From assembly GCA_022844405.1 (NCBI GenBank), contig JALHLV010000008.1, forward strand, positions 62,001 through 126,000: a stretch of DNA of 64,000 nt, read 5' to 3'. The position numbers and the translations under genes were made by a program. Below are positions 1 to 64,000 of the stretch, in pieces. Positions within the stretch are counted from its first letter, which is position 1. Each line of letters opens with the position of its first letter. Origin of the DNA: Sphingomonadales bacterium. Lineage in GTDB: Bacteria > Pseudomonadota > Alphaproteobacteria > SMXS01. The notes beneath the pieces are model-generated. The model was not told the origin of the DNA and did no database searches. It worked only from the letters and a program-made list of their open reading frames with translations.

Positions 1-1
1 C

Positions 2-310
2 GGCATGAACATCTATCCGGCCGAGATCGAGGACGCGCTGGAGCACCATCCCGACGTGATGGACGTGGCGGTGTTCGGCATTCCCAGCGAGGAATGGGGC
101 GAGAGCGTCCACGCCATCGTCGTGCCGCGTCCCGGCAGCCGCCTGACGCCGCAGGAGGTGATCGCCTATGCCCGCGACCACATGGCGGGATACAAGGTGC
201 CGCGCTCGGTGGACTTCATCGACGACATCCCGCGCACCGGCTCGGGCAAGATCCTGAAGCGCGAACTGCGCGAGCCCTACTGGAAGAACCAGGCCAGCCG
301 GGTCGGTTGA
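2..310 (+). CDS. Acyl-CoA synthetase (AMP-dependent), C-terminal fragment cut by window edge
   Basis: This is the last ~102 residues of an AMP-forming acyl-CoA ligase, which makes an acyl adenylate and then the CoA thioester. The frame is open to the window edge, so the start lies outside. It begins with the GMNIYPAEIE element that opens the mobile C-terminal domain of ANL enzymes. It ends with PRTGSGKILKREL, which holds the conserved lysine used in adenylation. The typical family length is 500-560 residues, so only the AMP-binding_C domain is visible. The substrate cannot be told from this piece. The next gene is convergent, with 13 nt between the two stops. Confidence 0.93.
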   Translation, partial: GMNIYPAEIEDALEHHPDVMDVAVFGIPSEEWGESVHAIVVPRPGSRLTPQEVIAYARDHMAGYKVPRSVDFIDDIPRTGSGKILKRELREPYWKNQASRVG

Positions 311-323
311 CCCCGCACGGCTC

Positions 324-1322
324 TCAGGGGCGCACCTGATCCAGGTCGTCCTCGACCATGTCCGCGGGGTCGATGGTCTCGCCGCGCGGCGCGTGGTCGC
401 CCACCGAGGTCAGCAGGAAGAAGCCGAGATTCACCGCCTGGAACAGGGCGCCCGACACCAGGAACATGCCGGCGACGGCCGCTTCCGGCGCATCGACATA
501 ATGGGTCAGGCTCATGGCGAGGCCGACCGTCATCAGGTCCTGGTTGGGCAGGAAGGGCAGCCTCGTCAGCACCATCTGGGCGGTCAGGAACAGCAGCCAG
601 GTGAGGAACGGCACATGCGGGAACACGACCGCCCACTGTGCCGTCTGCAACAGCAATATCGCCATCACCCGCGCGGCGTGGATGAAGGTGATCCTGGCCG
701 CCATCGGGAACGGTGTGCCCATGATCCTGCGGTTGAGCCCCAGCACCACCAGCACCATCAGCACGCCGACGAGAACCGTGGCGGCGATGTAGCTGCCGGC
801 GTCGGGCTCGGCCCGGGTAATGGTGTCGAGCTGGCCGGTGGCGAAGAACGCCGCCACCAGCAGCAGCGTGAACGAGTTGGACGCCAGGCCCGACAGCAGG
901 TTGTTGTCCTTGACCATGGACAGGATCCGCCGGCCCGTGAAGTTCAGGTGGCGCTTGGCCCACAGGAACATGTAGGCCTCGCCCGAATAGCTCATCACCG
1001 CGTAGTTGTAGACGCGCTTGCGCACGAACATCGGCAGGCTGGAGAAGCCGATCGGCCAGCGCATCACCTTGTAGCTGACCAGTTCGGACACCGGGATGAC
1101 GAAGTACATCACCCCGAACAGCAGGTAGAACCAGATGGACTCGGGCAGTGAGCGGCGCACCTCGCCCCAGCCGATTTCGGACACGCGGCCGATCAGGTAG
1201 ATCACCACGCCGCCGACCAGCAGGAACTGCAGCGCCTTCAGCGCCAGCTTGACCGACCGGCGCGACAGCCACTCGTTCCATGCCGGCGCCGAGAAGATCC
1301 GCGATTTCCGCCCTGAAGCCAA
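324..1322 (-). CDS. Multi-pass inner membrane protein, flippase-like (LPG-synthase TM region type)
   Basis: 332 residues with seven or eight hydrophobic segments (about residues 28-47, 63-82, 146-163, 178-196, 205-230, 240-260 and 285-310) and an acidic, charged C-terminus. The size and spread of segments resemble the flippase-like/lysylphosphatidylglycerol-synthase TM family, but I see no single decisive motif. The start is a TTG at 1320-1322 with GGGGA shortly upstream; there is no nearby in-frame ATG. It lies 84 nt downstream of a glycosyltransferase on the same strand, so a role in moving or assembling a glycolipid is a reasonable inference. Substrate and direction are unknown. Confidence 0.6.
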   Translation of the reverse strand: MASGRKSRIFSAPAWNEWLSRRSVKLALKALQFLLVGGVVIYLIGRVSEIGWGEVRRSLPESIWFYLLFGVMYFVIPVSELVSYKVMRWPIGFSSLPMFVRKRVYNYAVMSYSGEAYMFLWAKRHLNFTGRRILSMVKDNNLLSGLASNSFTLLLVAAFFATGQLDTITRAEPDAGSYIAATVLVGVLMVLVVLGLNRRIMGTPFPMAARITFIHAARVMAILLLQTAQWAVVFPHVPFLTWLLFLTAQMVLTRLPFLPNQDLMTVGLAMSLTHYVDAPEAAVAGMFLVSGALFQAVNLGFFLLTSVGDHAPRGETIDPADMVEDDLDQVRP

Positions 1323-1406
1323 CCGCGTCCCCGTGTTTGCGCGCTGTTCGTAGTAGTTAGTGGCCGAGGGAAATACTGGATTGTCAGGTGCTTGGGAAGC
1401 CCGGCG

Positions 1407-2654
1407 TCAGGTCAGCGCGGCGTCGTCGACCAGCACGCCACGCCGGCCGGCGCCTTCGGGCGCACCGCCGACGACGTCCATGCGGTGCCTGTCGAGCACT
1501 TCGCGGTACTGCTCCACCAGCGCGTCAATCACCGTGTCCCAGGTATAGCGGCGCGACAGCTCGTGGGCGGCGGCACCCATGTCGGCGCGCAGCGCGGGGT
1601 CGGCGATCAGCCGCCTCACCGCGTCGATATAGCCGGCGTCGTCATCGGGCCGCACCAGGAAGCCCGACTCGCCATGCGCCACCAGCGACCGCGACCCGGT
1701 GGCGTCGGCGCAGACCGCCGGCAGGCCGGCCGCCATGGCTTCCAGGGTGACGATGCCGAACGTCTCGGTGACGCTGGGATTGAGGAACAGGTCCGATGAC
1801 GCATAGGCCCGCGCCAGGGCATCGCCGCCGAGATGGCCGGTGAACACGGCGTCCTCGGGCAGCTGCTCGCGGAACCGGACCCGCTCGGGACCGTCGCCGA
1901 CCACCAGCACCCGGTGCGCCGCGCCGCATTGGCGCAGGCCGGCGACCGTTCGGGCGAAGGAATCGATGCCTTTCTCCAGCACCAGCCGGCCGACGAAGGC
2001 AACGACCGGCTCGGCGTCGCCGAACCCCAGCGCGCGCCGCCATTCCAGGTCACGCCTGCCCGGATTAAAGCGGTCGGCGTCGACGCCCCGGCTCCAGATC
2101 CGCACGTCGCGGGCCATGCCCTGGTCGCGCAGCACCTGAGCGGTCGACTCGGACGGCACATAGACATGCTCGCATGGCCGGTAGAAGTGCCGGAGATAGC
2201 GCGTCACACCGCTTTCCAGCCATGCCATGTGGTAATAGCGGAAATAGGTGTCGTAGCGGGTGTGGAACGAGGCGACCAGCGGCACCCGCCACCGCCGCGC
2301 CAGGCCGCGCGCGGCGTAGCCCAGCAGGTCGGGCGCGGACAGATGGAACAGCGTCGGCCGGAACGCCTCGAGCCGACGGCGCTGCGCGCGCGGCAGGCCG
2401 AGCGCCACGCGGTATTCCGAGCGACCCGGAAAGCCGATCGAGGGCACCGAGACCAGGGTGCCGGCAGGCTCGAAGGCCGGCGGGTCGGCGGTCGGCGAAA
2501 ACACAATCGCTTCAATGCCTTGGCGCTCGAGATGGGCGACCAGGTGGTTGAGGGCAACGGCAGCGCCATCGGTAACGTAGTTATAGTTACCCGAGAACAG
2601 CGCGACGCGGAGCGGTTGATCTGGCATGGCCGGTTGCGGAATCCTGTTCGGCAT
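1407..2654 (-). CDS. GT4-family glycosyltransferase (MgtA / alpha-mannosyltransferase-like)
   Basis: About 415 residues with the GT-B two-domain layout. The N-terminal half starts with RVALFSGNYNYVTDGAAV, the acceptor-side loop of diacylglycerol/phosphatidylinositol-type glycosyltransferases. The C-terminal half has FVGRLVLEKGID, VVGDGPER and the nucleotide-sugar signature ETFGIVTLEAMAAGLP, which contains the EX7E pair. Retaining transfer of a hexose to a lipid or lipid-linked acceptor is the family expectation. The start was set at ATG 2652-2654, with ATG 2625-2627 as the alternative. The frame is open further upstream but reads as non-coding. It is followed by a flippase-like membrane gene. 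The 284 nt between this start and the divergent response regulator must hold both promoters. Confidence 0.85.
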   Translation of the reverse strand: MPNRIPQPAMPDQPLRVALFSGNYNYVTDGAAVALNHLVAHLERQGIEAIVFSPTADPPAFEPAGTLVSVPSIGFPGRSEYRVALGLPRAQRRRLEAFRPTLFHLSAPDLLGYAARGLARRWRVPLVASFHTRYDTYFRYYHMAWLESGVTRYLRHFYRPCEHVYVPSESTAQVLRDQGMARDVRIWSRGVDADRFNPGRRDLEWRRALGFGDAEPVVAFVGRLVLEKGIDSFARTVAGLRQCGAAHRVLVVGDGPERVRFREQLPEDAVFTGHLGGDALARAYASSDLFLNPSVTETFGIVTLEAMAAGLPAVCADATGSRSLVAHGESGFLVRPDDDAGYIDAVRRLIADPALRADMGAAAHELSRRYTWDTVIDALVEQYREVLDRHRMDVVGGAPEGAGRRGVLVDDAALT

Positions 2655-2938
2655 GGGATCCATATTACGGCATCGGCGACCGCCGGAACAATGGACCGAG
2701 ACGGAAGCGGTCCGGCGCCGGGCGTGGTGATGGCACAAACCGCCATCTCCTCGTCGACCCACCAACATCCGGCGACGCGGCTGGTTCCGCGAATACCTCT
2801 TTCGGTTGCACGGTTTTTGCCATCCGCCTCGCGGCAGGGTAGACTGGGCGCGCCGGAGCCGTGGGGGCGGAACCGGCATGGACGCTTCGGGGCGGCAGTG
2901 CCCCGGACATCATCAATACCAGGGCGAGGCCGTCGTTG

Positions 2939-3652
2939 GTGGGTGCTGGAACTGTCATCGCTCTGATCGAGGACGATCCCGCGCTCTCGCGGGCCATGTC
3001 CGAGTATCTGTCGGTTTCGGGCTTCGCCGTCGTCACCGGCGCATCGTGCCGCGACGCCAGGACGCTGTCCGGATCGCACCATGTCGATCTGTTCATCCTC
3101 GACCGCAACCTGCCGGACGGCGACGGACTGTCGCTGGCGGGGTATCTGCGCCGCGTGTCCGATGCGTCGATCATCATCCTGTCCGGCAAGGGCGAGGTGA
3201 ACGCCCGCATCGAGGGCCTCAATTCCGGCGCCGACGACTATCTGGTCAAGCCGGCGGCGCCAGAGGAACTGCTCGCGCGGGTCAACGCGGTGGTCCGCCG
3301 CTCGCGGGCCGGACGCAACCAGGGCGGGACCGCGGCCAATGTGTGGCGGGTGAACAACCTGACGCTCGATCCGGTGAACAACCAGCTCGGCGGCGCCGAG
3401 CAAACCCGTGCCGACCTCACCGAGACCGAGACCCTGATCCTGTCGCGGCTGATCCAGAGCCAGGACGAGTTGGTCGACAAGAACAGCCTGAGCCTGTTCG
3501 CGCTGGGCCGGCCATGGCATCCGGAGGATCGGAGCATCGACGTGCATCTCGCCCGTCTGCGCCGCAAGTTCCGCGACGTCGGCCTGAACGAGAACACCAT
3601 CCACACGGTGCGCGGCAAGGGCTACCGCTTCGTCAGCGCCGCCACCGGCTGA
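2939..3652 (+). CDS. OmpR/PhoB-family response regulator
   Basis: 237 residues. The receiver domain starts at IALIEDDPALS; the phosphoacceptor is Asp55 in FILDRNLPDGDG and the conserved lysine is Lys104 in YLVKPAAP. The C-terminal half (about residues 135-235) is a winged-helix DNA-binding domain ending in TVRGKGYRFVS. I chose GTG 2939 because AGGGCGAGG lies about 10 nt upstream and the receiver then starts at its usual distance. ATG 2861 in the same frame would add 26 residues of low-complexity sequence. No histidine kinase is in the same operon; the big hybrid kinase is convergent and has its own receiver. Targets are unknown. Confidence 0.88.
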   Translation: MGAGTVIALIEDDPALSRAMSEYLSVSGFAVVTGASCRDARTLSGSHHVDLFILDRNLPDGDGLSLAGYLRRVSDASIIILSGKGEVNARIEGLNSGADDYLVKPAAPEELLARVNAVVRRSRAGRNQGGTAANVWRVNNLTLDPVNNQLGGAEQTRADLTETETLILSRLIQSQDELVDKNSLSLFALGRPWHPEDRSIDVHLARLRRKFRDVGLNENTIHTVRGKGYRFVSAATG

Positions 3653-3977
3653 ACCCGTACCCACGGAAGACCGGCGGGATCCACCGTGGTCGAGGCCGGG
3701 GGGAGTGGCCTCGTGTGGATCCCGCCGCTTGGGGGCCCGGTAAACTGTCTGGCGACCGCGACCTTGCGGGTCATTCCTTCCGGTGGAATGTCCGGTTCAG
3801 GGCCGGAGGCCTTGCGTCCCGCCGTTCCGGGCGGCTCGCCATTGGTAGCAACCAAGAAATTGCAGTTTTCATTTAGGGATTCTGAGAAGATGTGTTCAAG
3901 TCTAAATCAGTCTAAAAAGGCCAAAACATGGTTAAGATTTGTTGCTTCCCGGCGAATTAAACAAAATTAACGATAAA
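3653..3977. other. Convergent intergenic region, 325 nt
   Basis: This region lies between the stop of the response regulator and the stop of the hybrid kinase. It holds a long hairpin (listed separately) just after the regulator gene. From about 3850 to 3977 there is a markedly AT-rich stretch with short A and T runs. No convincing gene is seen. Confidence 0.6.
3673..3726. terminator. Long two-tier hairpin after the response regulator gene
   Basis: A perfect 12-bp outer stem (GGCGGGATCCAC at 3673-3684 against 3715-3726) encloses an inner CGAGGCC/GGCCTCG stem (3691-3697 against 3707-3713). It sits 20 nt past the regulator stop, between convergent genes. There is no T-run directly after it, so an intrinsic terminator or mRNA 3'-end stabiliser is inferred only from position. 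Confidence 0.55.
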
Positions 3978-6900
3978 TCAAGGGTTTCTATTGGGATCAA
4001 GCGCTTCGCGAAGCTTTTCGGCCAACTGGCTGCGCGGGAACGGCTTGGACAGCAGCACCACGCCCTCGTCCAGGCGGCCATGGTGGATGATGGCGTTTTC
4101 GGTGTAGCCGGACATGAACAGCGTCTTGATCCCCGGCAAGCGCGCGCCGATGGCATCGGAGACCTGCCGCCCGGTCATGCCCTTGGGCAGGACGATGTCG
4201 GCGAGCAGCAGGTCGGGCCTGATGCCGTCCTGGACGAGCTGGATCGCCTCGGGTCCGTCCGATGCGACGACGACGGCATAGCCGAGCGACCGCAACAGCG
4301 CCGTCACGGTCTGGCGCACGGCCGGATCATCCTCGATCAGCAGGATCATCTCGTCGCCCGTCCGCACGGCCGGCTCGGCTGGCTTGGGCTTGTCGGCCGG
4401 GATGCCGCGCCGTTCGCGCGGGAAATAGATCTTGATCGTCGTGCCCTCGCCCGGCTCGCTGTAGAGCTTCACGTGGCCGCCCGACTGCTTGACGAAGCCA
4501 TAGGTCATGCTGAGGCCCAGGCCGCTGCCGCGCCCCACGTCCTTGGTGGTGAAGAACGGCTCGAACGCCCGCGCCAGCACCTGCGGCGTCATGCCTGTGC
4601 CGGTGTCGGTGACCGCCAGCATGACGTAGTCGCCGGGCTCGACCTCGCCATGGGTCGCGGCGTAGTGCTCGTCGAGCTGGGTGTTCACGGTCTCGACGGT
4701 GATCCGGCCCCCCAACGGCATGGCGTCGCGCGCGTTCACCGCCAGGTTCATCAGCACGTTCTCGAGCTGGGCGCGGTCGACCTCGACCGGCCAGACATTG
4801 GGCTCCAGCACGCTTTCGACGGCGATCTGTTCGCCCAGCGTGCGGCGGAGGATGCGTACCGTGTCGATGACCAGGCCGTTGATGTCGAGCACCTTGGGCT
4901 GCAGCGGCTGGCGGCGCGAGAAGGCGAGCAGGCGGCCGGTCAGTTCGGCGCCTCGGGCGACCGAGGCCAGCGCGGCGTCGGCGTACTCGTTGCCGTCCGG
5001 GTCGTGCTCGACCATCTCCTTGAGCATTTCCAGGTTCACCTGCATGGCCATCAGCAGGTTGTTGAAATCGTGGGCGACGCCGCCTGTGAGCTGGCCGATG
5101 GTCTCCAGCCGCTGTACCTGCTGCAGCTTGGCTTCGGCGCGCTTGCGCTCGGTGATGTCCTGGATGGCGGCGACGAAGGCACTGCGGCCGCCGATGTCCA
5201 TGGCGGTGACCGACATCTCGACTGGCGTCGGCTCGCGGTCGGCGCGCGGTACGGTGAACTCGCACAGCACGCCCAGGCCGGCCTTGGCCTGGCCGGCGCC
5301 GTCCCCGACCGGCGGCAGCAGCATGGCGGCGCAGGTCTCGCGCTCGGCGGGCAGGAACAGGTCCGCCAGTTCGCGGCCGCGGAGCACGGTCTCGTCCATG
5401 CCGAAGATGTGCCCGGCTTCCGGATTGAGCGACACCATGCGGCCGTCCTCGTCCAGCGTGACGATGCCGATGGACGCGGCCTCCATGACCGCCCGGGTCC
5501 GCGCTTCGCTGTCGCGCAGCGACTGCTCGGCCTGGCGCAATTCGGTGAGGTCGCGCCCGGAGCTGAGCACGCCGACGACGGCCCCGTCGTCGTCCAGCAG
5601 CGGCGAGGTGATCCAGTCGATCAGCCGTTCCTCGCCCGCGCGGGTGACGACATAGCCTTCGCGGCGTACAAACGCCTCGCTGGTCGACACCATCAGTTCC
5701 TGAAAGCCCTTGCCCAGCGCGGCGCGGCGCGGCGCGGGCACGGCGACGTCGTACCAGTCGAGGCCAAGCAGCTCTTCCTCCGAATAGCCCAGCAGCTCGC
5801 GGCCCTGCCGATTGATCAGGGTGATCCTGGCTTCGGAATCGAGCGCGATGATGATCGCGCCGGCGATGTCCAGGTAGCGTTCCGCCCGGCGCCGCGCCTC
5901 GCGCGCCTGGTCCTCGGCCTGCTTGATGCGGGTGACGTCCTGGATGATGCCGGTCATGCCGGTGACGCGGCCGGCCTCGTCGCGCTCGACGTAGTTGACG
6001 GTCTGGACATGCAGCATGCCGCGCGTGGGCGACAGGAAGCGGTACGTGGTTTCGTCCTTTTCCGCCCGCCCCTTGATCAGCGCGCGGGCGCCGTCGTCGA
6101 TGGCCTTCCAGTCGTCCGGGTGGATCAGCTTTCGGCCCTGAACGGCGTCGAACGAGGCGTATTCCTCGCCCAGCCCCAGGATTTCGCGGGTATGGGCCGG
6201 CATGCTGTAGCGGCCGGTCGATGCGTCGTAGGAGGTTTCGCCCATGCGCGCCATGGCCTGCGCCTGCCGGAGCTGCCGCTCGCTGCGGGCAAGGTCGCGC
6301 AGCGCCGCGTTGCGTTCGGTCACGTCCATGTACGAGGCGATGATCAACGGCTCCTCGCCATCGGCGCGGTGCACGGTGGCTGTCACCAGGACATCGACGG
6401 GCTCGCCATCGGTACGCCTGATCGGCAGTTCGCCGTCCCAGCGGCCCGGCTCGCCGGCAAGGGCGCCGAACGCCGCGCTGGCGGCCTCGGGATCGCGCAC
6501 GGTCTCCAGCGCGTTGACCTTCCTCAGCGCCTCCTGGCTGTCGATGCGGAGCATGTCGAGGAACGCCTGGTTGCCGTAGACGAAATAGCCGTCCATGCCG
6601 GCCATGGCGACCGCGCCCACCGAGGTCTGCAGCGCGCTGTCGCGCAGGGCGATCTCACGGTCGGCGGCCTTGCGGGCGGTGATGTCCTGCACCGCGCCGT
6701 TCAGCCGCACCAGCCTGCCGGCATCGTTGGTGAACCTCTGGGCATAGGAGCGGATCCAGATACCCTCGCGGCCCGGCCGCACCAACCGCATCTCGGTCTC
6801 GACCCATTCGACCTCGCCGGCCTGGAGTTCTTCCAGGCTGGCCGCCACGCGCGGCGCGTCCTCCGGATGAACCCGGCCCATCAGTTCATCGAGCCGCAGC

Positions 6901-8216
6901 GACTGACGCGTGGCCGGGAAGCCATAGATACGCAACATTTCGGGAGAACAGCTCAGCGTCTCGCTGCCCACATCCCACTCCCAGCTGCCCACCTGGGCAA
7001 TCTGCTGCGCTACCAGCAGGTTGCGCTCGCTGTTCTGCAGCGCGGTCTCGGCGCGCTTCAACTCGGTGACATCGCGGGTGGTGCCGACGATCCGCAACGG
7101 TTCGCCCTGCGTGCCGCCGAGCACCTTGCCATAGGAGCTGAGCCAGATGGTGCGCCCGTCGGGCAGCCGGGTCCGCAGGGTCAGGTCGTAGATCGACCGG
7201 CGGCCGGCGCTGATCTCTTCCAGCATGCGCTGGAGCTTCCTGCGTGTGTCCGGCGGAAACGCGAGCAACCATTCGTCGAGGTCCTCGGTCGATGGCCGGC
7301 CCGTGCGGCCGATCAGCCGCTCCAGATTCTCGTCGCCGAGGATGCGGCGCTCGCGGGGATAGATTTCCCATGCTGCCGTCCCCGAGACCTCGCTGGCGAG
7401 CCGGTAGCGACGGTGCACCGTGGACAGCTCGCGCTCCTTGCGGCGCAGCTCCGTGACGTCCTGCATGGCGCCGATCACCGACAGCGGGCTGCCGTCGGCG
7501 CCGCGGGTGATCTCGGCGATGACGCGGACGTCGAGGATGGAGCCGTCGTCGCGCAGCATGCGCATCTCGATGTCGTAGGGAATCTCGCCCTTCAGCGCCC
7601 GCGCGACCTGAGCCTTGACCGCGTCCCGGTCGTCGGGATGCACCAGCCGGGTCCAGCTCGGCCGATCGCCGGCGGCGCGCTCGTGTTCGAGCCCCAGCAG
7701 GATGGAAAGGCCCTCGCTCCAGGTCACGACGTTGGTGGCGACATCCCATTCCCAGGCGCCCGACCGGCTGACGATCTCGGCACGGTGAAGCCGATCGGCC
7801 TCGGCCGCGACCTGCTCCTCCAGCATGCGCTGACGGGTCAGCACCTCGGAGAACATGATCATGCCGCCGATCTCGCCCCGTGCGTCGTGCCACGGGACAT
7901 ATTCCCACTTCACCGTCAGCCGCGCGCCGCTGGGCAGCACGTAGTCGTCCGACCCCAGGCTCATGGTCTCGCCGGCCAGGCAGCGCCGGTGCCGGTCGCG
8001 GCGCGTCTCGTCGAGGTCGGGAAAGATTTCGTAGTGGAACCGGCCGATGACCTCCCTGCCCTTCAGCTCCAGGTCCTCGTACCAGCGCTCGCTGACCGCA
8101 AGGTACCGCATGTCGCGGTCGAGCACGGCGACGCAGGCCGACATGTGCCGGAGGAACAGCTGCCACAACTCGGGACTTGCCGGCATGGACTGGAACAGGC
8201 GCGCATCCGGGCTCAT
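3978..8216 (-). CDS. Soluble hybrid histidine kinase with eight PAS domains and a C-terminal receiver
   Basis: 1412 residues with no membrane segment and no signal peptide, so a cytoplasmic sensor. Eight PAS/PAC units of about 110-125 residues run from residue ~20 to ~1035. Most end in the PAC-type tail seen as MQDVTELRR, TRDVTELKR, VQDITARKA, IQDVTRIKQ or IQDITERKR. The kinase core follows, with His1049 in GGVAHDFNNLL, an N-box at NLAVNARDAM, and G-boxes at DTGTGM and GRGSGLGLS. A receiver ends the protein with Asp1340 in LLLADIVLP. The start at ATG 8214-8216 has AGGG about 10 nt upstream; the frame is open to 8276 but reads as non-coding. Such kinases usually autophosphorylate and pass phosphate to the attached receiver or an Hpt protein. 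The signal is unknown, and no LOV cysteine motif or haem-binding motif was obvious. Confidence 0.92.
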   Translation of the reverse strand: MSPDARLFQSMPASPELWQLFLRHMSACVAVLDRDMRYLAVSERWYEDLELKGREVIGRFHYEIFPDLDETRRDRHRRCLAGETMSLGSDDYVLPSGARLTVKWEYVPWHDARGEIGGMIMFSEVLTRQRMLEEQVAAEADRLHRAEIVSRSGAWEWDVATNVVTWSEGLSILLGLEHERAAGDRPSWTRLVHPDDRDAVKAQVARALKGEIPYDIEMRMLRDDGSILDVRVIAEITRGADGSPLSVIGAMQDVTELRRKERELSTVHRRYRLASEVSGTAAWEIYPRERRILGDENLERLIGRTGRPSTEDLDEWLLAFPPDTRRKLQRMLEEISAGRRSIYDLTLRTRLPDGRTIWLSSYGKVLGGTQGEPLRIVGTTRDVTELKRAETALQNSERNLLVAQQIAQVGSWEWDVGSETLSCSPEMLRIYGFPATRQSLRLDELMGRVHPEDAPRVAASLEELQAGEVEWVETEMRLVRPGREGIWIRSYAQRFTNDAGRLVRLNGAVQDITARKAADREIALRDSALQTSVGAVAMAGMDGYFVYGNQAFLDMLRIDSQEALRKVNALETVRDPEAASAAFGALAGEPGRWDGELPIRRTDGEPVDVLVTATVHRADGEEPLIIASYMDVTERNAALRDLARSERQLRQAQAMARMGETSYDASTGRYSMPAHTREILGLGEEYASFDAVQGRKLIHPDDWKAIDDGARALIKGRAEKDETTYRFLSPTRGMLHVQTVNYVERDEAGRVTGMTGIIQDVTRIKQAEDQAREARRRAERYLDIAGAIIIALDSEARITLINRQGRELLGYSEEELLGLDWYDVAVPAPRRAALGKGFQELMVSTSEAFVRREGYVVTRAGEERLIDWITSPLLDDDGAVVGVLSSGRDLTELRQAEQSLRDSEARTRAVMEAASIGIVTLDEDGRMVSLNPEAGHIFGMDETVLRGRELADLFLPAERETCAAMLLPPVGDGAGQAKAGLGVLCEFTVPRADREPTPVEMSVTAMDIGGRSAFVAAIQDITERKRAEAKLQQVQRLETIGQLTGGVAHDFNNLLMAMQVNLEMLKEMVEHDPDGNEYADAALASVARGAELTGRLLAFSRRQPLQPKVLDINGLVIDTVRILRRTLGEQIAVESVLEPNVWPVEVDRAQLENVLMNLAVNARDAMPLGGRITVETVNTQLDEHYAATHGEVEPGDYVMLAVTDTGTGMTPQVLARAFEPFFTTKDVGRGSGLGLSMTYGFVKQSGGHVKLYSEPGEGTTIKIYFPRERRGIPADKPKPAEPAVRTGDEMILLIEDDPAVRQTVTALLRSLGYAVVVASDGPEAIQLVQDGIRPDLLLADIVLPKGMTGRQVSDAIGARLPGIKTLFMSGYTENAIIHHGRLDEGVVLLSKPFPRSQLAEKLREALDPNRNP

Positions 8217-8433
8217 GCGGCGACCCTGGCGCAAGGCGTAGCGTCGGCGCGCGACTGCCCACGCAGCCCAAGCCATGCGCCATCATCGCCACAGTTCAAC
8301 CCCAGACCCTCCCGGACCAAAGCAGGCCTTCAAGCGGGGCCGGCGCGCGCCCTGCCCAAACCTCCGCGCGCCGCTCTTCGCGCGATAGTGCACTCAGTTG
8401 CCCGGAGCGTAAAGCCCCGCGCCATAAGGACGA

Positions 8434-9060
8434 TCAGACAACCTGCTTGAAAAGCTGCTGGAAATCCTCGGTGGTGTTGACCTTGGGGTACGGCGCGTCG
8501 GGAACGCGCACGCCGAGGAAACCGCACAGCGGCTCCCAGCCGTCCGATGGCTGGAACACCAGCAGGCGATCCTTCGGGATCACCTGCCGCACCGTCTCGT
8601 TGTGGCGGTTGTAGACCGAGATGCAATGGGCACGGTCGTCGATGTTGCCGCCGAAGGTGTTTTCCACCACCAGCTTGCGCGCCATGCTCATCTGCGTTTT
8701 CAGATTGGGCGGCGCGTCCGGGCGTTCCATTCGCATGGCCCGGAAGATGGTGTTCTGGCAGCTATCGTACCATTTGCCGGCGTCGCGCAGGCTGAGCAGC
8801 ACCTTGGCGTCGGGATAGAGGTCGGCCAGCTCGCGGTAGTAGTTGCAGGCCGGCCAGTCGACCGTCGCCCGGTAGCCCTTGAACACCGCCTCCCAATCGG
8901 GCGTGCCACCGTGGGCGATATCGCTCCAGATGCCGCCAAAGCCGTGATGCATGACTTCGATCATGTGGTAGCACGGATCGAAGCCGAGTGTCTCGAGCGC
9001 TCCCTTGAGCGACAGCGTGCCGGTGCGGCCGAAGCCCGCGCCGATGACCGAAAGGGCCAT
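8434..9060 (-). CDS. Sulfotransferase-family protein
   Basis: 208 residues. The N-terminal IGAGFGRTGTLSLKGAL is the 5'-phosphosulfate-binding loop of the P-loop sulfotransferase fold (Sulfotransfer_4-like group). A second conserved piece, KVLLSLRDAGKWYDS, corresponds to the 3'-phosphate-binding strand and helix. The predicted reaction is transfer of sulfate from PAPS to a hydroxyl on a small molecule, but members of this group are rarely characterised. The start at ATG 9058-9060 has a strong GGGGGAGAG about 4 nt upstream; the open frame above it is not coding. It is divergent from the SDR and Baeyer-Villiger genes, with 149 nt between starts. Confidence 0.85.
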   Translation of the reverse strand: MALSVIGAGFGRTGTLSLKGALETLGFDPCYHMIEVMHHGFGGIWSDIAHGGTPDWEAVFKGYRATVDWPACNYYRELADLYPDAKVLLSLRDAGKWYDSCQNTIFRAMRMERPDAPPNLKTQMSMARKLVVENTFGGNIDDRAHCISVYNRHNETVRQVIPKDRLLVFQPSDGWEPLCGFLGVRVPDAPYPKVNTTEDFQQLFKQVV

Positions 9061-9209
9061 GTCTCTCCCCCATACGTTGTTGTGCCCAACCTTAGCGCAG
9101 GATTGGGCGGGCGCCACGCGGATAAATCCATGGAGCCGTTCGACGGATTGACGCATCCTGACCGCGCGGGGAGGGAGACCCGCACGGTTCATCATACGGG
9201 GAGAGATGC

Positions 9210-9959
9210 ATGAGCGGACGGTTCGACCTGACGGGCAAGGTGGCGCTGGTCACCGGCGGCAGCCGGGGCCTGGGCAAGGAGATGGTGCTGGCCTTCGCCG
9301 AGGCCGGCGCCGACGTGATCGTCGCCAGCCGCAAGCTGCCCAACTGCGAGGCACTGGCCGACGAGGTGCGCCAGCGATTCGGCCGCAAGGCCATGGCCTA
9401 TGGCGTGCACGTCGGCAACTGGAACGAGCTGGACGGTCTCGTCGAGGCCGCCTACGGCGCGTTCGGCAAGGTCGACATCCTGGTCAACAACGCCGGCATG
9501 TCGCCGCTTTATCCATCGCCCGAGGACGTGTCGGAGGCGCTCTACGACAAGGTGCTCGACATCAACCTGAAAGGCCCGTTCCGGCTGAGCGCGCTGGTCG
9601 GCGGACGGATGGCGAAGGGCGATGGCGGCTCGATCATCAACATCTCCAGCATCGCCTCGCTGCGGCCGACGGCGAGCGTCATTCCCTATGCCGCGGCGAA
9701 GGCCGGGCTCAACGCCATGACCCAGGCCTATGCCTTCGCCTACGGGCCGAATGTGCGGGTCAACTGCATCTGCTGCGGCGCGTTCCGCACCGACGTGTCG
9801 AAGGCCTGGGACATGGACGCGGCCGAGGCGCGCGCCAAAAGTTATGCGCTCAAACGCATCGGGGAGCCGAACGAGGTGGTGGGCGCGGCGCTCTACTTCG
9901 CGTCGGACGCCTCCAGCTACACCAGCGGCGCGGTGCTGACCGTGGACGGCGGCAGATGA
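9210..9959 (+). CDS. Short-chain dehydrogenase/reductase (SDR)
   Basis: 249 residues, a classical SDR. It has the TGGSRGLG cofactor-binding turn near residue 16, the NNAG motif at VNNAGMS, a catalytic serine in IINISSIAS, and Tyr160/Lys164 in PYAAAKAG. The sequence after the first strand (VASRK) favours NADP(H) but does not prove it. The C-terminal TSGAVLTVDGGR is typical. It likely oxidises or reduces a hydroxyl/keto group on a lipid or terpenoid-like substrate. It is followed after 14 nt by a Baeyer-Villiger monooxygenase on the same strand, so the two probably act in one degradation route. GGGGAGAG lies just before the ATG. Confidence 0.92.
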   Translation: MSGRFDLTGKVALVTGGSRGLGKEMVLAFAEAGADVIVASRKLPNCEALADEVRQRFGRKAMAYGVHVGNWNELDGLVEAAYGAFGKVDILVNNAGMSPLYPSPEDVSEALYDKVLDINLKGPFRLSALVGGRMAKGDGGSIINISSIASLRPTASVIPYAAAKAGLNAMTQAYAFAYGPNVRVNCICCGAFRTDVSKAWDMDAAEARAKSYALKRIGEPNEVVGAALYFASDASSYTSGAVLTVDGGR

Positions 9960-9973
9960 GGGCGGGATAGCAA

Positions 9974-11419
9974 ATGGGAGCGGGTCCCAGAGTCGCGATC
10001 ATCGGCGGCGGCATGTCCGGCCTGTGCATGGGCATCGCGCTCCGGCAGGCCGGGCTCGAGGACTTCGTCATCTACGAAAAGGGCGCCAATGTGGGCGGCA
10101 CCTGGTGGGAGAACACCTATCCCGGCGTCGCCTGCGACGTGCCGTCGCATCTCTATTCCTATTCGTTCGAGCCCAACCCGGACTGGAGCCACGTCTACTC
10201 GCCGGGCGGGGAGATCCAGCACTATTTCGAGCGTTGCGCCGACAAGTACGGCCTGTGGCCGCATATCAGGCTCGGCCGCGAGATCACCGAGGCGCGCTTC
10301 GACGAGGCCGCCAACCGCTGGCGCCTGACCGCCGGCGCCGGCGCGCACGACACCGCCGACGTGCTGGTCAGCGCCATCGGCGCGCTGCACGTGCCGAACT
10401 ACCCCGACATCGACGGGCTGGACGGCTTCGCGGGAACCGTCATCCATTCGGCGGCGTGGAACCAGGACACCGACCTTTCCGGCAAGCGCGTGGCCGTGAT
10501 CGGCAGCGCGGCGAGCGCGGTGCAGATCGTACCGTCCATCGTCGACAGGGTCGCGCATCTCGACCTGTTCCAGCGCACGCCCAACTGGATCATCCCGCGC
10601 CTCGACCGCGCCTATCCGGCCTCGTGGAAGCGGGCGTTCCGGAGCGTGCCGTTCCTCGGCCGGTTGCACCGCTGGCAGCTCTACTGGATGCTGGAGAGCC
10701 GCTTTCCCCTGTTCCTGCGCCGCAACCGGCGCAACGAGCAGGAGAAGCAACTGGCGCTGCGTCACCTGGAGGCGCAGGTGCCCGATCCGGCGCTGCGGGC
10801 GAAGCTGACGCCCGACTATCCGCCCGGCTGCAAGCGCATCCTGGTGTCCGACGATTTCTATCTGGCGCTGACGCGTGAGAACGCGGACCTGGTGACCGAT
10901 CCCATCGCCCGGATCGAAGCAGACGGCATCGTCACCGCCGACGGCACGCTGCACCGCGCCGACGTCATCATCCTCGCCACCGGCTTCCGCACTACCGACG
11001 TGCCGAGGACCGAGATCACCGGCCGCGGCGGCCTGACCCTGCGCGAGGCCTGGAAGGACGGCATGGCGGCGCATCGGACCGTCGCCGTGCCCGGCTTCCC
11101 CAACTACTTCACATTGCTCGGCCCGGGCAGCGGCCTCGGCCACAGCTCGATCATCTTCATGGTCGAACAGCAGGTGCGCTATGTGCTGCAATGCATCTGG
11201 AAGCTGGTCGAGCGCCGCACCATGGAGCCGCGCCCTGACTCTGCCGCCCGGTTCGACGCCGCCATGCAGCGCGGCCTCGCCGGCACCATCTGGCAGGCCG
11301 GCTGCAAAAGCTGGTACCAGGACGAGAACGGCAAGATCACCACGCTCTGGCCGCACAGCACGGTCCGCTACTGGTGGGAGATGCGGAAAGTGCGGTTTGG
11401 CGAGTACATGTTGAAATGA
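9974..11419 (+). CDS. Flavin-containing Baeyer-Villiger monooxygenase
   Basis: 481 residues with two dinucleotide-binding motifs: IIGGGMSGLCMG at the N-terminus for FAD and VIGSAASAVQ for NADPH. Between them is the Baeyer-Villiger fingerprint FxGxxxHxxxW, seen as FAGTVIHSAAW at residues 152-162. GTWWENTYPGVACDVPSHLYS is also characteristic of the class. The family inserts one oxygen atom next to a ketone, giving an ester or lactone. Coupled with the preceding SDR, an alcohol-to-ketone-to-ester sequence is plausible. The substrate cannot be read from sequence. Confidence 0.93.
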   Translation: MGAGPRVAIIGGGMSGLCMGIALRQAGLEDFVIYEKGANVGGTWWENTYPGVACDVPSHLYSYSFEPNPDWSHVYSPGGEIQHYFERCADKYGLWPHIRLGREITEARFDEAANRWRLTAGAGAHDTADVLVSAIGALHVPNYPDIDGLDGFAGTVIHSAAWNQDTDLSGKRVAVIGSAASAVQIVPSIVDRVAHLDLFQRTPNWIIPRLDRAYPASWKRAFRSVPFLGRLHRWQLYWMLESRFPLFLRRNRRNEQEKQLALRHLEAQVPDPALRAKLTPDYPPGCKRILVSDDFYLALTRENADLVTDPIARIEADGIVTADGTLHRADVIILATGFRTTDVPRTEITGRGGLTLREAWKDGMAAHRTVAVPGFPNYFTLLGPGSGLGHSSIIFMVEQQVRYVLQCIWKLVERRTMEPRPDSAARFDAAMQRGLAGTIWQAGCKSWYQDENGKITTLWPHSTVRYWWEMRKVRFGEYMLK

Positions 11420-11458
11420 GTGCGCGCGGACCCTTCGCTATGCCACTCACCCCATTAT

Positions 11459-11531
11459 CCGTGTCCCTGAGCTTGTCGAAGGGCCTGCACGAGCCCCTCT
11501 GCAAGGCCCTTCGACAAGCTCAGGGACACGG
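11459..11531. repeat. Palindromic intergenic repeat (CTTGTCGAAGGG type)
   Basis: Two perfect 27-nt inverted arms (11459-11485 and 11505-11531) around a 19-nt loop. The core is CCCTGAGCTTGTCGAAGGG. A second, one-mismatch copy of the same design lies at 51537-51609. It sits between the monooxygenase and a SnoaL-like gene and may act as a transcript end. Confidence 0.9.
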
Positions 11532-11592
11532 TGAAATTTGGCTTTGCACCGCGAAAGAGTAAGGCTCTGCCCTCAACTCAGGAGACGACGCC

Positions 11593-12024
11593 ATGTCCAC
11601 CGGACCGATAGAAGACGTCCTCGCCATCCGCGAGCTGGTCGAGCGCTACTGCGACGCCGTGATGCTGAAGGACCCCGACCTTTGGGGCACGACATGGGCC
11701 GAGGACGGCGCGGCCTGGGTGATGTACGGCAATCCCATGGAGGGCAAGGACACCATCGTCACCCGCTGGACCGAAATGATGAGCGCGGTGAAGTCGATCA
11801 GCTTCTTCCCGATGATGGTCTCGGTCGACGTGACCGGCGACACCGCCACCAGCAAGAACTACTTCAAGGAGGACATCGAGCTGCACGACGGCCGGACCTA
11901 CAGCTCAACCGGCTACTACAACGACGCACTGGTGAAGACCGGCGGGCGCTGGTTCTTCCTGACCCGCACGCACACGTCGCTGCATCGGACGGCGCAGATT
12001 TCGATAGCCACTGATCTGGAGTGA
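11593..12024 (+). CDS. SnoaL-like / NTF2-fold protein
   Basis: 143 residues with the pattern of the SnoaL-like cone-fold superfamily: an N-terminal helix IREL(V)ERYCDAV, then W..TWAEDG, a central strand pair, and a C-terminal GRWFFLTRTHTSLH. Members include small-molecule isomerases, hydratases and dehydratases as well as non-enzymatic partners, so function is open. It follows the SDR/monooxygenase pair on the same strand but is separated by a 73-nt palindromic repeat, so co-transcription is uncertain. Confidence 0.75.
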   Translation: MSTGPIEDVLAIRELVERYCDAVMLKDPDLWGTTWAEDGAAWVMYGNPMEGKDTIVTRWTEMMSAVKSISFFPMMVSVDVTGDTATSKNYFKEDIELHDGRTYSSTGYYNDALVKTGGRWFFLTRTHTSLHRTAQISIATDLE

Positions 12025-12063
12025 TCGCTGTCGAATAGCACGGTTACCTCCACCCCCCTCCAG

Positions 12064-12169
12064 CCGTCATCCCGGCGAAGGCCGGGACCCAGTCCCATTC
12101 TTACGAAAAGACCGGCGCGAAGCGCGCCGGACTGTCAAGTCTGGGTCCCGGCCTTCGCCGGGATGACGG
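12064..12169. repeat. Palindromic intergenic repeat (GTCATCCCGGCGAAGGCC type)
   Basis: Perfect 29-nt inverted arms at 12064-12092 and 12141-12169 with a 48-nt spacer. The arm begins CCGTCATCCCGGCGAAGG. It lies between convergent genes, and this family of palindromes is common between genes in alphaproteobacteria. Confidence 0.9.
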
Positions 12170-12176
12170 TAGAGAG

Positions 12177-12431
12177 TTAACGACCGCCCCTGATCGCCGG
12201 CAGGAAATACACCTCGGACTCCTCCCCCACATCCTCCAGCATCGCGTCCTGGTAGACGATGCCGTCGATGGCGACGGCCATGGCGTCGGACTCCAGCACG
12301 TCGGCGATGCCGGGATAGCGTTCCTCCAGCGCCTTGATCAGGCGCAGCACGTTGCTGCCGGAGACGCGGATTTCGACCTCGCCGCCGGCGAACCGGCGGC
12401 CCAGGTCTCCGGACAGGACGACGCGCGCCAA
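12177..12431 (-). CDS. MoaD/ThiS-family small sulfur-carrier-like protein, C-terminus GGR
   Basis: 84 residues with the beta-grasp pattern of MoaD/ThiS: an N-terminal strand, a LIKALEERYPGI helix, and a C-terminal strand leading to a diglycine. The chain ends IRGGR, so one arginine follows the GG that must be terminal for adenylation and thiocarboxylation. Either it is trimmed, or it does not act as a classical carrier. It is the last gene of the molybdenum hydroxylase operon, 4 nt after the large-subunit stop. That placement suggests a role in making or sulfurating the molybdopterin cofactor for this enzyme. Confidence 0.75.
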   Translation of the reverse strand: MARVVLSGDLGRRFAGGEVEIRVSGSNVLRLIKALEERYPGIADVLESDAMAVAIDGIVYQDAMLEDVGEESEVYFLPAIRGGR

Positions 12432-12435
12432 CCGA

Positions 12436-14709
12436 CTAGCCGTTGGCCTTGGCCTTCCCGGCCGCCTCCAGCGCCGCCAGCACTTTCGGCGGCGAGAACG
12501 GCAGGTCGCGCATGCGCACGCCCGTGGCGTCGTAGATGGCGTTGGCGATGGCCGCGAGCGGCGGCACGATGGGCGCCTCGCCCACGCCGCGCACGCCGAA
12601 CGGATGGTTCGGGTTCGGCACCTCGATGATCACCGCGTCGATCATCGGCAGGTCCGACGCCACCGGCATGCGGTAGTCGAGGAAGCCGGCGTTCTCGAGC
12701 CGCCCCTGCGCGTCGTGGATGTACTCCTCGTTGAGCGCCCAGCCGATGCCCTGCGCCGCCCCGCCCTGCATCTGGCCTTCAACGTAGGACGGATGCACCG
12801 CCTTGCCGGCGTCCTGGAAGGTGGTGTAGCGCAGGATGGTGATCTTGCCGGTCTCGCGGTCCACTTCCACGTCGCACAGATGCGTCGTCAGCGACGGGCC
12901 GGCGCCATGGGCGTTGATCGAGGCGTGGCCCATGATCTGGCCGCCGGTCTTTGCCGCCTTCTGGGCGATCTGCGAGATGGTCAGCGAGCGGTTGCCGTTC
13001 AGCTCCTGCGCCGCGCCGTCGCGCCAGCCGACTTGGTCCACCTCGATGTCCCACATCTTGGCGGCGCGTTCGCGCATCTGGCGGACGGCGTCTTCGGTGG
13101 CCTGGACCACGGCGATGCCGGTGGCGAAGGTGACGCGGCTGCCGCCGGTGACGTCGTTGAACGCGATGGCGGTAGTGTCGACGATGGAGGGGCGGACTTT
13201 TTCGGCCACGATTCCAAGGACTTCGGCGCACATCATGGCGAGCGAGGCGCGGGTGCCGCCGATGTCGGGGCAGCCCTCGACCAGCGAGATGGTGCCGTCG
13301 CGGTTGACCACGACGGTGGCCGCCGACTGGCCGCCGATGTTGATCCAGAAGCCGCTCGCCACGCCGCGGCCTTGATTCGGCCCCAGGTTCGCCTTGTAAT
13401 GCGGGTGGTTTTTCGCCGAAGACAGGCATTCGATGCCGCCGATCGGGCCGTGCGTCGGGCCGTAGGGCGACTTGGAACCCTCGACCGCCGAGTTCTTCGC
13501 CCGGAAGTCGATGGGGTCCATCTTCAATTCGCGGGCCAGCTCGTCGAGCACGGTCTCGAACGCGAACGCGCCGTTGGGCGCACCGGGCGCCCGGTAGGCA
13601 TGGATCTTCGGAATGTTGACGACCACGTCATAGCCGGTGATCGACAGGTTCGGGATATCGTAGGGCGCCGAGCAGAACATCACCGCCGCGCCCACCGGCG
13701 AACCGGGGAACGCGCCGGCCTGGAACTTGATGACCACTTCCGCCGTGGTGATGGTGCCATCCTTCATGGCGCCGATCTTCGCGGTCATGGAGCTGCCCGA
13801 ATGCGGACCGGTGGCGCGCAGCACCTCGCCGCGGGTCATGGTCAGCTTCACCGGCCGGCCGGCCGCCTTCGACAGCATCAGCGCCAGCGGCTCGAGATAC
13901 ACGGTGGTCTTGCCGCCGAAGCCGCCGCCGATCTCGGCCGGGATCACCTTCAGCGACGAGGCCTCCATGCCCAGCATGGTGATGCACAGGTCGCGGATCA
14001 GGAACTGGCCCTGGCTGGAGCACCAGACCATGGCCTGGCCGTCCTCGGCGTAGTTGGCGACGACACCCTGCGGCTCGATATAGCCCTGGTGCACCGCCTT
14101 GGTGGTGAAGCTGCGCTCGATGACGATGTCGGCCTCGGCGAAGCCCTTGGCGATGTCGCCCTTGCCGACGAAGATGCGCTTGGCGATGTTGGACGGCTTT
14201 TCCGGCTTCGGCTCGACGCCCTCGGTGAACAGGTCGTCATGCAGCAGCGGCGCGTCGTCGCGCATGGCCTCGTCGACGTCGATGACGTGGGGCAGCACCT
14301 CGTAGACCACCTCGATCAGGCCGAGCGCCTGCTGGGCGATGGCCTCCGAGATGGCGGCGACCGCGGCGACCGGATGGCCGTCATAGAACACCTTGTCGCG
14401 CGCCAGCAGGTTCTTCGCCAGGTGCTGGGTGTTGATCGCCGATTCGCCCGCCTGGGTGATGCCGGGCGGTGGCAGCGTCAGGTCCGCGCCGGTGATGACG
14501 GCCTTCACGCCCGGCAGCGCACGCGCCTTGTCGGTGTTGATCGAAATGACCCTGGTATGGGCGTGCGGGCTGCGCAGGACGCGGCCCCACAACATGCCGG
14601 GCAGGGTGAAGTCGGAGGCGTAGTTGGCGCGGCCGGTCACCTTGTCGGCGCCGTCATGGCGGATGGGACGGGTGCCGACGACGCGCAGGTTCTTGGGTTC
14701 GTAGGTCAT
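12436..14709 (-). CDS. Molybdenum hydroxylase, large molybdopterin-binding subunit (xanthine dehydrogenase family)
   Basis: 757 residues. It has the N-terminal a/b hammerhead (TGRANYASDFTLPGMLWGRV) and the cofactor-binding GGGFGGKT. The active-site loop YRAPGAPNG differs from the cysteine-containing loop of CO dehydrogenase. The C-terminal GVRGVGEAPIVPPLAAIANA carries the catalytic glutamate. The enzyme should hydroxylate or reduce an aromatic, heterocyclic or acyl-CoA substrate using water. The start codon overlaps the stop of the iron-sulfur subunit (ATGA), which points to translational coupling. The substrate is not assignable, but CO is unlikely from the loop sequence. Confidence 0.92.
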   Translation of the reverse strand: MTYEPKNLRVVGTRPIRHDGADKVTGRANYASDFTLPGMLWGRVLRSPHAHTRVISINTDKARALPGVKAVITGADLTLPPPGITQAGESAINTQHLAKNLLARDKVFYDGHPVAAVAAISEAIAQQALGLIEVVYEVLPHVIDVDEAMRDDAPLLHDDLFTEGVEPKPEKPSNIAKRIFVGKGDIAKGFAEADIVIERSFTTKAVHQGYIEPQGVVANYAEDGQAMVWCSSQGQFLIRDLCITMLGMEASSLKVIPAEIGGGFGGKTTVYLEPLALMLSKAAGRPVKLTMTRGEVLRATGPHSGSSMTAKIGAMKDGTITTAEVVIKFQAGAFPGSPVGAAVMFCSAPYDIPNLSITGYDVVVNIPKIHAYRAPGAPNGAFAFETVLDELARELKMDPIDFRAKNSAVEGSKSPYGPTHGPIGGIECLSSAKNHPHYKANLGPNQGRGVASGFWINIGGQSAATVVVNRDGTISLVEGCPDIGGTRASLAMMCAEVLGIVAEKVRPSIVDTTAIAFNDVTGGSRVTFATGIAVVQATEDAVRQMRERAAKMWDIEVDQVGWRDGAAQELNGNRSLTISQIAQKAAKTGGQIMGHASINAHGAGPSLTTHLCDVEVDRETGKITILRYTTFQDAGKAVHPSYVEGQMQGGAAQGIGWALNEEYIHDAQGRLENAGFLDYRMPVASDLPMIDAVIIEVPNPNHPFGVRGVGEAPIVPPLAAIANAIYDATGVRMRDLPFSPPKVLAALEAAGKAKANG

Positions 14710-15188
14710 GCGGGTTGCCCTTTCATCTCGGCGGCCGCGTGCTGTACGGCGCGCACGATCTTGTCATAGCCGGTGCAGCGGCACAAATTGCCGGCCAGCC
14801 AGTAGCGGATCTCGGTTTCGGACGGATCGGGGTTGCGGTCGAGCAGCGCCTTGGCGGCGACGATGAAGCCCGGCGTGCAGAAGCCGCACTGGAGCGCGGC
14901 ATCCTCGAGGAAGGCCTGCTGCACCGGATGCAGCCGGTCCGGCGCGCCAATGCCCTCGATGGTGGTGACCTGCTTGCCGGTCGCCTCGACCGCCAGCATC
15001 AGGCAGCCGCAGACGACGCGGCCGTCGACGATGATCGAGCACGCGCCGCAGTCGCCGGTGCCGCAGCCTTCCTTGGTGCCGGTGAGACCCAGCGTGTTGC
15101 GCAGCACGTCGAGCATGGTCTCGGGCGCGTCGCAGAGGAACTCGACCGGATCGCCGTTGACCGTGGTGGACACATGAGACTTGGCCAT
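14706..15188 (-). CDS. Molybdenum hydroxylase, [2Fe-2S] subunit
   Basis: 160 residues with both clusters of the family. The plant-ferredoxin type is at EGCGTGDCGAC plus the following VVCGC; the second cluster is formed by CGFCTPG and CRCTGY. It passes electrons from the molybdenum site to the FAD subunit. Both ends overlap neighbours through ATGA junctions: its start overlaps the stop of the FAD subunit at 15186-15190 and its stop overlaps the large-subunit start at 14706-14709. These are three tightly coupled subunits in the order FAD, Fe-S, Mo. Confidence 0.95.
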   Translation of the reverse strand: MAKSHVSTTVNGDPVEFLCDAPETMLDVLRNTLGLTGTKEGCGTGDCGACSIIVDGRVVCGCLMLAVEATGKQVTTIEGIGAPDRLHPVQQAFLEDAALQCGFCTPGFIVAAKALLDRNPDPSETEIRYWLAGNLCRCTGYDKIVRAVQHAAAEMKGQPA

Positions 15189-16048
15189 CAGCGCGCTCCC
15201 TTCGCCCGTCCGTAGGCGATCAGCGCCGCCCGCTTCGCCAGTACACCGACCACCTTCCGGCGGTAGTCGATGGTGCCGCGCTTGTCGTCGATCGGCCGCG
15301 CGGCGGCGCCCGCCGCCTCGGCCAGCGTCGCCAGCGTGGCCTCATCGAGTTTCGTGCCGACGAGGATGCCCGGCGCGGCGTCCAGCACCAGCGCCGTCGG
15401 CGCCACGGCGCCGATGGCGACACGGGCGTCGGCGATGGTGCCGTCTTCACCCAGCGTCAGATTGACGCCCGCGCCGGCCACGGCGATGTCCATCTCGGTG
15501 CGCGGGATCAGCCGCAGATAGGCGTCGGCCGAGCGCGCCGGGCGCGTCGGCAGCAGGAACGAGACGACGATCTCGCCGCTGGCCAGCGAGGTCTTGCCCG
15601 GGCCGGTGGCGATCTGCTCGACCGGAATGGACCGCTTGCCGTTCGGGCCGACGATCTCGGCCACGGCGCGCGCCGCGATCAGCGCCGGGGTGGTGTCGGC
15701 GGCCGGCGAGGCGTTGCATACATTGCCGCCCAGGCTGGCGCGCCCCTGTATCTGGGTGGAGCCGATCAGGCCGGCGGCCTCGGCCACGCCCGGCCAGGCC
15801 GCGACCAGCGCCGCGTGCTCGGTGATGTCGGCGCCGCAAACCGCCGCGCCGATGCGGAAGCCGTCGGCGGTTTCGGCGATGGCGCGCAGGGCGGCGATGT
15901 TCTTGACGTCGATGACGGCGGCGCGCGACGCGGTGCCCGAGCGGAGCTGCACCAGCAGATCGGTGCCGCCCGCGAGAACGCACGCGCCGCCGATCGATGC
16001 CAATGCCGCCACGGCCTCGTCGATGGAGGCGGGTGACTGATACTGCAT
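15188..16048 (-). CDS. Molybdenum hydroxylase, FAD-binding subunit
   Basis: 286 residues. It has the FAD-binding pattern AGGTDLLVQLRSG near residue 28 and IGSTQIQGRASLGGNVCNASPAADT near residue 95. The C-terminal half matches the CO-dehydrogenase flavoprotein-type domain. It transfers electrons from the Fe-S subunit to the final acceptor. The start was placed at ATG 16046-16048 because AGGAAGG is correctly spaced upstream; the open frame continues 20 codons further but without support. It is the first gene of the four-gene operon. Confidence 0.93.
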   Translation of the reverse strand: MQYQSPASIDEAVAALASIGGACVLAGGTDLLVQLRSGTASRAAVIDVKNIAALRAIAETADGFRIGAAVCGADITEHAALVAAWPGVAEAAGLIGSTQIQGRASLGGNVCNASPAADTTPALIAARAVAEIVGPNGKRSIPVEQIATGPGKTSLASGEIVVSFLLPTRPARSADAYLRLIPRTEMDIAVAGAGVNLTLGEDGTIADARVAIGAVAPTALVLDAAPGILVGTKLDEATLATLAEAAGAAARPIDDKRGTIDYRRKVVGVLAKRAALIAYGRAKGAR

Positions 16049-16172
16049 GAAACCTTCCTGAACTGTGTCGAACCGCGTCATCCCCGGCGCGGTCACTCTG
16101 CGCGGCAAAAGCGACCGTTCGATGTCCGGCCGCCTGCTTCGCGAAGATTATGAGTGACTTTTCATCGCGGGA

Positions 16173-16679
16173 TCAAGTGGCCTCGGCGGCGGCAGCCGGC
16201 TCGCGCAGCGGCGCCTCGCGGTCGGCCTGCCGCTTCAGGTAGCCGGCGAGCGCCCTGGCGAGGCGCTGGGCGCGTTTTTCGCCGAGCGGCTCGGGGGCCA
16301 CCTGCACCGCCGCCTGCGCCCGGTCGATCAGCGCGCGCAGCCGCCGGTTCTCGGTCTCCAGCGCCGCCATTTCGGGATAGTGGGCGGCCGCGTGCCAGAC
16401 CCGGTCCAGCTCCTTGGCGATGGCGGCGGACAGGCCTTGCCACGGCTCGTCCTCGATGTTTCGGGTCTCCTGCTCGATGGCGGAAAGCATCAGCCGCTGG
16501 TCGGCGATGTCGGACCAGACGATCTCGCCCTCGAGCTCGACGCGCACCGCGAGCCGGTCGAGCCCGGCGATGACGCCCTGCACCTGCGCCGCCGTGTCGC
16601 CCGCCGACGGCAGCACGCGCTGCCGCAGGGTCGTGGCGAGGTCTTCGATGAGCGCCCTGGTCGTCGTCTTCATGCGCAT
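16173..16679 (-). CDS. Conserved hypothetical alpha-helical protein
   Basis: 168 residues, almost entirely helical and charged. It is rich in Ala, Arg and Glu, with no membrane segment and no motif I recognise. The stretch AALETENRRLRALIDRAQAAV suggests a short coiled coil. The start was taken at ATG 16677-16679 (alternative ATG 16671-16673), with a G-rich ribosome binding site upstream. It stands alone on the minus strand beside the toxin/immunity island. Function is unknown. Confidence 0.5.
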   Translation of the reverse strand: MRMKTTTRALIEDLATTLRQRVLPSAGDTAAQVQGVIAGLDRLAVRVELEGEIVWSDIADQRLMLSAIEQETRNIEDEPWQGLSAAIAKELDRVWHAAAHYPEMAALETENRRLRALIDRAQAAVQVAPEPLGEKRAQRLARALAGYLKRQADREAPLREPAAAAEAT

Positions 16680-16878
16680 GGCCCCCGCCACGCGGCCTTC
16701 CGGCCGAAACCCGCCGACGAGCGACGATCCGTGCCCGGCTGGATCATCCTGGCCTCCCTGGGGAGCCGCCCGAGGCTCCGTGAACATACAGGGAGTATCG
16801 GGTCGGTCCCGCGGCGCGGCAATGGGAAAAGTATTGCGGTGATGGTGTCACGAGAACCCTCTATCGTGAAGCAGTTCA

Positions 16879-16912
16879 CCGGAGCAGAAGTTAAGTGCAC
16901 TGTCACCGTAAC
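16879..16912. repeat. REP copy 1 (half unit) left of the Imm52-like cassette
   Basis: 34 nt identical to 17676-17709: CCGGAGCAGAAG, then TTAAGTGCACTGTCACCG and TAAC. It belongs to the same repeat family as the ends of the RAYT element at 18948-19677, in the right-end orientation. With the copy at 17676 it forms a direct repeat around the Imm52-like gene. Confidence 0.9.
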
Positions 16913-16934
16913 GGTACGTCCTTAGGAGATGAGC

Positions 16935-17648
16935 ATGAAATCTCGATTTTTTCTCGGAGCTTATTGGGATGCTCGCCACGATAGCCTTGGCGAATGCACT
17001 AAGAGCGTAAGTCGTCTCTTGAATGGTATGGCGGTCATCGACCTGACGTTGTCGCATTGGTATGAACGCAGTCGTTCGCGCAAGGATGCGCTTGCCCGCG
17101 CCGTGGACGGCGACGAGCTATCACAGTTGGAAGCGCTGCTACTAAAAGGGCGCAACAGATACGATGAGGGCGGTGGCGTCATCGAAGAGCTTGGCTATAG
17201 CCTAGGGCTTTGGAACGGTGCTGCTAGCGATGAAGGTGAAGCATCCTTGAAAGTGCATTGCGGGTGCTCCGACAACCGTATTGGAAACAGCGTTCTGCTA
17301 GACCTTCCGATGGCATCTCAAAATCTAGGCGATGCCACCAGCGCGAGTTCACTGCTCGCGCTGGTCGCTAAAATTTGGCGGCCACGGTGGGCTGGGATAA
17401 TGTCAAAGCGTGCGATGGCAGAAAGGGACTTTGACGCCGACCGGCCCTTTGTGGACTGGATGATCTATGTGCCACGCGCGGTTCAGTCGGTCCCGCCCTC
17501 GGCAAATATAGTGCCGATTGAAGGGTTAGGTTCGATCATCATCGTGCAAGCTCAACCACCTAGTGGGAATGACCCTGAAGAGCTAAACCGCATTCGCCAA
17601 GTCGATGCGGCGGTGTCAACTTTGAAGTGCACCACTAGATTACGGTGA
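16935..17648 (+). CDS. Imm52-like immunity protein of a polymorphic toxin system
   Basis: 237 residues. The N-terminus (GAYWDARHDSLGECTKSVSRLL, then HWYERSRSRKDAL) matches the pattern I know for Imm52, an immunity family of polymorphic toxin systems with W-x-A/G and YxxxC-like motifs. It would neutralise a toxin delivered by a neighbour cell. TAGGAG at 16923-16928 sits 6 nt before ATG 16935, which decides that start over ATG 16929. The last two sense codons and the stop (CGG TGA) lie inside a REP copy at 17640, so the true C-terminus may have been lost or replaced. GC content is visibly lower than in flanking genes. No cognate toxin gene is adjacent. Confidence 0.7.
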   Translation: MKSRFFLGAYWDARHDSLGECTKSVSRLLNGMAVIDLTLSHWYERSRSRKDALARAVDGDELSQLEALLLKGRNRYDEGGGVIEELGYSLGLWNGAASDEGEASLKVHCGCSDNRIGNSVLLDLPMASQNLGDATSASSLLALVAKIWRPRWAGIMSKRAMAERDFDADRPFVDWMIYVPRAVQSVPPSANIVPIEGLGSIIIVQAQPPSGNDPEELNRIRQVDAAVSTLKCTTRLR

Positions 17649-17708
17649 CAGTGCATTTAATTGACTCCCGGCGCCCCGGAGCAGAAGTTAAGTGCACTGT
17701 CACCGTAA
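17640..17708. repeat. 69-bp head-to-head REP pair
   Basis: The left copy (17640-17665) begins TTACGGTGACAGTGCA. The right copy (17688-17708) is the inverse and ends TGCACTGTCACCGTAA. About 22 nt of spacer separate them. It has the same two ends as the RAYT element at 18948-19677, so it looks like a minimal non-autonomous unit. It contains the stop codon of the Imm52-like gene and an in-frame TAA just before the toxin remnant. Confidence 0.85.
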
Positions 17709-18128
17709 CTGCCCGAGTTTGCGGAGGCTGCCGCGCCTGGAGCCAAGGTTACCATCCGCGGGTCGTATGGGAGCGTGGAAGCGACGGTGCTGTCTGGTCG
17801 GCTTTCCCCAACCCAAATGGCAGAGCTTCAGGCAGCGAATGGGACGGAATTTTCCCAGATTTACATTACCGGCGCTGGCAAGAATGGTAGAGGCGGAGCC
17901 TACTATTTGATACAAGGAACGGATAGGACCGTGCCTGTTCCAATCGCCCCGAACGTTCGCTGGATCAACCATACGCATCCTGAGATGTTGGACGGGAATT
18001 TGGTTGCGTTGCGCGCCAGTGGGCCGGATCGGAACGTACTGGACATGCTGAGGAGAGCCGGTTCTCCGCAACGCCAATCCCAAATTGTCCCACAAGTCGG
18101 TAATCCGTTCTATTTCAGGGGAAATTAA
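17709..18128 (+). pseudogene. C-terminal toxin-module remnant, JAMM/JAB-like
   Basis: The frame is open from the REP edge to a TAA at 18126-18128 and codes about 139 residues. No good start exists; the first possible is GTG 17775. It reads like the tail of a large polymorphic toxin. Its second half has NHTHP, then about a dozen residues later RASGPD, giving a HxHP...SxxD arrangement as in JAMM/JAB metal sites. It ends in an IVPQVGNPFYF strand common to such toxin tails. An in-frame stop in the REP cuts it from any delivery domain, so it is probably silent. The 1-nt spacing to the next small gene fits a toxin-immunity pair. Confidence 0.6.
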
Positions 18129-18129
18129 C

Positions 18130-18372
18130 ATGAGTGCAAATATAGAATCTTACTCATATCTCTGGGACGGCTCTCAGCCCGGATGGGTGCTGTTGAAGGC
18201 CCCCGCATTGGAAGTCGGCTATTGCATCTTCAATGTTTCTAGCAGCACGATGCTTCACATCGATGATGAGCAACTCAATACAGCACTTTGCAATTCGATG
18301 ATCGAGGCAGGGTGCCCAATGATGGATGATTTACCTGTAAGCACTGCGAACGTTAGCGTCATACCTCAATAG
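18130..18372 (+). CDS. Small presumed immunity protein
   Basis: 80 residues, acidic. It opens YSYLWDGSQPGWVLLK, a beginning I associate with small proteins encoded straight after polymorphic-toxin tails. The ATG follows the stop of the toxin remnant after one base, so the two were read from one message. It should bind and block the JAMM-like toxin if that pairing is right. No membrane segment is seen, so it acts in the cytoplasm. I know no family name for it. Confidence 0.6.
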   Translation: MSANIESYSYLWDGSQPGWVLLKAPALEVGYCIFNVSSSTMLHIDDEQLNTALCNSMIEAGCPMMDDLPVSTANVSVIPQ

Positions 18373-18628
18373 GCCCTCACAGGGCCGGAGGTTGGGACTG
18401 TAGCTAGGTTTATGCTTTTTCGTCGATTACAAGCTTCATTGGGCGCGAGAGGCTGAACTTAGCACTGTCGCAGTTGCGAATACGCCATTTGGATTGGCTT
18501 CGGGATGGCAATAGCTAGCTAAATCACGAAGTAGTTAACAGAAGGCTTCAAGTGTCGAATTTTGATGGAACATTCGAGTTCGATCCAGTCTGAGACGAGT
18601 GAGGGCAATTCGGTGGTAAAAACGTTCA
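18373..18628. other. Lower-GC spacer with decayed coding traces
   Basis: 256 nt without a good gene. A 36-codon open stretch at 18404-18511 (LGLCFFVDYKLHWAREAEL...) has codon use like the neighbours but no start. It may be debris of a further toxin or immunity gene. Confidence 0.35.
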
Positions 18629-18925
18629 ATGACTTCTGAAGTATTTAAACTCGAAATGCCTGGGCTGATTTTCCTGTTTGTCGCGGCGGAAAATTCTGAG
18701 CGGCTAACTTTCCTCGGGAATGCCCTGCAAGGCCTAGGAGCCGCATATGGTGGGCCCCAAGCCTTCGCTTTGATCAAGGGCACTACAACACTTGGTGCAA
18801 TCCGGGATGCTCTGGGAGAGCTAAACGAGGGCGAATGCATCTACCTGATCTCTGCCGAGAAAGGAAACCTCGAGAATCATCTGTTTGTACGCGGTCAGAC
18901 AGATGGAGGCGTCTCGACCGGTTGA
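18629..18925 (+). CDS. Small hypothetical protein in toxin/immunity island
   Basis: 98 residues with alternating strand- and helix-like stretches (GLIFLFVAAENSERLTFLGNAL; GECIYLISAEKGNL). There is no signal peptide or membrane helix. I do not recognise the family. The ATG is preceded by a stop 12 nt upstream and only a weak ribosome binding site. It ends 23 nt before the RAYT element. By position and size it could be another immunity protein, but that is inference. Confidence 0.4.
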   Translation: MTSEVFKLEMPGLIFLFVAAENSERLTFLGNALQGLGAAYGGPQAFALIKGTTTLGAIRDALGELNEGECIYLISAEKGNLENHLFVRGQTDGGVSTG

Positions 18926-18947
18926 CGCTTGGGTTTACGATGATGGA

Positions 18948-19677
18948 TTACGGTGACAGTGCATTTAATTGACATCTCCGGTTGGCCCGGCGATACTGCC
19001 TGCATGGCCCGTCTTGCCCGTGTCGTCATTCCCGGTCTGCCGCACCACGTCACCCAGCGTGGCAACGGGCGGGCGCCGACGTTTTTTGGCGACGACGACT
19101 ACGCGCTCTACCGCGCCCTGCTGGCGGAATCATGCCGCGCGGCGGGCGTCGAGGTCTGGAGCTGGGTGCTGATGCCCAATCATGTCCACCTGATCCTGGT
19201 GCCGTCCGACGCGGACGGGTTGCGGCGGGCGCTGGCGCCGGTGCATCGGCGCTATGCCGGGGCGGTGCACGCGCGCGAGCGGCGCACCGGCCACTTCTGG
19301 CAGGGGCGGTTCGGCGCCGCCGCCATGGACGAGGCGCATCTCGGCGCGGCGGTGCGCTACATCGCGCTTAATCCGGTGCGGGCGCGGCTGGTGGCGCGGC
19401 CCGAGGACTGGCCGTGGACCAGCGTGCACGCGCATCTGTCGGGCCGCGACGACGGGATCACCACGCTGGCGCCGGTGCTGGAGCGGTTCTCGCCGTTCGC
19501 CGGCTTCATCGCCGACGCGGGCGATCCGGCGCTGACCGAGGGCCTGCGCCGGGCCGAGACCATCGGCCGGCCGCTCGGCGACGCGGCGTTCCTCGCCGGC
19601 CTCGAAGCCGCGACCAACCGCACCCTCAAGCCCGGCAGGCGCGGGCCGAAGCCGGGTTAAGTGCACTGTCACCGAAA
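18948..19677 (+). mobile_element. RAYT element: REP-bounded tyrosine transposase unit
   Basis: The left end (18948-18973) begins TTACGGTGACAGTGCA. The right end (19657-19677) is the inverted copy TGCACTGTCACCG with its flanks. The only gene inside is an IS200-like REP-associated tyrosine transposase. Matching REP copies at 16879-16912 and 17640-17708 lie within 2.1 kb. The right-end copy carries the stop of the transposase on one strand and the stop of the ATP-grasp gene on the other. Confidence 0.85.
19004..19660 (+). CDS. REP-associated tyrosine transposase (RAYT, Y1_Tnp family)
   Basis: 218 residues. The N-terminal PHHVTQRGNGRAP, the HUH pair in MPNHVHLILVP, and the tyrosine in RYIALNPVRARLV are the hallmarks of the Y1 single-strand transposase family, RAYT branch. 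These proteins nick and move REP hairpins and are usually single-copy. The start is ATG 19004; the frame is open back into the left REP, where a GTG could be read, but the family starts near MARLARVVIPGLPHH. The TAA stop is the TTAA of the right-end REP. Confidence 0.93.
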   Translation: MARLARVVIPGLPHHVTQRGNGRAPTFFGDDDYALYRALLAESCRAAGVEVWSWVLMPNHVHLILVPSDADGLRRALAPVHRRYAGAVHARERRTGHFWQGRFGAAAMDEAHLGAAVRYIALNPVRARLVARPEDWPWTSVHAHLSGRDDGITTLAPVLERFSPFAGFIADAGDPALTEGLRRAETIGRPLGDAAFLAGLEAATNRTLKPGRRGPKPG

Positions 19678-21444
19678 TAGTTCATCGACGCCCGTCACCT
19701 CCGAATAGCGGGATGAATGCTGCTCGAACACGCGCCGCCATGCGGCGTCAGGCTTGTAGCCGCAGCAGATGATGGTGTCGCAGCGATCCACCGGGAGGCC
19801 GTGCACCATGATCGGCTTCGGATCGCAGACGATGACGATGCGCGCGGCGTGCGGGTTGCGCAGGACCTGCAGGGTCTGCTCATGGGGCAGCGCGTCCGGC
19901 CGGTCCGCGGGGGCGGCCAGCGGCGTGTCGCCGACGCCGCAGCGCCCGCCGATCACCCAGCCGGTATCGGGCTGGATCGGCGCCACAGCGTGCAGTTCGG
20001 CGTGGAGGGCCTGGTCGCAGAGGATCAGCGTGACGGGTATGCGGCCCGGCTCGTCGCCCAGGATCAGGCGTCCGACCGCCTCCGGAGCCATGCCCGCCAT
20101 CACCGGGATACGCAGACCGGGCGCGGCGTTGATCTCGATGACCGCGCCCTGCTCGACATAGGACCGGCCGATATCGTCGGTCATGTAGTCGATGCCGCAG
20201 ATCGAGAAGCCGAACGCATCGGCGAGAGATTCGGCCATCCGAAGAATGTCCGGATGGGTTTGGCCGGTCACATTGAAATAGACGGCGCCGGTCAACAGCA
20301 GCGGCACCTTGCGGAGGCTGATCCTGTGCCCGGCCGGAACGACGTCGGCGAGAGTGACCTCCTGGCGCCGCAGCTCGGCATGAAAATCGTCATCGAGCGG
20401 GGTTTCGCCGACGAACCCGCCCGGCCGCTGTGCCGCGGCGATCGACCCGTTGCGTTCCGCGACGAGATCGGCAAGGGTCCGCACCCCGTCGCCGATCACA
20501 TGCGGCGAATCACGGCGGATAACACAAGCGACCTTGCCGCGGACCACGAGGAGGCGGTGAACGTCGCCGGGTATGTACCGTTCGATCATGACCGGGGCGG
20601 CGGTGTGCTCGCGTGCGAGGTGGAACGCCTTGCGAAGGCCAGGCATATCGCTGATTCTCAGCGTCACGCCGACACTACGATCCCGATCGGTGGGCTTGAC
20701 GACGCAGGGCCAGGAAATGCGGCGTGCAGCCTCTTCGAGATCCTGTTCTTCATTGACCAGCACATGCGGAACGACCGGAACGCCCAAAGCCTCGAACAGG
20801 GCCTTGGCCAACTGCTTCTTGCCGGCCCACCGGCCGCCGAGCAGCGAATCCCGGATCGACATGGACTCGAAGAAGGTTCGGCCGTTCTTGCCCCAGCCAT
20901 ATTGCCAAAACCTCTGGAGAGACAGCAGCGGCAGATAGGGGATGCCCCTGCCGTGCGCTCCCTGCATCAGGATCTTGGCCTGATAATCGGGATGATGCTG
21001 GCGGCACAACTGCCACAAGGCGCCGAAATAGTGTTTCAGCCGATCATCGGAAAACGAATCGAGTCCGTTGAACAGGGTGACGACGGCCGAAATGGCCGTC
21101 GCGGTGACCCGTTCATGGTGGCAGCCGATGTAGACGAACACCTGCCCGCCATCCTCGAACGCCGATGCCGTCCGGACGAAGCCGCGAAGCTCGTTCAGTG
21201 CCGCGAGAGCCAGGGCGGCGAGGAAGTCGGCAAGCCCCACCGGCGTTTCGAGGGAGAGCGGCCGTCCGCCCCCGGCGCGTCCTTCATGCTGGAACCAGGC
21301 GCCGAACGCGCCGAGGATCACGTCGGTTCGTGACCGGGCAACGCGCAGGTCGTCGTCCTCGATCAGCAGGCTGGCGAGCACGCCCGCTTCGGTTGCGTAG
21401 GGATTGGGTCCCCGAAAGGATTTCAGCAGCTGGAACTTGATCAT
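19669..21444 (-). CDS. Cyanophycin-synthetase-like ATP-grasp protein with degenerate Mur-ligase half
   Basis: 591 residues. The N-terminus MIKFQLLKSFRGPNPYATEAG matches the start of cyanophycin synthetase. An ATP-grasp domain follows at about residues 180-450: SIRDSLLGGRWAGKKQLAK, then VVKPTDRDRSVGVTL, then VIEINAAPGLRIP. In CphA the next domain is a Mur ligase with a GTNGKTT loop. Here the aligned place reads RIPVTLILCDQALHAEL, with no P-loop. Weak echoes of the Mur half remain (GWVIGGRCGVGDT; GLPVDRCDTIICC) before an early end. The stop lies in a REP copy. It probably performs one ATP-dependent peptide-bond reaction, not cyanophycin polymerisation. A methyltransferase gene lies 7 nt upstream in the same operon. 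Confidence 0.8.
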   Translation of the reverse strand: MIKFQLLKSFRGPNPYATEAGVLASLLIEDDDLRVARSRTDVILGAFGAWFQHEGRAGGGRPLSLETPVGLADFLAALALAALNELRGFVRTASAFEDGGQVFVYIGCHHERVTATAISAVVTLFNGLDSFSDDRLKHYFGALWQLCRQHHPDYQAKILMQGAHGRGIPYLPLLSLQRFWQYGWGKNGRTFFESMSIRDSLLGGRWAGKKQLAKALFEALGVPVVPHVLVNEEQDLEEAARRISWPCVVKPTDRDRSVGVTLRISDMPGLRKAFHLAREHTAAPVMIERYIPGDVHRLLVVRGKVACVIRRDSPHVIGDGVRTLADLVAERNGSIAAAQRPGGFVGETPLDDDFHAELRRQEVTLADVVPAGHRISLRKVPLLLTGAVYFNVTGQTHPDILRMAESLADAFGFSICGIDYMTDDIGRSYVEQGAVIEINAAPGLRIPVMAGMAPEAVGRLILGDEPGRIPVTLILCDQALHAELHAVAPIQPDTGWVIGGRCGVGDTPLAAPADRPDALPHEQTLQVLRNPHAARIVIVCDPKPIMVHGLPVDRCDTIICCGYKPDAAWRRVFEQHSSRYSEVTGVDELFR

Positions 21445-21451
21445 CCGGCAC

Positions 21452-22219
21452 TCAGGCGGGCTTGCGCGCGTGGCAGTAGGAGAGCTGCCAGCCGACCACG
21501 CACCGGTCCCGGGTCTGGCGGATGGTGAAATAGTCGTCCAGCGCATGGTCTATCACGTCGAGGCTGGCCACCAGCCCGAACAGCCCCTTGAAGAACACCG
21601 GAATGTCGCGCCGGCTGGGGAAGATCCATGGCACGTCGCGGACCTCTTCGACGACGCCGGTGAAGCCCAGTATCGCGCAAATTCGCGCCATGCTTCCGGG
21701 CTCGGGAAAGTTTCCCGCATGCCCGGCCGGGCAATGGTCCCTCACGAAGACGTTGAGCCAGCGGGCGAGATTGCTGCCCGCGGCGACATCGCAGACGGCC
21801 AGTTCGGCACCGGGCTTGAGGACGCGATAGGCTTCGCCGAGCGTCGCACCGTGCGAACCGCTGTGATGGAGGCCGATCAGGCCAAGCGCGACGTCGATCG
21901 AGTGATCGGGGATGCTGTAGAAATGCTCGACCGGATTGTCGATGATCCGGTAAGCCGGATTGAGCCGCGCCCGCAATGCCGGGCTGGGTTCCACGCAGAC
22001 GTTGGTGACCTTGCCGTTCAGCCGCCGGTGCACCTCGTCGGACAGGTAGCCGCCGGCCGCCTGGATATCGAGCACCGTCATCCCTGGCCCCAGCGTCACA
22101 TAGCCGAGCAGGGTGTCACGCTCGTTGTCGCGCACGCTGGCATAGTCGCGCATCGCCTGCGGCGACGACACGGTGGGAAAACTGTGGGTCCTAGCGGAAT
22201 CCGTCACCGTCGCGCCCAT
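21452..22219 (-). CDS. Class I SAM-dependent methyltransferase
   Basis: 255 residues. The SAM-binding region is TVLDIQAAGGYLSDEV (motif I, with AAGG in place of the usual GxGxG). It is followed by an acidic residue in NVCVEPSP and motif IV in SIDVALGLIGLHHSG. The class adds methyl groups to small molecules. It is the first gene of a two-gene unit with the cyanophycin-synthetase-like protein (7-nt gap), so a methylated peptide-like product is a reasonable idea. The acceptor is unknown. Confidence 0.8.
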   Translation of the reverse strand: MGATVTDSARTHSFPTVSSPQAMRDYASVRDNERDTLLGYVTLGPGMTVLDIQAAGGYLSDEVHRRLNGKVTNVCVEPSPALRARLNPAYRIIDNPVEHFYSIPDHSIDVALGLIGLHHSGSHGATLGEAYRVLKPGAELAVCDVAAGSNLARWLNVFVRDHCPAGHAGNFPEPGSMARICAILGFTGVVEEVRDVPWIFPSRRDIPVFFKGLFGLVASLDVIDHALDDYFTIRQTRDRCVVGWQLSYCHARKPA

Positions 22220-22337
22220 CCGTCAACAAAAGGATACAATACCGACTTCTCGCCTGCCTGCTTCCGGACTGGCTAGCGCCTGGCGATCGGGCGCGCGGCC
22301 GTCAAACAGGTATTGTGTCCCCGCATTTCGCATTTGA

Positions 22338-22958
22338 CTATGGCTTCCTGGCGGCGTCTTCCTTCTGGATGAAGGCCACCAGCGTGCGTGCGTCGGGTAC
22401 GCCGGTCTCGGGGATCCCGGCCGACTTCTGGAAGGCGAGCAGCGCTTCCTTGCTCGATGCGCCGTAGAGCCCGTCGGGCGTGCCCTGGAACAGGCCTTGC
22501 GCCTTCATCTTCTCCTGCATCCACTTCAGGGTGGACTGGCGCAGCGCCGCGCGGGCGTCGCCCACCGTCACCTCGACCAGCTGGGACTGCTCGGTCACCT
22601 TGTAGGGAGCGAAGAAGTTCATCAGCTGGGCGACCGCCGTCTCGAAGCGCAGCGCCGGCTGCGTCATGCAGTAGTTGCGCACCATCTGGCCGACGACCGC
22701 CGCCTCGGTCACCGGCGACACGTCGAAGGTCTGGGCCTGCAGCCGGTTGATGCCGGTGAGGTAGCCCTCCATCCACGACATGTAGGGCATGACGTCCTGG
22801 GCGCTCTTGTCCACCGCGGCCATGAAATCCGAGCATGGCCGGGCGCCGATGCCGCGGACGATGTAGTTGCCCTTGGGATCGGAGGCATGGGCGCCCTGGG
22901 CCGCCATGGCGGCGACCAGCAGGGCCGCGGCGGCCGTCGTGCGGATGAAACTGTTCAT
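22338..22958 (-). CDS. Secreted protein with C-terminal peptidoglycan-binding-like domain
   Basis: 206 residues. Residues 1-25 form a signal peptide (TAAAALLVAAMAAQGAHA). The middle part has two cysteines (ARPCSDF and RNYCMT). The last ~50 residues (QGLFQGTPDGLYGASSKEALLAFQKSAGIPETG) form a PG_binding_1-like helical repeat, which places it in the periplasm at the cell wall. The start was chosen at ATG 22956-22958, directly before the signal peptide. It stands alone between the methyltransferase and the polyamine genes. Enzymatic activity is not evident. Confidence 0.75.
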   Translation of the reverse strand: MNSFIRTTAAAALLVAAMAAQGAHASDPKGNYIVRGIGARPCSDFMAAVDKSAQDVMPYMSWMEGYLTGINRLQAQTFDVSPVTEAAVVGQMVRNYCMTQPALRFETAVAQLMNFFAPYKVTEQSQLVEVTVGDARAALRQSTLKWMQEKMKAQGLFQGTPDGLYGASSKEALLAFQKSAGIPETGVPDARTLVAFIQKEDAARKP

Positions 22959-23329
22959 GTCGACTCTACTCACGGTTGGCTGGCGTCGCGGGAGTGCGGC
23001 GGCGGAGTGTAGCGGCAGGGCGCGCGGGAGACAAGGCAGCCAGCCGGAGGCCCCGTCGCCCCGATGCCGGAAACCGGCCATTTTCCGCCCGCCGGAAAAC
23101 CCCTGGCAACACCTTGGCGGGCCAAGCGAAAATGCGAAAAATTTTTTGCTTGATTCCAGGGGTCGAAACTCATATTTGACTGTCTGCCCAATAGTCGCAC
23201 GTGCCCATAGGCGCCGGCACAACGTCCCTCGGGATGAGGCGTCATATAGCAACGACGGTGAGGGCTTTTTTGGTCTCAGTCGGCTGTCCAAAAGCCGGCG
23301 ACACTGAAGAGGCACACCATCTTTGCCCC

Positions 23330-23413
23330 ATGTGCGGATCGGTCCTCCTGTTCCAACCTAAGGCACCCACCGGAGCTTCGCCGCGGTTGGCGTCGCTCCA
23401 TTTCGGTCTGTAG
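23330..23413 (+). CDS. Candidate leader peptide upstream of ornithine decarboxylase
   Basis: 27 residues from ATG 23330 to TAG 23411-23413 (starts MCGSVLLFQPKAPTG). A longer version from TTG 23270 has a better ribosome binding site (GTGAGGG about 5 nt upstream) and would give 47 residues. The ORF covers the hairpin at 23372-23399, so a ribosome paused inside it would change the downstream fold. That ornithine or polyamine controls it is inference by analogy with leader-controlled ornithine decarboxylases in other bacteria. Confidence 0.45.
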   Translation: MCGSVLLFQPKAPTGASPRLASLHFGL

Positions 23414-23444
23414 GAATCTTCGCGGGTTCGGCGCCTCCATCGCG

Positions 23445-23486
23445 TCCCCTGTGCGGAAACCTGCCGGCAGCAATGAAGGTAGGGGA
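23445..23486 (+). promoter_or_regulatory. Hairpin covering the ornithine decarboxylase ribosome binding site
   Basis: TCCCCT at 23445-23450 is complementary to AGGGGA at 23481-23486, which lies 8 nt before the ATG at 23495 and is the only Shine-Dalgarno candidate. Between them CTGCCGGCAG (23461-23470) is self-complementary. Pairing would hide the ribosome binding site. Confidence 0.55.
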
Positions 23487-23494
23487 TCGGTCTT

Positions 23495-24628
23495 ATGGCG
23501 ACCCAACGCGTCCTTGACTATCTTGCCACCACGCGGCCGGAAGGCCCGTGCCTCGTCGTCGATCTCGACGTCGTTCGTGAAAACTATCTGGCGTTCGCCC
23601 GGGCGCTGCCGGAAACCCGCATCTTCTACGCGGTGAAGGCCAATCCGGCGCCGGAAGTGCTGAACCTGCTGGCCGGGCTGGGCTCGAGCTTCGACACCGC
23701 CTCGGTGACGGAGATCGAGATGGCGCTGGCCGCCGGCGCGACGCCGGACCGCATCTCGTTCGGCAACACCATCAAGAAGGAACGCGACATCGCGCGCGCC
23801 TTCGCGCTCGGCATCGACCTCTATGCGGTCGACTGCGTCGAGGAGGTGGAGAAGATCGCGCGCCAGGCGCCAGGCGCCCGCGTGTTCTGCCGCGTGCTGG
23901 CCGACGGTGCCGGCGCCGAATGGCCGCTGAGCCGCAAGTTCGGCTGCGTCCCGGCCATGGCCGTCGGCGTGCTGGAAACGGCCAGGGACCTTGGTCTGTC
24001 GCCCTACGGCATCTCGTTCCACGTCGGCTCGCAGCAGGGCAACGTGGGCGCGTGGGACAGTGCGCTGGCCGACGCCTCCATGGTGTTCCGCGCCCTGGCG
24101 GAACGCGGCATCCAGCTGTCCATGGTCAACATGGGCGGCGGTTTCCCGACCCGGTACCTGAAGGACGTGCCGAAAGTGGACGCCTATGCGCAGGCGATCT
24201 TCGGCGCGCTGCGACGACATTTCGGCAACCGTCTGCCCGAGACCATCATCGAACCGGGCCGGGGCATGGTTGGCGATGCCGGCGTGATCAAGGCCGAGGT
24301 CGTGCTGATCTCGCGCAAGTCCGACGAGGACAATGTGCGGTGGGTCTATCTCGACATCGGCAAATTCGGCGGCCTGGCGGAAACCATGGACGAGTCGATC
24401 CGTTATCCCATCCGCACCCCGCGCGATGGCGATGCGGTCGCACCCTGTGTCCTGGCCGGCCCGACATGCGATTCGGCGGACGTGCTGTATGAACGGACCC
24501 CCTACCCGCTCCCCATTTCCCTGGAGATCGGCGACGAGGTTCTGATCGAGGCGACGGGCGCGTACACCACCACCTATGCGTCGGTTGCCTTCAACGGATT
24601 TTCGCCCCTCCAGGCGATCGTCATCTAA
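23495..24628 (+). CDS. Ornithine decarboxylase, PLP fold type III
   Basis: 377 residues, the length of eukaryotic-type/alphaproteobacterial ornithine (or ornithine/lysine) decarboxylases. PLP binds Lys48 in FYAVKANP. The phosphate is held by the glycine loop MGGGFPTRY and EPGRGMVGDAG. Cys325 in GPTCDSADVL is the catalytic cysteine at the dimer interface. It makes putrescine, the entry to the homospermidine made by the synthase two genes downstream. Expression is probably controlled through the leader at 23270-23494. The N-acetyltransferase follows after 9 nt. Confidence 0.93.
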   Translation: MATQRVLDYLATTRPEGPCLVVDLDVVRENYLAFARALPETRIFYAVKANPAPEVLNLLAGLGSSFDTASVTEIEMALAAGATPDRISFGNTIKKERDIARAFALGIDLYAVDCVEEVEKIARQAPGARVFCRVLADGAGAEWPLSRKFGCVPAMAVGVLETARDLGLSPYGISFHVGSQQGNVGAWDSALADASMVFRALAERGIQLSMVNMGGGFPTRYLKDVPKVDAYAQAIFGALRRHFGNRLPETIIEPGRGMVGDAGVIKAEVVLISRKSDEDNVRWVYLDIGKFGGLAETMDESIRYPIRTPRDGDAVAPCVLAGPTCDSADVLYERTPYPLPISLEIGDEVLIEATGAYTTTYASVAFNGFSPLQAIVI

Positions 24629-24637
24629 GGCACGGAC

Positions 24638-25186
24638 ATGATCGTGATCCGCAACGAAACGGCGCCGGACATTCCGGCGCGGGAAATCCTGCTGGACCGG
24701 GCCCTGCCCGGCCGGCACCTGAAAACCTGCGAGAAGCTGCGGCGGGGCAGGTCTCCCGCCGACGGCCTCGCCTTCAGCGCCTGGCAGGGCGCAAGGCTCG
24801 CCGGCACGGTCCGGCTGTGGCATGTCGAGGCCGGTTCGGCCGGCGACGCGCTGCTGCTCGGCCCGATCGGCGTGCTGCCCGAATGCCAGGGCCTGGGCAT
24901 CGGCACGCTGCTGATGGACCATGCGCTGGCGCAAGCCTCGGCCATGGGCCACCGAGCGGTGATCCTGGTGGGCGACGCGCCCTATTACGAGCGGTTCGGC
25001 TTCTCGCCGGCGCCGACCGCCAGCCTCACCCTGCCCGGCCCGTTCGAACGCGACCGTTTCCTGGGCCTGGAGCTGGTGGCCGGCACGCTTGCCGGCGCCA
25101 TCGGCATGGTGAAGGCCGGCAAGCGCCTTGACGCGGGAGACGACCGACGCCGCGCCGCGCTGATCGAATTCAGGCAGGCGGCCTGA
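24638..25186 (+). CDS. GNAT N-acetyltransferase
   Basis: 182 residues. The acetyl-CoA-binding motif A is seen at IGVLPECQGLGIGTLLMDHAL (Q-x-x-G-x-G type). The C-terminal YYERFGFSPAP element is shared with YhbS-like acetyltransferases. It starts 9 nt after the ornithine decarboxylase stop, so it is in the same operon. That position makes putrescine or another polyamine a candidate substrate, though many YhbS-like proteins act on other amines or on proteins. No membrane or signal sequence is seen. Confidence 0.87.
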   Translation: MIVIRNETAPDIPAREILLDRALPGRHLKTCEKLRRGRSPADGLAFSAWQGARLAGTVRLWHVEAGSAGDALLLGPIGVLPECQGLGIGTLLMDHALAQASAMGHRAVILVGDAPYYERFGFSPAPTASLTLPGPFERDRFLGLELVAGTLAGAIGMVKAGKRLDAGDDRRRAALIEFRQAA

Positions 25187-25299
25187 GGCCGCGCCACATT
25201 CCGGTCCCGGCCGGGACGTGACATGTCAATGACACGGAACGGCTCTACTATCCGCCGGGACAGGGGAGCCGTTCCCATGAGAAAACCAGGAGGCGCCCC

Positions 25300-26733
25300 T
25301 TGAACGCATCGTCCATCCACGCCCGCTTCGACGGCCCCATCGTGATGATCGGCTTCGGCTCGATCGGCCGCGGCACGCTGCCGCTGATCCTGCGGCATAT
25401 CGAGTGCGACCGGGACAAGTTCACCGTGATCGATCCCGAGGACGAGCACCGCGACATGGTGTCCCACGCCGGGGTGAACTTCATCCATGACGGCATCCGG
25501 GTCGACAACTACCGCGACCTGCTGACGCCGTTGCTGACCGCCGGACCGGGCCGGGCCTTCGTCGTCAACCTGTCGGTCGACGTGTCGTCGGTGGCGATCA
25601 TGGAGCTGTGCAAGGACCTGGACGCGCTCTACATCGACACCGTCGCCGAACCGTGGCTGGGCTTCTACACCGACACCAGCCTGTCGGTGTCGCAGCGCTC
25701 CAACTACGCGCTGCGGCAGGCCGTGCTGGACCTGCGCACGCGCCGTCCCGGCGGCCCGACCGCGGTCAATTGTTGCGGCGCCAATCCGGGCATGGTGTCG
25801 TGGTTCGTCAAGCAAGCGCTGCTCAATCTGGCCAGCGACATGGACATGAAAGTCGAGAAGCCCGCCAGCCGCGAGCAGTGGGGCCGGCTGATGCGGCAGG
25901 TCGGCGTCAAGGGCATCCACATCGCCGAGCGCGACACCCAGCGCGCCCGCGATCCCAAGCCGAAGGGCATCTTCGTCAACACCTGGTCGGTGGAAGGCTT
26001 CATCTCGGAAGGCCTGCAGCCGGCCGAGCTGGGCTGGGGCACCCACGAGAAGGCGCTGCCGCCCGAAGGCCGGACCCATGAAGGCGGCTGCGGCGCGGCG
26101 ATCTACCTGCTGCGGCCCGGCGCCGGCACCCGCGTCCGCTCGTGGACGCCGACGGCGCAGGCCCAGCACGGCTTCCTGGTGACCCACAACGAGGCGATCT
26201 CCATCGCCGACTATTTCACCGTGCGCGAGGGCGGCGAGGCGGTCTACCGGCCGACCTGCCACTACGCCTATCATCCCTGCGACGACGCGGTGCTGTCGCT
26301 GCACGAGATGGCCGGCGCCGAGTGGCGGCGGCAGGACGACTGGATCATCCTGGACGAGCACGACATCGTCGACGGCATCGACGAGCTGGGCGTGCTGCTC
26401 TACGGCCACGGCAGGAACGCGTACTGGTACGGCTCGCAGCTGTCGATCGAGGAAACCCGCGAGATCGCGCCCTACCAGAACGCCACCGGCCTGCAGGTGA
26501 CCTCGGCGGTGCTGGCCGGCATGGTCTGGGCGCTGGAGAACCCCGACCGGGGCGTGGTCGAGGCCGACGAAACCGACTTCGAGCGGTGCCTCGAGGTGCA
26601 GCGTCCCTATCTGGGTCCCGTCGTCGGCGTCTACACCGACTGGACCCCGCTCGCCAACCGCGAGGGCGGCCTGTTCCCCGACGACTACGACGCCGACGAT
26701 CCGTGGCAGTTCGCGAATGTGATCGTGCGGTAG
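25300..26733 (+). CDS. hss: Homospermidine synthase
   Basis: 477 residues, the normal length for bacterial homospermidine synthase. The N-terminal MIGFGSIGRGTLPLILRHI is the NAD-binding Rossmann turn, and the remaining sequence has the conserved NCCGANPGMVSW and GGCGAAIYLLRPG. It joins two putrescines, or putrescine and spermidine, to sym-homospermidine with NAD as a bound cofactor. The start is a TTG with AGGAGG about 6 nt upstream. A tiny ORF (ATG 25277, MRKPGGAP) ends at TGA 25301-25303, overlapping this TTG. A GTCCCGGCCGGGAC palindrome precedes it at about 25203, so it may have its own promoter. Confidence 0.95.
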   Translation: MNASSIHARFDGPIVMIGFGSIGRGTLPLILRHIECDRDKFTVIDPEDEHRDMVSHAGVNFIHDGIRVDNYRDLLTPLLTAGPGRAFVVNLSVDVSSVAIMELCKDLDALYIDTVAEPWLGFYTDTSLSVSQRSNYALRQAVLDLRTRRPGGPTAVNCCGANPGMVSWFVKQALLNLASDMDMKVEKPASREQWGRLMRQVGVKGIHIAERDTQRARDPKPKGIFVNTWSVEGFISEGLQPAELGWGTHEKALPPEGRTHEGGCGAAIYLLRPGAGTRVRSWTPTAQAQHGFLVTHNEAISIADYFTVREGGEAVYRPTCHYAYHPCDDAVLSLHEMAGAEWRRQDDWIILDEHDIVDGIDELGVLLYGHGRNAYWYGSQLSIEETREIAPYQNATGLQVTSAVLAGMVWALENPDRGVVEADETDFERCLEVQRPYLGPVVGVYTDWTPLANREGGLFPDDYDADDPWQFANVIVR

Positions 26734-26788
26734 CAGCAAAGACAGGAGCCAACCCGCACGCGAAAATTGACGAATCGTTACATTCGAA

Positions 26789-26865
26789 CTACTGTAAACA
26801 GTAGCTAACAAGCTGGCTGTTCCGTAAGGGCAGCAAATCCTATGGCCACCTTCGGGTGGCCATAG
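26789..26865. terminator. Two hairpins after homospermidine synthase
   Basis: A small CTACTG/CAGTAG stem (26789-26804) is followed by a perfect 11-bp stem with a TTCG tetraloop (26840-26850 / 26855-26865). The second hairpin ends 17 nt before the TTG start of the DUF3800 gene. No T-run follows, so termination is only a guess. Confidence 0.5.
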
Positions 26866-26882
26866 TTGCTTACGGGGGGATT

Positions 26883-27725
26883 TTGCATCTTTTTTACATC
26901 GATGAATCGGGCGATCTCGGGGCCATGCCAGCCAACCCCGCCCCAACCGGAAATGATCAGCCGATCCTGGTAGTGGGCGCTCTCATTGTCGAAGCTGCGC
27001 GACTCGAAGCCCTGACGTTGGATTTCCTCCATCTCAAGCGACGCTTCTATCCAGGCCTCCCTTATCCAAGTGCAAATCATCTCGACAAGATTATTCCAGA
27101 GATCAAGGGCGCGGATATTCGCCGGCAAGCAACCCGCGGAGGAAGAAATCAACGGCGCCACGCAATCGGTTTTCTAGACAAGATACTCCTTATGCTCGAT
27201 GCGCATGGCATTCGCCTCTTGTGTCGTATCTGGGTAAAGGCTCCGGGAGCACCGCTGAATGGACGAGCCATTTACACATCCTCTATCCAGTGGATGTACT
27301 CCTCATTCGAGAACTATCTGGCCAGCAAAACCAGCGTCGGCTTCTGCATCGCAGATAGTCGGGACCATCTCAAGAATGTCTCGGTTGCACATTCCATTTT
27401 CACCCAGAAATTTCGGGCATCGTCGCCGACTTACGCCCGCATGCTGGAGCTTCCCACTTTCGGGCACAGCGAGAACCATGCCGGCCTCCAGTTGTGCGAT
27501 ATCGTCTGCTCGGCACTGCTGTATCCCATTGCGGCGGAAGTGTACTGCACAGGACACGTGTCCAACATCCATGTCCAGCCAGGCGCGGCAGCGTTGAGGC
27601 AACGCTTCGGCCCGGCGATCAAAGAAATGCAATTCCGCTATCGCGAACCGCTCGGCAAGTGGAACGGTGGCATCGTCGTATCTGATCCGATTGGCCAGAG
27701 AAACGCGTCTCTGCTGTTCCAGTAA
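26883..27725 (+). CDS. DUF3800 domain protein
   Basis: 280 residues from TTG 26883. The N-terminal LHLFYIDESGDLG is the defining motif of DUF3800, with paired acidic residues that suggest an RNase H-like metal site. A second acidic stretch, FCIADSRDH, and a late LQLCDIVCSALL fit the family. The TTG start has GGGGGGA directly upstream and gives the usual family N-terminus; GTG 26856 would lie inside the preceding hairpin. DUF3800 genes are common in mobile and defence regions, and this one has lower GC than its neighbours. No partner gene is visible. Function is not established. Confidence 0.8.
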   Translation: MHLFYIDESGDLGAMPANPAPTGNDQPILVVGALIVEAARLEALTLDFLHLKRRFYPGLPYPSANHLDKIIPEIKGADIRRQATRGGRNQRRHAIGFLDKILLMLDAHGIRLLCRIWVKAPGAPLNGRAIYTSSIQWMYSSFENYLASKTSVGFCIADSRDHLKNVSVAHSIFTQKFRASSPTYARMLELPTFGHSENHAGLQLCDIVCSALLYPIAAEVYCTGHVSNIHVQPGAAALRQRFGPAIKEMQFRYREPLGKWNGGIVVSDPIGQRNASLLFQ

Positions 27726-27728
27726 CCG

Positions 27729-28064
27729 TCAGTTGGTCCGGTCCAGATCCCTGAACGTCCGCGCGATCCGGGCACGGACCTCGTCCGGCTGGCTTTCGAC
27801 GGCGCGGCCCAGATTGCGCAGGGCGCGGCGCAGGCCGTGGACCTGATCGAGAAGCGACAGGATGACCGGCACGTCCTCTTCCCGCACCTCGAGTTTTTCG
27901 GTGAGGAGATACACCAGCCGCACGCGGGCCACGTCTGCCTCGCTGAATTCGGCCATGCCCGCCCGGCGTTGCGGCCGGACCCAGCCGCGGCGGACGATCA
28001 TGCGCAGCCGGCGGGCGGAAATCTCGCCCACCGCGGCGACGACGTCTTGTTCCGTCAGGCCCAT
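27729..28064 (-). CDS. cbpM: Chaperone modulator CbpM-like, MerR-type helix-turn-helix
   Basis: 111 residues. The N-terminal half is a MerR-like helix-turn-helix (ISARRLRMIVRRGWVRPQ...FSEADVARVRLVYLL). The C-terminal half is a helical arm (VPVILSLLDQVHGLRRALRNL). This matches CbpM, which binds the J domain of CbpA and blocks its co-chaperone and DNA-binding activity. The start at ATG 28062-28064 is backed by AAGGAG. It lies 2 nt downstream of the cbpA-like gene in the same operon. Confidence 0.85.
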   Translation of the reverse strand: MGLTEQDVVAAVGEISARRLRMIVRRGWVRPQRRAGMAEFSEADVARVRLVYLLTEKLEVREEDVPVILSLLDQVHGLRRALRNLGRAVESQPDEVRARIARTFRDLDRTN

Positions 28065-28066
28065 GA

Positions 28067-29020
28067 TCACTCCTTCATCCCGGCGCGCGGGTTGTAGGCG
28101 TGGCTCTCGCGCCACGATTTCATGAACGTCTCCAGCTCATCGTCGATCGCCGCCGGCATGACGATCTTGAGCTTCACCCGCTGGTCGCCGGCCGCCCGGT
28201 TCCTGCCGGCGGGCACGCCCCTGCCGCGCAGCCGCAGGGTCTGACCCGAGCTGGCGCCCTTGGGGACGGTCAGGCTGACCTTGCCGGTGATGGTGGGCAC
28301 GGCGACCTTGCCGCCCAGCACCGCTTCGTCGATGGAGATCGGCAGCTCGACGACGATGTCGTCGCCGTCGCGCTCGAACAGCGGGTGCGTTCCGACCTGG
28401 ATATCGACCAGCGCATCGCCGTCCGGGGCGCCGTTCATGCCGGGCATGCCCTTGCCCTTCAGCCGCAGGGTCTGGCCCGAGCGGGTGCCGGGCGGGACGG
28501 CGATGTCGAGCGTCCTGCCGTCGGGCATGGTGACCCGCCGCTTGGCGCCGTTCACCGCGTCGAGGAAATCCACGGGAAGCTGGTAGCGCAGGTCCTGGCC
28601 GCGCATCTGCCGCGGGCCGCGTCCGGCGGCGCCGCCGCGGCCGCTGCGCTGGAACATGTCGGAGAACAGGTCGGAGAGGTCGGCGAAATCGTCGAAGCCG
28701 GCCGACGACTGGTAGCGGCCGCCGTCGGCGTCGGCATATTGCCGGTAGAAGTCCTGCTGCGACGGCCGCGCGGTGCCCGAGGCGTCGATCTCGCCCTTGT
28801 CGAACCGGGCGCGCTTGTCGGCGTCGCCGACGATGTCGTATGCGGCGGAGATGGTCTTGAACCGGTCCTCGGCCTTCTTGTTTCCCGGATTGAGGTCTGG
28901 ATGCGCCTCCTTCGCAAGCTTGCGGTAAGCCTTGCGAATGGCGTCCTGGCTGGCGTCCCGGGCGACGCCGAGGACCTTGTAGGGATCTTCATTCAAGGGG
29001 CGATACCTCTGGGGATTCAA
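28067..29020 (-). CDS. cbpA: CbpA-like DnaJ family co-chaperone / curved-DNA-binding protein
   Basis: 317 residues. The J domain is at residues 12-75 with HPD at 40-42. A Gly/Phe-rich linker (about 85-135) follows, then two C-terminal beta domains with the repeated PPGTRSGQTLRLKGKGMPG and PKGASSGQTLRLRGRGVPAG. There is no zinc-finger domain, which separates it from DnaJ proper. It stimulates Hsp70 and may bind curved DNA. The start is TTG 29020 with GAGGG upstream; TTG 28996 gives a shorter but also plausible N-terminus. It is followed by its modulator CbpM. Confidence 0.9.
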   Translation of the reverse strand: MNPQRYRPLNEDPYKVLGVARDASQDAIRKAYRKLAKEAHPDLNPGNKKAEDRFKTISAAYDIVGDADKRARFDKGEIDASGTARPSQQDFYRQYADADGGRYQSSAGFDDFADLSDLFSDMFQRSGRGGAAGRGPRQMRGQDLRYQLPVDFLDAVNGAKRRVTMPDGRTLDIAVPPGTRSGQTLRLKGKGMPGMNGAPDGDALVDIQVGTHPLFERDGDDIVVELPISIDEAVLGGKVAVPTITGKVSLTVPKGASSGQTLRLRGRGVPAGRNRAAGDQRVKLKIVMPAAIDDELETFMKSWRESHAYNPRAGMKE

Positions 29021-29130
29021 CGCTTGCCCTCAATATGGTGCCGATTCCGCGGTTCCCAAGAGGCACGGCCGCGAAACAACGGCGCGCAACCACCTGTCGG
29101 GCGACGCTCGATCCGGATATCCTCCAGCGC

Positions 29131-32109
29131 ATGACGCTCCGCTCCTCCTGGCGCCGCCGGTCCCGCGCCTTCCGCATCGCCGCCGGAACGCTCGCCGTGC
29201 TCGCCTCGGCGGTGCTGCTGCTGTGGATTTCGCGGGCGGCGCTGACCGAGTGGGCGATCGAGGACAGCATCGACAGATTCGGCCTCGGTCCCTCGGAGGT
29301 GAGGGTGACGGAGTTGGGGCTGGCACGGGCGGAAATGCGCCTGGTGTCATCGGGCGCGGGGACCATCGAGCACATCCATGTGGAGTACGGCGTGGGCGAC
29401 CTGCTGCGCGGCGAGATCAAGCGCATGGTCGTGGACGGCGGCCGCATCCGCTTCGCCTGGAAGGACGGCAAGCTGGTCCCGGCGATCACGCCCAGCGAGG
29501 GGCCCATCAGCCTGCCGCTGGATCGGCTGGAGATCAGGAATTCGACGCTGACGTTCGACGTGGAAGGCCAGGAGATCGTCGCCGACGTGTCGGGCACGGT
29601 GACCGGCAAGGACAACATGGCCGCCAACCTGACGATGGCGTTGCGCGCGCCGCAGGGGCGCATGAAGGGCCGGGTGACCGGCGCCATGAAACCGGACGGC
29701 GCACTCGACGGCACCTTCACGGTCACCGGCGGCGACCTGGGCGTCGGCACGGTGAAGGCGGAGGGGCTGACCGGTGCGCTGCGGCTGGTGACCAGCGCGC
29801 AGGGCGTCGAGCTGATCGACGGGGCGTTCGGCGTCGCACAGATTTCCGGCGGCACCGGTCCGCTCGGTCCGGGGCGGCTGTCGGCATCGCTGCGCCAGCC
29901 GCAGAACGTGCTGAACGTGTCGCTGCAGTCGAAGCCGGTCTCATTCTCGTTGCAGGCGGACGGCGCCATGCCGAAGGCGGGCGTGCCGTTCACCATGGAA
30001 GGCACCGCCGACGCGGCCTTCGTCAGCGCGCTGGCGGGCGCCGACAGGCCGGCGACCGGCGGTGTGCATCTGACGGCGACCGGGATTGCGCCTCCCGGGC
30101 CGACCATGCAGGCGGCGTTCGCGTCGGGACTGGGCGACTGGCTGCGTCTGGGCAAGGCGCAGGGCGCGCTCGACGGCACCGTCGGCGGCCTTCGCATCCC
30201 CGGAACGGTGGCTGTGGATGACGCGGTGCTCTCGCTCGAGGTCACGCTGGCGGGCGGCGCGCTGGCGGTCACCACGCCCAAGGGCATTACCGTCAGCGGC
30301 ATGACACTGGACCCGTCGATCGCGGCCAAGGACAGCCTGTTCGCCGGCAATTCGACCCTGTCGGTCGCGCCCGCGCCGGGCGCGCCGTTCCTGGCCATCA
30401 CGCCACGGGCCGGTTCCGACAGGCTGACGGTGAGCGGCGGCGTCAGCTACGAGACGCCTGCCCTGTTCGTCCGCGGCGACGTCGCGGGCGAGGCGTCGCT
30501 CGATCCGTCGCAGTGGCTGGCGTCGGCGCGGGATGTCGCCGCGACGGGCGATCTGAACCTGACGGCGGCGCTGGCACTGAAGCTGCCGGAAGGCCGGAGC
30601 CTGCCGTCGGCGGAACTGGCGCTGGCGGGTAAGTATGACGTCGGTCCCAAATCCATCGGGTTGACCGCCGACAGCGGCGCGCTCGCCTTGCGCAACGCCC
30701 ATTGGGGCGAGACGATCTCGCTTCCCGGCACGTCGCGGCTGGTGCTGCGGCCGGGCGCGACTTACGCCAGGGACCGGTCGACCGGCGCGGTCGCGGCGTC
30801 CGCCGTGCTGCAGCCCTTCGCCTGGACCGCGACGCTCAAGCGCGAGGGCGCCGAACCCGGCAAGGCGACGCTGGGCGCCGGGCGGATGGCGCTGACCATC
30901 GACAAGGACGGCCTGAAGGCGGTGCTGGACAGGGGCCGCGTCGAGCTGCCCGACAGCGGCGTGGCGGCGCGCGGGATTTCCGCGACCGTCACCCGGACCG
31001 GCGACGCGACCGGCATCAAGGCCGCCATCGCCGATCTGCGCGGCACCGGCGAACCGGCGCTGTTCTCGTCCATGAAAGCCAGTCTCGACGCGCGCATTGC
31101 CGGCTCGAAGGCGGCCTTCTCCGCCGGCCTGACCGGCGCGGGCAAGGTTCTCAGCCTGACGGCCAAGGGAAGCCACGACCTGGACAGCGGCAAGGGCAAC
31201 GCCAGCGTCACGCTGAAGCCCATCGACCTGTCGGGCGACGGCGCGCTGAAGGCGCTGTCGCCCAGGCTGGCGGCCGGTGTGACCAAGACAGGCGGCACCG
31301 TCAGCGGCGAGGGCACCGTTCACTGGGGCGACGGCGCGCTGCCCGGCACGCTGACGCTGGCGCTGAAGGACGTCTCGGTGGCCGGCGAAAGCCTCAACCT
31401 GTCGGCGCTCAATGGCGGCGTGCGGCTCGACAGCCTATCGCCGATCCGCTCGGCGGCCGGGCAGCGCCTGTCCGGCACGCTGCAGGTGCCGACGCTGAAT
31501 GCGGTGCCGTTCGACGTCACGTTCCGGCTGGACCCAGGCAAGCTTGTGCTGGAGCGCGCCACCGCCAAGGTGTTCGACGGCCAGTTCGAGACCGAGAACG
31601 CCGAGATCGACGCAGCGACCGGCGACGGCCGGGTCGACCTGAAGGTCAGTGACATCAACATCGAGACCGCCTTCGCCGTGCTCGACCTTGAGCAACTGAA
31701 GGGCACCGGCCGGATCGGCGGAATGCTGCCGCTGCGGATCGAGGGCGGCAAGGTGGCGATCGAGAAGGGCCACCTGGAATCCTCGGTTCCCGGCACGCTG
31801 CAGGTCGGCGTGACGGCACTGGCGGACAAGCTCCAGAACTATGGCGAGAACGTCGACATGGCGTTCCGGGCGCTGACCGACTTCCACTACGACCGCATGG
31901 TGATCGATACCGACAAGCCGTTTTCCGGCGCCGGCAAGGCCATGTTCCGGCTGGAGGGCAACAACCCCAAGGTGATGGGCGGCCAGCCCTTCGTGTTCAA
32001 CATCAGCCTGGAAACCGACTTCGACCATCTGACCGGGCTGCTGCTCGAGCTTTCCGGCGCGGCCAACACCGCATTGGGCTGGGGCGCCCGGGAACTGATC
32101 AAGAAATGA
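29131..32109 (+). CDS. ydbH: YdbH-like AsmA-family intermembrane lipid transport protein
   Basis: 992 residues. A single N-terminal membrane anchor (about residues 17-37, GTLAVLASAVLLLWIS) is followed by a very long periplasmic part rich in beta strands. It ends in the YdbH-type C-terminal domain (LKGTGRIGGMLPLRIEGGKVAIEKG, FDHLTGLLLELSGAA). AsmA-like proteins form a hydrophobic groove that bridges inner and outer membrane for phospholipids. The start was set at ATG 29131, just before the anchor; the frame opens upstream but overlaps the divergent cbpA promoter. A YnbE-like lipoprotein and a YdbL-like protein follow, as in enterobacteria. Confidence 0.87.
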   Translation: MTLRSSWRRRSRAFRIAAGTLAVLASAVLLLWISRAALTEWAIEDSIDRFGLGPSEVRVTELGLARAEMRLVSSGAGTIEHIHVEYGVGDLLRGEIKRMVVDGGRIRFAWKDGKLVPAITPSEGPISLPLDRLEIRNSTLTFDVEGQEIVADVSGTVTGKDNMAANLTMALRAPQGRMKGRVTGAMKPDGALDGTFTVTGGDLGVGTVKAEGLTGALRLVTSAQGVELIDGAFGVAQISGGTGPLGPGRLSASLRQPQNVLNVSLQSKPVSFSLQADGAMPKAGVPFTMEGTADAAFVSALAGADRPATGGVHLTATGIAPPGPTMQAAFASGLGDWLRLGKAQGALDGTVGGLRIPGTVAVDDAVLSLEVTLAGGALAVTTPKGITVSGMTLDPSIAAKDSLFAGNSTLSVAPAPGAPFLAITPRAGSDRLTVSGGVSYETPALFVRGDVAGEASLDPSQWLASARDVAATGDLNLTAALALKLPEGRSLPSAELALAGKYDVGPKSIGLTADSGALALRNAHWGETISLPGTSRLVLRPGATYARDRSTGAVAASAVLQPFAWTATLKREGAEPGKATLGAGRMALTIDKDGLKAVLDRGRVELPDSGVAARGISATVTRTGDATGIKAAIADLRGTGEPALFSSMKASLDARIAGSKAAFSAGLTGAGKVLSLTAKGSHDLDSGKGNASVTLKPIDLSGDGALKALSPRLAAGVTKTGGTVSGEGTVHWGDGALPGTLTLALKDVSVAGESLNLSALNGGVRLDSLSPIRSAAGQRLSGTLQVPTLNAVPFDVTFRLDPGKLVLERATAKVFDGQFETENAEIDAATGDGRVDLKVSDINIETAFAVLDLEQLKGTGRIGGMLPLRIEGGKVAIEKGHLESSVPGTLQVGVTALADKLQNYGENVDMAFRALTDFHYDRMVIDTDKPFSGAGKAMFRLEGNNPKVMGGQPFVFNISLETDFDHLTGLLLELSGAANTALGWGARELIKK

Positions 32110-32185
32110 ACTCATCAAGAAATAACCGCGTGACGTTGGCGAAGCGTAGCGAAATACCCTATCTTCTTGTGACGGGCTCCAGCGA

Positions 32186-32404
32186 ATGAGAACAAGCGTG
32201 ATGGATCAATCGTTTAGGCGGAGTGGCGGGTTGCTGGCGGTGATCGTGGCGGGTCTTTCCCTCGCCGCGTGCTCACCGACGGTCAAGGTGCAGGCCCCGA
32301 AGGAGCCGATCACCATCAACCTCAACATCAAGCTGGACGCCGATGTGCGCGTCAAGCTGGAGCAGCAGGCGAAGGAAGACGTCGCCAGCAAGCCGATTTT
32401 CTAG
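32186..32404 (+). CDS. ynbE: YnbE-like outer membrane lipoprotein
   Basis: 72 residues from ATG 32186, or 67 from ATG 32201. The signal sequence ends in the lipobox SLAACS. The mature part holds the family pattern APKEPITINLNIKLDADVRVKLE. YnbE partners YdbH at the outer membrane end of the lipid bridge. It sits between ydbH- and ydbL-like genes. Confidence 0.88.
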   Translation: MRTSVMDQSFRRSGGLLAVIVAGLSLAACSPTVKVQAPKEPITINLNIKLDADVRVKLEQQAKEDVASKPIF

Positions 32405-32414
32405 GATGACCGCG

Positions 32415-32786
32415 ATGAAAAACACCCTGTTCTCCATTCTCACGGCGGCGGCGCTTTGCCTGACCGCGGCCGGCGGCATCGCCGCTCTCGACGCGGCGCC
32501 CGCCTATGCGCAGGCCAAGCCGCTCGACGCGCCGCGATCGAGCGGCGTCGTCGGCGAACGCTACGACGGCTACGCCGTGGTGCGCGACGCAAGCGCGCCG
32601 GCCGACGTGCGCAAGCTGGTCGAGGACACCAATGCCGAACGCCGCAAGGTCTACGCCGAACAGGCGACCGCCAAGGGCGCGCCGGCCGAGGAGGTCGGCA
32701 AGGTCTATGCCGGGCAGATCATGAGCGCGGCGCCTGCCGGCTGGTGGTTCCAGGGCGCCGACGGCGCCTGGGTGCAGAAGAAGTAG
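32415..32786 (+). CDS. ydbL: YdbL-like periplasmic protein (DUF1318)
   Basis: 123 residues. A signal peptide (residues 1-~33, ending near APAYAQA) is followed by the DUF1318 pattern: GYAVVRDASAPADVRKLVEDTNAERRKVYAE, then GKVYAGQI and a C-terminal GWWFQGADGAWVQK. It is a soluble periplasmic protein thought to assist or regulate the YdbH-YnbE bridge. The start at ATG 32415 has AGGA 8 nt upstream; ATG 32406 would add three residues. It lies 10 nt after the ynbE-like stop. Confidence 0.88.
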   Translation: MKNTLFSILTAAALCLTAAGGIAALDAAPAYAQAKPLDAPRSSGVVGERYDGYAVVRDASAPADVRKLVEDTNAERRKVYAEQATAKGAPAEEVGKVYAGQIMSAAPAGWWFQGADGAWVQKK

Positions 32787-32935
32787 CGGCGAGGACAAGC
32801 GGCGTCGGCGGCACCGGCTTTTCGCTCATGCACAATAAACTGTGCTGGCCTGCCAAGATTCCCGTTCCTGCACGGCGGATTCGGTCATTACTATTGCCGT
32901 AACGGGCAATACGGCAGACCGGAGCGTTCCAACGC

Positions 32936-35900
32936 ATGGGCATCAAGGCAGCGATTCACCATCTGACGCGGTATCGCTACGAGCGTCCGGTATCCCTCGG
33001 GCCGCAGATCATCCGGCTGCGCCCGGCGCCGCATTCGCGCACGCCGATCCTGAGCTATTCGCTCAAGGTTACGCCGGAGAAGCACTTCATCAACTGGCAG
33101 CAGGACGCGCACTCCAACTGGCTGGCGCGTTACGTGTTTCCCGAGAAGGTCACCGAGTTCGCCATCGAGGTGGACTTGCTGGCCGACCTGTCGGTGGTCA
33201 ACCCGTTCGATTTCTTCGTCGAGGAATACGCCGAGTTCCTGCCCTTCACGCTGCCCGACGACCTGAAGGTCGATCTCGCCGCCTATCTGGAACCGGAGCC
33301 GCCGGGACCGGAACTGACCAAATTCCTCAAGACGCTGCCGAAGCACAGGGCCAAGACCGTCGACTTCCTGGTCGACCTCAACGCGAGGCTGCAGCGCGAG
33401 ACCCGCTACCTGATCCGGCTGGAGCCCGGCGTGCAGACGCCCGAGGAAACCCTGTCGCTGCAGTCCGGCTCGTGCCGCGACACCAGCTGGCTGCTGGTGC
33501 AGATCATGCGCCACCTGGGCCTTGCCGCGCGTTTCGTCTCCGGCTACCTGATCCAGCTCAGGCACGATCTGAAGGCGCTGGACGGCCCGTCCGGCACCGA
33601 GGTGGATTTCACCGATCTGCACGCCTGGGCCGAGGTCTACCTGCCGGGCGCCGGCTGGATCGGCCTGGACCCGACATCGGGCCTGCTGACCGGCGAGGGG
33701 CACATTCCGCTCGCCGCCACGCCGCATTACCGGTCGGCGGCGCCGATCGCCGGCGGCGTCGAGCCGGCCGGGGTCGAATTCGACTTCGAGATGACCGTGA
33801 CCCGCGTCGACGAGCGCCCGCGCATCACTCTGCCGTTTTCCGACGAGGCCTGGGAGCGGCTCAACGCGGTGGGTGAGATGGTCGACCGCGACCTGGAGGC
33901 CCAGGACGTGCGCCTGACCATGGGCGGCGAGCCGACCTTCGTGTCGATCGACGACTATCAGTCCGAGGAATGGAACACCGCCGCCGTCGGCCCCACCAAG
34001 CGCGACCGCGCCGACGTGCTGATCCGCCGGCTGCGGGAAAAATTCGCGCCTGGCGGCATGCTGCATTACGGCCAGGGCAAGTGGTACCCGGGCGAATCGC
34101 TGCCGCGCTGGACGTTCTCGCTGTTCTGGCGCCGCGACGGCAAGCCGGTGTGGCGCAACCCGGACCTGATCGCCCGCGAGAGCCGGCGCGAGCACGCGAC
34201 CACCGAGGACGCCCGGCGCCTGATCGAGGACTTCGCCGACCGGCTGGGGCTGTCGGCCGACTACGTCACGGCCGCCTACGAGGATCCGGGCTACTGGATG
34301 CTGAAGGAAGCCGAACTGCCCGAGAACGTGGACCCGTCCAACTCGAAGCTGGAGAACGCCGAGGACCGGGCGCGCATCGCCCGGGTGTTCGAGCGCGGCC
34401 TGACCAAGCCGGCCGGCTTCGTGCTGCCGGTGCAGCGCTGGAACGCCCGCGCAGGCGGCGGCTGGATCAGCGAACGCTGGGGCTTCCGGCGCGGCAAGCT
34501 GTTCCTGGCGCCGGGCGACAGCCCGATGGGCTACCGGCTGCCGCTGGGCTCGCTGCCCTTCGTGTCGGCCGGCTCGTATCCCTATATCTATCCGGCCGAC
34601 CCGTCGATCGAGCGGCCGCCGCTGCCGGATCCGGAGGTGATGCTGCAGGCCTACCAGCGCGCCGGCCTGCGCGAGCGCGAGCGGGAGCGGCAGACCGAGC
34701 AATATACCGGCGGACCGACCGTGCGCACCGCCATGACCATGGAAGTTCGCGACGGCATGCTGTGCGTGTTCATGCCGCCGGTCGAGCAGCTGGAGGACTA
34801 TCTGGAACTGCTGACCGCGGTCGAGGCGTCGGCCGAGGAGCAGCATCTCGCGGTCCACATCGAGGGCTACCTGCCGCCCAACGATCCGCGCCTCAACGTC
34901 ATCAAGGTGGCGCCCGACCCCGGCGTGATCGAGGTCAACATCCATCCGGGCGCGTCGTGGCAGGACTGCGTCGACACCACCAACATCGTCTATGAGGAAG
35001 CCCGGCAGAGCCGGCTGGGCACCGACAAGTTCATGATCGACGGCCGCCACACCGGCACCGGCGGCGGCAATCACGTGGTGATCGGCGGCGCCACGCCGGG
35101 CGACAGCCCGTTCCTGCGCCGCCCGGACCTGCTGAAGAGCCTGATCCTGTACTGGCAGCGTCACCCGGCGATGTCCTACCTGTTCTCGGGACTGTTCATC
35201 GGCCCGACCAGCCAGGCGCCGCGCATCGACGAGGCGCGCCACGACAGCCTCTACGAGATCGAGATCGCCCTGGCGATGACGCCCGGACCGGCCGACGCCG
35301 AGACCATCCCGCCATGGCTGGTGGACCGGCTGTACCGCAACCTGCTGATCGACGTGTCGGGCAACACCCACCGGTCGGAGATCTGCATCGACAAACTGTA
35401 TTCGCCGGATTCCTCGACCGGACGGCTCGGGCTGATCGAGTTCCGCTCGTTCGAGATGCCGCCGGACGCGCGCATGAGCCTGGCGCAGCAACTGCTGCTT
35501 CGGGCGCTGGTGTCCTGGTTCTGGCATCAACCGCAGACCGGCAACCTGGTGCGCTGGGGCACCCAGCTCCACGACAAGTACCTGCTGCCCCACTTCCTGT
35601 GGGCCGATTTCCTCGACGTGCTGGGCGACCTGAACCAGGCCGGCTACCCCATGGACAGCACCTGGTACGAGGCCCAGCGCGAGTTCCGCTTCCCGTATTT
35701 CGGCGCGGTCGACTATGGCGGGGTGCACATGGAACTGCGCCAGGCGCTGGAGCCGTGGCACGTCATGGGCGAGGAAGGCGCGGTCGGCGGCACCGTCCGC
35801 TATGTGGATGCGTCGGTCGAGCGGCTGGAGATCCGCGCCGAGGGATTCAACCCCAAGCGCCATGTGGTCGCCTGCAACGGCCGCCGCATGCCGATGACCT

Positions 35901-36235
35901 CGACCGGCCGCCACGGCGAGTATGTGGCGGGCGTGCGCTTCAAGGCCTGGCAGCCGGCGTCGGGCCTGCATCCGACGATTCCGGTGCATGTGCCGCTGAC
36001 CTTCGACCTCTACGATCTGTGGAACGGGCGGTCGCTGGGCGGTTGCGTCTATCACGCCGCGCACCCGGCCGGCCGCAACTACGAGACCTTCCCGGTCAAC
36101 GCCTACGAGGCCGAGGCGCGCCGCCTCGCCCGCTTCCAGCCGCATGGCCATACGCCGGGCTGGTACTTCCCGGCGCCGGAAAACCGCACCGAGGAATTTC
36201 CGATGACGCTGGACCTGCGCCGTCCGGCGGAATAG
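32936..36235 (+). CDS. Transglutaminase-like protease fused to DUF2126 putative amidoligase
   Basis: 1099 residues. Residues 1-110 are the bacterial transglutaminase N-terminal domain. Residues about 160-270 are the transglutaminase/peptidase core with Cys180 in GSCRDTSWL, His in [12 protein letters not shown] and Asp in GLDPTSG, so the triad is intact. From about 300 on is DUF2126, a family proposed as COOH-NH2 ligases related to glutamine synthetase; conserved pieces are [22 protein letters not shown] and [11 protein letters not shown]. It would cut and/or form amide bonds on a peptide. It is the first of three linked genes (10-nt and 1-nt gaps). Confidence 0.88.
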
Positions 36236-36245
36236 TGAAGAGGGG

Positions 36246-38729
36246 ATGAGCGCCTTAGAACAGACCCTTACCGGAGATGCCCGCGAGCGGGCCAAGCTGC
36301 TGGACGGCTACGTCCCGCTGGCGGACGCCTATGACGAGCTGATGGATTCGGGCGGCAAGATCCGGCCGCACTGGCAGGAACTCGTCGCGTCCTTCGCCGC
36401 TTTGGGCACCGCCGAGCTGGAGCGCCGTTTCGCCACCGCCGACCGTCATCTGCGCGACACGGGCGTGTTCCACCGGGTCTATGGATCCGGCGAGGGCGAG
36501 CGCGTCTGGCCGCTGAACCACGTGCCGCTGGTTATCGATCCGGTCGAATGGAAGGCGCTGGAGGCGGGCATCGCCCAGCGCGCCGAGCTGATGGAAGCGC
36601 TGGTCGCCGACGTCTACGGCCCGGCCAATCTGGTGCGCGACGGCCACCTGCCCGCCGCGGTCGTCGCCGGCAGCGAGGATTTCCTGCGGCCCATGGTCGG
36701 CATCGACCCCAAGGGCGGCTATCATCTGCGGGTCTACGCCGTCGACCTGGGCCGCGGCCCCGACGGCAACTGGTGGGTGCTGTCGGACCGCACCCAGGCG
36801 CCGTCGGGCATGGGCTATGCGCTGGAGAACCGCATCGCCCTGTCGCGCTCGCTGCCCGACATCTACCGGGCGATGAACGTGCGCCGGGTCGCGGGTTTCT
36901 TCCAGACCCTGCGCGACACGCTCAACCAGTTGCACGAGCGCGAAAACGCCCGCGTCTGTCTGCTGACGCCCGGACCGCTGAACGAGACCTATTTCGAGCA
37001 CGCCTACCTGTCGCGCTATCTGGGCTTCCTGCTGGTGGAGGGCGCCGACCTGGTGGTGCGCGATAGCCGGCTGGCGGTGCGCACGGTGGAAGGGGCCCAG
37101 CCCGCCGACGTGATCTGGCGCCGCGTCGACAGCGACTTCATCGACCCGCTGGAGCTCAACCCCGGCTCCCGGCTCGGCGTGCCCGGCCTGGTCGAGGCGG
37201 TGCGCGAGGGCCATGCCACGGTGGTCAACTCCATCGGCGCCGGCATGCTGGAATCCCGCGCGCTGATGGGTTTCCTGCCTGCCCTGTGCCAGCACGTGCT
37301 GGGCGAGGAGCTGGCGCTGCCAAACATTGCCACCTGGTGGTGCGGCCAGGAGCGCGAGCGCGGCCACGTGCTGGAGAATTTCGACGACCTAGCCATCGCG
37401 CCGGCGTTCAACGCCTCCAGCCTGGACATCTTCGACGACGGCCCCGTCATCGCCGGCGACCTGGCGCGCGGCGACCGCAAGGCCGTGCTCGACGCGATCA
37501 AGCGCCGCAGCGTCGACTTCGTCGGCCAGGAGGTGGTCCGGCTGTCGACCACGCCGGTGTGGACCGGCAAGGCGCTGGAGCCACGCCCCTGCGTGGTGCG
37601 CGCCTATGCGGTGCGGACGCCCACCGGCTGGTCGGTGATGCCGGGCGCGTTCTCGCGCGTGTCCGAGCGGCTCGACGCCCGCGCCGTCACCATGCAGAGC
37701 GGCGGCCGTGCGGTGGACGTGTGGATTCCGGCCGAGGACGACACGCCGCAGACCACGCTGCTGACCGAGCCCGACGAGGTGCAGATCACCCGCCGCGCCG
37801 GCACATTGCCCAGCCGCGCCGCCGACAATCTGTTCTGGCTGGGCCGCTACATGGAGCGGGTCGAGGCCTGCCTGCGGTTGATCCGCGCGGTGGCGCAGCG
37901 CCTGTCGGACCGCGACGACCTGGACAACCGGCTGATCGCCCGGCTGCGCGGCGCGCTGGTCGGCCTGGGCGCGCTCAAGCTGGAGGAGCGCCAGAGCCTG
38001 AACAGCGGCGACCTCGTCGCGGCGCTCTACGATCCGAAGCAATTCGGCACCGCCCTTTCGCTGGCGCGATCGGCGCGAAATGCCGCCTCGGGCATCCGCG
38101 AGCGGCTGTCGCCGCAGGCGTGGCGCGAGCTGACCAAACTGATCGCCCATCTGGAGAAGCCGCTGCCGCCGACCGCCACCGACGGTGACATCATCGACGC
38201 CGCCGACGAGGCGCTCGACGGGGTCGCCGGCTTCTCGGGCCTGAGCCAGGAGAACATGAACCGGCTGCTGGGCTGGCGCTTCCTGGAAATGGGCCGCCGC
38301 ATGGAGCGCGCCGCCGCCACCTGTTCGGTCGTCGAGCGCTTCATCCGCGGCGAGATCGTCCGCGGCGGCCTCGACGTGTTGCTGGAGTTCGCCGACAGCC
38401 AGATTTCCTACCGGGTACGCTACGCCACCTCGGCGGGGCGGCATGCGGTGCTCGACATGGTGGTGCTCGACGGCAACAATCCGCGCTCGGTCGCGTTCCA
38501 GATCGGCGTCATCGCACGGACGCTGGCGGCCATGCCGATCCAGCAGTCGGACGGCCTGCCGACCCAGGAGGAGAAGATCGCCGCGCTGCTGGTCGCCGAA
38601 CTGGCGACCACCGCCGCCGCCGACGTGGACGCCGCCACCGTCGGCTGGGTGCGCATGCAGGTGATGAAGCTGTCCGACCTGCTGACCGCCCGGTTCTTCG
38701 TCCAGGGCAACGTGTCGGTGCGGGGCTGA
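36246..38729 (+). CDS. Circularly permuted ATP-grasp domain fused to alpha-E (DUF403) domain
   Basis: 827 residues. The N-terminal ~500 residues are a circularly permuted ATP-grasp type 2 ligase (AYDELMDSGGKIRPHW near residue 28; PKGGYHLRVYAVDLGRGPDGNWWVL; VNSIGAGMLESRALMGFLP). From about residue 520 the helical alpha-E domain begins with LPSRAADNLFWLGRYMERVEACLR and runs to the end. In many bacteria these two are separate neighbouring genes; here they are fused. The predicted activity is ATP-dependent peptide ligation. AGGGG lies directly before the ATG. Only 10 nt separate it from the DUF2126 gene, and the next transglutaminase gene starts 1 nt after its stop. Confidence 0.9.
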   Translation: MSALEQTLTGDARERAKLLDGYVPLADAYDELMDSGGKIRPHWQELVASFAALGTAELERRFATADRHLRDTGVFHRVYGSGEGERVWPLNHVPLVIDPVEWKALEAGIAQRAELMEALVADVYGPANLVRDGHLPAAVVAGSEDFLRPMVGIDPKGGYHLRVYAVDLGRGPDGNWWVLSDRTQAPSGMGYALENRIALSRSLPDIYRAMNVRRVAGFFQTLRDTLNQLHERENARVCLLTPGPLNETYFEHAYLSRYLGFLLVEGADLVVRDSRLAVRTVEGAQPADVIWRRVDSDFIDPLELNPGSRLGVPGLVEAVREGHATVVNSIGAGMLESRALMGFLPALCQHVLGEELALPNIATWWCGQERERGHVLENFDDLAIAPAFNASSLDIFDDGPVIAGDLARGDRKAVLDAIKRRSVDFVGQEVVRLSTTPVWTGKALEPRPCVVRAYAVRTPTGWSVMPGAFSRVSERLDARAVTMQSGGRAVDVWIPAEDDTPQTTLLTEPDEVQITRRAGTLPSRAADNLFWLGRYMERVEACLRLIRAVAQRLSDRDDLDNRLIARLRGALVGLGALKLEERQSLNSGDLVAALYDPKQFGTALSLARSARNAASGIRERLSPQAWRELTKLIAHLEKPLPPTATDGDIIDAADEALDGVAGFSGLSQENMNRLLGWRFLEMGRRMERAAATCSVVERFIRGEIVRGGLDVLLEFADSQISYRVRYATSAGRHAVLDMVVLDGNNPRSVAFQIGVIARTLAAMPIQQSDGLPTQEEKIAALLVAELATTAAADVDAATVGWVRMQVMKLSDLLTARFFVQGNVSVRG

Positions 38730-38730
38730 T

Positions 38731-39645
38731 ATGGTCGCCATGCGCTACGACATCAGCCAGACGACCCACTACGAATACGCCAACAACGTGGCGCTGTCGT
38801 CCCAGCTCGTCCGGCTGTCGCTGGTCGACCGGATCGGTTTGAAGGTGATCAGGCAGCGCATCGACGTGGATCCGACGCCGACGACGCAGCGCGCGTTCCT
38901 CGACTTCTTCGGCAACGAGAATCTGTGGCTGTCGTTCCTGGAGCCGCATGGCGCGCTGATCATCGACACGCAGGCGGTCGTCGAGCGCGACGCGCCTCCG
39001 CCGCCCGATCCCAGGGACACGCCGGCCTGGGAGGACGTCCGCGCCGCCTGTGCCGGGAATCTTGACCCGGGTCCCGATTCGCCCGCGCATTTCCTGTTTC
39101 CCAGCCGCCGCGTGTCGCTCGATCCGCAGATCACCGCCTATGCCGCCCGCAGCTTCAAGGCGGGCCGGCCGGTCCTCGAGGCGGTGACCGAGCTGTCCAA
39201 CCGCATCTATACCGGCTTCGACTATGCGCCGGGCGTGACCGACGTGGCGTCGGACCCGCGCGAGGCGTTCGACCTCAGGAAGGGCGTCTGCCAGGACTTC
39301 GCCCATGTGATGATCGCCGGCCTGCGCGGCCTGGGTCTCGCCGCCGCCTATATCAGCGGCTATCTGCGCACCCGCCCGCCGCCCGGCAAGAAGCGGCTGC
39401 AGGGCGCCGACGCCATGCATGCCTGGGTCGCCGTCTGGTGCGGCGACGAACACGGCTGGGTCGAGATCGACCCGACCAATGCCCGCTTCGCCGGCAACGA
39501 CCACATCCCGCTGGCCTGGGGCCGCGACTATGTGGACGTGGCGCCGGTCAAGGGCGTCATCCGCGTCTCGGGCGCCCACACGCTGAAAGCCACCGTCGAC
39601 GTGGTCGAGCTGGAGCCCGAGCGGCCGCTCGTCATCCCCGCCTAG
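38731..39645 (+). CDS. Transglutaminase-family cysteine peptidase
   Basis: 304 residues. The N-terminal domain (RYDISQTTHYEYANNVALSSQLVRL) is the bacterial transglutaminase N-terminal type. The core has Cys187 in GVCQDFAHVM, His in AMHAWVAVW and Asp in EIDPTN, so it should be active. No signal peptide, so cytoplasmic. ATG 38740 is a possible alternative start. It is the last of the three-gene peptide-modification set and probably removes or transfers residues added by the two ligases. Confidence 0.9.
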   Translation: MVAMRYDISQTTHYEYANNVALSSQLVRLSLVDRIGLKVIRQRIDVDPTPTTQRAFLDFFGNENLWLSFLEPHGALIIDTQAVVERDAPPPPDPRDTPAWEDVRAACAGNLDPGPDSPAHFLFPSRRVSLDPQITAYAARSFKAGRPVLEAVTELSNRIYTGFDYAPGVTDVASDPREAFDLRKGVCQDFAHVMIAGLRGLGLAAAYISGYLRTRPPPGKKRLQGADAMHAWVAVWCGDEHGWVEIDPTNARFAGNDHIPLAWGRDYVDVAPVKGVIRVSGAHTLKATVDVVELEPERPLVIPA

Positions 39646-39717
39646 GCGACCCGCAAGGGAACTCCGCTCGCCGTCTTTCAGTTTACCTGAATGGTACTGA
39701 ATATCCCGGAGCGGCGA

Positions 39718-40332
39718 ATGACTGCCAGAAGCGACGCGAAACACATCTCTCCGAAAGAAGCCGGCGCCAAGCGCGCGGCCATCGCCAAGGCGAAACTCTC
39801 GGCGCCCGACCTCTCGACACGGATCGGCAGCACGCCCGCGACGACGTTCCGGGGCAATCCGGACATCTTCGGCCGGCTGGTCGAGGACCACGACCGCCAC
39901 CGCGCGCTGTTCGCCATGGTCCAGGACACGGATGCCAAGTCGCCCGAGCGCGACACGATGTTCCGCGAGCTGGTGAGGGAAGTGAAGGGGCATGCCGCCG
40001 CCGAGGAGCAGGCGCTGTGGTCCACGGTGCTGCGCAATCCTGCCACCACCGAGGACGGGCGGCACGCGGTGCACGAGCACAAGCAGATCGACGAGATGAT
40101 CGCCGATCTCGCCGCCCGCGACACGGCGACCCGCGCCTGGACCGAGCGCTTCGAGGCGCTGAAGGAGAAGTATCTCCACCATATCCGCGAGGAGGAGCAG
40201 GAGCAGTTCGTCGCCGCCGAGAAGCACCTGTCCGCCAGCGACCTGCGCCATATGAGGGGCGTGTTCAACCGGCGGAAAAAGGAGGAGAAGGCGGCGGTGA
40301 AGATCGAGGAGAAGATCAGGCTGAAGGACTGA
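39718..40332 (+). CDS. Hemerythrin-like (HHE) domain protein
   Basis: 204 residues. The metal-ligand pattern of hemerythrin/HHE domains is visible as EDHDRHRALF, KGHAAAEEQALW, HEHKQIDEM and YLHHIREEEQEQF, in the right order for a four-helix di-iron site. The C-terminus is a charged helix rich in Lys and Glu. Such proteins bind oxygen or nitric oxide, or protect iron centres. The start at ATG 39718 has GGAGCGGCG nearby; ATG 39691 adds nine residues. It lies 72 nt after the transglutaminase gene. Confidence 0.87.
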   Translation: MTARSDAKHISPKEAGAKRAAIAKAKLSAPDLSTRIGSTPATTFRGNPDIFGRLVEDHDRHRALFAMVQDTDAKSPERDTMFRELVREVKGHAAAEEQALWSTVLRNPATTEDGRHAVHEHKQIDEMIADLAARDTATRAWTERFEALKEKYLHHIREEEQEQFVAAEKHLSASDLRHMRGVFNRRKKEEKAAVKIEEKIRLKD

Positions 40333-40428
40333 TCTTCCGCATCGACTTTTCGGGGAGAGCGCCTCAATCTGATTGTCCGCCCTTCACAAGCTCTGGCGGA
40401 TCGCCTCCGCAACCCCCATCTCGGCCCT

Positions 40429-41256
40429 ATGCGACAGCTGGTAAAGGGTATGGTCATCGACCGGGTCCGCGCCGTCTTCAACGACCGGTCGCAGGGCGAA
40501 AAGCCGGTCCAGCGCCGTGATGACGGGCTGTTCGGGCCGCGCGCCGTCGCCTGGCGGGTGCACGGCGACCTCACCTCGATGATGGTCGGCGGCGTCGCCG
40601 CGCTGCTGCTGCAGATGCTGCATCCCGCCGTGCTCGCGGGCGTGTGGGACCATTCCAACTTCCGCCACGACATGCTGGGCCGCCTGCGCCGCACCGCCCG
40701 CTTCATCGCCCTCACCACCTATGGCGGCCCCGAGGACGCCGACGCCGCCATCGCCCGGGTGCGCGCCGTGCATGGCCACGTCCACGGGACGCTGCCCGAC
40801 GGCACTCCCTACTCGGCCGGCGATCCGGAGCTGCTGGCCTGGGTGCATGTCACCGAGGCAGTCTGCTTCCTCGACGCCTGGCGCCGCTATGCCGAGCCGG
40901 ACATGACTCAGGCGGACCAGGACCGCTATTTCGCCGAGGTCGCCGTGGTGGCGCACGGGCTGGGCGCGGCCGAGGTGCCGACAAGCCGGACGGAAGCTCT
41001 CAGCTACATAGAAAGCATGCGGCCCCGGCTGAAGGTGGACCGGCGGACGAGGGAAGTGGCCGGCATCCTGCTCAACCATTCGCCGCAGCACTGGGCCGCG
41101 CTGCCGATCCAGCAGCTGACCTTCCAGGCGTCGGTCGACCTGCTGCCGGAATGGGCGCGACGCATGCACGGCCTGCGCCCGTCGACGCTGACGCGCCCCA
41201 TCGTCCAGGGCGGCACGCGGGGCATCGCCGAAGTGCTGCGGTGGGCGTTCCGGTAA
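40429..41256 (+). CDS. MpaB-family oxygenase-like protein (DUF2236)
   Basis: 275 residues. The family block GDLTSMMVGGVAALLLQMLHPAVLAGVWDHSNFRHDMLGRL near residue 45, with RTARFIALTTYGG following, is typical of the DUF2236/latex-clearing oxygenase superfamily, which binds b-type haem through a histidine. HVTEAVCFLDAW and the late helices also fit. The substrate of most members is unknown. It is monocistronic as far as can be seen. Confidence 0.82.
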   Translation: MRQLVKGMVIDRVRAVFNDRSQGEKPVQRRDDGLFGPRAVAWRVHGDLTSMMVGGVAALLLQMLHPAVLAGVWDHSNFRHDMLGRLRRTARFIALTTYGGPEDADAAIARVRAVHGHVHGTLPDGTPYSAGDPELLAWVHVTEAVCFLDAWRRYAEPDMTQADQDRYFAEVAVVAHGLGAAEVPTSRTEALSYIESMRPRLKVDRRTREVAGILLNHSPQHWAALPIQQLTFQASVDLLPEWARRMHGLRPSTLTRPIVQGGTRGIAEVLRWAFR

Positions 41257-41312
41257 CCGGCCCGCTAGTACAAGCGCCGCCCGGGTCGAACCAGCGTGCC
41301 GCTGACGCGGCC

Positions 41313-41440
41313 ACCCTCATCCGGCGCTGCGCGCCACCTTCTCCCCGGCGGGGAGAAGGGTTTCGCCGTGCCGTTGCTCCGGCAGAATCCCCTCGCCCCA
41401 ACGGGGAGAGGATGGCCGCGCAGCGGCCAGGTGAGGGGGA
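41313..41440. repeat. Composite palindromic repeat (CTTCTCCCC type)
   Basis: Two hairpins, CCTTCTCCCC..GGGGAGAAGG (about 41337-41358) and CCCCTC..GAGGGG-type pairings (about 41390-41440), are held between outer arms CCCTCATCCGG and GGTGAGGGGG. This kind of element is frequent between genes in alphaproteobacteria. It fills most of the 290-nt gap between the MpaB-like and tautomerase genes. Confidence 0.8.
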
Positions 41441-41546
41441 CCGCGAAGCGGTTCCAAAACGGCATCGGCCGCTGAACCAGCGGACCAGATTTCTCGGCTA
41501 CCGCTTTATACTGTGGCCGTATTAACCAACCTGAGTGGAGTGACCC

Positions 41547-41783
41547 ATGCCTCACGTCATCGTCAAATTGTGGCCCGGCAAGACGCCGGAGCAGAAGGCC
41601 GAGCTGGCGCAGGCCATCGCCGACGACTTCGTCCGCATCCTGGGATCGAAGGACACATCGGTTTCGGTCGCGTTCGAGGACGTGCCGTCGGACGACTGGA
41701 TGACGACGGTGTTCGAGCCCGACATCCTCGGCAAATGGGACAGCCTGTCGAAGCAGCCCGGCTACGGCCCACGCCCAGAATGA
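41547..41783 (+). CDS. 4-oxalocrotonate tautomerase-family protein
   Basis: 78 residues. After Met removal the N-terminal proline of MPHVIVKLWPGKTPEQKAEL is the catalytic base of the tautomerase superfamily. LAQAIADDFVRILG and VSVAFEDVPSDDW complete the beta-alpha-beta pattern. It would isomerise enol/keto acids; the true substrate is open. It is 62 nt upstream of a thiolase on the same strand, so both may act in one ring-cleavage or beta-oxidation route. Confidence 0.88.
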   Translation: MPHVIVKLWPGKTPEQKAELAQAIADDFVRILGSKDTSVSVAFEDVPSDDWMTTVFEPDILGKWDSLSKQPGYGPRPE

Positions 41784-41845
41784 GGGTTGGCAGGCGCTGA
41801 GGGCCGTCCTATAGGATCGCCAGCCACCGGATCAGGGGAACGACC

Positions 41846-43057
41846 ATGCGCGACGTTGTGATTTGCGAACCCAGGCGTACCGCCGTCGGCGGCTTCGGCG
41901 GCGCGTTCAAGGCCACGCCGGTCCATGAGCTGGGCACCGCCGTGGTCAGGGACATCCTGGCGCGCACCGGGCTCAACCCCGAGCTGGTCGAGGACGTGCT
42001 GTTCGCCAACTGCTATCCGACCATGGACGCGCCGGCGCTGGGCCGCGTCGTCGCCCTCGACGCGGGCCTGCCGATCACGGCGGGCGGCCTGCAGATCGAC
42101 CGCCGCTGCGGCTCGGGCCTGCAGGCGGTGATCTACGGCATGATGCAGGTGGGCAGCGGCGGCAGCGACCTGGTGATCGCGGGCGGCGCCGAATCCATGA
42201 GCCGGGCGCCGTTCTACACCACCGAGACCCGCTGGGGCGTGCAGGGCACGGGCATCGTGCTCGAGGACGCGCTGGCGCGCGGCCGGGTGACCGCCGGCGG
42301 CAAGAATTTCCCCGTGGCCGGCGGCATGATCGAGACCGCCGAGAATTTGCGCCGCGAGTACCAGATCACCCGCGAGGAACAGGACACGCTGGCCGCCCGC
42401 TCGCACGCGCGCGCCGCCGCGGCCATGGAAGATGGCCGCTTCGCGCAGGAGATCGCGCCGGTCACGCTGAAGAGCCGCAAGGGCGACGTCGTCGTCGACA
42501 AGGACGAGCACGTCCGCCCCGGCACCACCGTCGAGAAGCTGGCGACCCTCAACCCCATCCGCATCAAGCAGGATCCGGCCTCGACCGTCACCGCCGGCAA
42601 TGCGTCCGGCCAGAACGACGGCGCCTCGGCCTGCATCATTACCACAAGAGAGATCGCCGAGCGCGAGGGCCTGAAGCCCATGGCGCGGTTGAAGTCGTGG
42701 TCGCTGGCCGGCGTAGGCCCCGAGGTCATGGGCATCGGCCCGGTCCCGGCGACCCGGAAGGCGCTGGAGCGCGCTGGCCTGACGCTGAAGGACCTGGACC
42801 TGATCGAGCTCAACGAAGCCTTCGCCGCCCAGGTGCTCGCCTGCACCAAGGCGCTGGGCCTGACCGACGCGGACCACGAGCAGCGCATCAACGTCAACGG
42901 CTCGGGCATCTCCATGGGCCACCCGGTCGGCGCCACCGGCGGCCGTATCCTGACCACCATGCTGATGGAAATGGACCGCCGCGGCGCCCGCTACGGCCTC
43001 GAAACCATGTGCATCGGTGGCGGCCAAGGGTTGGCGGCGATTTTCGAGCGCGTTTGA
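41846..43057 (+). CDS. Thiolase (acetyl-CoA acetyltransferase family)
   Basis: 403 residues. The nucleophile cysteine is in RRCGSGLQAV, the catalytic histidine in SGISMGHPVGATGGR, and the second cysteine in MCIGGGQG; LNEAFAAQ is also conserved. It cleaves 3-ketoacyl-CoA or condenses two acetyl-CoA. The product cannot be fixed without homologues. Another thiolase of a different branch lies at 54046-55359 with a fadJ-like partner, so this copy probably serves a separate catabolic route. Confidence 0.93.
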   Translation: MRDVVICEPRRTAVGGFGGAFKATPVHELGTAVVRDILARTGLNPELVEDVLFANCYPTMDAPALGRVVALDAGLPITAGGLQIDRRCGSGLQAVIYGMMQVGSGGSDLVIAGGAESMSRAPFYTTETRWGVQGTGIVLEDALARGRVTAGGKNFPVAGGMIETAENLRREYQITREEQDTLAARSHARAAAAMEDGRFAQEIAPVTLKSRKGDVVVDKDEHVRPGTTVEKLATLNPIRIKQDPASTVTAGNASGQNDGASACIITTREIAEREGLKPMARLKSWSLAGVGPEVMGIGPVPATRKALERAGLTLKDLDLIELNEAFAAQVLACTKALGLTDADHEQRINVNGSGISMGHPVGATGGRILTTMLMEMDRRGARYGLETMCIGGGQGLAAIFERV

Positions 43058-43070
43058 TTCGACGGGCGAC

Positions 43071-43886
43071 TCATTTTGGATATTGAGTCGGCTTCAGTCC
43101 CAAATTCACGAAGCAGATAAACGGCCCATCCCTAGACATGATGTCCTCGCCCGCATCGAGCGCAAGCCAACCAGGTTTCGGCTCGACGCCGGGAGCATCG
43201 CCGGCCTTCCACGGACGAATGTATGTCTTCGCGAATCCGCAGGCTCGAGCGACTGCTTCTGGTTTGACGAGTTGCTCCTGCGTGCCAAACGCCAACACGA
43301 ATTGAGGGCGAGACGAAAAGGACTGGTTGGGCTCCCTGTCGCAGGTCGAGTTGCTGGCTTCGCTTTCTTGGACGTCAACGATCGATGAGGCAATCTCCCC
43401 CGCCCACGCCGTGAATTTCTCGCTCGCCAATGGTCCCGATGGGCCCTCCACGCGAAGGATTCCCTCCTCACCTCTGTGGCCTTCGCACAAAATCTTCCAG
43501 CCGCGCCGCGCGACCTCGCTCCGCACAATCTTCAATTGCGGTTTCATCCCGCTGATATCCATAACCTTTGGCGCTCCACCCAACGCCATAACCGCCAGCG
43601 CGGGAAGACCACCGATCGTCAGCAAGCCGACGATGGATATCGCGGAAACCGCAAGGGCCGCCCGCATACGGTCCCAGTAAACGAGCCATAGCGCACCAGC
43701 CAAAGCCAACAAGCCCAACAATGGCGGGCCAAAGATGATGGTGGAAGCCATGGTGGCCGCACGAACAAAGCCGACGCCGCCGAACGCAGCTACTATTCGA
43801 AGATGATATTGAAGGACAAATACCCATCCGACGGTTCCCAGCCCGATGAGCGCGACGTTCAGGAAGCGCAATGACCGCGTCTGCAA
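43071..43886 (-). CDS. Hypothetical membrane protein
   Basis: 271 residues. Three hydrophobic segments sit in the first half (about 8-27, 45-65 and 73-105). The second half is soluble, with two or three cysteines (ILCEG, NSTCDRE, ARACGF). No known domain is recognised. GC content and codon use are less extreme than in the neighbours, a mild sign of transfer. It converges with the thiolase gene, with 13 nt between the two stops. Confidence 0.55.
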   Translation of the reverse strand: MQTRSLRFLNVALIGLGTVGWVFVLQYHLRIVAAFGGVGFVRAATMASTIIFGPPLLGLLALAGALWLVYWDRMRAALAVSAISIVGLLTIGGLPALAVMALGGAPKVMDISGMKPQLKIVRSEVARRGWKILCEGHRGEEGILRVEGPSGPLASEKFTAWAGEIASSIVDVQESEASNSTCDREPNQSFSSRPQFVLAFGTQEQLVKPEAVARACGFAKTYIRPWKAGDAPGVEPKPGWLALDAGEDIMSRDGPFICFVNLGLKPTQYPK

Positions 43887-43957
43887 ATCAGCCCCCTAAA
43901 GAATATCGAGCAACGGTAGCATTGGCTTACGGTGGCTGACTACCCGAACCCGGCCTT

Positions 43958-45211
43958 TCAGGTCGGATCGAAGGATAGGTGCAGTTCCTTCAACCCCCGC
44001 AGCACGAACCCCGGATAGTGCGTGAAATCGTTCCTGCCTGGCGTCAGCCTTAAATTCGGCAGCCGGGCGAGCAGCCGTTCGAAGGCGATCACCAGTTCCA
44101 TGCGGGCGAGCGGGCCGCCGGGGCAGTGGTGCTCGCCCTGGCTGAAGGCCAGGTGCTTGCCGGCGTTGTCGCGGTCGATGTCCAGTTGGTCGGGGCATTT
44201 GAAGACGTCGCCGTCGCGGTTGGCGGCGCCAAAGCGGATGTGGACGGTCGAGCCCTTCGGGATCGGCACGCCGCGGATTTCGGTGTCGCGGGTGGCGATC
44301 CGGTACAGGCCCTGCGTCGGCGATTCGAAGCGCAGCACCTCCTCGGCGAAGTTGGGGATCTTCGACGGGTCGGCCCGCAACGCGTCGTACACCGCCGGAT
44401 CGCGCAGCATCAGCCACAAGCCCGACGCCAGGGTGAAGGTGGTGGTCTCGTTGCCGCCCACATACATGTTGTCGACGATCGACGCGATCTCGTGGTCGGT
44501 CAGCGGGCGCTCGCCCTCGTAGCGCGCCTGCACCAGGTGGGTGATGACGTCGTCCCTCGGCTCCTTGCGGCGCGCGTCGGCGGTGCGCCGGATGTAGTCC
44601 TGGAACGCGACGCCCTGGCGGGCGACCTCCAGCTCCTGCTCCAGGCTCAGACCGCGCATGAAGGGCAGCGTCCAGGCGGTGGACCATTCCTTCAGCTGCG
44701 GGATGTCCTCCAGCGGGAAGCCGATCATCAGGGTGATGATGCGGACCGGCAGCGGCACGGCGAAGTCCCGGATGAACTCGATCTCGCCGGACGCGGCAAA
44801 GCCGTCGATCAGCTCGTCGACCGTGCGCTCGATCATCGGCTGGGCGCGGCGCAGCGTGGTCTTGCTCAGCAGGTCCTTGTCGATCAGCACCCGGTATTTC
44901 TTATGGTCGGGCGGGTCCATGCCCAAGAGCGGCCAACGGGCGCGGCCGGTGTCCTTGCCCAGGCCGTGATCGATGTAATACTGGCGCGCTTGCGCGTGCT
45001 CGATGAGCTGCTCGCCGCCGTGGATTTCCGGCTGGTTGGAAAAGGTCTCCGGGTCGCGGATGACGGCGAGGACGTCCTCGTACTTGCAGATCACATAGGT
45101 GTCGCTGCCGGGAATCCGGTAGACCGGCGCGTGCTCGTGCAACGCCCGGTAGGCGGGAAACCAGTCCGCCTGGGTCTTCGGGTCGTAGAGGTCGATCGAC
45201 TCGAGATTCAC
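43958..45211 (-). CDS. Cytochrome P450
   Basis: 417 residues, a soluble bacterial P450. The haem-thiolate loop is FSQGEHHCPGGPLARMELV with Cys363. The K-helix ExxR is in EEVLRFESP, and the oxygen-activating I-helix reads VGGNETTTF with the usual acid/threonine replaced by an ETTT pattern. There is no fused reductase, and no ferredoxin gene is adjacent. It likely hydroxylates a hydrophobic compound. It is followed by an epoxide-hydrolase-like gene on the same strand and a divergent alcohol dehydrogenase. This fits an oxidation sequence, but the substrate is unknown. Confidence 0.94.
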   Translation of the reverse strand: MNLESIDLYDPKTQADWFPAYRALHEHAPVYRIPGSDTYVICKYEDVLAVIRDPETFSNQPEIHGGEQLIEHAQARQYYIDHGLGKDTGRARWPLLGMDPPDHKKYRVLIDKDLLSKTTLRRAQPMIERTVDELIDGFAASGEIEFIRDFAVPLPVRIITLMIGFPLEDIPQLKEWSTAWTLPFMRGLSLEQELEVARQGVAFQDYIRRTADARRKEPRDDVITHLVQARYEGERPLTDHEIASIVDNMYVGGNETTTFTLASGLWLMLRDPAVYDALRADPSKIPNFAEEVLRFESPTQGLYRIATRDTEIRGVPIPKGSTVHIRFGAANRDGDVFKCPDQLDIDRDNAGKHLAFSQGEHHCPGGPLARMELVIAFERLLARLPNLRLTPGRNDFTHYPGFVLRGLKELHLSFDPT

Positions 45212-45252
45212 GAAACGCTCCCCATCCGTCTACTCGGTTGCATCCCTTCAAT

Positions 45253-45347
45253 CGTCGTTGCGAGCGCAGCGAAGCAATCCAGACCTGCGATGAAGCGGCA
45301 TGGAAGGACTGGGTTGCCGCGTCGGCTTCGCCTCCTCGCAAAGACGG
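45253..45347. repeat. Palindromic intergenic repeat (GTTGCGAGCGCAGCGAAGC type)
   Basis: The left arm at 45253-45282 (GTTGCGAGCGCAGCGAAGC core, then AATCCAG) and an imperfect inverse at 45309-45347 (CTGGGTTGC...CTCCTCGCAAAGACG) flank a 26-nt middle. It lies between the P450 and the epoxide-hydrolase-like gene. Confidence 0.8.
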
Positions 45348-45360
45348 AGACAAATGTGAC

Positions 45361-46320
45361 CTACACCGGATATTTCCTTCCCAGCCACTCCAGCATCACC
45401 CGCGTCACTTCTTCCGGATGCTCCTGCTGGATGCAGTGGCCGCAGTCCTCGACCTTGTGGCGTTCGACATCGTCGATGTACTCGCCCATGTCGTCGCCGA
45501 ATCCCGGCGGCACCGCCGGGTCGTCGGCGGCCTGGATGTAGAGGCAGGGAACGTGGATCTCCTGCTTCACGTCGGCGGTGCTCTCCCAGTTCCACGACCA
45601 GTTGCGGTACCAGTCGATGGTCGAGGTGAAGCCGGTCTTGCGGTAGGTGTCGATATAGACCTGCCGCTCGGCGTCGCTGAGATAGACGCGGCCGGGGCGC
45701 GGATCGATGCGCTTGCGGATGGTGCGGTTGCGGTCTTCCTTGGGCAGCGCCTGGTATTGCGCATAGGTCCGGGTCAGCTTGCGGAACTGGTTGGTGAAGA
45801 TGGCCTCGACATTGGTCAGCATGGCCTCGTCGGCGCGGCGCGAATCCTGGAAGTCGCAGATGTACCAGTCCGGTCCCCACGCCTCGCGCATCACCTGCTC
45901 GGGATCGCGGCGGCTGCGCGGGAAGAACGGCACGCCGGCGCCGATCACGCCGGCGACCCGGCCCGGATGCAGCAGCGCCATCTGCCAGACCATGATGCCG
46001 CCCCAGTCGTGGCCAGCGAACACCGCCCTGTCGTGGCCGAAGGCGTCGAGCAGGCCGGCCATGTCGGCGGTCAGGTGGTGGATGTCGTACTGGCGCACCA
46101 CGCAGGGCTTTTCGGTCTTGCCGTAGCCGCGCTGGTCGGGCGCCATGACGTGGTAGCCCGCCTCGCCCAGCGCCTTCAGCTGGTGCCGCCAGGCATAGGC
46201 CAGTTCCGGCCAACCATGGGCCAGCACCACCGGCGGACCATCCTTCGGCCCGGCCTCGTAAACCGCCATGCGGATGCCATTGGTGGTGATGAATGTCGGT
46301 TCGGGAAAATCCGCCGGCAT
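45361..46320 (-). CDS. Alpha/beta hydrolase, epoxide-hydrolase-like
   Basis: 319 residues. HGWPELAYAWRHQ gives the oxyanion hole (HGxP), and Asp in FAGHDWGGIMVW is the nucleophile, as in soluble epoxide hydrolases and haloalkane dehalogenases. The acid/base end is DDPAVPPG and the histidine is in VEDCGHCIQQEHPEEV. Two tyrosines needed for epoxide opening are likely in the cap domain but cannot be fixed by eye. It is upstream of the P450 gene on the same strand, separated by a palindromic repeat. Confidence 0.88.
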   Translation of the reverse strand: MPADFPEPTFITTNGIRMAVYEAGPKDGPPVVLAHGWPELAYAWRHQLKALGEAGYHVMAPDQRGYGKTEKPCVVRQYDIHHLTADMAGLLDAFGHDRAVFAGHDWGGIMVWQMALLHPGRVAGVIGAGVPFFPRSRRDPEQVMREAWGPDWYICDFQDSRRADEAMLTNVEAIFTNQFRKLTRTYAQYQALPKEDRNRTIRKRIDPRPGRVYLSDAERQVYIDTYRKTGFTSTIDWYRNWSWNWESTADVKQEIHVPCLYIQAADDPAVPPGFGDDMGEYIDDVERHKVEDCGHCIQQEHPEEVTRVMLEWLGRKYPV

Positions 46321-46435
46321 GGTGCTCTCCTCTCCCCAGAGGCGGGTATCCTAGCGGCGACGCGCAATGACAGTCACGCGTGCATTTGCTCCACGGCCTG
46401 CGTTACTCTCCGGTCACATCAACGGGGAGGATGCG

Positions 46436-47533
46436 ATGAAGGCGCTGGCGGCGGTGGTTCGGGAAGCGAAGGGGGACTTCGTCATCGAGGAAGTGGACGT
46501 GGACGATCCGCGTCCCGACGAGGTGCTGGTGCGGATCGTCGCCAGCGGCATCTGCCATACCGACATCGCGGTGAAGAACCAGGACATCAACATCCCGCTG
46601 CCCATGGTCTTGGGCCACGAGGGCTCGGGCGTGATCGAGAAGGTCGGCGGCGCGGTGACGCACCTGAAGGTGGGCGACCACGTGGTGCTGAGCGGCGACA
46701 GCTGCGGCCATTGCCACAGTTGCCTGGAAGCCAAGACCGCCTATTGCGACGAGTTCATCGGCCGCAATCTGATGGGCCTGCGCGGCGACGGCACCTCGCC
46801 GCTCAACCAGCACGGCAAGCCGTTGCGCGGCCGGTTCGTGGGCCAGTCGTCGTTCGCGACCTATTCGCTGACGCCGGCGCGCAGCGTCAACAAGATCGCC
46901 GACGATTTGCCGCTGGAGCTGATGGGGCCGCTGGGCTGCGGCCTGACGACCGGCGCGGGCACGGTGCTGAACGCGCTGAAGCCGCCGTCGGGCTCGTCGG
47001 TCGCGGTGTTCGGCGTCGGCACGGTCGGCCTGTCGGCGATCATGGGCGCGCGGCTGGCGGGCTGCGCGAAAATCATCGCCGTCGATGTGCGCCGCTCGCG
47101 CCTCGACATGGCGGCCGAGCTGGGCGCGACCCACTGCATCGACGCCAGCAGCCAGAACCCGGTGTCGGAAATCCGGAAGATCACCGGGCGCGGCGCCGAT
47201 TTCTCGGCCGAATGCTCCGGCGTGCCCGTCGCCGTGCGCCAGGCCGTCGACTGCCTCGCACGGCCGGGCTGGTGCGCCCAGGTGGGCGCCACGCCCGGCG
47301 GCATCGAGCTGCCGTTCAGCATGGACAATATCGGGCTGGGCCGCGGCATCAAGGGCGTGGTGATGGGCGACAGCGTCACCCAGACCTTCGTGCCGTACCT
47401 GGCCGAGCTGTGGCGCAACGGCCAGCTCCCCTATGACAAGTTCGTGAAGTATTACGACTTCGCCGACATCAACCAGGCGGTCCACGACAGCGCGGTCACC
47501 GGCGAGGTGATCAAGCCGATCCTGCGGATGTAG
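46436..47533 (+). CDS. Zinc-dependent alcohol dehydrogenase (MDR, class III-like)
   Basis: 365 residues. The catalytic zinc ligands are in GICHTDIAV and GHEGSGVIEKVG. The structural zinc lobe is CGHCHSCLEAKTAYC. The NAD-binding turn is FGVGTVGLSAIMG. It oxidises primary or aryl alcohols, or S-hydroxymethyl compounds. The start at ATG 46436 follows GGGGAGG; ATG 46431 is out of frame. It is divergent from the hydrolase gene with 115 nt between. No regulator is adjacent. Confidence 0.92.
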   Translation: MKALAAVVREAKGDFVIEEVDVDDPRPDEVLVRIVASGICHTDIAVKNQDINIPLPMVLGHEGSGVIEKVGGAVTHLKVGDHVVLSGDSCGHCHSCLEAKTAYCDEFIGRNLMGLRGDGTSPLNQHGKPLRGRFVGQSSFATYSLTPARSVNKIADDLPLELMGPLGCGLTTGAGTVLNALKPPSGSSVAVFGVGTVGLSAIMGARLAGCAKIIAVDVRRSRLDMAAELGATHCIDASSQNPVSEIRKITGRGADFSAECSGVPVAVRQAVDCLARPGWCAQVGATPGGIELPFSMDNIGLGRGIKGVVMGDSVTQTFVPYLAELWRNGQLPYDKFVKYYDFADINQAVHDSAVTGEVIKPILRM

Positions 47534-47627
47534 CCTCGACACCATCCACTAACCGCAATCGGCACCTATATCCTGCGGGGTCCATGACGGATCGCGCCGC
47601 ACTGAACAGGTCCATGCGGCTTGCCTG

Positions 47628-47643
47628 ATACCCCCAAGGGTAT
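47628..47643. promoter_or_regulatory. CsoR-like palindrome upstream of the copper ATPase
   Basis: ATACCC-CCAA-GGGTAT is a perfect inverted repeat, the kind of site bound by CsoR/RcnR-type copper repressors. TTGCCT (47621-47626) and TATAGA (47641-47646) could be promoter boxes, though the spacing is short. No csoR gene is in the window. Confidence 0.5.
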
Positions 47644-47679
47644 AGACAAGCGGCAACAGGGCAGGAACGGGATACCGCA

Positions 47680-50043
47680 TTGGGCGAGACTCAGCATCAT
47701 CACCACCCGGCGGCTCCTTGCGGGTCCGACGCGCATGAGCAGGTCCAGGCGCCGGTGCCGGTGAAGGATCCGGTGTGCGGCATGACGGTGGATCCCGCAA
47801 CGGCCAAGCACTCCACCATCCATGACGGCGCCACGTTCTATTTCTGCTCGGGCGGCTGCAAGACCAGGTTCGAGGCCGATCCGGCGACATACCTGTCGCC
47901 CGCGCCGAAGCCGGCCGAACCGGCGGACGAGCACGCCGTCTACACCTGCCCCATGCATCCGGAAATCCACCAGGACGGCCCCGGCGATTGCCCGATCTGC
48001 GGCATGGCGCTGGAGCCCATGGTGCCCGCCGCGCACACGCCGAGCAGCCGGGAAATGTCCTACATGGCGCGCCGGTTCTGGCTGGGTCTGGTCCTGACCC
48101 TGCCGCTGTTCACCATGGAGATGGGCGGCCACCTGCTGGGCTGGCACGGCCTCGTCGCCATGCCGACTTCGGGCTGGGTCCAGTTCGCGCTGGCGACGCC
48201 GGTGGTGTTCTGGGCCGGATGGCCGTTCATCGTGCGCGGCTGGCGGTCGGTCGTTGGCCGGCACCTCAACATGTTCACGCTGATCGCGCTGGGCACGCTG
48301 GTGGCGTGGCTCTACAGCACCGCGGCGCTGATCTTCCCCGACATCTTCCCGGCGACCTTCCGGGACCGGGACGGCGCGGTCGCTCTGTATTTCGAGGCCG
48401 CCGCCGTGATCACCGTGCTGGTGCTGGTCGGCCAGGTGCTGGAGCTGCGCGCCCGCGAGCGCACCTCGGGCGCGATCCGCGCCCTGCTGGGGCTGTCGCC
48501 GCGCACCGCCCGCCTGCTGCGGCCCGATGGCGGCGAGGAGGAGGTCGGCATCGCCGAGATCACCCGGGGCGACAGCATCCGCGTGCGGCCCGGCGAGAAG
48601 GTGGCAGTCGACGGCGTCGTCACCGACGGCCGCTCGGCGGTCGACGAATCCATGGTCACCGGCGAATCCCAACCGGTGACCAAGGAGCCCGGCGACAGGG
48701 TGATCGGCGGCACCGTCAACCAGAGCGGCGCGCTCACCGTCACCGCCGAAGGCGTTGGCCAAGACACCGTGCTGGCCCGCATCGTCGCCATGGTGGCGAC
48801 CGCCCAGCGCAGCCGCGCGCCGGTGCAGCGCCTCGCCGATTCCGTCGCCGCCTGGTTCGTCCCGGCGGTGATCGGCGTGGCATTGGCGGCCTTCGCCGCC
48901 TGGTCGATCTGGGGACCCGACCCGAGGATGCCGCACGGCCTGGTCGCCGCGGTTACGGTGCTGATCATCGCCTGCCCCTGCGCGCTGGGCCTGGCCACAC
49001 CCATGTCGATCATGGTCGGCATCGGCCGGGGCGCGCAGGCCGGGGTGCTGATCCGCGACGCCGAGGCGCTGGAGCGCATGGAGAAGATCGACACCGTCGT
49101 GGTCGACAAGACCGGCACGCTCACCGAAGGCCGGCCCGGCGTGACCGCCGTAGTCCCGGCCGGCGGCATCGACGAGACCGAGTTGCTGCGCCTTGCCGCC
49201 GGGCTCGAGCGCGCCAGCGAGCATCCGCTCGCCCGCGCCATCGTCCGCGCCGCCGAGGAACGCGCACTCGTCATTCCGGCGGTGACCGATTTCGACAGCC
49301 CGGCGGGCAAGGGCGTGCTGGGAACGGTCGAGGGGCGCACGCTCGCCATCGGCAACGCGGCGTTCATGGAGGAACAGGGCGTGGTGACGTCGGGCCTCGC
49401 CCACCAGGCCGACCGGCTGCGCGACCACGGCGCCACGGCGGTGTTCGTCGCCATCGACGGCCGGATCGGCGGGGTCATCGCCATCGCCGACCGGATCAAG
49501 CGCAACGCCAAAGCCGTGGTCGGCGAACTGCACCGCCAGAAGGTGCGCATCGTCATGCTGACCGGTGACAATCTGACCACCGCGCAGGCGGTGGCGGACA
49601 GCCTGGGCATCGACGAGGTCCACGCCGACGTGCTGCCGGGCGACAAGCAGGCTCTGGTCGAAAAGCTCAAGGCGCAAGGCCGCGTCGTCGCCATGGCGGG
49701 CGACGGGGTCAACGACGCGCCGGCGCTCGCCGCCGCCGACGTGGGCATCGCCATGGGCTCGGGCACCGACGTGGCGATCGAAAGCGCCGGCATCACCCTG
49801 CTGCAGGGCGACCTGTCCGGCATCCTGCGCGCGCGCCGCCTGAGCCGGGCGACCATGCGCAACATCCGCCAGAACCTCTTCCTGGCCTTCGTCTACAACG
49901 CCATGGGCGTGCCGCTCGCGGCGGGCGTGCTGTATCCGCATTTCGGCATCGTGCTGACGCCGATCTTCGCGGCGGCCGCCATGTCGCTGTCGTCGGTCAG
50001 CGTGATCGGCAACGCGCTGCGGCTGAGAAGGGCGACGCTCTGA
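47680..50043 (+). CDS. Copper-exporting P1B-type ATPase with YHS and HMBD domains
   Basis: 787 residues. A His-rich start (HHHHP) is followed by a YHS domain ([12 protein letters not shown]...[12 protein letters not shown]), a heavy-metal-binding domain ([22 protein letters not shown]), then the ATPase core. Cys432-Pro433-Cys434 in [11 protein letters not shown] is the ion gate, Asp476 in DKTGTLTEG the phosphorylation site, and SEHPLARAI the family HP motif. The classical N-terminal CxxC HMA repeats are absent, replaced by YHS/HMBD. The start is TTG with AGGAACGGG upstream. It exports Cu(I) to the periplasm. A CsoR-like palindrome lies 37 nt upstream. Confidence 0.95.
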
Positions 50044-50052
50044 CCTTCATCG

Positions 50053-51204
50053 TCATTGCCGCCCGCGAGGGCGAAAGCCCAGGCACATCAGGCTGGCGCC
50101 GACCGCCGCGCCGGCCAGCATCAGATAGGACAGCGCGTAATCGCCGGTGGCTTCGCGCAGCCAGCCGAACAGCACCGGTCCGGCCGCCGCCAGCACATAG
50201 CCGCCGGTCAGGCTCATCGCCGACAGGCGGCGCAGCGCGTCGGGCCGGTCCTCATAGTCCACCGGCAGCATCAGCGACAGCGGGAACATGGCGCCGGTCG
50301 AGACGCCGACGCACACCATCCACGCCCACGGCGCGGCAAGCGGCGCCGCCGCCAGGCCGGCGCAGCCGACGGCGCCCAGCACCGCCCCGCCGACGAGCTG
50401 CCAGCGCCGGTCGCCGGCATGGCGGGCAAACCAGGTGACCGCGAGCGAGGCGGCCATCCCCGCGATGGACAGCACCAGCAGCAGACTGCCGGTCCTGGCG
50501 CTCGACCAGCCGGCCTCGGCATAGGTCGGCGGAATCCAGGTCAGCGTGGTGTAGAACATGGCCGACGACAGGGCGGCGAACAGGGTGATGCGCCACGCCA
50601 TCGGGCTGCGCATGGGAAAGCCGAATCGCGGCCCGCCCGCGTCGCCCGCGATCTTCGGCGCGCCGGCCGCGGCCAGCCACAGCGCCGCGCCGATGAAGGC
50701 GGGCGCCGCCCACCAGGCGAGCGCGATGGACCACGACGCCGAAAGGCCCGGCGTCAGCACCGCCGCAAGGCCGGCGCCCGCGGTCATGGCACAGGCCTGG
50801 ATCGCCATCACCAGCGCCGCCCTGTCGCCGAACCGGCGCTTGGCGATGTCGGGCAGCAGGGTCTGCGCCGCGGCGATGCCGACGCCGCACAGCGCCGAGG
50901 ACAGGTAGATGAAGGCGGAGGTCTCGACCAGCCGCGCCAGCGTGCCCACGCCGACCAGCAGCACGGACGCCAGCACGAGCCGCTCGCTGCCCTGGCGCGA
51001 GGCCAGCAAGGCGGCAAAGGCGGGCACGATCCCCATCAGCAGCACGGGAATGGTGGTGATCAGGCCGGCGGCGGCGTGGCTGAGGCCGAGGGCGGCGCGG
51101 ATGGTGTCGAGCAGCGGCGGCACGGAACTGATCGCCGGCCGCAGATTGGCCGACACCGTCACCATCGCGATCATCAGCAGCAGCGTTCCGCCCAGCCGGC
51201 GCAT
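50053..51204 (-). CDS. MFS transporter, CynX/NimT family
   Basis: 383 residues with 12 predicted membrane segments. The N-terminal VSANLRPAISSVPPLLDTIR is typical of the CynX/NimT (cyanate or 2-nitroimidazole) exporters. The pattern SLMLPVDYEDRPDALRRLSAMSLTGGYVLAA also fits this branch. The substrate is probably a small organic anion or drug; it cannot be named. It converges on the copper ATPase with 9 nt between stops. Confidence 0.88.
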   Translation of the reverse strand: MRRLGGTLLLMIAMVTVSANLRPAISSVPPLLDTIRAALGLSHAAAGLITTIPVLLMGIVPAFAALLASRQGSERLVLASVLLVGVGTLARLVETSAFIYLSSALCGVGIAAAQTLLPDIAKRRFGDRAALVMAIQACAMTAGAGLAAVLTPGLSASWSIALAWWAAPAFIGAALWLAAAGAPKIAGDAGGPRFGFPMRSPMAWRITLFAALSSAMFYTTLTWIPPTYAEAGWSSARTGSLLLVLSIAGMAASLAVTWFARHAGDRRWQLVGGAVLGAVGCAGLAAAPLAAPWAWMVCVGVSTGAMFPLSLMLPVDYEDRPDALRRLSAMSLTGGYVLAAAGPVLFGWLREATGDYALSYLMLAGAAVGASLMCLGFRPRGRQ

Positions 51205-51271
51205 AAACCATCACCCTGTGTCGGGCGATAGCTAATCCATCCGGCGGACCGCCGATACGGAAAACTGGCCG

Positions 51272-51475
51272 TTATCCCCGCACCGGCGGCGCGGCGGCGC
51301 CGCCGAACACGTAGATCAGCGCCCCGAGCGCCGCGACCAGCGCGAGCAGGAAGAACAACGCCATCCAGCGCCTGCCGCTGGTCCGCTCGTGGAGCGTGCC
51401 GCCGCGGGCTTCCTGGCCCGTCAGCACGGGCGGGTTCTCGGGGTGGAGATTGAGGTTGTCCGGTTCCTGGCTCAT
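51272..51475 (-). CDS. Small single-pass membrane protein
   Basis: 67 residues. A hydrophilic N-terminal half (MSQEPDNLNLHPENPPVL) is followed by one membrane helix (WMALFFLLALVAALGALIYVF) near the C-terminus. No motif known. It is upstream of the MFS gene on the same strand (67 nt). The open frame reaches further up across a palindromic repeat, but that part is not coding. Confidence 0.5.
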   Translation of the reverse strand: MSQEPDNLNLHPENPPVLTGQEARGGTLHERTSGRRWMALFFLLALVAALGALIYVFGGAAAPPVRG

Positions 51476-51536
51476 GCGGCGTAAACGCGAGCGCGGGCAG
51501 CATGTTCCTGGTGCGTGGAGCAGAACATCATCCGCT

Positions 51537-51609
51537 CCGTGTCTCTGAGCCTGTCGAAGGGCCTGCATCCGCGTCCGTGCGAGACCCTTCGACAGGCTCA
51601 GGGACACGG
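51537..51609. repeat. Palindromic intergenic repeat, second copy of the 11459-11531 family
   Basis: Inverted arms of 25 nt at 51537-51561 and 51585-51609 with one mismatch; core CTGAGCCTGTCGAAGGG. It sits between the orphan antitoxin and the small membrane protein, where a toxin gene would be expected. Confidence 0.9.
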
Positions 51610-51626
51610 ATATAGGGTGACCTGCA

Positions 51627-51893
51627 TCAAACCCCTGATCTCCGGCCAATCCGTGATGAACCATCAAGCAATCCGCGCCCGGGTGTTTCCAGGTCTCGCG
51701 GCCCGTCTTCCGAAAGCAGCAGCTCCTTCAAGGACGGCCTACCTGCCGCGCTAAGTCTCCACCATTCCCGGATCGGCAACATCACCGCCACCTCGACATC
51801 GTGTTTGGCGATGAGCTGCGTTCCATCCCGCACGCACGCTTCGAGCAATTCCTCGAAACGATTTTCCGCGTCCTCCACCTGCCACGTCCTCAA
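51627..51893 (-). CDS. Phd/YefM-family antitoxin without a toxin
   Basis: 88 residues. RTWQVEDAENRFEELLEACVRDGTQLI and VAVMLPIREWWRL are the standard Phd/YefM fold. The C-terminal LLLSEDGPRDLETPGRG is the toxin-binding tail. The start is TTG 51891-51893, with GGAGG 7 nt upstream. A toxin gene normally overlaps or follows by a few bases. Here the downstream DNA holds only a palindromic repeat, so the toxin seems lost. It could still autoregulate or act on a distant toxin. Confidence 0.8.
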   Translation of the reverse strand: MRTWQVEDAENRFEELLEACVRDGTQLIAKHDVEVAVMLPIREWWRLSAAGRPSLKELLLSEDGPRDLETPGRGLLDGSSRIGRRSGV

Positions 51894-51946
51894 GGTTATC
51901 CTCCGATGACAATCTGGGCCATGATGCAGAATCCTGAAACGCGGCG

Positions 51947-54043
51947 CTACGAATTCAGCGACATCCATCCTTCGTCCGGTTCGAAGCGCGGGCCGTGGCG
52001 GCGGACCAGCTCCATCAGCTTGCGGACGATATCCTCGACGCCCTGGCTGCGCGCGAAATGCATGGGGCCGCCGGTGACCGGCGCGAAGCCGGCGCCGAAG
52101 ATCATGGCGGCGTCGACGGTGTCCGCTTCGGCGACCACGCCCTCGCGCAGGCAGGCGACGCAGGCGTTGAGGATGGGCAGGATGAGGCGGTCGGCGGTAT
52201 CGGCGGGCGGATTGCCCGCACGGCCCTTGCGCGGCGCGCCGCCGCTCCAGGAATAGAAGCCCTTGCCCGTCTTCATGCCGAGGTCGCCGCGCGCCACTTT
52301 CTCGCGCAGCCGGTCCATGCCCGGCGTCGGCGGGGTGCCCCGATTCTGCCGCAGCAGGTCGGCGACGGCGAGGCAGATGTCGAGGCCGACCCGGTCGGCC
52401 AGTTCGACCGGTCCGACCGGCATGCCGAAGGCTTCGGCCGCGGCGTCGATGGTCGGCGCGGCGATGCCTTCCGCCAGCATGGCCATGGCCTCGGCCAGGT
52501 AGGGCGCCAGCGCCCGGTTCACCAGGAAGCCGGGCTCGCCGGCGACCGGCGCGGGCAGCTTGCCGATCTGCCGGACGAAGGCGCGGGCGCGGCTGAAGGT
52601 GACGTCGAAGATGTCTTCATGGGCGACGACCTCGACCAGCTCCATGCGCGGCACCGGGTTGAAAAAGTGCAGGCCCACCAGCCGACCCGGATTGCGCAGA
52701 TCCTCGCCCAGGTCCCGCAGCGCGATGCTGGAGGTGCTGGTGGCGAGCAGCGCCGACGGCTTCATGCGCGGCTCGATGCTCTCGAAGAGCGCCTTCTTCA
52801 GCTCCAGCCGCTCGGGCACCGCCTCGATCACCAGATCGGCCCGGGCGATGCCGTGGCCGCGCGGATCGGCGACCAGCCGGTCGAGCGCATCGCGAAGATC
52901 GGTGCTCTTCACGTGGCGCTTGCCGTAGAGGGCGGCCGCTCGTCGCATGGCGGCACCGATGGCCTCGGGCTTCTGGTCCGACAGCGTGACCCTCAACCCC
53001 TTCAAGGCGCACCACGCGGCGATGTCGCCGCCCATGGCGCCGGCGCCGATGACGTGGACGTGAGTCATCGGCTTGCCGGTCTCGCCCATCCCGCGCAAGG
53101 CTTCGCGCAGGAAGAACACCCGGATCAGGTTCTGCGCGGTGCGGCTCGCCAGCAGGGCGGCGAAGCTCCTGATCTCCTCGTTGCGCATGGCGCCTGGCCG
53201 GTCGGAGAACGTCTCCCACAGATCAATCAGCGCGTAGGGCGCCGGATAGTGCGCTTCCGGCGCCCGCTTGCGCGCCTGCGCCCGCATCCGGTTGGCGAGG
53301 AACCCGCGCAATGCGGGCAGTCGCTCGATCTTCGCGCGCAGCGTCGGTTGCGGCGGCCTGATCCGGCCGGCGACCGCGTCGCGGACGGCGGCGGCGACGT
53401 GCCGCTCCTGCGTCACCACGTCGACCAGCCCGATCGCCCTGGCGCGCGCCGCGTCGGCGGTCTTGCCGGTCAGCATCATGGTCATGGCCTCGACCGGCGC
53501 GATCAGGCCGACCGCGCGCACGGTGCCGCCGAGGCCGGGATGGAGGCCGAGCAGCACCTCGGGGAAGCCGAACGTGGCGCCGTCGACGGCGATGCGGGTC
53601 CGGCAGGCGAGCGCCAGCTCCAGGCCGCCGCCCAGGCAATGGCCGTGGATGACGGCGACCGTCGGGATAGCAAGCTCGGAAATGGCGTCCAGCACCCTGT
53701 GGCCCTGCAGCACCAGCTCTTCGGCCTCGGCCGGGTCGATCCGGCCGGCGAACCGGCCGACGTCGGCGCCGGCGCAGAACCCGGCGCGCTTGGCCGAGCG
53801 GATGACGATGCCGGACGGATGCTCCGGCAGCAGGCGCCGCAGGACGTCGGCCAGCTCGTTCAGCACTTCGTCGTCGATGGTGTTGACGGCCGCGTCCATC
53901 TTGTCGAACAGCAGCCAGGCGACGCCGTGCGCGTCGCGGCCGTAGCGCCAGTGGCGCAGCATGTGGCTCGAGCCCAGGTCGAGTCCCAGCTCCAGGTCGC
54001 GGGACTCCAGCGCCGCCAGCACGTTCCGGGAATGCGGGCGCAT
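51947..54043 (-). CDS. fadJ: Multifunctional fatty-acid oxidation protein, FadJ/FadB-like
   Basis: 698 residues. The crotonase domain lies at about 25-220 (oxyanion loop RAGFCAGADVGRF; GHCLGGGLELALACRTRIA; MMLTGKTADAARARAIGLVD). The 3-hydroxyacyl-CoA dehydrogenase NAD domain starts near residue 335 with VHVIGAGAMGGDIAAWCALKGL. The C-terminal dehydrogenase domain has SSIALRDL, GLHFFNPVPRMELVEVV and GFLVNRALAPYLAEA. It hydrates enoyl-CoA and oxidises the 3-hydroxyacyl-CoA. The start at ATG 54043 is backed by GAGAGG. It follows the thiolase after 2 nt. Confidence 0.94.
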   Translation of the reverse strand: MRPHSRNVLAALESRDLELGLDLGSSHMLRHWRYGRDAHGVAWLLFDKMDAAVNTIDDEVLNELADVLRRLLPEHPSGIVIRSAKRAGFCAGADVGRFAGRIDPAEAEELVLQGHRVLDAISELAIPTVAVIHGHCLGGGLELALACRTRIAVDGATFGFPEVLLGLHPGLGGTVRAVGLIAPVEAMTMMLTGKTADAARARAIGLVDVVTQERHVAAAVRDAVAGRIRPPQPTLRAKIERLPALRGFLANRMRAQARKRAPEAHYPAPYALIDLWETFSDRPGAMRNEEIRSFAALLASRTAQNLIRVFFLREALRGMGETGKPMTHVHVIGAGAMGGDIAAWCALKGLRVTLSDQKPEAIGAAMRRAAALYGKRHVKSTDLRDALDRLVADPRGHGIARADLVIEAVPERLELKKALFESIEPRMKPSALLATSTSSIALRDLGEDLRNPGRLVGLHFFNPVPRMELVEVVAHEDIFDVTFSRARAFVRQIGKLPAPVAGEPGFLVNRALAPYLAEAMAMLAEGIAAPTIDAAAEAFGMPVGPVELADRVGLDICLAVADLLRQNRGTPPTPGMDRLREKVARGDLGMKTGKGFYSWSGGAPRKGRAGNPPADTADRLILPILNACVACLREGVVAEADTVDAAMIFGAGFAPVTGGPMHFARSQGVEDIVRKLMELVRRHGPRFEPDEGWMSLNS

Positions 54044-54045
54044 GG

Positions 54046-55359
54046 TCAGATCCTCTCGATCAGCATGGCGCCGCCCTGGCCGCCGCCGATGCATTCGGTG
54101 GCGATGCCGCGCCGCAGATCCATCCGGTGCAGCGCGTTCACCAGATGCAGCACGATCCGGTTGCCGCTGGCGCCAACCGGATGACCCAGGCTGATGGCGC
54201 CGCCGTCCGGGTTGAGCCGGTCGCGATCGATCCGGCCCAACGGCGCGTCGAGGCCGAGCACGGTTTCGCAGTAGTCGGCGTCGTTCCAGGCGGCGAGGCA
54301 CGACAGCACCTGCGCGGCGAACGCCTCGTTCAGCTCCCAAAGGTCGATGTCGGCCATGCCCATGCCCCGCCGCTTCAGGATATCGGTCGCGCACAAGGTT
54401 GGGCCCAGACCCATGATCGAGGGATCGAGCGCCGACCACGCGCTGTCCAGGATCACCGCGCGCGGCTTCAGCCGGTGCTTCTCCAGCGCCTCCTCGGACG
54501 CCAGGACCACCCAGGATGCGCCGTCGGTGATCTGCGAGGAATTGCCTGCCGTCACCTTGCCCCAGGGCGGCTCGAACACCGGCTTCAGCGTGGCGAGTTT
54601 TTCCCGCGTGGTGTCGGGCCGGACGCCGTCGTCGGCGCCGAACGATCCGCCGTCGCGCGCCATGGCCGGCTCGATCTCGCCATCGAGCCAACCGCTGGTC
54701 TGCGCCAACGCCAGCCGGCGATGGCTTTCGGCGGCGTAGGCGTCGGAGGCCTCGCGCGATACCCGGAACAGATGGGCGATGATCTCGGCGGTCTGGCCCA
54801 TGTTGAGCGCGACCACCGGATCGGTGAGGCCGCGCTCGAGACCGATCACCGGTTTGAGAAACCGTGGCCGGAACCCGGCCAGCGCCTTGACCCGGGCGCC
54901 CAGGTGCCGCGCCGACATCAGCGCCCCGAACCAGGCCGCCGCGTCCTGCCGGAACACCAGCGGCGCATGGCTCAGCGATTCGGTGCCGCCGGCCAGGATC
55001 AGGTCCGCCTGGCCGCCCTGGATGGCGCGGAACGCGCTGTCGACGGACTGCATGCCGGAGCCGCAATTGATCTGTACGGTGTACGCGACCGTCGCCGCGC
55101 CCATGCCCAGCCGGAGCGCCGCGACCCGCGCCGGGTTCATCTCGTCGGCGATGACGTTGACGCAGCCCAGGATGACGCTGTCGAAGGAGTCGCGCCCGAT
55201 GTCCAGCCGGTCGAGCAGCGGGCGTCCGCACTGCACCGCCAGATCGACGGGGGTGAACGGTCCCGGCCTGCCACGCGCCCTCAGGAACGGCGTGCGCGCG
55301 CCGTCGACGATGTATACCGGCCGTCGCCGCGCAGCCTGAAATTCCGCGGATTCCTCGAT
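54046..55359 (-). CDS. fadI: Acetyl-CoA acyltransferase, FadI-like thiolase, unusual start
   Basis: About 437 residues from an ATC codon, the normal FadI length. The nucleophile cysteine is in QINCGSGMQSVD, the histidine in SLGHPVGASGNR, and the final cysteine in TECIGGGQGG. It completes beta-oxidation with the FadJ-like protein in the same operon. No in-frame ATG, GTG or TTG is near the expected N-terminus (RRRPVYIVDGARTPF). A GAGGGAGGG ribosome binding site stands 5 nt before ATC 55357-55359. The next in-frame ATG is 55554, which would add 65 unlikely residues and overlap egtB. Confidence 0.85.
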   Translation of the reverse strand: MEESAEFQAARRRPVYIVDGARTPFLRARGRPGPFTPVDLAVQCGRPLLDRLDIGRDSFDSVILGCVNVIADEMNPARVAALRLGMGAATVAYTVQINCGSGMQSVDSAFRAIQGGQADLILAGGTESLSHAPLVFRQDAAAWFGALMSARHLGARVKALAGFRPRFLKPVIGLERGLTDPVVALNMGQTAEIIAHLFRVSREASDAYAAESHRRLALAQTSGWLDGEIEPAMARDGGSFGADDGVRPDTTREKLATLKPVFEPPWGKVTAGNSSQITDGASWVVLASEEALEKHRLKPRAVILDSAWSALDPSIMGLGPTLCATDILKRRGMGMADIDLWELNEAFAAQVLSCLAAWNDADYCETVLGLDAPLGRIDRDRLNPDGGAISLGHPVGASGNRIVLHLVNALHRMDLRRGIATECIGGGQGGAMLIERI

Positions 55360-55555
55360 GTCAGCCCTCCCTCGACCCGAATGCCGGCACGAACGCCGCC
55401 TCCGCCGGCCTTGTTCCGGGCCCAGCGGCGTCCATATGAGGCAAGAAGTAGGGGCAAGTGTGGCCGTTATCGGGGGGAACCTGTGGCGGCTCCAAGACGT
55501 TTCATCGATCTCGTGACGGAGCCCGCGCTGGCTTCGGATAGCAGGGGACACCACC

Positions 55556-56836
55556 GTGACCGCTCAGCCGCCGACGGCGTCGGCCGACCAGCCGGCCCTC
55601 CATCCATGGCCAGACAGCCTGCGCGGCGCCTATGCGCGCGTCCGCGGGACCACCGTCGCGCTCGCCGCGCCGCTCGCGACCGAGGATCAGGTGATCCAGA
55701 GCATGCCCGACACCAGCCCGACGAAATGGCATATGGCGCACACCACCTGGTTCTTCGAGACCTTCCTGTTGAAGCCGCATCTGCCCGGCTACCGGCCGCT
55801 GAACGAGGCCTACGACCACCTGTTCAATTCCTACTACCAGCAGATCGGCGCGCCCTTCCCGCGTCCCCGGCGCGGCCTGTTGTCGCGCCCCACCGTCGAC
55901 GAGGTGCTGGACTACCGCGCCTATGTGGATACCGCCATGGCGCGGCTGCTGGAGCGCCTCGACCCGCCGCTGGCGCCGCTGGTCGAGCTGGGGCTGAACC
56001 ACGAGCAGCAGCACCAGGAGCTGCTGGTGACCGACATCAAGCACGCGCTGTCGCTCAACCCGCTCGAGCCCGCGCCTTACGGCGCGCGCGAGCGCGGCGA
56101 CGCCGGCGCTCCCGCGCCGACCTGGCAGCCCTTCGCGGGCGGCCTGCGCGAGATCGGCCATGACGGCGACGGTTTCGCTTTCGACAATGAAGGCCCGCGC
56201 CACCGCCATCACCTGGAGCCGTTCGCGCTGGCGTCGCGGCCGGTCACCAATGGCGAGTATCTGGCGTTCATGGAGGCGGGCGGCTACCGCGATCCGGCGC
56301 TGTGGCTGGCCGAGGGCTGGACCATCGCCGGCGAGCGTGGCTGGCGCGCGCCGCTTTACTGGGAACAGCGCGACGGCGTCTGGACGCGGTACACGCTGCA
56401 TGGCCGCGAGCCGGTCGATCCTGCCGAGCCGGTCTGCCACGTCAGCTACTACGAGGCGGCGGCCTATGCAGCATGGGCCGGGCATCGGCTGCCGACCGAG
56501 GCGGAGTGGGAAACGGCGGCCCGGGGTTTGCCGGCCGACGGCAAATTCCTCGATCTGTCCTGCCTCGAGCCTCGCGCCGGCGCCGGCGGAGGACTGCGCC
56601 AGATGTTCGGCGATGTCTGGGAATGGACCATGAGCGCCTACGCGCCCTATCCGCGCTACAAGGCCGCCGAGGGCGCCATCGGCGAATACAACGGCAAGTT
56701 CATGAGCAACCAGATGGTACTGCGCGGCGGTAGCTGCGCCACGCCGCGGGGCCATGTGCGCGCCACCTACCGCAACTTCTTTCCTCCCGACGCCCGCTGG
56801 CAGTTTTCGGGACTCCGGCTGGCAAAGGACGACTGA
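55556..56836 (+). CDS. egtB: Ergothioneine biosynthesis sulfoxide synthase EgtB
   Basis: 426 residues. The N-terminal DinB-like domain carries the iron ligands in HMAHTTWFFE and NHEQQHQELLVTD. The C-terminal formylglycine-generating-enzyme-like domain has RPVTNGEYLAFMEAGGY, RLPTEAEWE and GGSCATPRGHVRATYRNFF. The enzyme couples hercynine with cysteine or gamma-glutamylcysteine and oxygen. The start is GTG 55556. Its stop overlaps the egtD start (TGATG). The methyltransferase that makes hercynine is the next gene. Confidence 0.95.
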   Translation: MTAQPPTASADQPALHPWPDSLRGAYARVRGTTVALAAPLATEDQVIQSMPDTSPTKWHMAHTTWFFETFLLKPHLPGYRPLNEAYDHLFNSYYQQIGAPFPRPRRGLLSRPTVDEVLDYRAYVDTAMARLLERLDPPLAPLVELGLNHEQQHQELLVTDIKHALSLNPLEPAPYGARERGDAGAPAPTWQPFAGGLREIGHDGDGFAFDNEGPRHRHHLEPFALASRPVTNGEYLAFMEAGGYRDPALWLAEGWTIAGERGWRAPLYWEQRDGVWTRYTLHGREPVDPAEPVCHVSYYEAAAYAAWAGHRLPTEAEWETAARGLPADGKFLDLSCLEPRAGAGGGLRQMFGDVWEWTMSAYAPYPRYKAAEGAIGEYNGKFMSNQMVLRGGSCATPRGHVRATYRNFFPPDARWQFSGLRLAKDD

Positions 56837-57858
56837 TGATGGACAAGACCGCCTTCGACGCCGCCGCTCCCGAGCGGGTCGTCGATTCCCCGCTCTGCGG
56901 TGCCCCGGCCTTCCTGCTGGACCGGCATCCGCCGAAGGTCGACTTCGCGGCCGACGTGCTGGAGGGGCTGTCGAGGCCGCAGAAGCAGATCCCGCCGAAA
57001 TACTTCTACGACGCACGCGGCTCGGACCTGTTCGAGCGCATCTGCCGGACGCCGGAATATTACGTCACCCGCACCGAGCTGGAGCTGCTCTCGGACATCG
57101 GCCCGGACATCGCCGGCATCGCGGGGTGCGACGTGACGGTGATCGAGTTCGGCAGCGGCTCGGACGCCAAGATCAGGCGGCTGCTCGACGCGCTGCCGAA
57201 CCCGTGCGCCTATGTGGCCATCGACATCAGCCGCGCGGCGCTGGAGCGCGCCATCGAGGACCTGGCCCGCGACTATGCCGATCTCACGGTGGGCGGGATC
57301 GTCGCCGATTTCACCACACCGGTCGAGCTACCGCCCGAGGCGTTCTCCGGCGGCAAGAAGCTGGCGTTCTTTCCGGGCTCGACCATCGGCAACATGGAAC
57401 GCGGGCATGCCCGCCAGTTCCTAGCCGACGTGCGCGCCACGCTGGCGCAAGGCGACGGCTTCCTGGTCGGCGTCGACCTGCGCAAGGGCCGCGACATCCT
57501 CGACCCGGCCTACAATGACGATGAAGGCGTGACTGCCGCCTTCAACCTGAACGTGCTGCGGCGCATCAACCGCGAGCTCGGCGGCACCATCGACCTGGGA
57601 AAATTCCGCCATCTGGCGTTCTACAACGAGGCCGACGGCCGCATCGAGATGCATCTGCAATCCACCGCCGACCAGCGGTTCGAGGTGGCGGGCGCGCAGA
57701 TCGCCATGACCCGCGACGAAACCATCCACACGGAGAATTCCTACAAGTACTCGGTGCCCGAGTTCATCCTCGCCGCCGAGAGCGCCGGCTTTTGCGCGGT
57801 GCGGACCTGGAAGGACCGGCAATCGCTGTTCAGCATCCACTATCTGGCGGCGGTCTGA
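56836..57858 (+). CDS. egtD: L-histidine N-alpha-methyltransferase EgtD
   Basis: 340 residues. The family blocks are PPKYFYDARGSDLFERICRTPEYY, the SAM-binding EFGSGSDAKIRRLLDAL, YVAIDISRAALE, and FFPGSTIGNMERGHA. The C-terminal HTENSYKYS binds the substrate. It trimethylates histidine to hercynine. The start codon overlaps the egtB stop, so the two are translationally coupled. No egtA, egtC or egtE gene is in this window. Confidence 0.95.
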   Translation: MMDKTAFDAAAPERVVDSPLCGAPAFLLDRHPPKVDFAADVLEGLSRPQKQIPPKYFYDARGSDLFERICRTPEYYVTRTELELLSDIGPDIAGIAGCDVTVIEFGSGSDAKIRRLLDALPNPCAYVAIDISRAALERAIEDLARDYADLTVGGIVADFTTPVELPPEAFSGGKKLAFFPGSTIGNMERGHARQFLADVRATLAQGDGFLVGVDLRKGRDILDPAYNDDEGVTAAFNLNVLRRINRELGGTIDLGKFRHLAFYNEADGRIEMHLQSTADQRFEVAGAQIAMTRDETIHTENSYKYSVPEFILAAESAGFCAVRTWKDRQSLFSIHYLAAV

Positions 57859-57888
57859 CCGCCAAATCGCGCCGGTCAGGCGGCGGGC

Positions 57889-58347
57889 TCATGGCAAGTT
57901 GGCCGTCGCGGCCTTTTCGAGGTGTTTTTCGGCGTCCTCGATGGCCTTGCGCGCCTCGCCGATCTCGCGGTCTTCCTGCTCATGGGCCTGCCGCGCCAGT
58001 TCGATGTAGCGCTTCCTGATCTCCATGATGTCCTTCTCGCTCAGATCCTCCAGGTCCAGCAGCGCGTTGTGCGCCTCGGCGGTGGCGCGAATCAGCTCGT
58101 CGAGCTTGATCTGGGTGGCCTTGGCCTCGCGGTTCTGGGTGTTCTGGATCAGGAACACCATCAGGAAGGTGATGACCGTCGTGCCGGTGTTGATCACCAG
58201 CTGCCAGGTGTCGCCGAACCCGAACAGCGGGCCGGTCGCCGCCCAAGCGACGATGATGCCGCAGGCCAGCGCGAAAAACACCGGATGGCCGGCCGCGTCG
58301 GCGATCCTGCCGGCGAAATGATCGAAGCCGCCGTCTTTCCTGGCCAT
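57889..58347 (-). CDS. Low-affinity iron permease family protein
   Basis: 152 residues. Two membrane segments lie in the first half (VFFALACGIIVAWAATGPLFG and VINTGTTVITFLMVFLIQNTQNREAKA), and a long charged helix follows (LDELIRATAEAHNALLDLEDL to the end). This is the pattern of the bacterial low-affinity iron permease-like family. Transport itself is not shown for most bacterial members. It converges with egtD. Confidence 0.85.
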   Translation of the reverse strand: MARKDGGFDHFAGRIADAAGHPVFFALACGIIVAWAATGPLFGFGDTWQLVINTGTTVITFLMVFLIQNTQNREAKATQIKLDELIRATAEAHNALLDLEDLSEKDIMEIRKRYIELARQAHEQEDREIGEARKAIEDAEKHLEKAATANLP

Positions 58348-58387
58348 CTCTGCCTCCTGCGTTGCGTCCGGCTATCGTGTCGATGGC

Positions 58388-58987
58388 CTACTTGGGCGGC
58401 GCAGGCCTGGAAACCTCCAGCACGCCGCAGGCGATGCGGCCGCCGGAGTTGCCCGAGGGGTCGCTCCGGTAGTCGTCAGGGCCCGCATGGACCACGAAGG
58501 ACGCGCCGTCCGCGTCGTCGAGGTTGTCGGCGCTGCCCGGCGTCAGCGACACGCCGGTGAGAAACAGGTCGATGTTGAGGATGCCCGAGGCCGGCACGTC
58601 GAGGTTCGGCAGGTCGCCGGCATGGCGGCCGGCATCGTTGAGGATGCCGTGGCTGGCGTGGCCCGGGTTGAAGTGGCCGCCCGCGCTGGCGAAGTCGCCC
58701 GTGCAGATGCCCTTGTCGTGGATGTGGAAGCCGCGCGCGCCCGGCGGCAGGCCGGTGAATCTGCCGGCCATGGCAATGCCGGATTCGCCCGCGGTCAGCG
58801 TGATCGTGCCGACGGTTTCGCCTTTCTGATCCTTCATGACCACGGTGCCGCCCGCCGGGGCCGGCTTGGTCGCTTCGCCGCCGGGCTTCGGCTGCGGTAC
58901 GGCATCCCCGGCCAGGGCCGGCGCGGCGACCGCCAGCACGAAACAGGCTGTGCCGGCCATTGCCGCGATGGTCTTCCAGTTCATCAT
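58388..58987 (-). CDS. sodC: Cu/Zn superoxide dismutase, periplasmic
   Basis: 199 residues. The signal peptide ends near APALAGDA. The metal ligands are in GFHIHDKGIC, GGHFNPGHASHG, HAGDLPNL and VVHAGPDDY; the disulfide pair is CTGDF and RIACGVL. The active-site arginine lies in SGNSGGRIACGV. It converts superoxide to peroxide in the periplasm. The linker after the signal is Pro/Gly/Lys-rich, longer than in minimal SodC. GGAGAG precedes the start. Confidence 0.93.
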   Translation of the reverse strand: MMNWKTIAAMAGTACFVLAVAAPALAGDAVPQPKPGGEATKPAPAGGTVVMKDQKGETVGTITLTAGESGIAMAGRFTGLPPGARGFHIHDKGICTGDFASAGGHFNPGHASHGILNDAGRHAGDLPNLDVPASGILNIDLFLTGVSLTPGSADNLDDADGASFVVHAGPDDYRSDPSGNSGGRIACGVLEVSRPAPPK

Positions 58988-59265
58988 CTCGTCTCTCCAT
59001 TACTCGGGCGGCACGATCGGGGCCGCCCTCTGGCGGATCGGATTGCTGGCGATCTTCGCCAGCGGTGTCATGGGCTACCACATTTTTATGCAACGGGTCG
59101 ATGGCACCACCCGTGTGACTCGCGGCGGTCCAGGGATCTTACCATCCGACGGACAAACGCCCATACCGGGACCGTGTTCCGCCGCGGCGCCGTTGCCGAA
59201 ACCCGCGAATCGCGCTTCAATCGCCTGCGGCGGCGCGGCGCCGTTCCGGGAGGGGGCCAAGGGTC

Positions 59266-61017
59266 ATGCTACAGGGCCTGCGCAGGATGGCTTCGCGCCT
59301 GTCGGCAACGCTGCAGGGTTTCCGGCAGGAGCCCGAGGACGAGAAGGAGGACGTCCCGCCCATCGTCCACCGGATGATCCGGTTCCGCGACATGGACACG
59401 CGGCTGCGGGCGATCACCGGCCTGGTATTCGCCGAGATGATCGCCGGGGCGGTCGCCATCGTCACCTCGAAGATGGACCTGCCGATGATCGATGTGGCGC
59501 GTCCGCGCCTGGAAATCGGTACCGGCGCCGGCGGCCTGCTGACGGCGCATATGGTCCATGACCTGACCGTGCCGATGATCAGTTACGCCGTCGCCTATGT
59601 CTGCGCGTTCTCGGGGCTGGTGCTGCTGACCATCGGCATCGTCGGCGCCCACAAGCTGGGCCGGGTGCTGGTGATCGGCGTGCTGGCGCTGGTGTTCCTG
59701 CTCGGCGTGCCGACCTTCACCGACTCGCCGGGCGACGCCTGGCTGTTCCTCGCCCTGGTGTTCATGTGGTGCCTGCTGGCGGCCGGCCTGCCGGCGCTCT
59801 ACCGGGCGCGCTACAGCCCGGAGCGGCGCAAGATGTGGGTGCTGGTGCTGCTGATCGCGGTCGGCATCGCGCCCATCGCGCTGGTGTTCGGCATCAACGC
59901 GGCGGCGTTCTCCGAGCTGCTCTATGCGCTGCGCATTCCGCTGATCTTCGTGTTCCTGTTGTCGGGCACCGACTGGGCCGAAATCGGCGACGAGGTGCTG
60001 CGGGCCTCGACCCGCAAGCTGAAGATCGGCCACAGCCTGCCGGCGCTGTTCGCGCTCAACGCCCTGGCGGCCCTGTTCATGGGCGTCGAGACGCTGCGGG
60101 TCGCGGGCGACGGCGTGATCCTGACGATCATCCCCGGCGCGCTGGCGGCCGGCGCGCTCTGGGCCACGCTCCGGGCTGCAGGCTTCGAGGGGCAGTGGCC
60201 GATCCGGTTCCCCTGGGCGCTGCTGGCGCTCGCGGTGCTGGGCTATTTCCTGCCGACCTACTTCATGGTCTACAACGGCCTCGACCGGCTGCTGTTCCTG
60301 GTCAGCGCCGTCATCACCATCGCCTCGGGCGCACTGCTGTGCGCCTGCGGCAAGCGGCCACGGCTCGCCTGGATGATGCCGCCGCTGTTGTTTGCCGTCA
60401 TCCTCGGGCTCTATCTGTGCTTCATCTGGGCGCCGGGCTTCGGCAACAGCCAAGTGTTCACCAGCGGCTTCAGTTCCAACCTGTTCTTCTGCACCTTCAT
60501 CGGCACCGTCGCGGCGCTCGCCTGGGCGTGGCGGCGCCGCTGGGACATGGACGTGCGGCGCCCGCTCCTGCTCCTGCTGCTGATGAACTTCGGCATCCTG
60601 CTGCTGCAGCTGCTCGACGGCTTCGTCTATGAATGGCTGCGCGGCACCGCCGAGTCCGGCGTCACGGCCGCGGCCATCATCGTCTTCGTCGCCATTCTGT
60701 GGGACATCCTGATGTCGGGCGACGACATCACCAACGTGGACGGCAAGCTGTTCCCGCGCCGCAGCCGCGTGTCGCTGTTCTTCGCCTATGTGATGCTGGC
60801 GGTGGCCATCGTGGTGTTCTGGGGCAGCATGCAGGGCACCGAGGACTACGTGGCGCAGGCGCGCAACCTGGCCGACACCGACCAGCTCGTGGAGCTGGGC
60901 ATCAAGATACTCGGGCCGACGACGTTGCTGACCCTGCTGGTGCTGCGCTGGGGACGCTGGAACGCCCGGCGCATCGTGCCGGCGCCCGGACCCTATGCCG
61001 GACTGGCGGCGGCGTGA
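59266..61017 (+). CDS. Large polytopic membrane protein of unknown function
   Basis: 583 residues. A charged N-terminal ~45 residues (QEPEDEKEDVPPIVHRMIRFRDMD) precede about 13-14 hydrophobic segments spread over the rest. No transporter, kinase or glycosyltransferase motif was recognised. A short loop DDITNVDGKLFPRRSR near residue 485 is the longest hydrophilic piece late in the chain. The start has AAGGG close upstream. It stands alone, divergent from sodC across 278 nt with no clear gene. Confidence 0.65.
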   Translation: MLQGLRRMASRLSATLQGFRQEPEDEKEDVPPIVHRMIRFRDMDTRLRAITGLVFAEMIAGAVAIVTSKMDLPMIDVARPRLEIGTGAGGLLTAHMVHDLTVPMISYAVAYVCAFSGLVLLTIGIVGAHKLGRVLVIGVLALVFLLGVPTFTDSPGDAWLFLALVFMWCLLAAGLPALYRARYSPERRKMWVLVLLIAVGIAPIALVFGINAAAFSELLYALRIPLIFVFLLSGTDWAEIGDEVLRASTRKLKIGHSLPALFALNALAALFMGVETLRVAGDGVILTIIPGALAAGALWATLRAAGFEGQWPIRFPWALLALAVLGYFLPTYFMVYNGLDRLLFLVSAVITIASGALLCACGKRPRLAWMMPPLLFAVILGLYLCFIWAPGFGNSQVFTSGFSSNLFFCTFIGTVAALAWAWRRRWDMDVRRPLLLLLLMNFGILLLQLLDGFVYEWLRGTAESGVTAAAIIVFVAILWDILMSGDDITNVDGKLFPRRSRVSLFFAYVMLAVAIVVFWGSMQGTEDYVAQARNLADTDQLVELGIKILGPTTLLTLLVLRWGRWNARRIVPAPGPYAGLAAA

Positions 61018-61021
61018 GCGC

Positions 61022-61282
61022 CTAGCGGTCGGGGCGGTGGAACAGCATCATGCCGCCGATCGCCAGCAGCGAACCGCCGGCGCCAGCCATGCCGCCGATG
61101 ACGAATCCCGGCAGGTTGGAGTCCATGAGGTAGAAGGTGAGGCCGATGATAACCAGGCCGAACACCGCCAGGACCGCATAGATGCGCTTCTGCAGCGGCG
61201 TGAGCGGTCGGGATTTGCGAGGCTGGGGCGCGAGGGTCTGGTCCGCAAGTGTCTCTGGCGCAGGAGACGCGGGTTCATCCAT
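61022..61282 (-). CDS. Small membrane protein, two segments
   Basis: 86 residues. The N-terminus is Pro/Ala-rich and soluble (PASPAPETLADQTLAP). Two helices follow (IYAVLAVFGLVIIGLTFYLM and FVIGGMAGAGGSLLAIGGMMLF) with a basic end. No family recognised. It converges with the large membrane protein (4 nt). Confidence 0.6.
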   Translation of the reverse strand: MDEPASPAPETLADQTLAPQPRKSRPLTPLQKRIYAVLAVFGLVIIGLTFYLMDSNLPGFVIGGMAGAGGSLLAIGGMMLFHRPDR

Positions 61283-61559
61283 GACATGGCTCCCGTGGCT
61301 GACTTCGTCTGACGCGGATCATAGCCCAGTCCTTCGCCTCACGGGAAGCCCATACCGGGTCGATGATGATCGCCCGGTCGCGGCCGGCGCCTCGGCCGCG
61401 TAGCGCGCCGCCTCCGTTGCCGCGGGATGCAGTCCGTTCGTTTGAAGTGACCTCCAAGAGACTCGGATAAATCGCGGTAGCCGCCCGCGAAACTCGTCGT
61501 GGTGCGAGACCGCCTGCGCTACCGTCTTGTGGACGAGGGTCCATGACAGGGGAGCGCGC

Positions 61560-62966
61560 ATGGCTGAGGGCAGGTGGCGGGTCAAACCGATCGAGCATCT
61601 GGGCGACCGCGGCGGTGAGAGCGGCCTGAAGCGGAGCCTGGGTCCCGTTCACCTGACGCTGATCGGCGTCGGCTCCATCGTCGGCACCGGCATCTTCGTG
61701 TTGACCGGCATCGGCGCCGAGCGGGCCGGACCGGGACTGATCCTGGCCTTCGTCATTGCCGGCTTCGTCTGCGCCATGGCGGCGCTGGCGTTCGCCGAGC
61801 TGGCGTCGATGATCCCGGTGGCGGGCAGCGCCTATACCTACACCTACGCGACCCTTGGCGAACTGGCGGCCTGGATTGTCGGCTGGTGCCTGATCCTGGA
61901 ATACGCCATCGCGGCGAGCGCCGTCGCCGTCGGCTGGTCGGGCTATGTGACCGGCTGGATGACCGACGCCGGCTGGCACATGCCGTTGGTGCTGACCAGC
62001 GGCTGGTTCGACGGCGGCATCGTCAACCTGCCGGCCATGCTGATCGCCGGCGTCGTCACCCTGCTGCTGGTGGTCGGCACCCGCGAGAGCGCGGCGGTCA
62101 ACGCGGTGCTGGTCGTCATCAAGCTGGCGGCGCTGACCCTGTTCGTGGTGTTCGCCGCGCCCCACGTGGAAGCGCGCAACTACCAGCCTTTCCTGCCCCA
62201 TGGGTTCGGCGGCGTGCTGTCGGCGGCCAGCCTGATCTTCTTCGCCTATCTGGGGTTCGACGCGATCTCGACGGCCGGCGAGGAAACGCGCAACCCGAGC
62301 CGCGACCTGCCGCTGGGCATCATCGGCTCGCTGCTGGTGTGCACCGTCATCTACATGATCGTGGCCGCGGTCTCGGTCGGCGCGCTGCCGTTCGAGAAGG
62401 TCATGCACAGCGACGAGCCGCTGGCCTTCCTGGTGCGGTCGCTGGGCAACAACACGGCCGGCGACCTGATCGCCGCGGGCGCCATCATCACCCTGCCGAC
62501 GGTGATCATGGTGATGATCTACGGCCAGACGCGCATCTTCTTCGCCATGGCGCGGGACGGGCTGCTGCCGCCGGTGTTCGCGCGGGTCCACGGCAAGCGC
62601 GGCACGCCGCATGTGGTGACGCTGGCGACCGGCGCGGTGATCACGCTGCTGGCGGGCGCCTTCCCCATCGAGGACATCACCGAGCTGTCGAACGCCGGCA
62701 CGCTGCTCGCCTTCATCGTGGTGTCGATGGCGGTGATCATCCTGCGCGGTACCCAGCCCGATCGTCCGCGGCCCTTCCGGTGCCCGGCGCCGCTGCTGGT
62801 CTGCGGCTTGGCGATCCTGGGCTGCATGGTGCTGTTCGCCAACCTGGCGGCCGCCACCATCATACGGTTCGGCGTCTGGGTGGTGATCGGTCTGCTGGTC
62901 TATTACCTGTACAGCGGCCGGCGCAGCCCCATGCGCAAGCCGCCGGCCCCGACGATCGCGCCCTGA
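61560..62966 (+). CDS. APC-family amino acid permease
   Basis: 468 residues with about 12 membrane segments. The first helix holds the substrate-binding GVGSIVGTGIFVLTGIGA, the classical unwound GSG/GTG stretch of APC transporters. FAYLGFDAISTAGEETRNPSRDLPLGI is the helix-6 region typical of cationic amino-acid transporter-like bacterial permeases. It imports an amino acid or related amine, or exchanges them. ATG 61560 follows AGGGGAG at good distance; the frame opens 11 codons further up without support. Confidence 0.92.
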   Translation: MAEGRWRVKPIEHLGDRGGESGLKRSLGPVHLTLIGVGSIVGTGIFVLTGIGAERAGPGLILAFVIAGFVCAMAALAFAELASMIPVAGSAYTYTYATLGELAAWIVGWCLILEYAIAASAVAVGWSGYVTGWMTDAGWHMPLVLTSGWFDGGIVNLPAMLIAGVVTLLLVVGTRESAAVNAVLVVIKLAALTLFVVFAAPHVEARNYQPFLPHGFGGVLSAASLIFFAYLGFDAISTAGEETRNPSRDLPLGIIGSLLVCTVIYMIVAAVSVGALPFEKVMHSDEPLAFLVRSLGNNTAGDLIAAGAIITLPTVIMVMIYGQTRIFFAMARDGLLPPVFARVHGKRGTPHVVTLATGAVITLLAGAFPIEDITELSNAGTLLAFIVVSMAVIILRGTQPDRPRPFRCPAPLLVCGLAILGCMVLFANLAAATIIRFGVWVVIGLLVYYLYSGRRSPMRKPPAPTIAP

Positions 62967-62972
62967 TGACGC

Positions 62973-64000
62973 TTACGTCCTGATGTCGCGGTCGCGGGTC
63001 TCGGGCAGGAAGAACAGCACCACCAGGAAGCCGACGATCACCACGGCGGTCATGTACCAGAGCCCGGCATAGACGTCGCCGGTCGAGACGATGATGAACT
63101 GGGACACGAACGGCAGCAGGCCGCCGAACCAGCCGGTGCCGAAATGGTACGGCACCGACAGCGAGGTGTAGCGCACCTTGGCGGGGAACAGTTCGGTCAG
63201 GATCGCCGCCACCGGACCATAGGCGATGGCCGACAGGAAGATCAGCGCCAGCACGATGCCGATCACCAGCGGATAGTTGGTCCGCGCCTGATCCGCGGTC
63301 TGCGGATAGCCCACGGCGGTGATCGCGACCAGCAAGGCCTGCTCGTCGAAGCCCTCGATGTTGACGCCGCCGAAGCTGACGACGACCTCCTTGCCCGGTT
63401 CGCCCGCCACCCGCTCGTAGCTGATGCCGCGCTTGGCCAGGAACGCCATGGCGCGGGCGCATTCGGCGGTCTGCTTCTCGGCGAAGGCACTGTAGGGGCA
63501 ATCGGTCGAGGCGACGGTGACCGGCGCCAGTTTCATGGCCTCGGACATGGCCGGGTTGGCGGCGCCGGCGAGGGCGTGGAACAGCGGGAACACCAGCAGC
63601 ACGGCCAGGCCGTAGCCGGCGAGCAGCACCTTCTTGCGGCCGACCTTGTCGGATACCCAGCCCATCAGGATCATCAGCGGCATGCCGAGGGCGACGGAGG
63701 CCGCCATGATCATCTCGGCATGGCTGGCGTCGAGCCGCATGGTATCGCGCAGGAAATACAGCACCGAGAACTGGGCGGTGTACCAGATCACCGTGTGGCC
63801 GGCGGCGACGCCGAACAGGGCGATCAGCACCAGGCGCGCCTGCGGCCACGACGAGAACGCGTCCTTCAGCGGATTCTTGGAGGTCTTGCCCTGCGCCTTC
63901 ATCTCGGCGTAGACCGGGCTTTCGGACAGCTTCAGGCGGATGTAGAGCGAGATGCCCAGGATCACCAGCGAGAACGCGAAGGGAATCCGCCAGCCCCAGT
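62973..64000 (-). CDS. MFS transporter, MHS (metabolite:H+ symporter) family, cut by window edge
   Basis: The visible C-terminal ~341 residues; the frame stays open to the window edge (WGWRIPFAFSLVILGISLYIRLKLSESP). That stretch is the conserved helix-6/loop sequence of MHS carriers for proline/betaine, shikimate or dicarboxylates. GWVSDKVGRKKVLLAGYG is the MFS loop signature. The loop before helix 9 holds an insertion of about 75 residues with two cysteines (TDCPYSAF, AECARAM). The substrate is unknown. Confidence 0.9.
   Translation of the reverse strand, partial: WGWRIPFAFSLVILGISLYIRLKLSESPVYAEMKAQGKTSKNPLKDAFSSWPQARLVLIALFGVAAGHTVIWYTAQFSVLYFLRDTMRLDASHAEMIMAASVALGMPLMILMGWVSDKVGRKKVLLAGYGLAVLLVFPLFHALAGAANPAMSEAMKLAPVTVASTDCPYSAFAEKQTAECARAMAFLAKRGISYERVAGEPGKEVVVSFGGVNIEGFDEQALLVAITAVGYPQTADQARTNYPLVIGIVLALIFLSAIAYGPVAAILTELFPAKVRYTSLSVPYHFGTGWFGGLLPFVSQFIIVSTGDVYAGLWYMTAVVIVGFLVVLFFLPETRDRDIRT

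Follow-up and report, generated by a model that had tools for sequence, protein, structure and literature searches.

The question raised by this locus is whether the leader of an ornithine decarboxylase (ODC) gene acts through a small translated ORF or through the RNA itself. The window, that is, the whole stretch of 64,000 nucleotides that was analysed, carries the ODC gene at 23495..24628 (+ strand, as for all features below unless stated otherwise). Its product belongs to the Orn/DAP/Arg decarboxylase family (PF02784 and PF00278), with lysine/ornithine decarboxylases as its best solved relatives, and comparison with NCBIfam gave nothing above the cut-off. The gene is followed by that of a GNAT-family acetyltransferase (24638..25186, PF00583) and, in third place, by that of homospermidine synthase (Hss; 25300..26733, structure match 4plp, E 8.4e-238). 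These three genes, located on the same strand between 23495 and 26733, likely form a polyamine operon. Divergent to the leader, a protein with a peptidoglycan-binding domain and a weak HdeA match under the cut-off is encoded at 22338-22958 (- strand), and a DUF3800 protein is encoded downstream of the polyamine genes (26856-27725, + strand).

Two families reached the gathering threshold when the window was scanned with Rfam, both of them in the ODC leader. The speF model RF00518 matches 23278..23428 with 62.5 bits (gathering 37, E 6.3e-13), confirming the view of an earlier, sequence-only reading of this DNA that the ODC leader is of the speF kind. Membership is indicated by this score, by the ODC gene downstream at 23495 and by a long, bulged stem whose outer pairs are invariant. 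Directly 5' of it, the ar45 "sRNA" family RF02347 matches 23186-23269, membership being assigned by score (48.4 bits, compared with a gathering value of 40). An extended model, R1, gave 124.6 bits for 23249-23368, the window's own sequence being among the rows of R1. The element in the window belongs to a known orphan leader family: no mechanism accompanied the description of speF in 2005, and the function of both speF and ar45 is called unclear in the accessible text of a 2020 paper (PMC7717549). What is added here is a proposed two-state link between ar45 and speF, and a hairpin near the ribosome site that is widespread in such leaders.

The spread of these families was analysed in several samples. 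Matches to RF00518 were found in 7/7 genomes of the genus, in 15/385 drawn from the class and in 116/249 of one order. At 18 of 20 scanned loci both families scored above gathering, in the same order and 7-9 nt apart, and at L005 and L200 speF was found without ar45 above gathering. In the 249 genomes of one order, where co-occurrence was counted per genome irrespective of the distance between leader and ODC, a close relative of this ODC (E <= 1e-100) was present in 121, ar45 in 100 and Hss (E <= 1e-100) in 122. An RF00518 match occurred in 115 of the 121 ODC genomes. That of G438 (L206) sits away from its ODC; in G438, G474 and G570 the leader at ODC was detected by ar45 and model R1, so that a leader is present in 117 of the 121. 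In the ODC genomes G390, G429, G433 and G468 no leader was found by RF00518, ar45 or R1. A speF match in G420, a genome without ODC, was unconfirmed by R1 and was set aside. The strongly diverged leader L225 (G301), whose ODC is 68% identical, was missed by RF00518 and found at E 3.8e-5 by R1, among whose rows it had not been used. For the comparisons that follow, 209 loci yielded 198 with an ODC match and 196 segments (L092 and L192 gave none and were dropped), of which 68 non-redundant ODC leaders remained after removal of near-duplicates, a set that includes the window and is weighted to one order. The distance from GCAACGA to the ODC start was 203-511 nt in 195 leaders, a count that leaves out L131, in which the start codon was not found.

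The 5' part of the leader suggests where transcription begins. A promoter is predicted at 23149..23177 from its conserved spacing, with a -35 element CTTGAT at 23149-23154 and a -10 region CATATTT at 23171-23177. All 68 leaders have a -35-like TTG upstream of the GCCC arm of ar45, at a distance of either 35 or 36 nt (36 + 32 leaders), implying that ar45 and the ODC mRNA probably share their 5' end. The full -35/-10 pattern was present in 50/68 leaders, and a strict promoter scan did not list the predicted promoter. A transcript start downstream of 23450, which the sequence-only reading had counted against its own proposal, is not what this promoter, predicted far upstream, would give.

From the predicted 5' end of the ODC transcript, the ar45 hairpin extends over 23186..23271, where GCCC (23186-23189) pairs with GGGC (23262-23265) and six U follow (23266-23271). 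As judged from its sequence, this hairpin with its U-tract looks like a terminator. The basal stem is GCCC:GGGC in 65 of the 68 leaders, ACCC:GGGU in 2 and GUCC:UGGU in 1. Five or more consecutive T are present in 55/68, and fewer than five in the other 13/68, in which termination should therefore be weak. Such short or interrupted U-tracts, often CCUUUCU, occur for example in L059 (Phyllobacterium), L061 (Aquamicrobium) and L068 (Chelativorans), the leader being otherwise conserved. The ar45 hairpin was not listed by a generic terminator scan, the rules of which want a loop of 3-8, and the stopped RNA of the window was not unusually stable in comparison with shuffles (z -1.47). Published work on SmrC45, the S. 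meliloti ar45 RNA, broadly agrees with the terminator reading in the parts of the papers that were available. A primary 5' end was mapped there by TAP-RACE and a Rho-independent terminator assigned, giving 181 nt (PMC2780559), which differs from the 148 nt given by RNA-seq (PMC2873474). A review table places the SmrC45 promoter under RpoH1/2 (PMC7143759), and in Mesorhizobium huakuii Smr45C is said, in the accessible text, not to have been found (PMC5596092).

The RNA that continues beyond the U-tract can adopt a different fold, a long bulged stem at 23249..23326. The 68 leaders were aligned by MAFFT without structure and folded by RNAalifold, and the consensus contained the invariant GCAA:UUGC, GG(U/A):(A/U)CC and 9/11 pairs of GCUUUUUUGGU:ACUGAAGAGGC. 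In the window, the invariant outer pairs join GCAA 23249-23252 to UUGC 23323-23326, GGU 23257-23259 pairs with ACC 23316-23318, the U-tract helix joins GCUUUUUUGGU 23264-23274 to ACUGAAGAGGC 23303-23313, and an apical stem joins 23280-23285 to 23293-23298. Just 3' of it, a small hairpin at 23336..23354 pairs GGA 23336-23338 with UCC 23352-23354 and has further inner pairs; 87.7% of its cells are paired, and 2/3 of its counted pairs change on both sides. When this hairpin was counted together with the long stem, including all eleven U-tract pairs, 95.7% of cells were paired versus 88.8% in shuffles and 34-54% when the pairing was slid by one to three columns, and 122 cells were changed on both sides versus 38 in shuffles.

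The contributions of the individual helices differ. The outer GCAA:UUGC is kept in 68/68 leaders including the window; outside the 68, L230 (G430) lacks the GCAA strand, as seen by eye. The strongest covariation is observed in the GG(U/A) and apical stems, and in the U-tract helix 1/11 pairs shows two-sided change, with a mismatch at one pair in 9/68. The dinucleotide beside the invariant stem appears as GU:AC in 29 leaders, UA:UA in 28, GA:UC in 7, AA:UU in 2 and other forms in 2. On an ODC tree that was built quickly and includes some short rows, it changed at least 11 times. An independent-pairs test on the tree had only two supported pairs, one agreeing and one not differing, and proves nothing, since too few pairs fall on supported branches. 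By eye, a base common to the terminator stem and the U-tract helix is changed in L207 together with both of its rival partners (GCCC to ACCC, GGC to GAC), and L225 retains both helices with other letters, the U-tract helix in the form GCUUUUUUAGC:GCUGAAGAGGC and the terminator stem in the form CCGUC:GACGG. A further outer helix at 23197..23335, between GCAC 23197-23200 in the ar45 5' arm and GUGC 23332-23335, is plausible in read-through RNA, where its mean calculated pairing probability is 0.73 (>0.5 in 51/68). It is nearly invariant in sequence and is broken in L009, L010 and L208. The local hairpin GGCA:UGCC of the Rfam model and the rival 3' pairing UUGCC:GGCA were both discarded, having no changes on both sides.

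Corbino et al. (PMC1273637) very likely described the read-through fold already, as their "long bulged stem-loop". As far as the available text of that paper goes, the leader described there likewise lies upstream of the same kind of ODC and has a 5' stem near the transcription start followed by a long bulged stem-loop, the absolutely conserved outermost pairs of which fit GCAA:UUGC here. The RF00518 model differs in that it begins after the 5' strand of the long stem and shows the local hairpin GGCA:UGCC, for which covariation is lacking. The speF section of Corbino et al. differs in making no mention of a terminator alternative and in assigning no structure to the >150 nt that precede the start codon, the region in which the ribosome-site hairpin described below lies (PMC1273637).

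The terminator stem and the read-through stem share the 3' arm of ar45 and its U-tract. In calculated folds of the stopped RNA, the mean pairing of the terminator stem was 0.95 (>0.5 in 67/68), and in read-through RNA it was 0.00, where GCAA:UUGC reached 0.87 (>0.5 in 62/68) and the U-tract helix 0.88 (63/68). When the sequence downstream was shuffled, the terminator stem had a mean of 0.19 and exceeded 0.5 in 3/68, so that most of its loss in read-through RNA is unspecific. Considering conservation, covariation, the fixed promoter spacing and the lack of a conserved peptide, the reading preferred here, with a probability of about two-thirds, is that ar45, speF and the ribosome-site hairpin constitute one extended speF element that acts as an RNA-only two-state transcription attenuator, possibly with a translational layer. 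Transcription would start at about 23186. In the first state, the ar45 hairpin and the six U would stop RNA polymerase at about 23271, and the short RNA would be released. In the second state, that of read-through, the 3' arm of the terminator and the U-tract would re-pair with speF (GCAA:UUGC, GG(U/A):(A/U)CC and GCUUUUUUGGU:ACUGAAGAGGC), a fold that would replace the terminator hairpin in the ODC mRNA and may fix the leader of mRNAs that have escaped. Near the gene, a loop of the (U)CUCCA type can pair with the ODC Shine-Dalgarno sequence and may hold translation down. It should be noted that the partner for re-pairing is transcribed after the terminator. Re-pairing is thus too late to decide termination in the same transcript, and the decision between stop and read-through must come from something that acts on ar45 itself. 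Three points of this picture are inferences: synthesis of the short RNA in this organism, regulation of the balance between stopping and reading through, and occlusion of the ribosome by the loop.

The stretch that separates speF from the gene suggests the translational layer. In it, a hairpin with a CUCCA loop (GGCGC-CUCCAUC-GCGUC, 23430..23446) resembles an anti-Shine-Dalgarno element. A hairpin with TCCA in the loop was found between speF and ODC in 62/68 leaders versus 2-14 in 20 rounds of shuffling, the loop containing CTCCA in 46 of the 62, TTCCA in 8 and GTCCA in 7. Its median distance from the start is 71 nt, with 47 leaders in the range of 60-90 nt, and by the rule used it is absent from L006, L019, L043, L046, L061 and L200. 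The calculated energy between each leader's own loop and its Shine-Dalgarno sequence was -8.01 kcal/mol, compared with -7.01 kcal/mol for shuffled loops, the lowest of 200 shuffles being -7.83 kcal/mol. When loops were swapped among the 62 leaders, the energy was -7.96 kcal/mol (P 0.41), giving no sign of covariation between loop and Shine-Dalgarno sequence. The own and swapped energies being equal, direct pairing between them in the ODC leader is possible but not proven.

The sequence-only reading had placed the occlusion of the ribosome site slightly differently, between TCCCCT at 23445..23450 and the Shine-Dalgarno AGGGGA at 23481..23486. Both sequences are present, TCCCCT is the complement of AGGGGA, and the ODC ribosome site could indeed be masked by pairing. 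The isolated fold of 23445-23486 does not contain this pair; another stem takes part of the Shine-Dalgarno sequence, and the stability of this fold is like that of shuffles (z -0.13). Partition folding of the 3' part of the leader with 30 nt of the gene gave a mean pairing of the Shine-Dalgarno region of 0.99 in the window and of 0.37 to 0.82 in eight other leaders. Within the genus the pairing is kept, TCCCCT or TCTCCT being present in 7/7 members and AGGGGA in 6/7 (L004 has AGGGGT), but the feature found more widely is the adjoining TCCA-loop hairpin, the 3' strand of which TCCCCT overlaps by two bases. Further 5', in the variable part of the leader, the local hairpin at 23372..23399 is as stable as had been claimed (-16.0 kcal/mol, z -3.0, 1/200 shuffles as stable), and by eye it is kept in the genus sequences.

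In a classical riboswitch, ar45 or the speF core would directly bind a small molecule, a reading which can coexist with the attenuator and which we regard as less likely than not, though far from negligible. The 68 leaders contain nearly invariant stretches, CACGUGCC and UCCA among them, that pairing does not explain, which speaks for it. Against it, according to the accessible text of Corbino et al., none of six compounds was bound, namely ornithine, lysine, meso-DAP, putrescine, cadaverine and spermidine (PMC1273637). Homospermidine, the product of the Hss encoded two genes downstream, is a candidate ligand outside that published list. Hss is the third gene here and is present in 112/121 ODC genomes (E <= 1e-100). 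Of the 9/121 without Hss, five have the leader (G430, G501, G541, G546 and G548, with G546 only 58% complete), so that homospermidine need not be the signal everywhere.

A reading in which ar45 acts in trans as an independent sRNA, its place in front of ODC being incidental and speF being a separate leader, is improbable. The view has a published basis: SmrC45 was reported as an sRNA bound by Hfq in co-immunoprecipitation (PMC2848018), and ar45 was called independently expressed in Bartonella, where it gave a separate northern signal and speF was part of an RNA of more than 700 bases (PMC7717549), as stated in the available portions of both papers. It sits poorly with the fact that all 100 ar45 genomes of the 249 also have ODC (E <= 1e-100), with the single promoter-like spacing (TTG 35/36 nt upstream) and with covariation between the 3' arm and speF. 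Compared with RF02347, the element here has the same promoter position, hairpin and U-tract, and differs in that ar45 is described there as an sRNA and is read here as an ODC mRNA that was stopped early. A role in trans could nevertheless be added to the attenuator, since ar45 carries the strand GCAACGACGGU...GGGCUUUUUU, which pairs in cis with speF and could invade ODC mRNAs in trans. Abundant, Hfq-bound ar45 could then invade read-through ODC mRNAs and close their leader, a negative feedback on polyamine synthesis set by homospermidine-dependent termination, and we consider this extension speculative and rather unlikely.

The small ORF on which the sequence-only reading was built does exist. 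It runs from ATG 23330 to TAG 23413 (23330..23413, 27 codons), and the frame can also be entered at TTG 23270 (47 codons) or at GTG 23201. Comparison across the 68 leaders shows that it is not a conserved feature. An ATG at the site of 23330 occurs in 3/68. A TTG behind the U-tract occurs in 54/68; the next conserved block then lies in frame 0/2/1 in 25/16/13 of these, and the resulting ORFs have 4 to 521 codons. From the TTG of TTGCC the ORFs have 3 to 526 codons, and from GTG 23332 (GTGCGG), present in 67/68, they have 2 to 523. Modulo 3, the spacings between conserved blocks take every possible value, though for TTGCC-GTGCG the usual spacing is 9 nt (59/68). A leader peptide from any of these four start candidates was accordingly rejected, no conserved small ORF having been found in the 68 leaders, and such scatter of frames and lengths implies that a peptide is not what selection keeps. 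What was taken as a "good ribosome binding site" for TTG 23270 belongs to the ar45 terminator stem, of which it forms the 3' arm. A peptide-like motif H..C..CG, obtained by translating the Rfam consensus, was dropped because L004, of the same genus, has an indel at that place. RNA structure, and not a peptide, is conserved in the leader.

A precedent for control by a translated ORF is known from the Salmonella speF leader, which is long like the present one and shares with it premature termination, here as predicted, and a ribosome site that may be hidden, but which, in the accessible text, needs Rho and a translated small ORF, orf34, with two arginine codons (PMC6386406); RR is absent in frame from 23270 or 23330. 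The leader-peptide attenuator, in which a ribosome on the small ORF would be stalled with ornithine or polyamine and would shift the pairing at the ODC ribosome site, is thus largely refuted on its main point by the lack of conservation, and its probability is put at very little. The S. meliloti trp attenuator RNA rnTrpL resembles the proposed stopped ar45 RNA in that a leader ended by termination builds up as an sRNA, and differs in encoding a leader peptide, of which the ODC leaders here have no conserved counterpart (PMC7143759 and PMC10117765, in their available parts).

For the two-state attenuator, one earlier finding is close: the accessible text of a 2008 paper treats the speF leader and smrC45 as one locus (PMC2573895). 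A description of ar45 and speF as alternative folds was not found in the passages of open-access papers that were consulted. If ar45 and speF are mutually exclusive folds of a single ODC leader, they would represent a concrete, testable mechanism of polyamine control in many alphaproteobacteria, one that names homospermidine as a candidate ligand and argues against the search for a leader peptide.

Several minor observations were made in the course of the comparison. An Hss match in a genome without ODC (both at E <= 1e-100) was recorded in G415, G457, G492, G522, G544, G550, G565, G573, G588 and G615. The record of L069 (CALQFM020000020.1) is titled Candidatus Kuenenia stuttgartiensis and contains this alphaproteobacterial ODC at 96.6% identity, so the title looks wrong. 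L183, L191, L208 and L209 are natural short leaders with an ar45 match of only 56-57 nt and would be useful for bench work.
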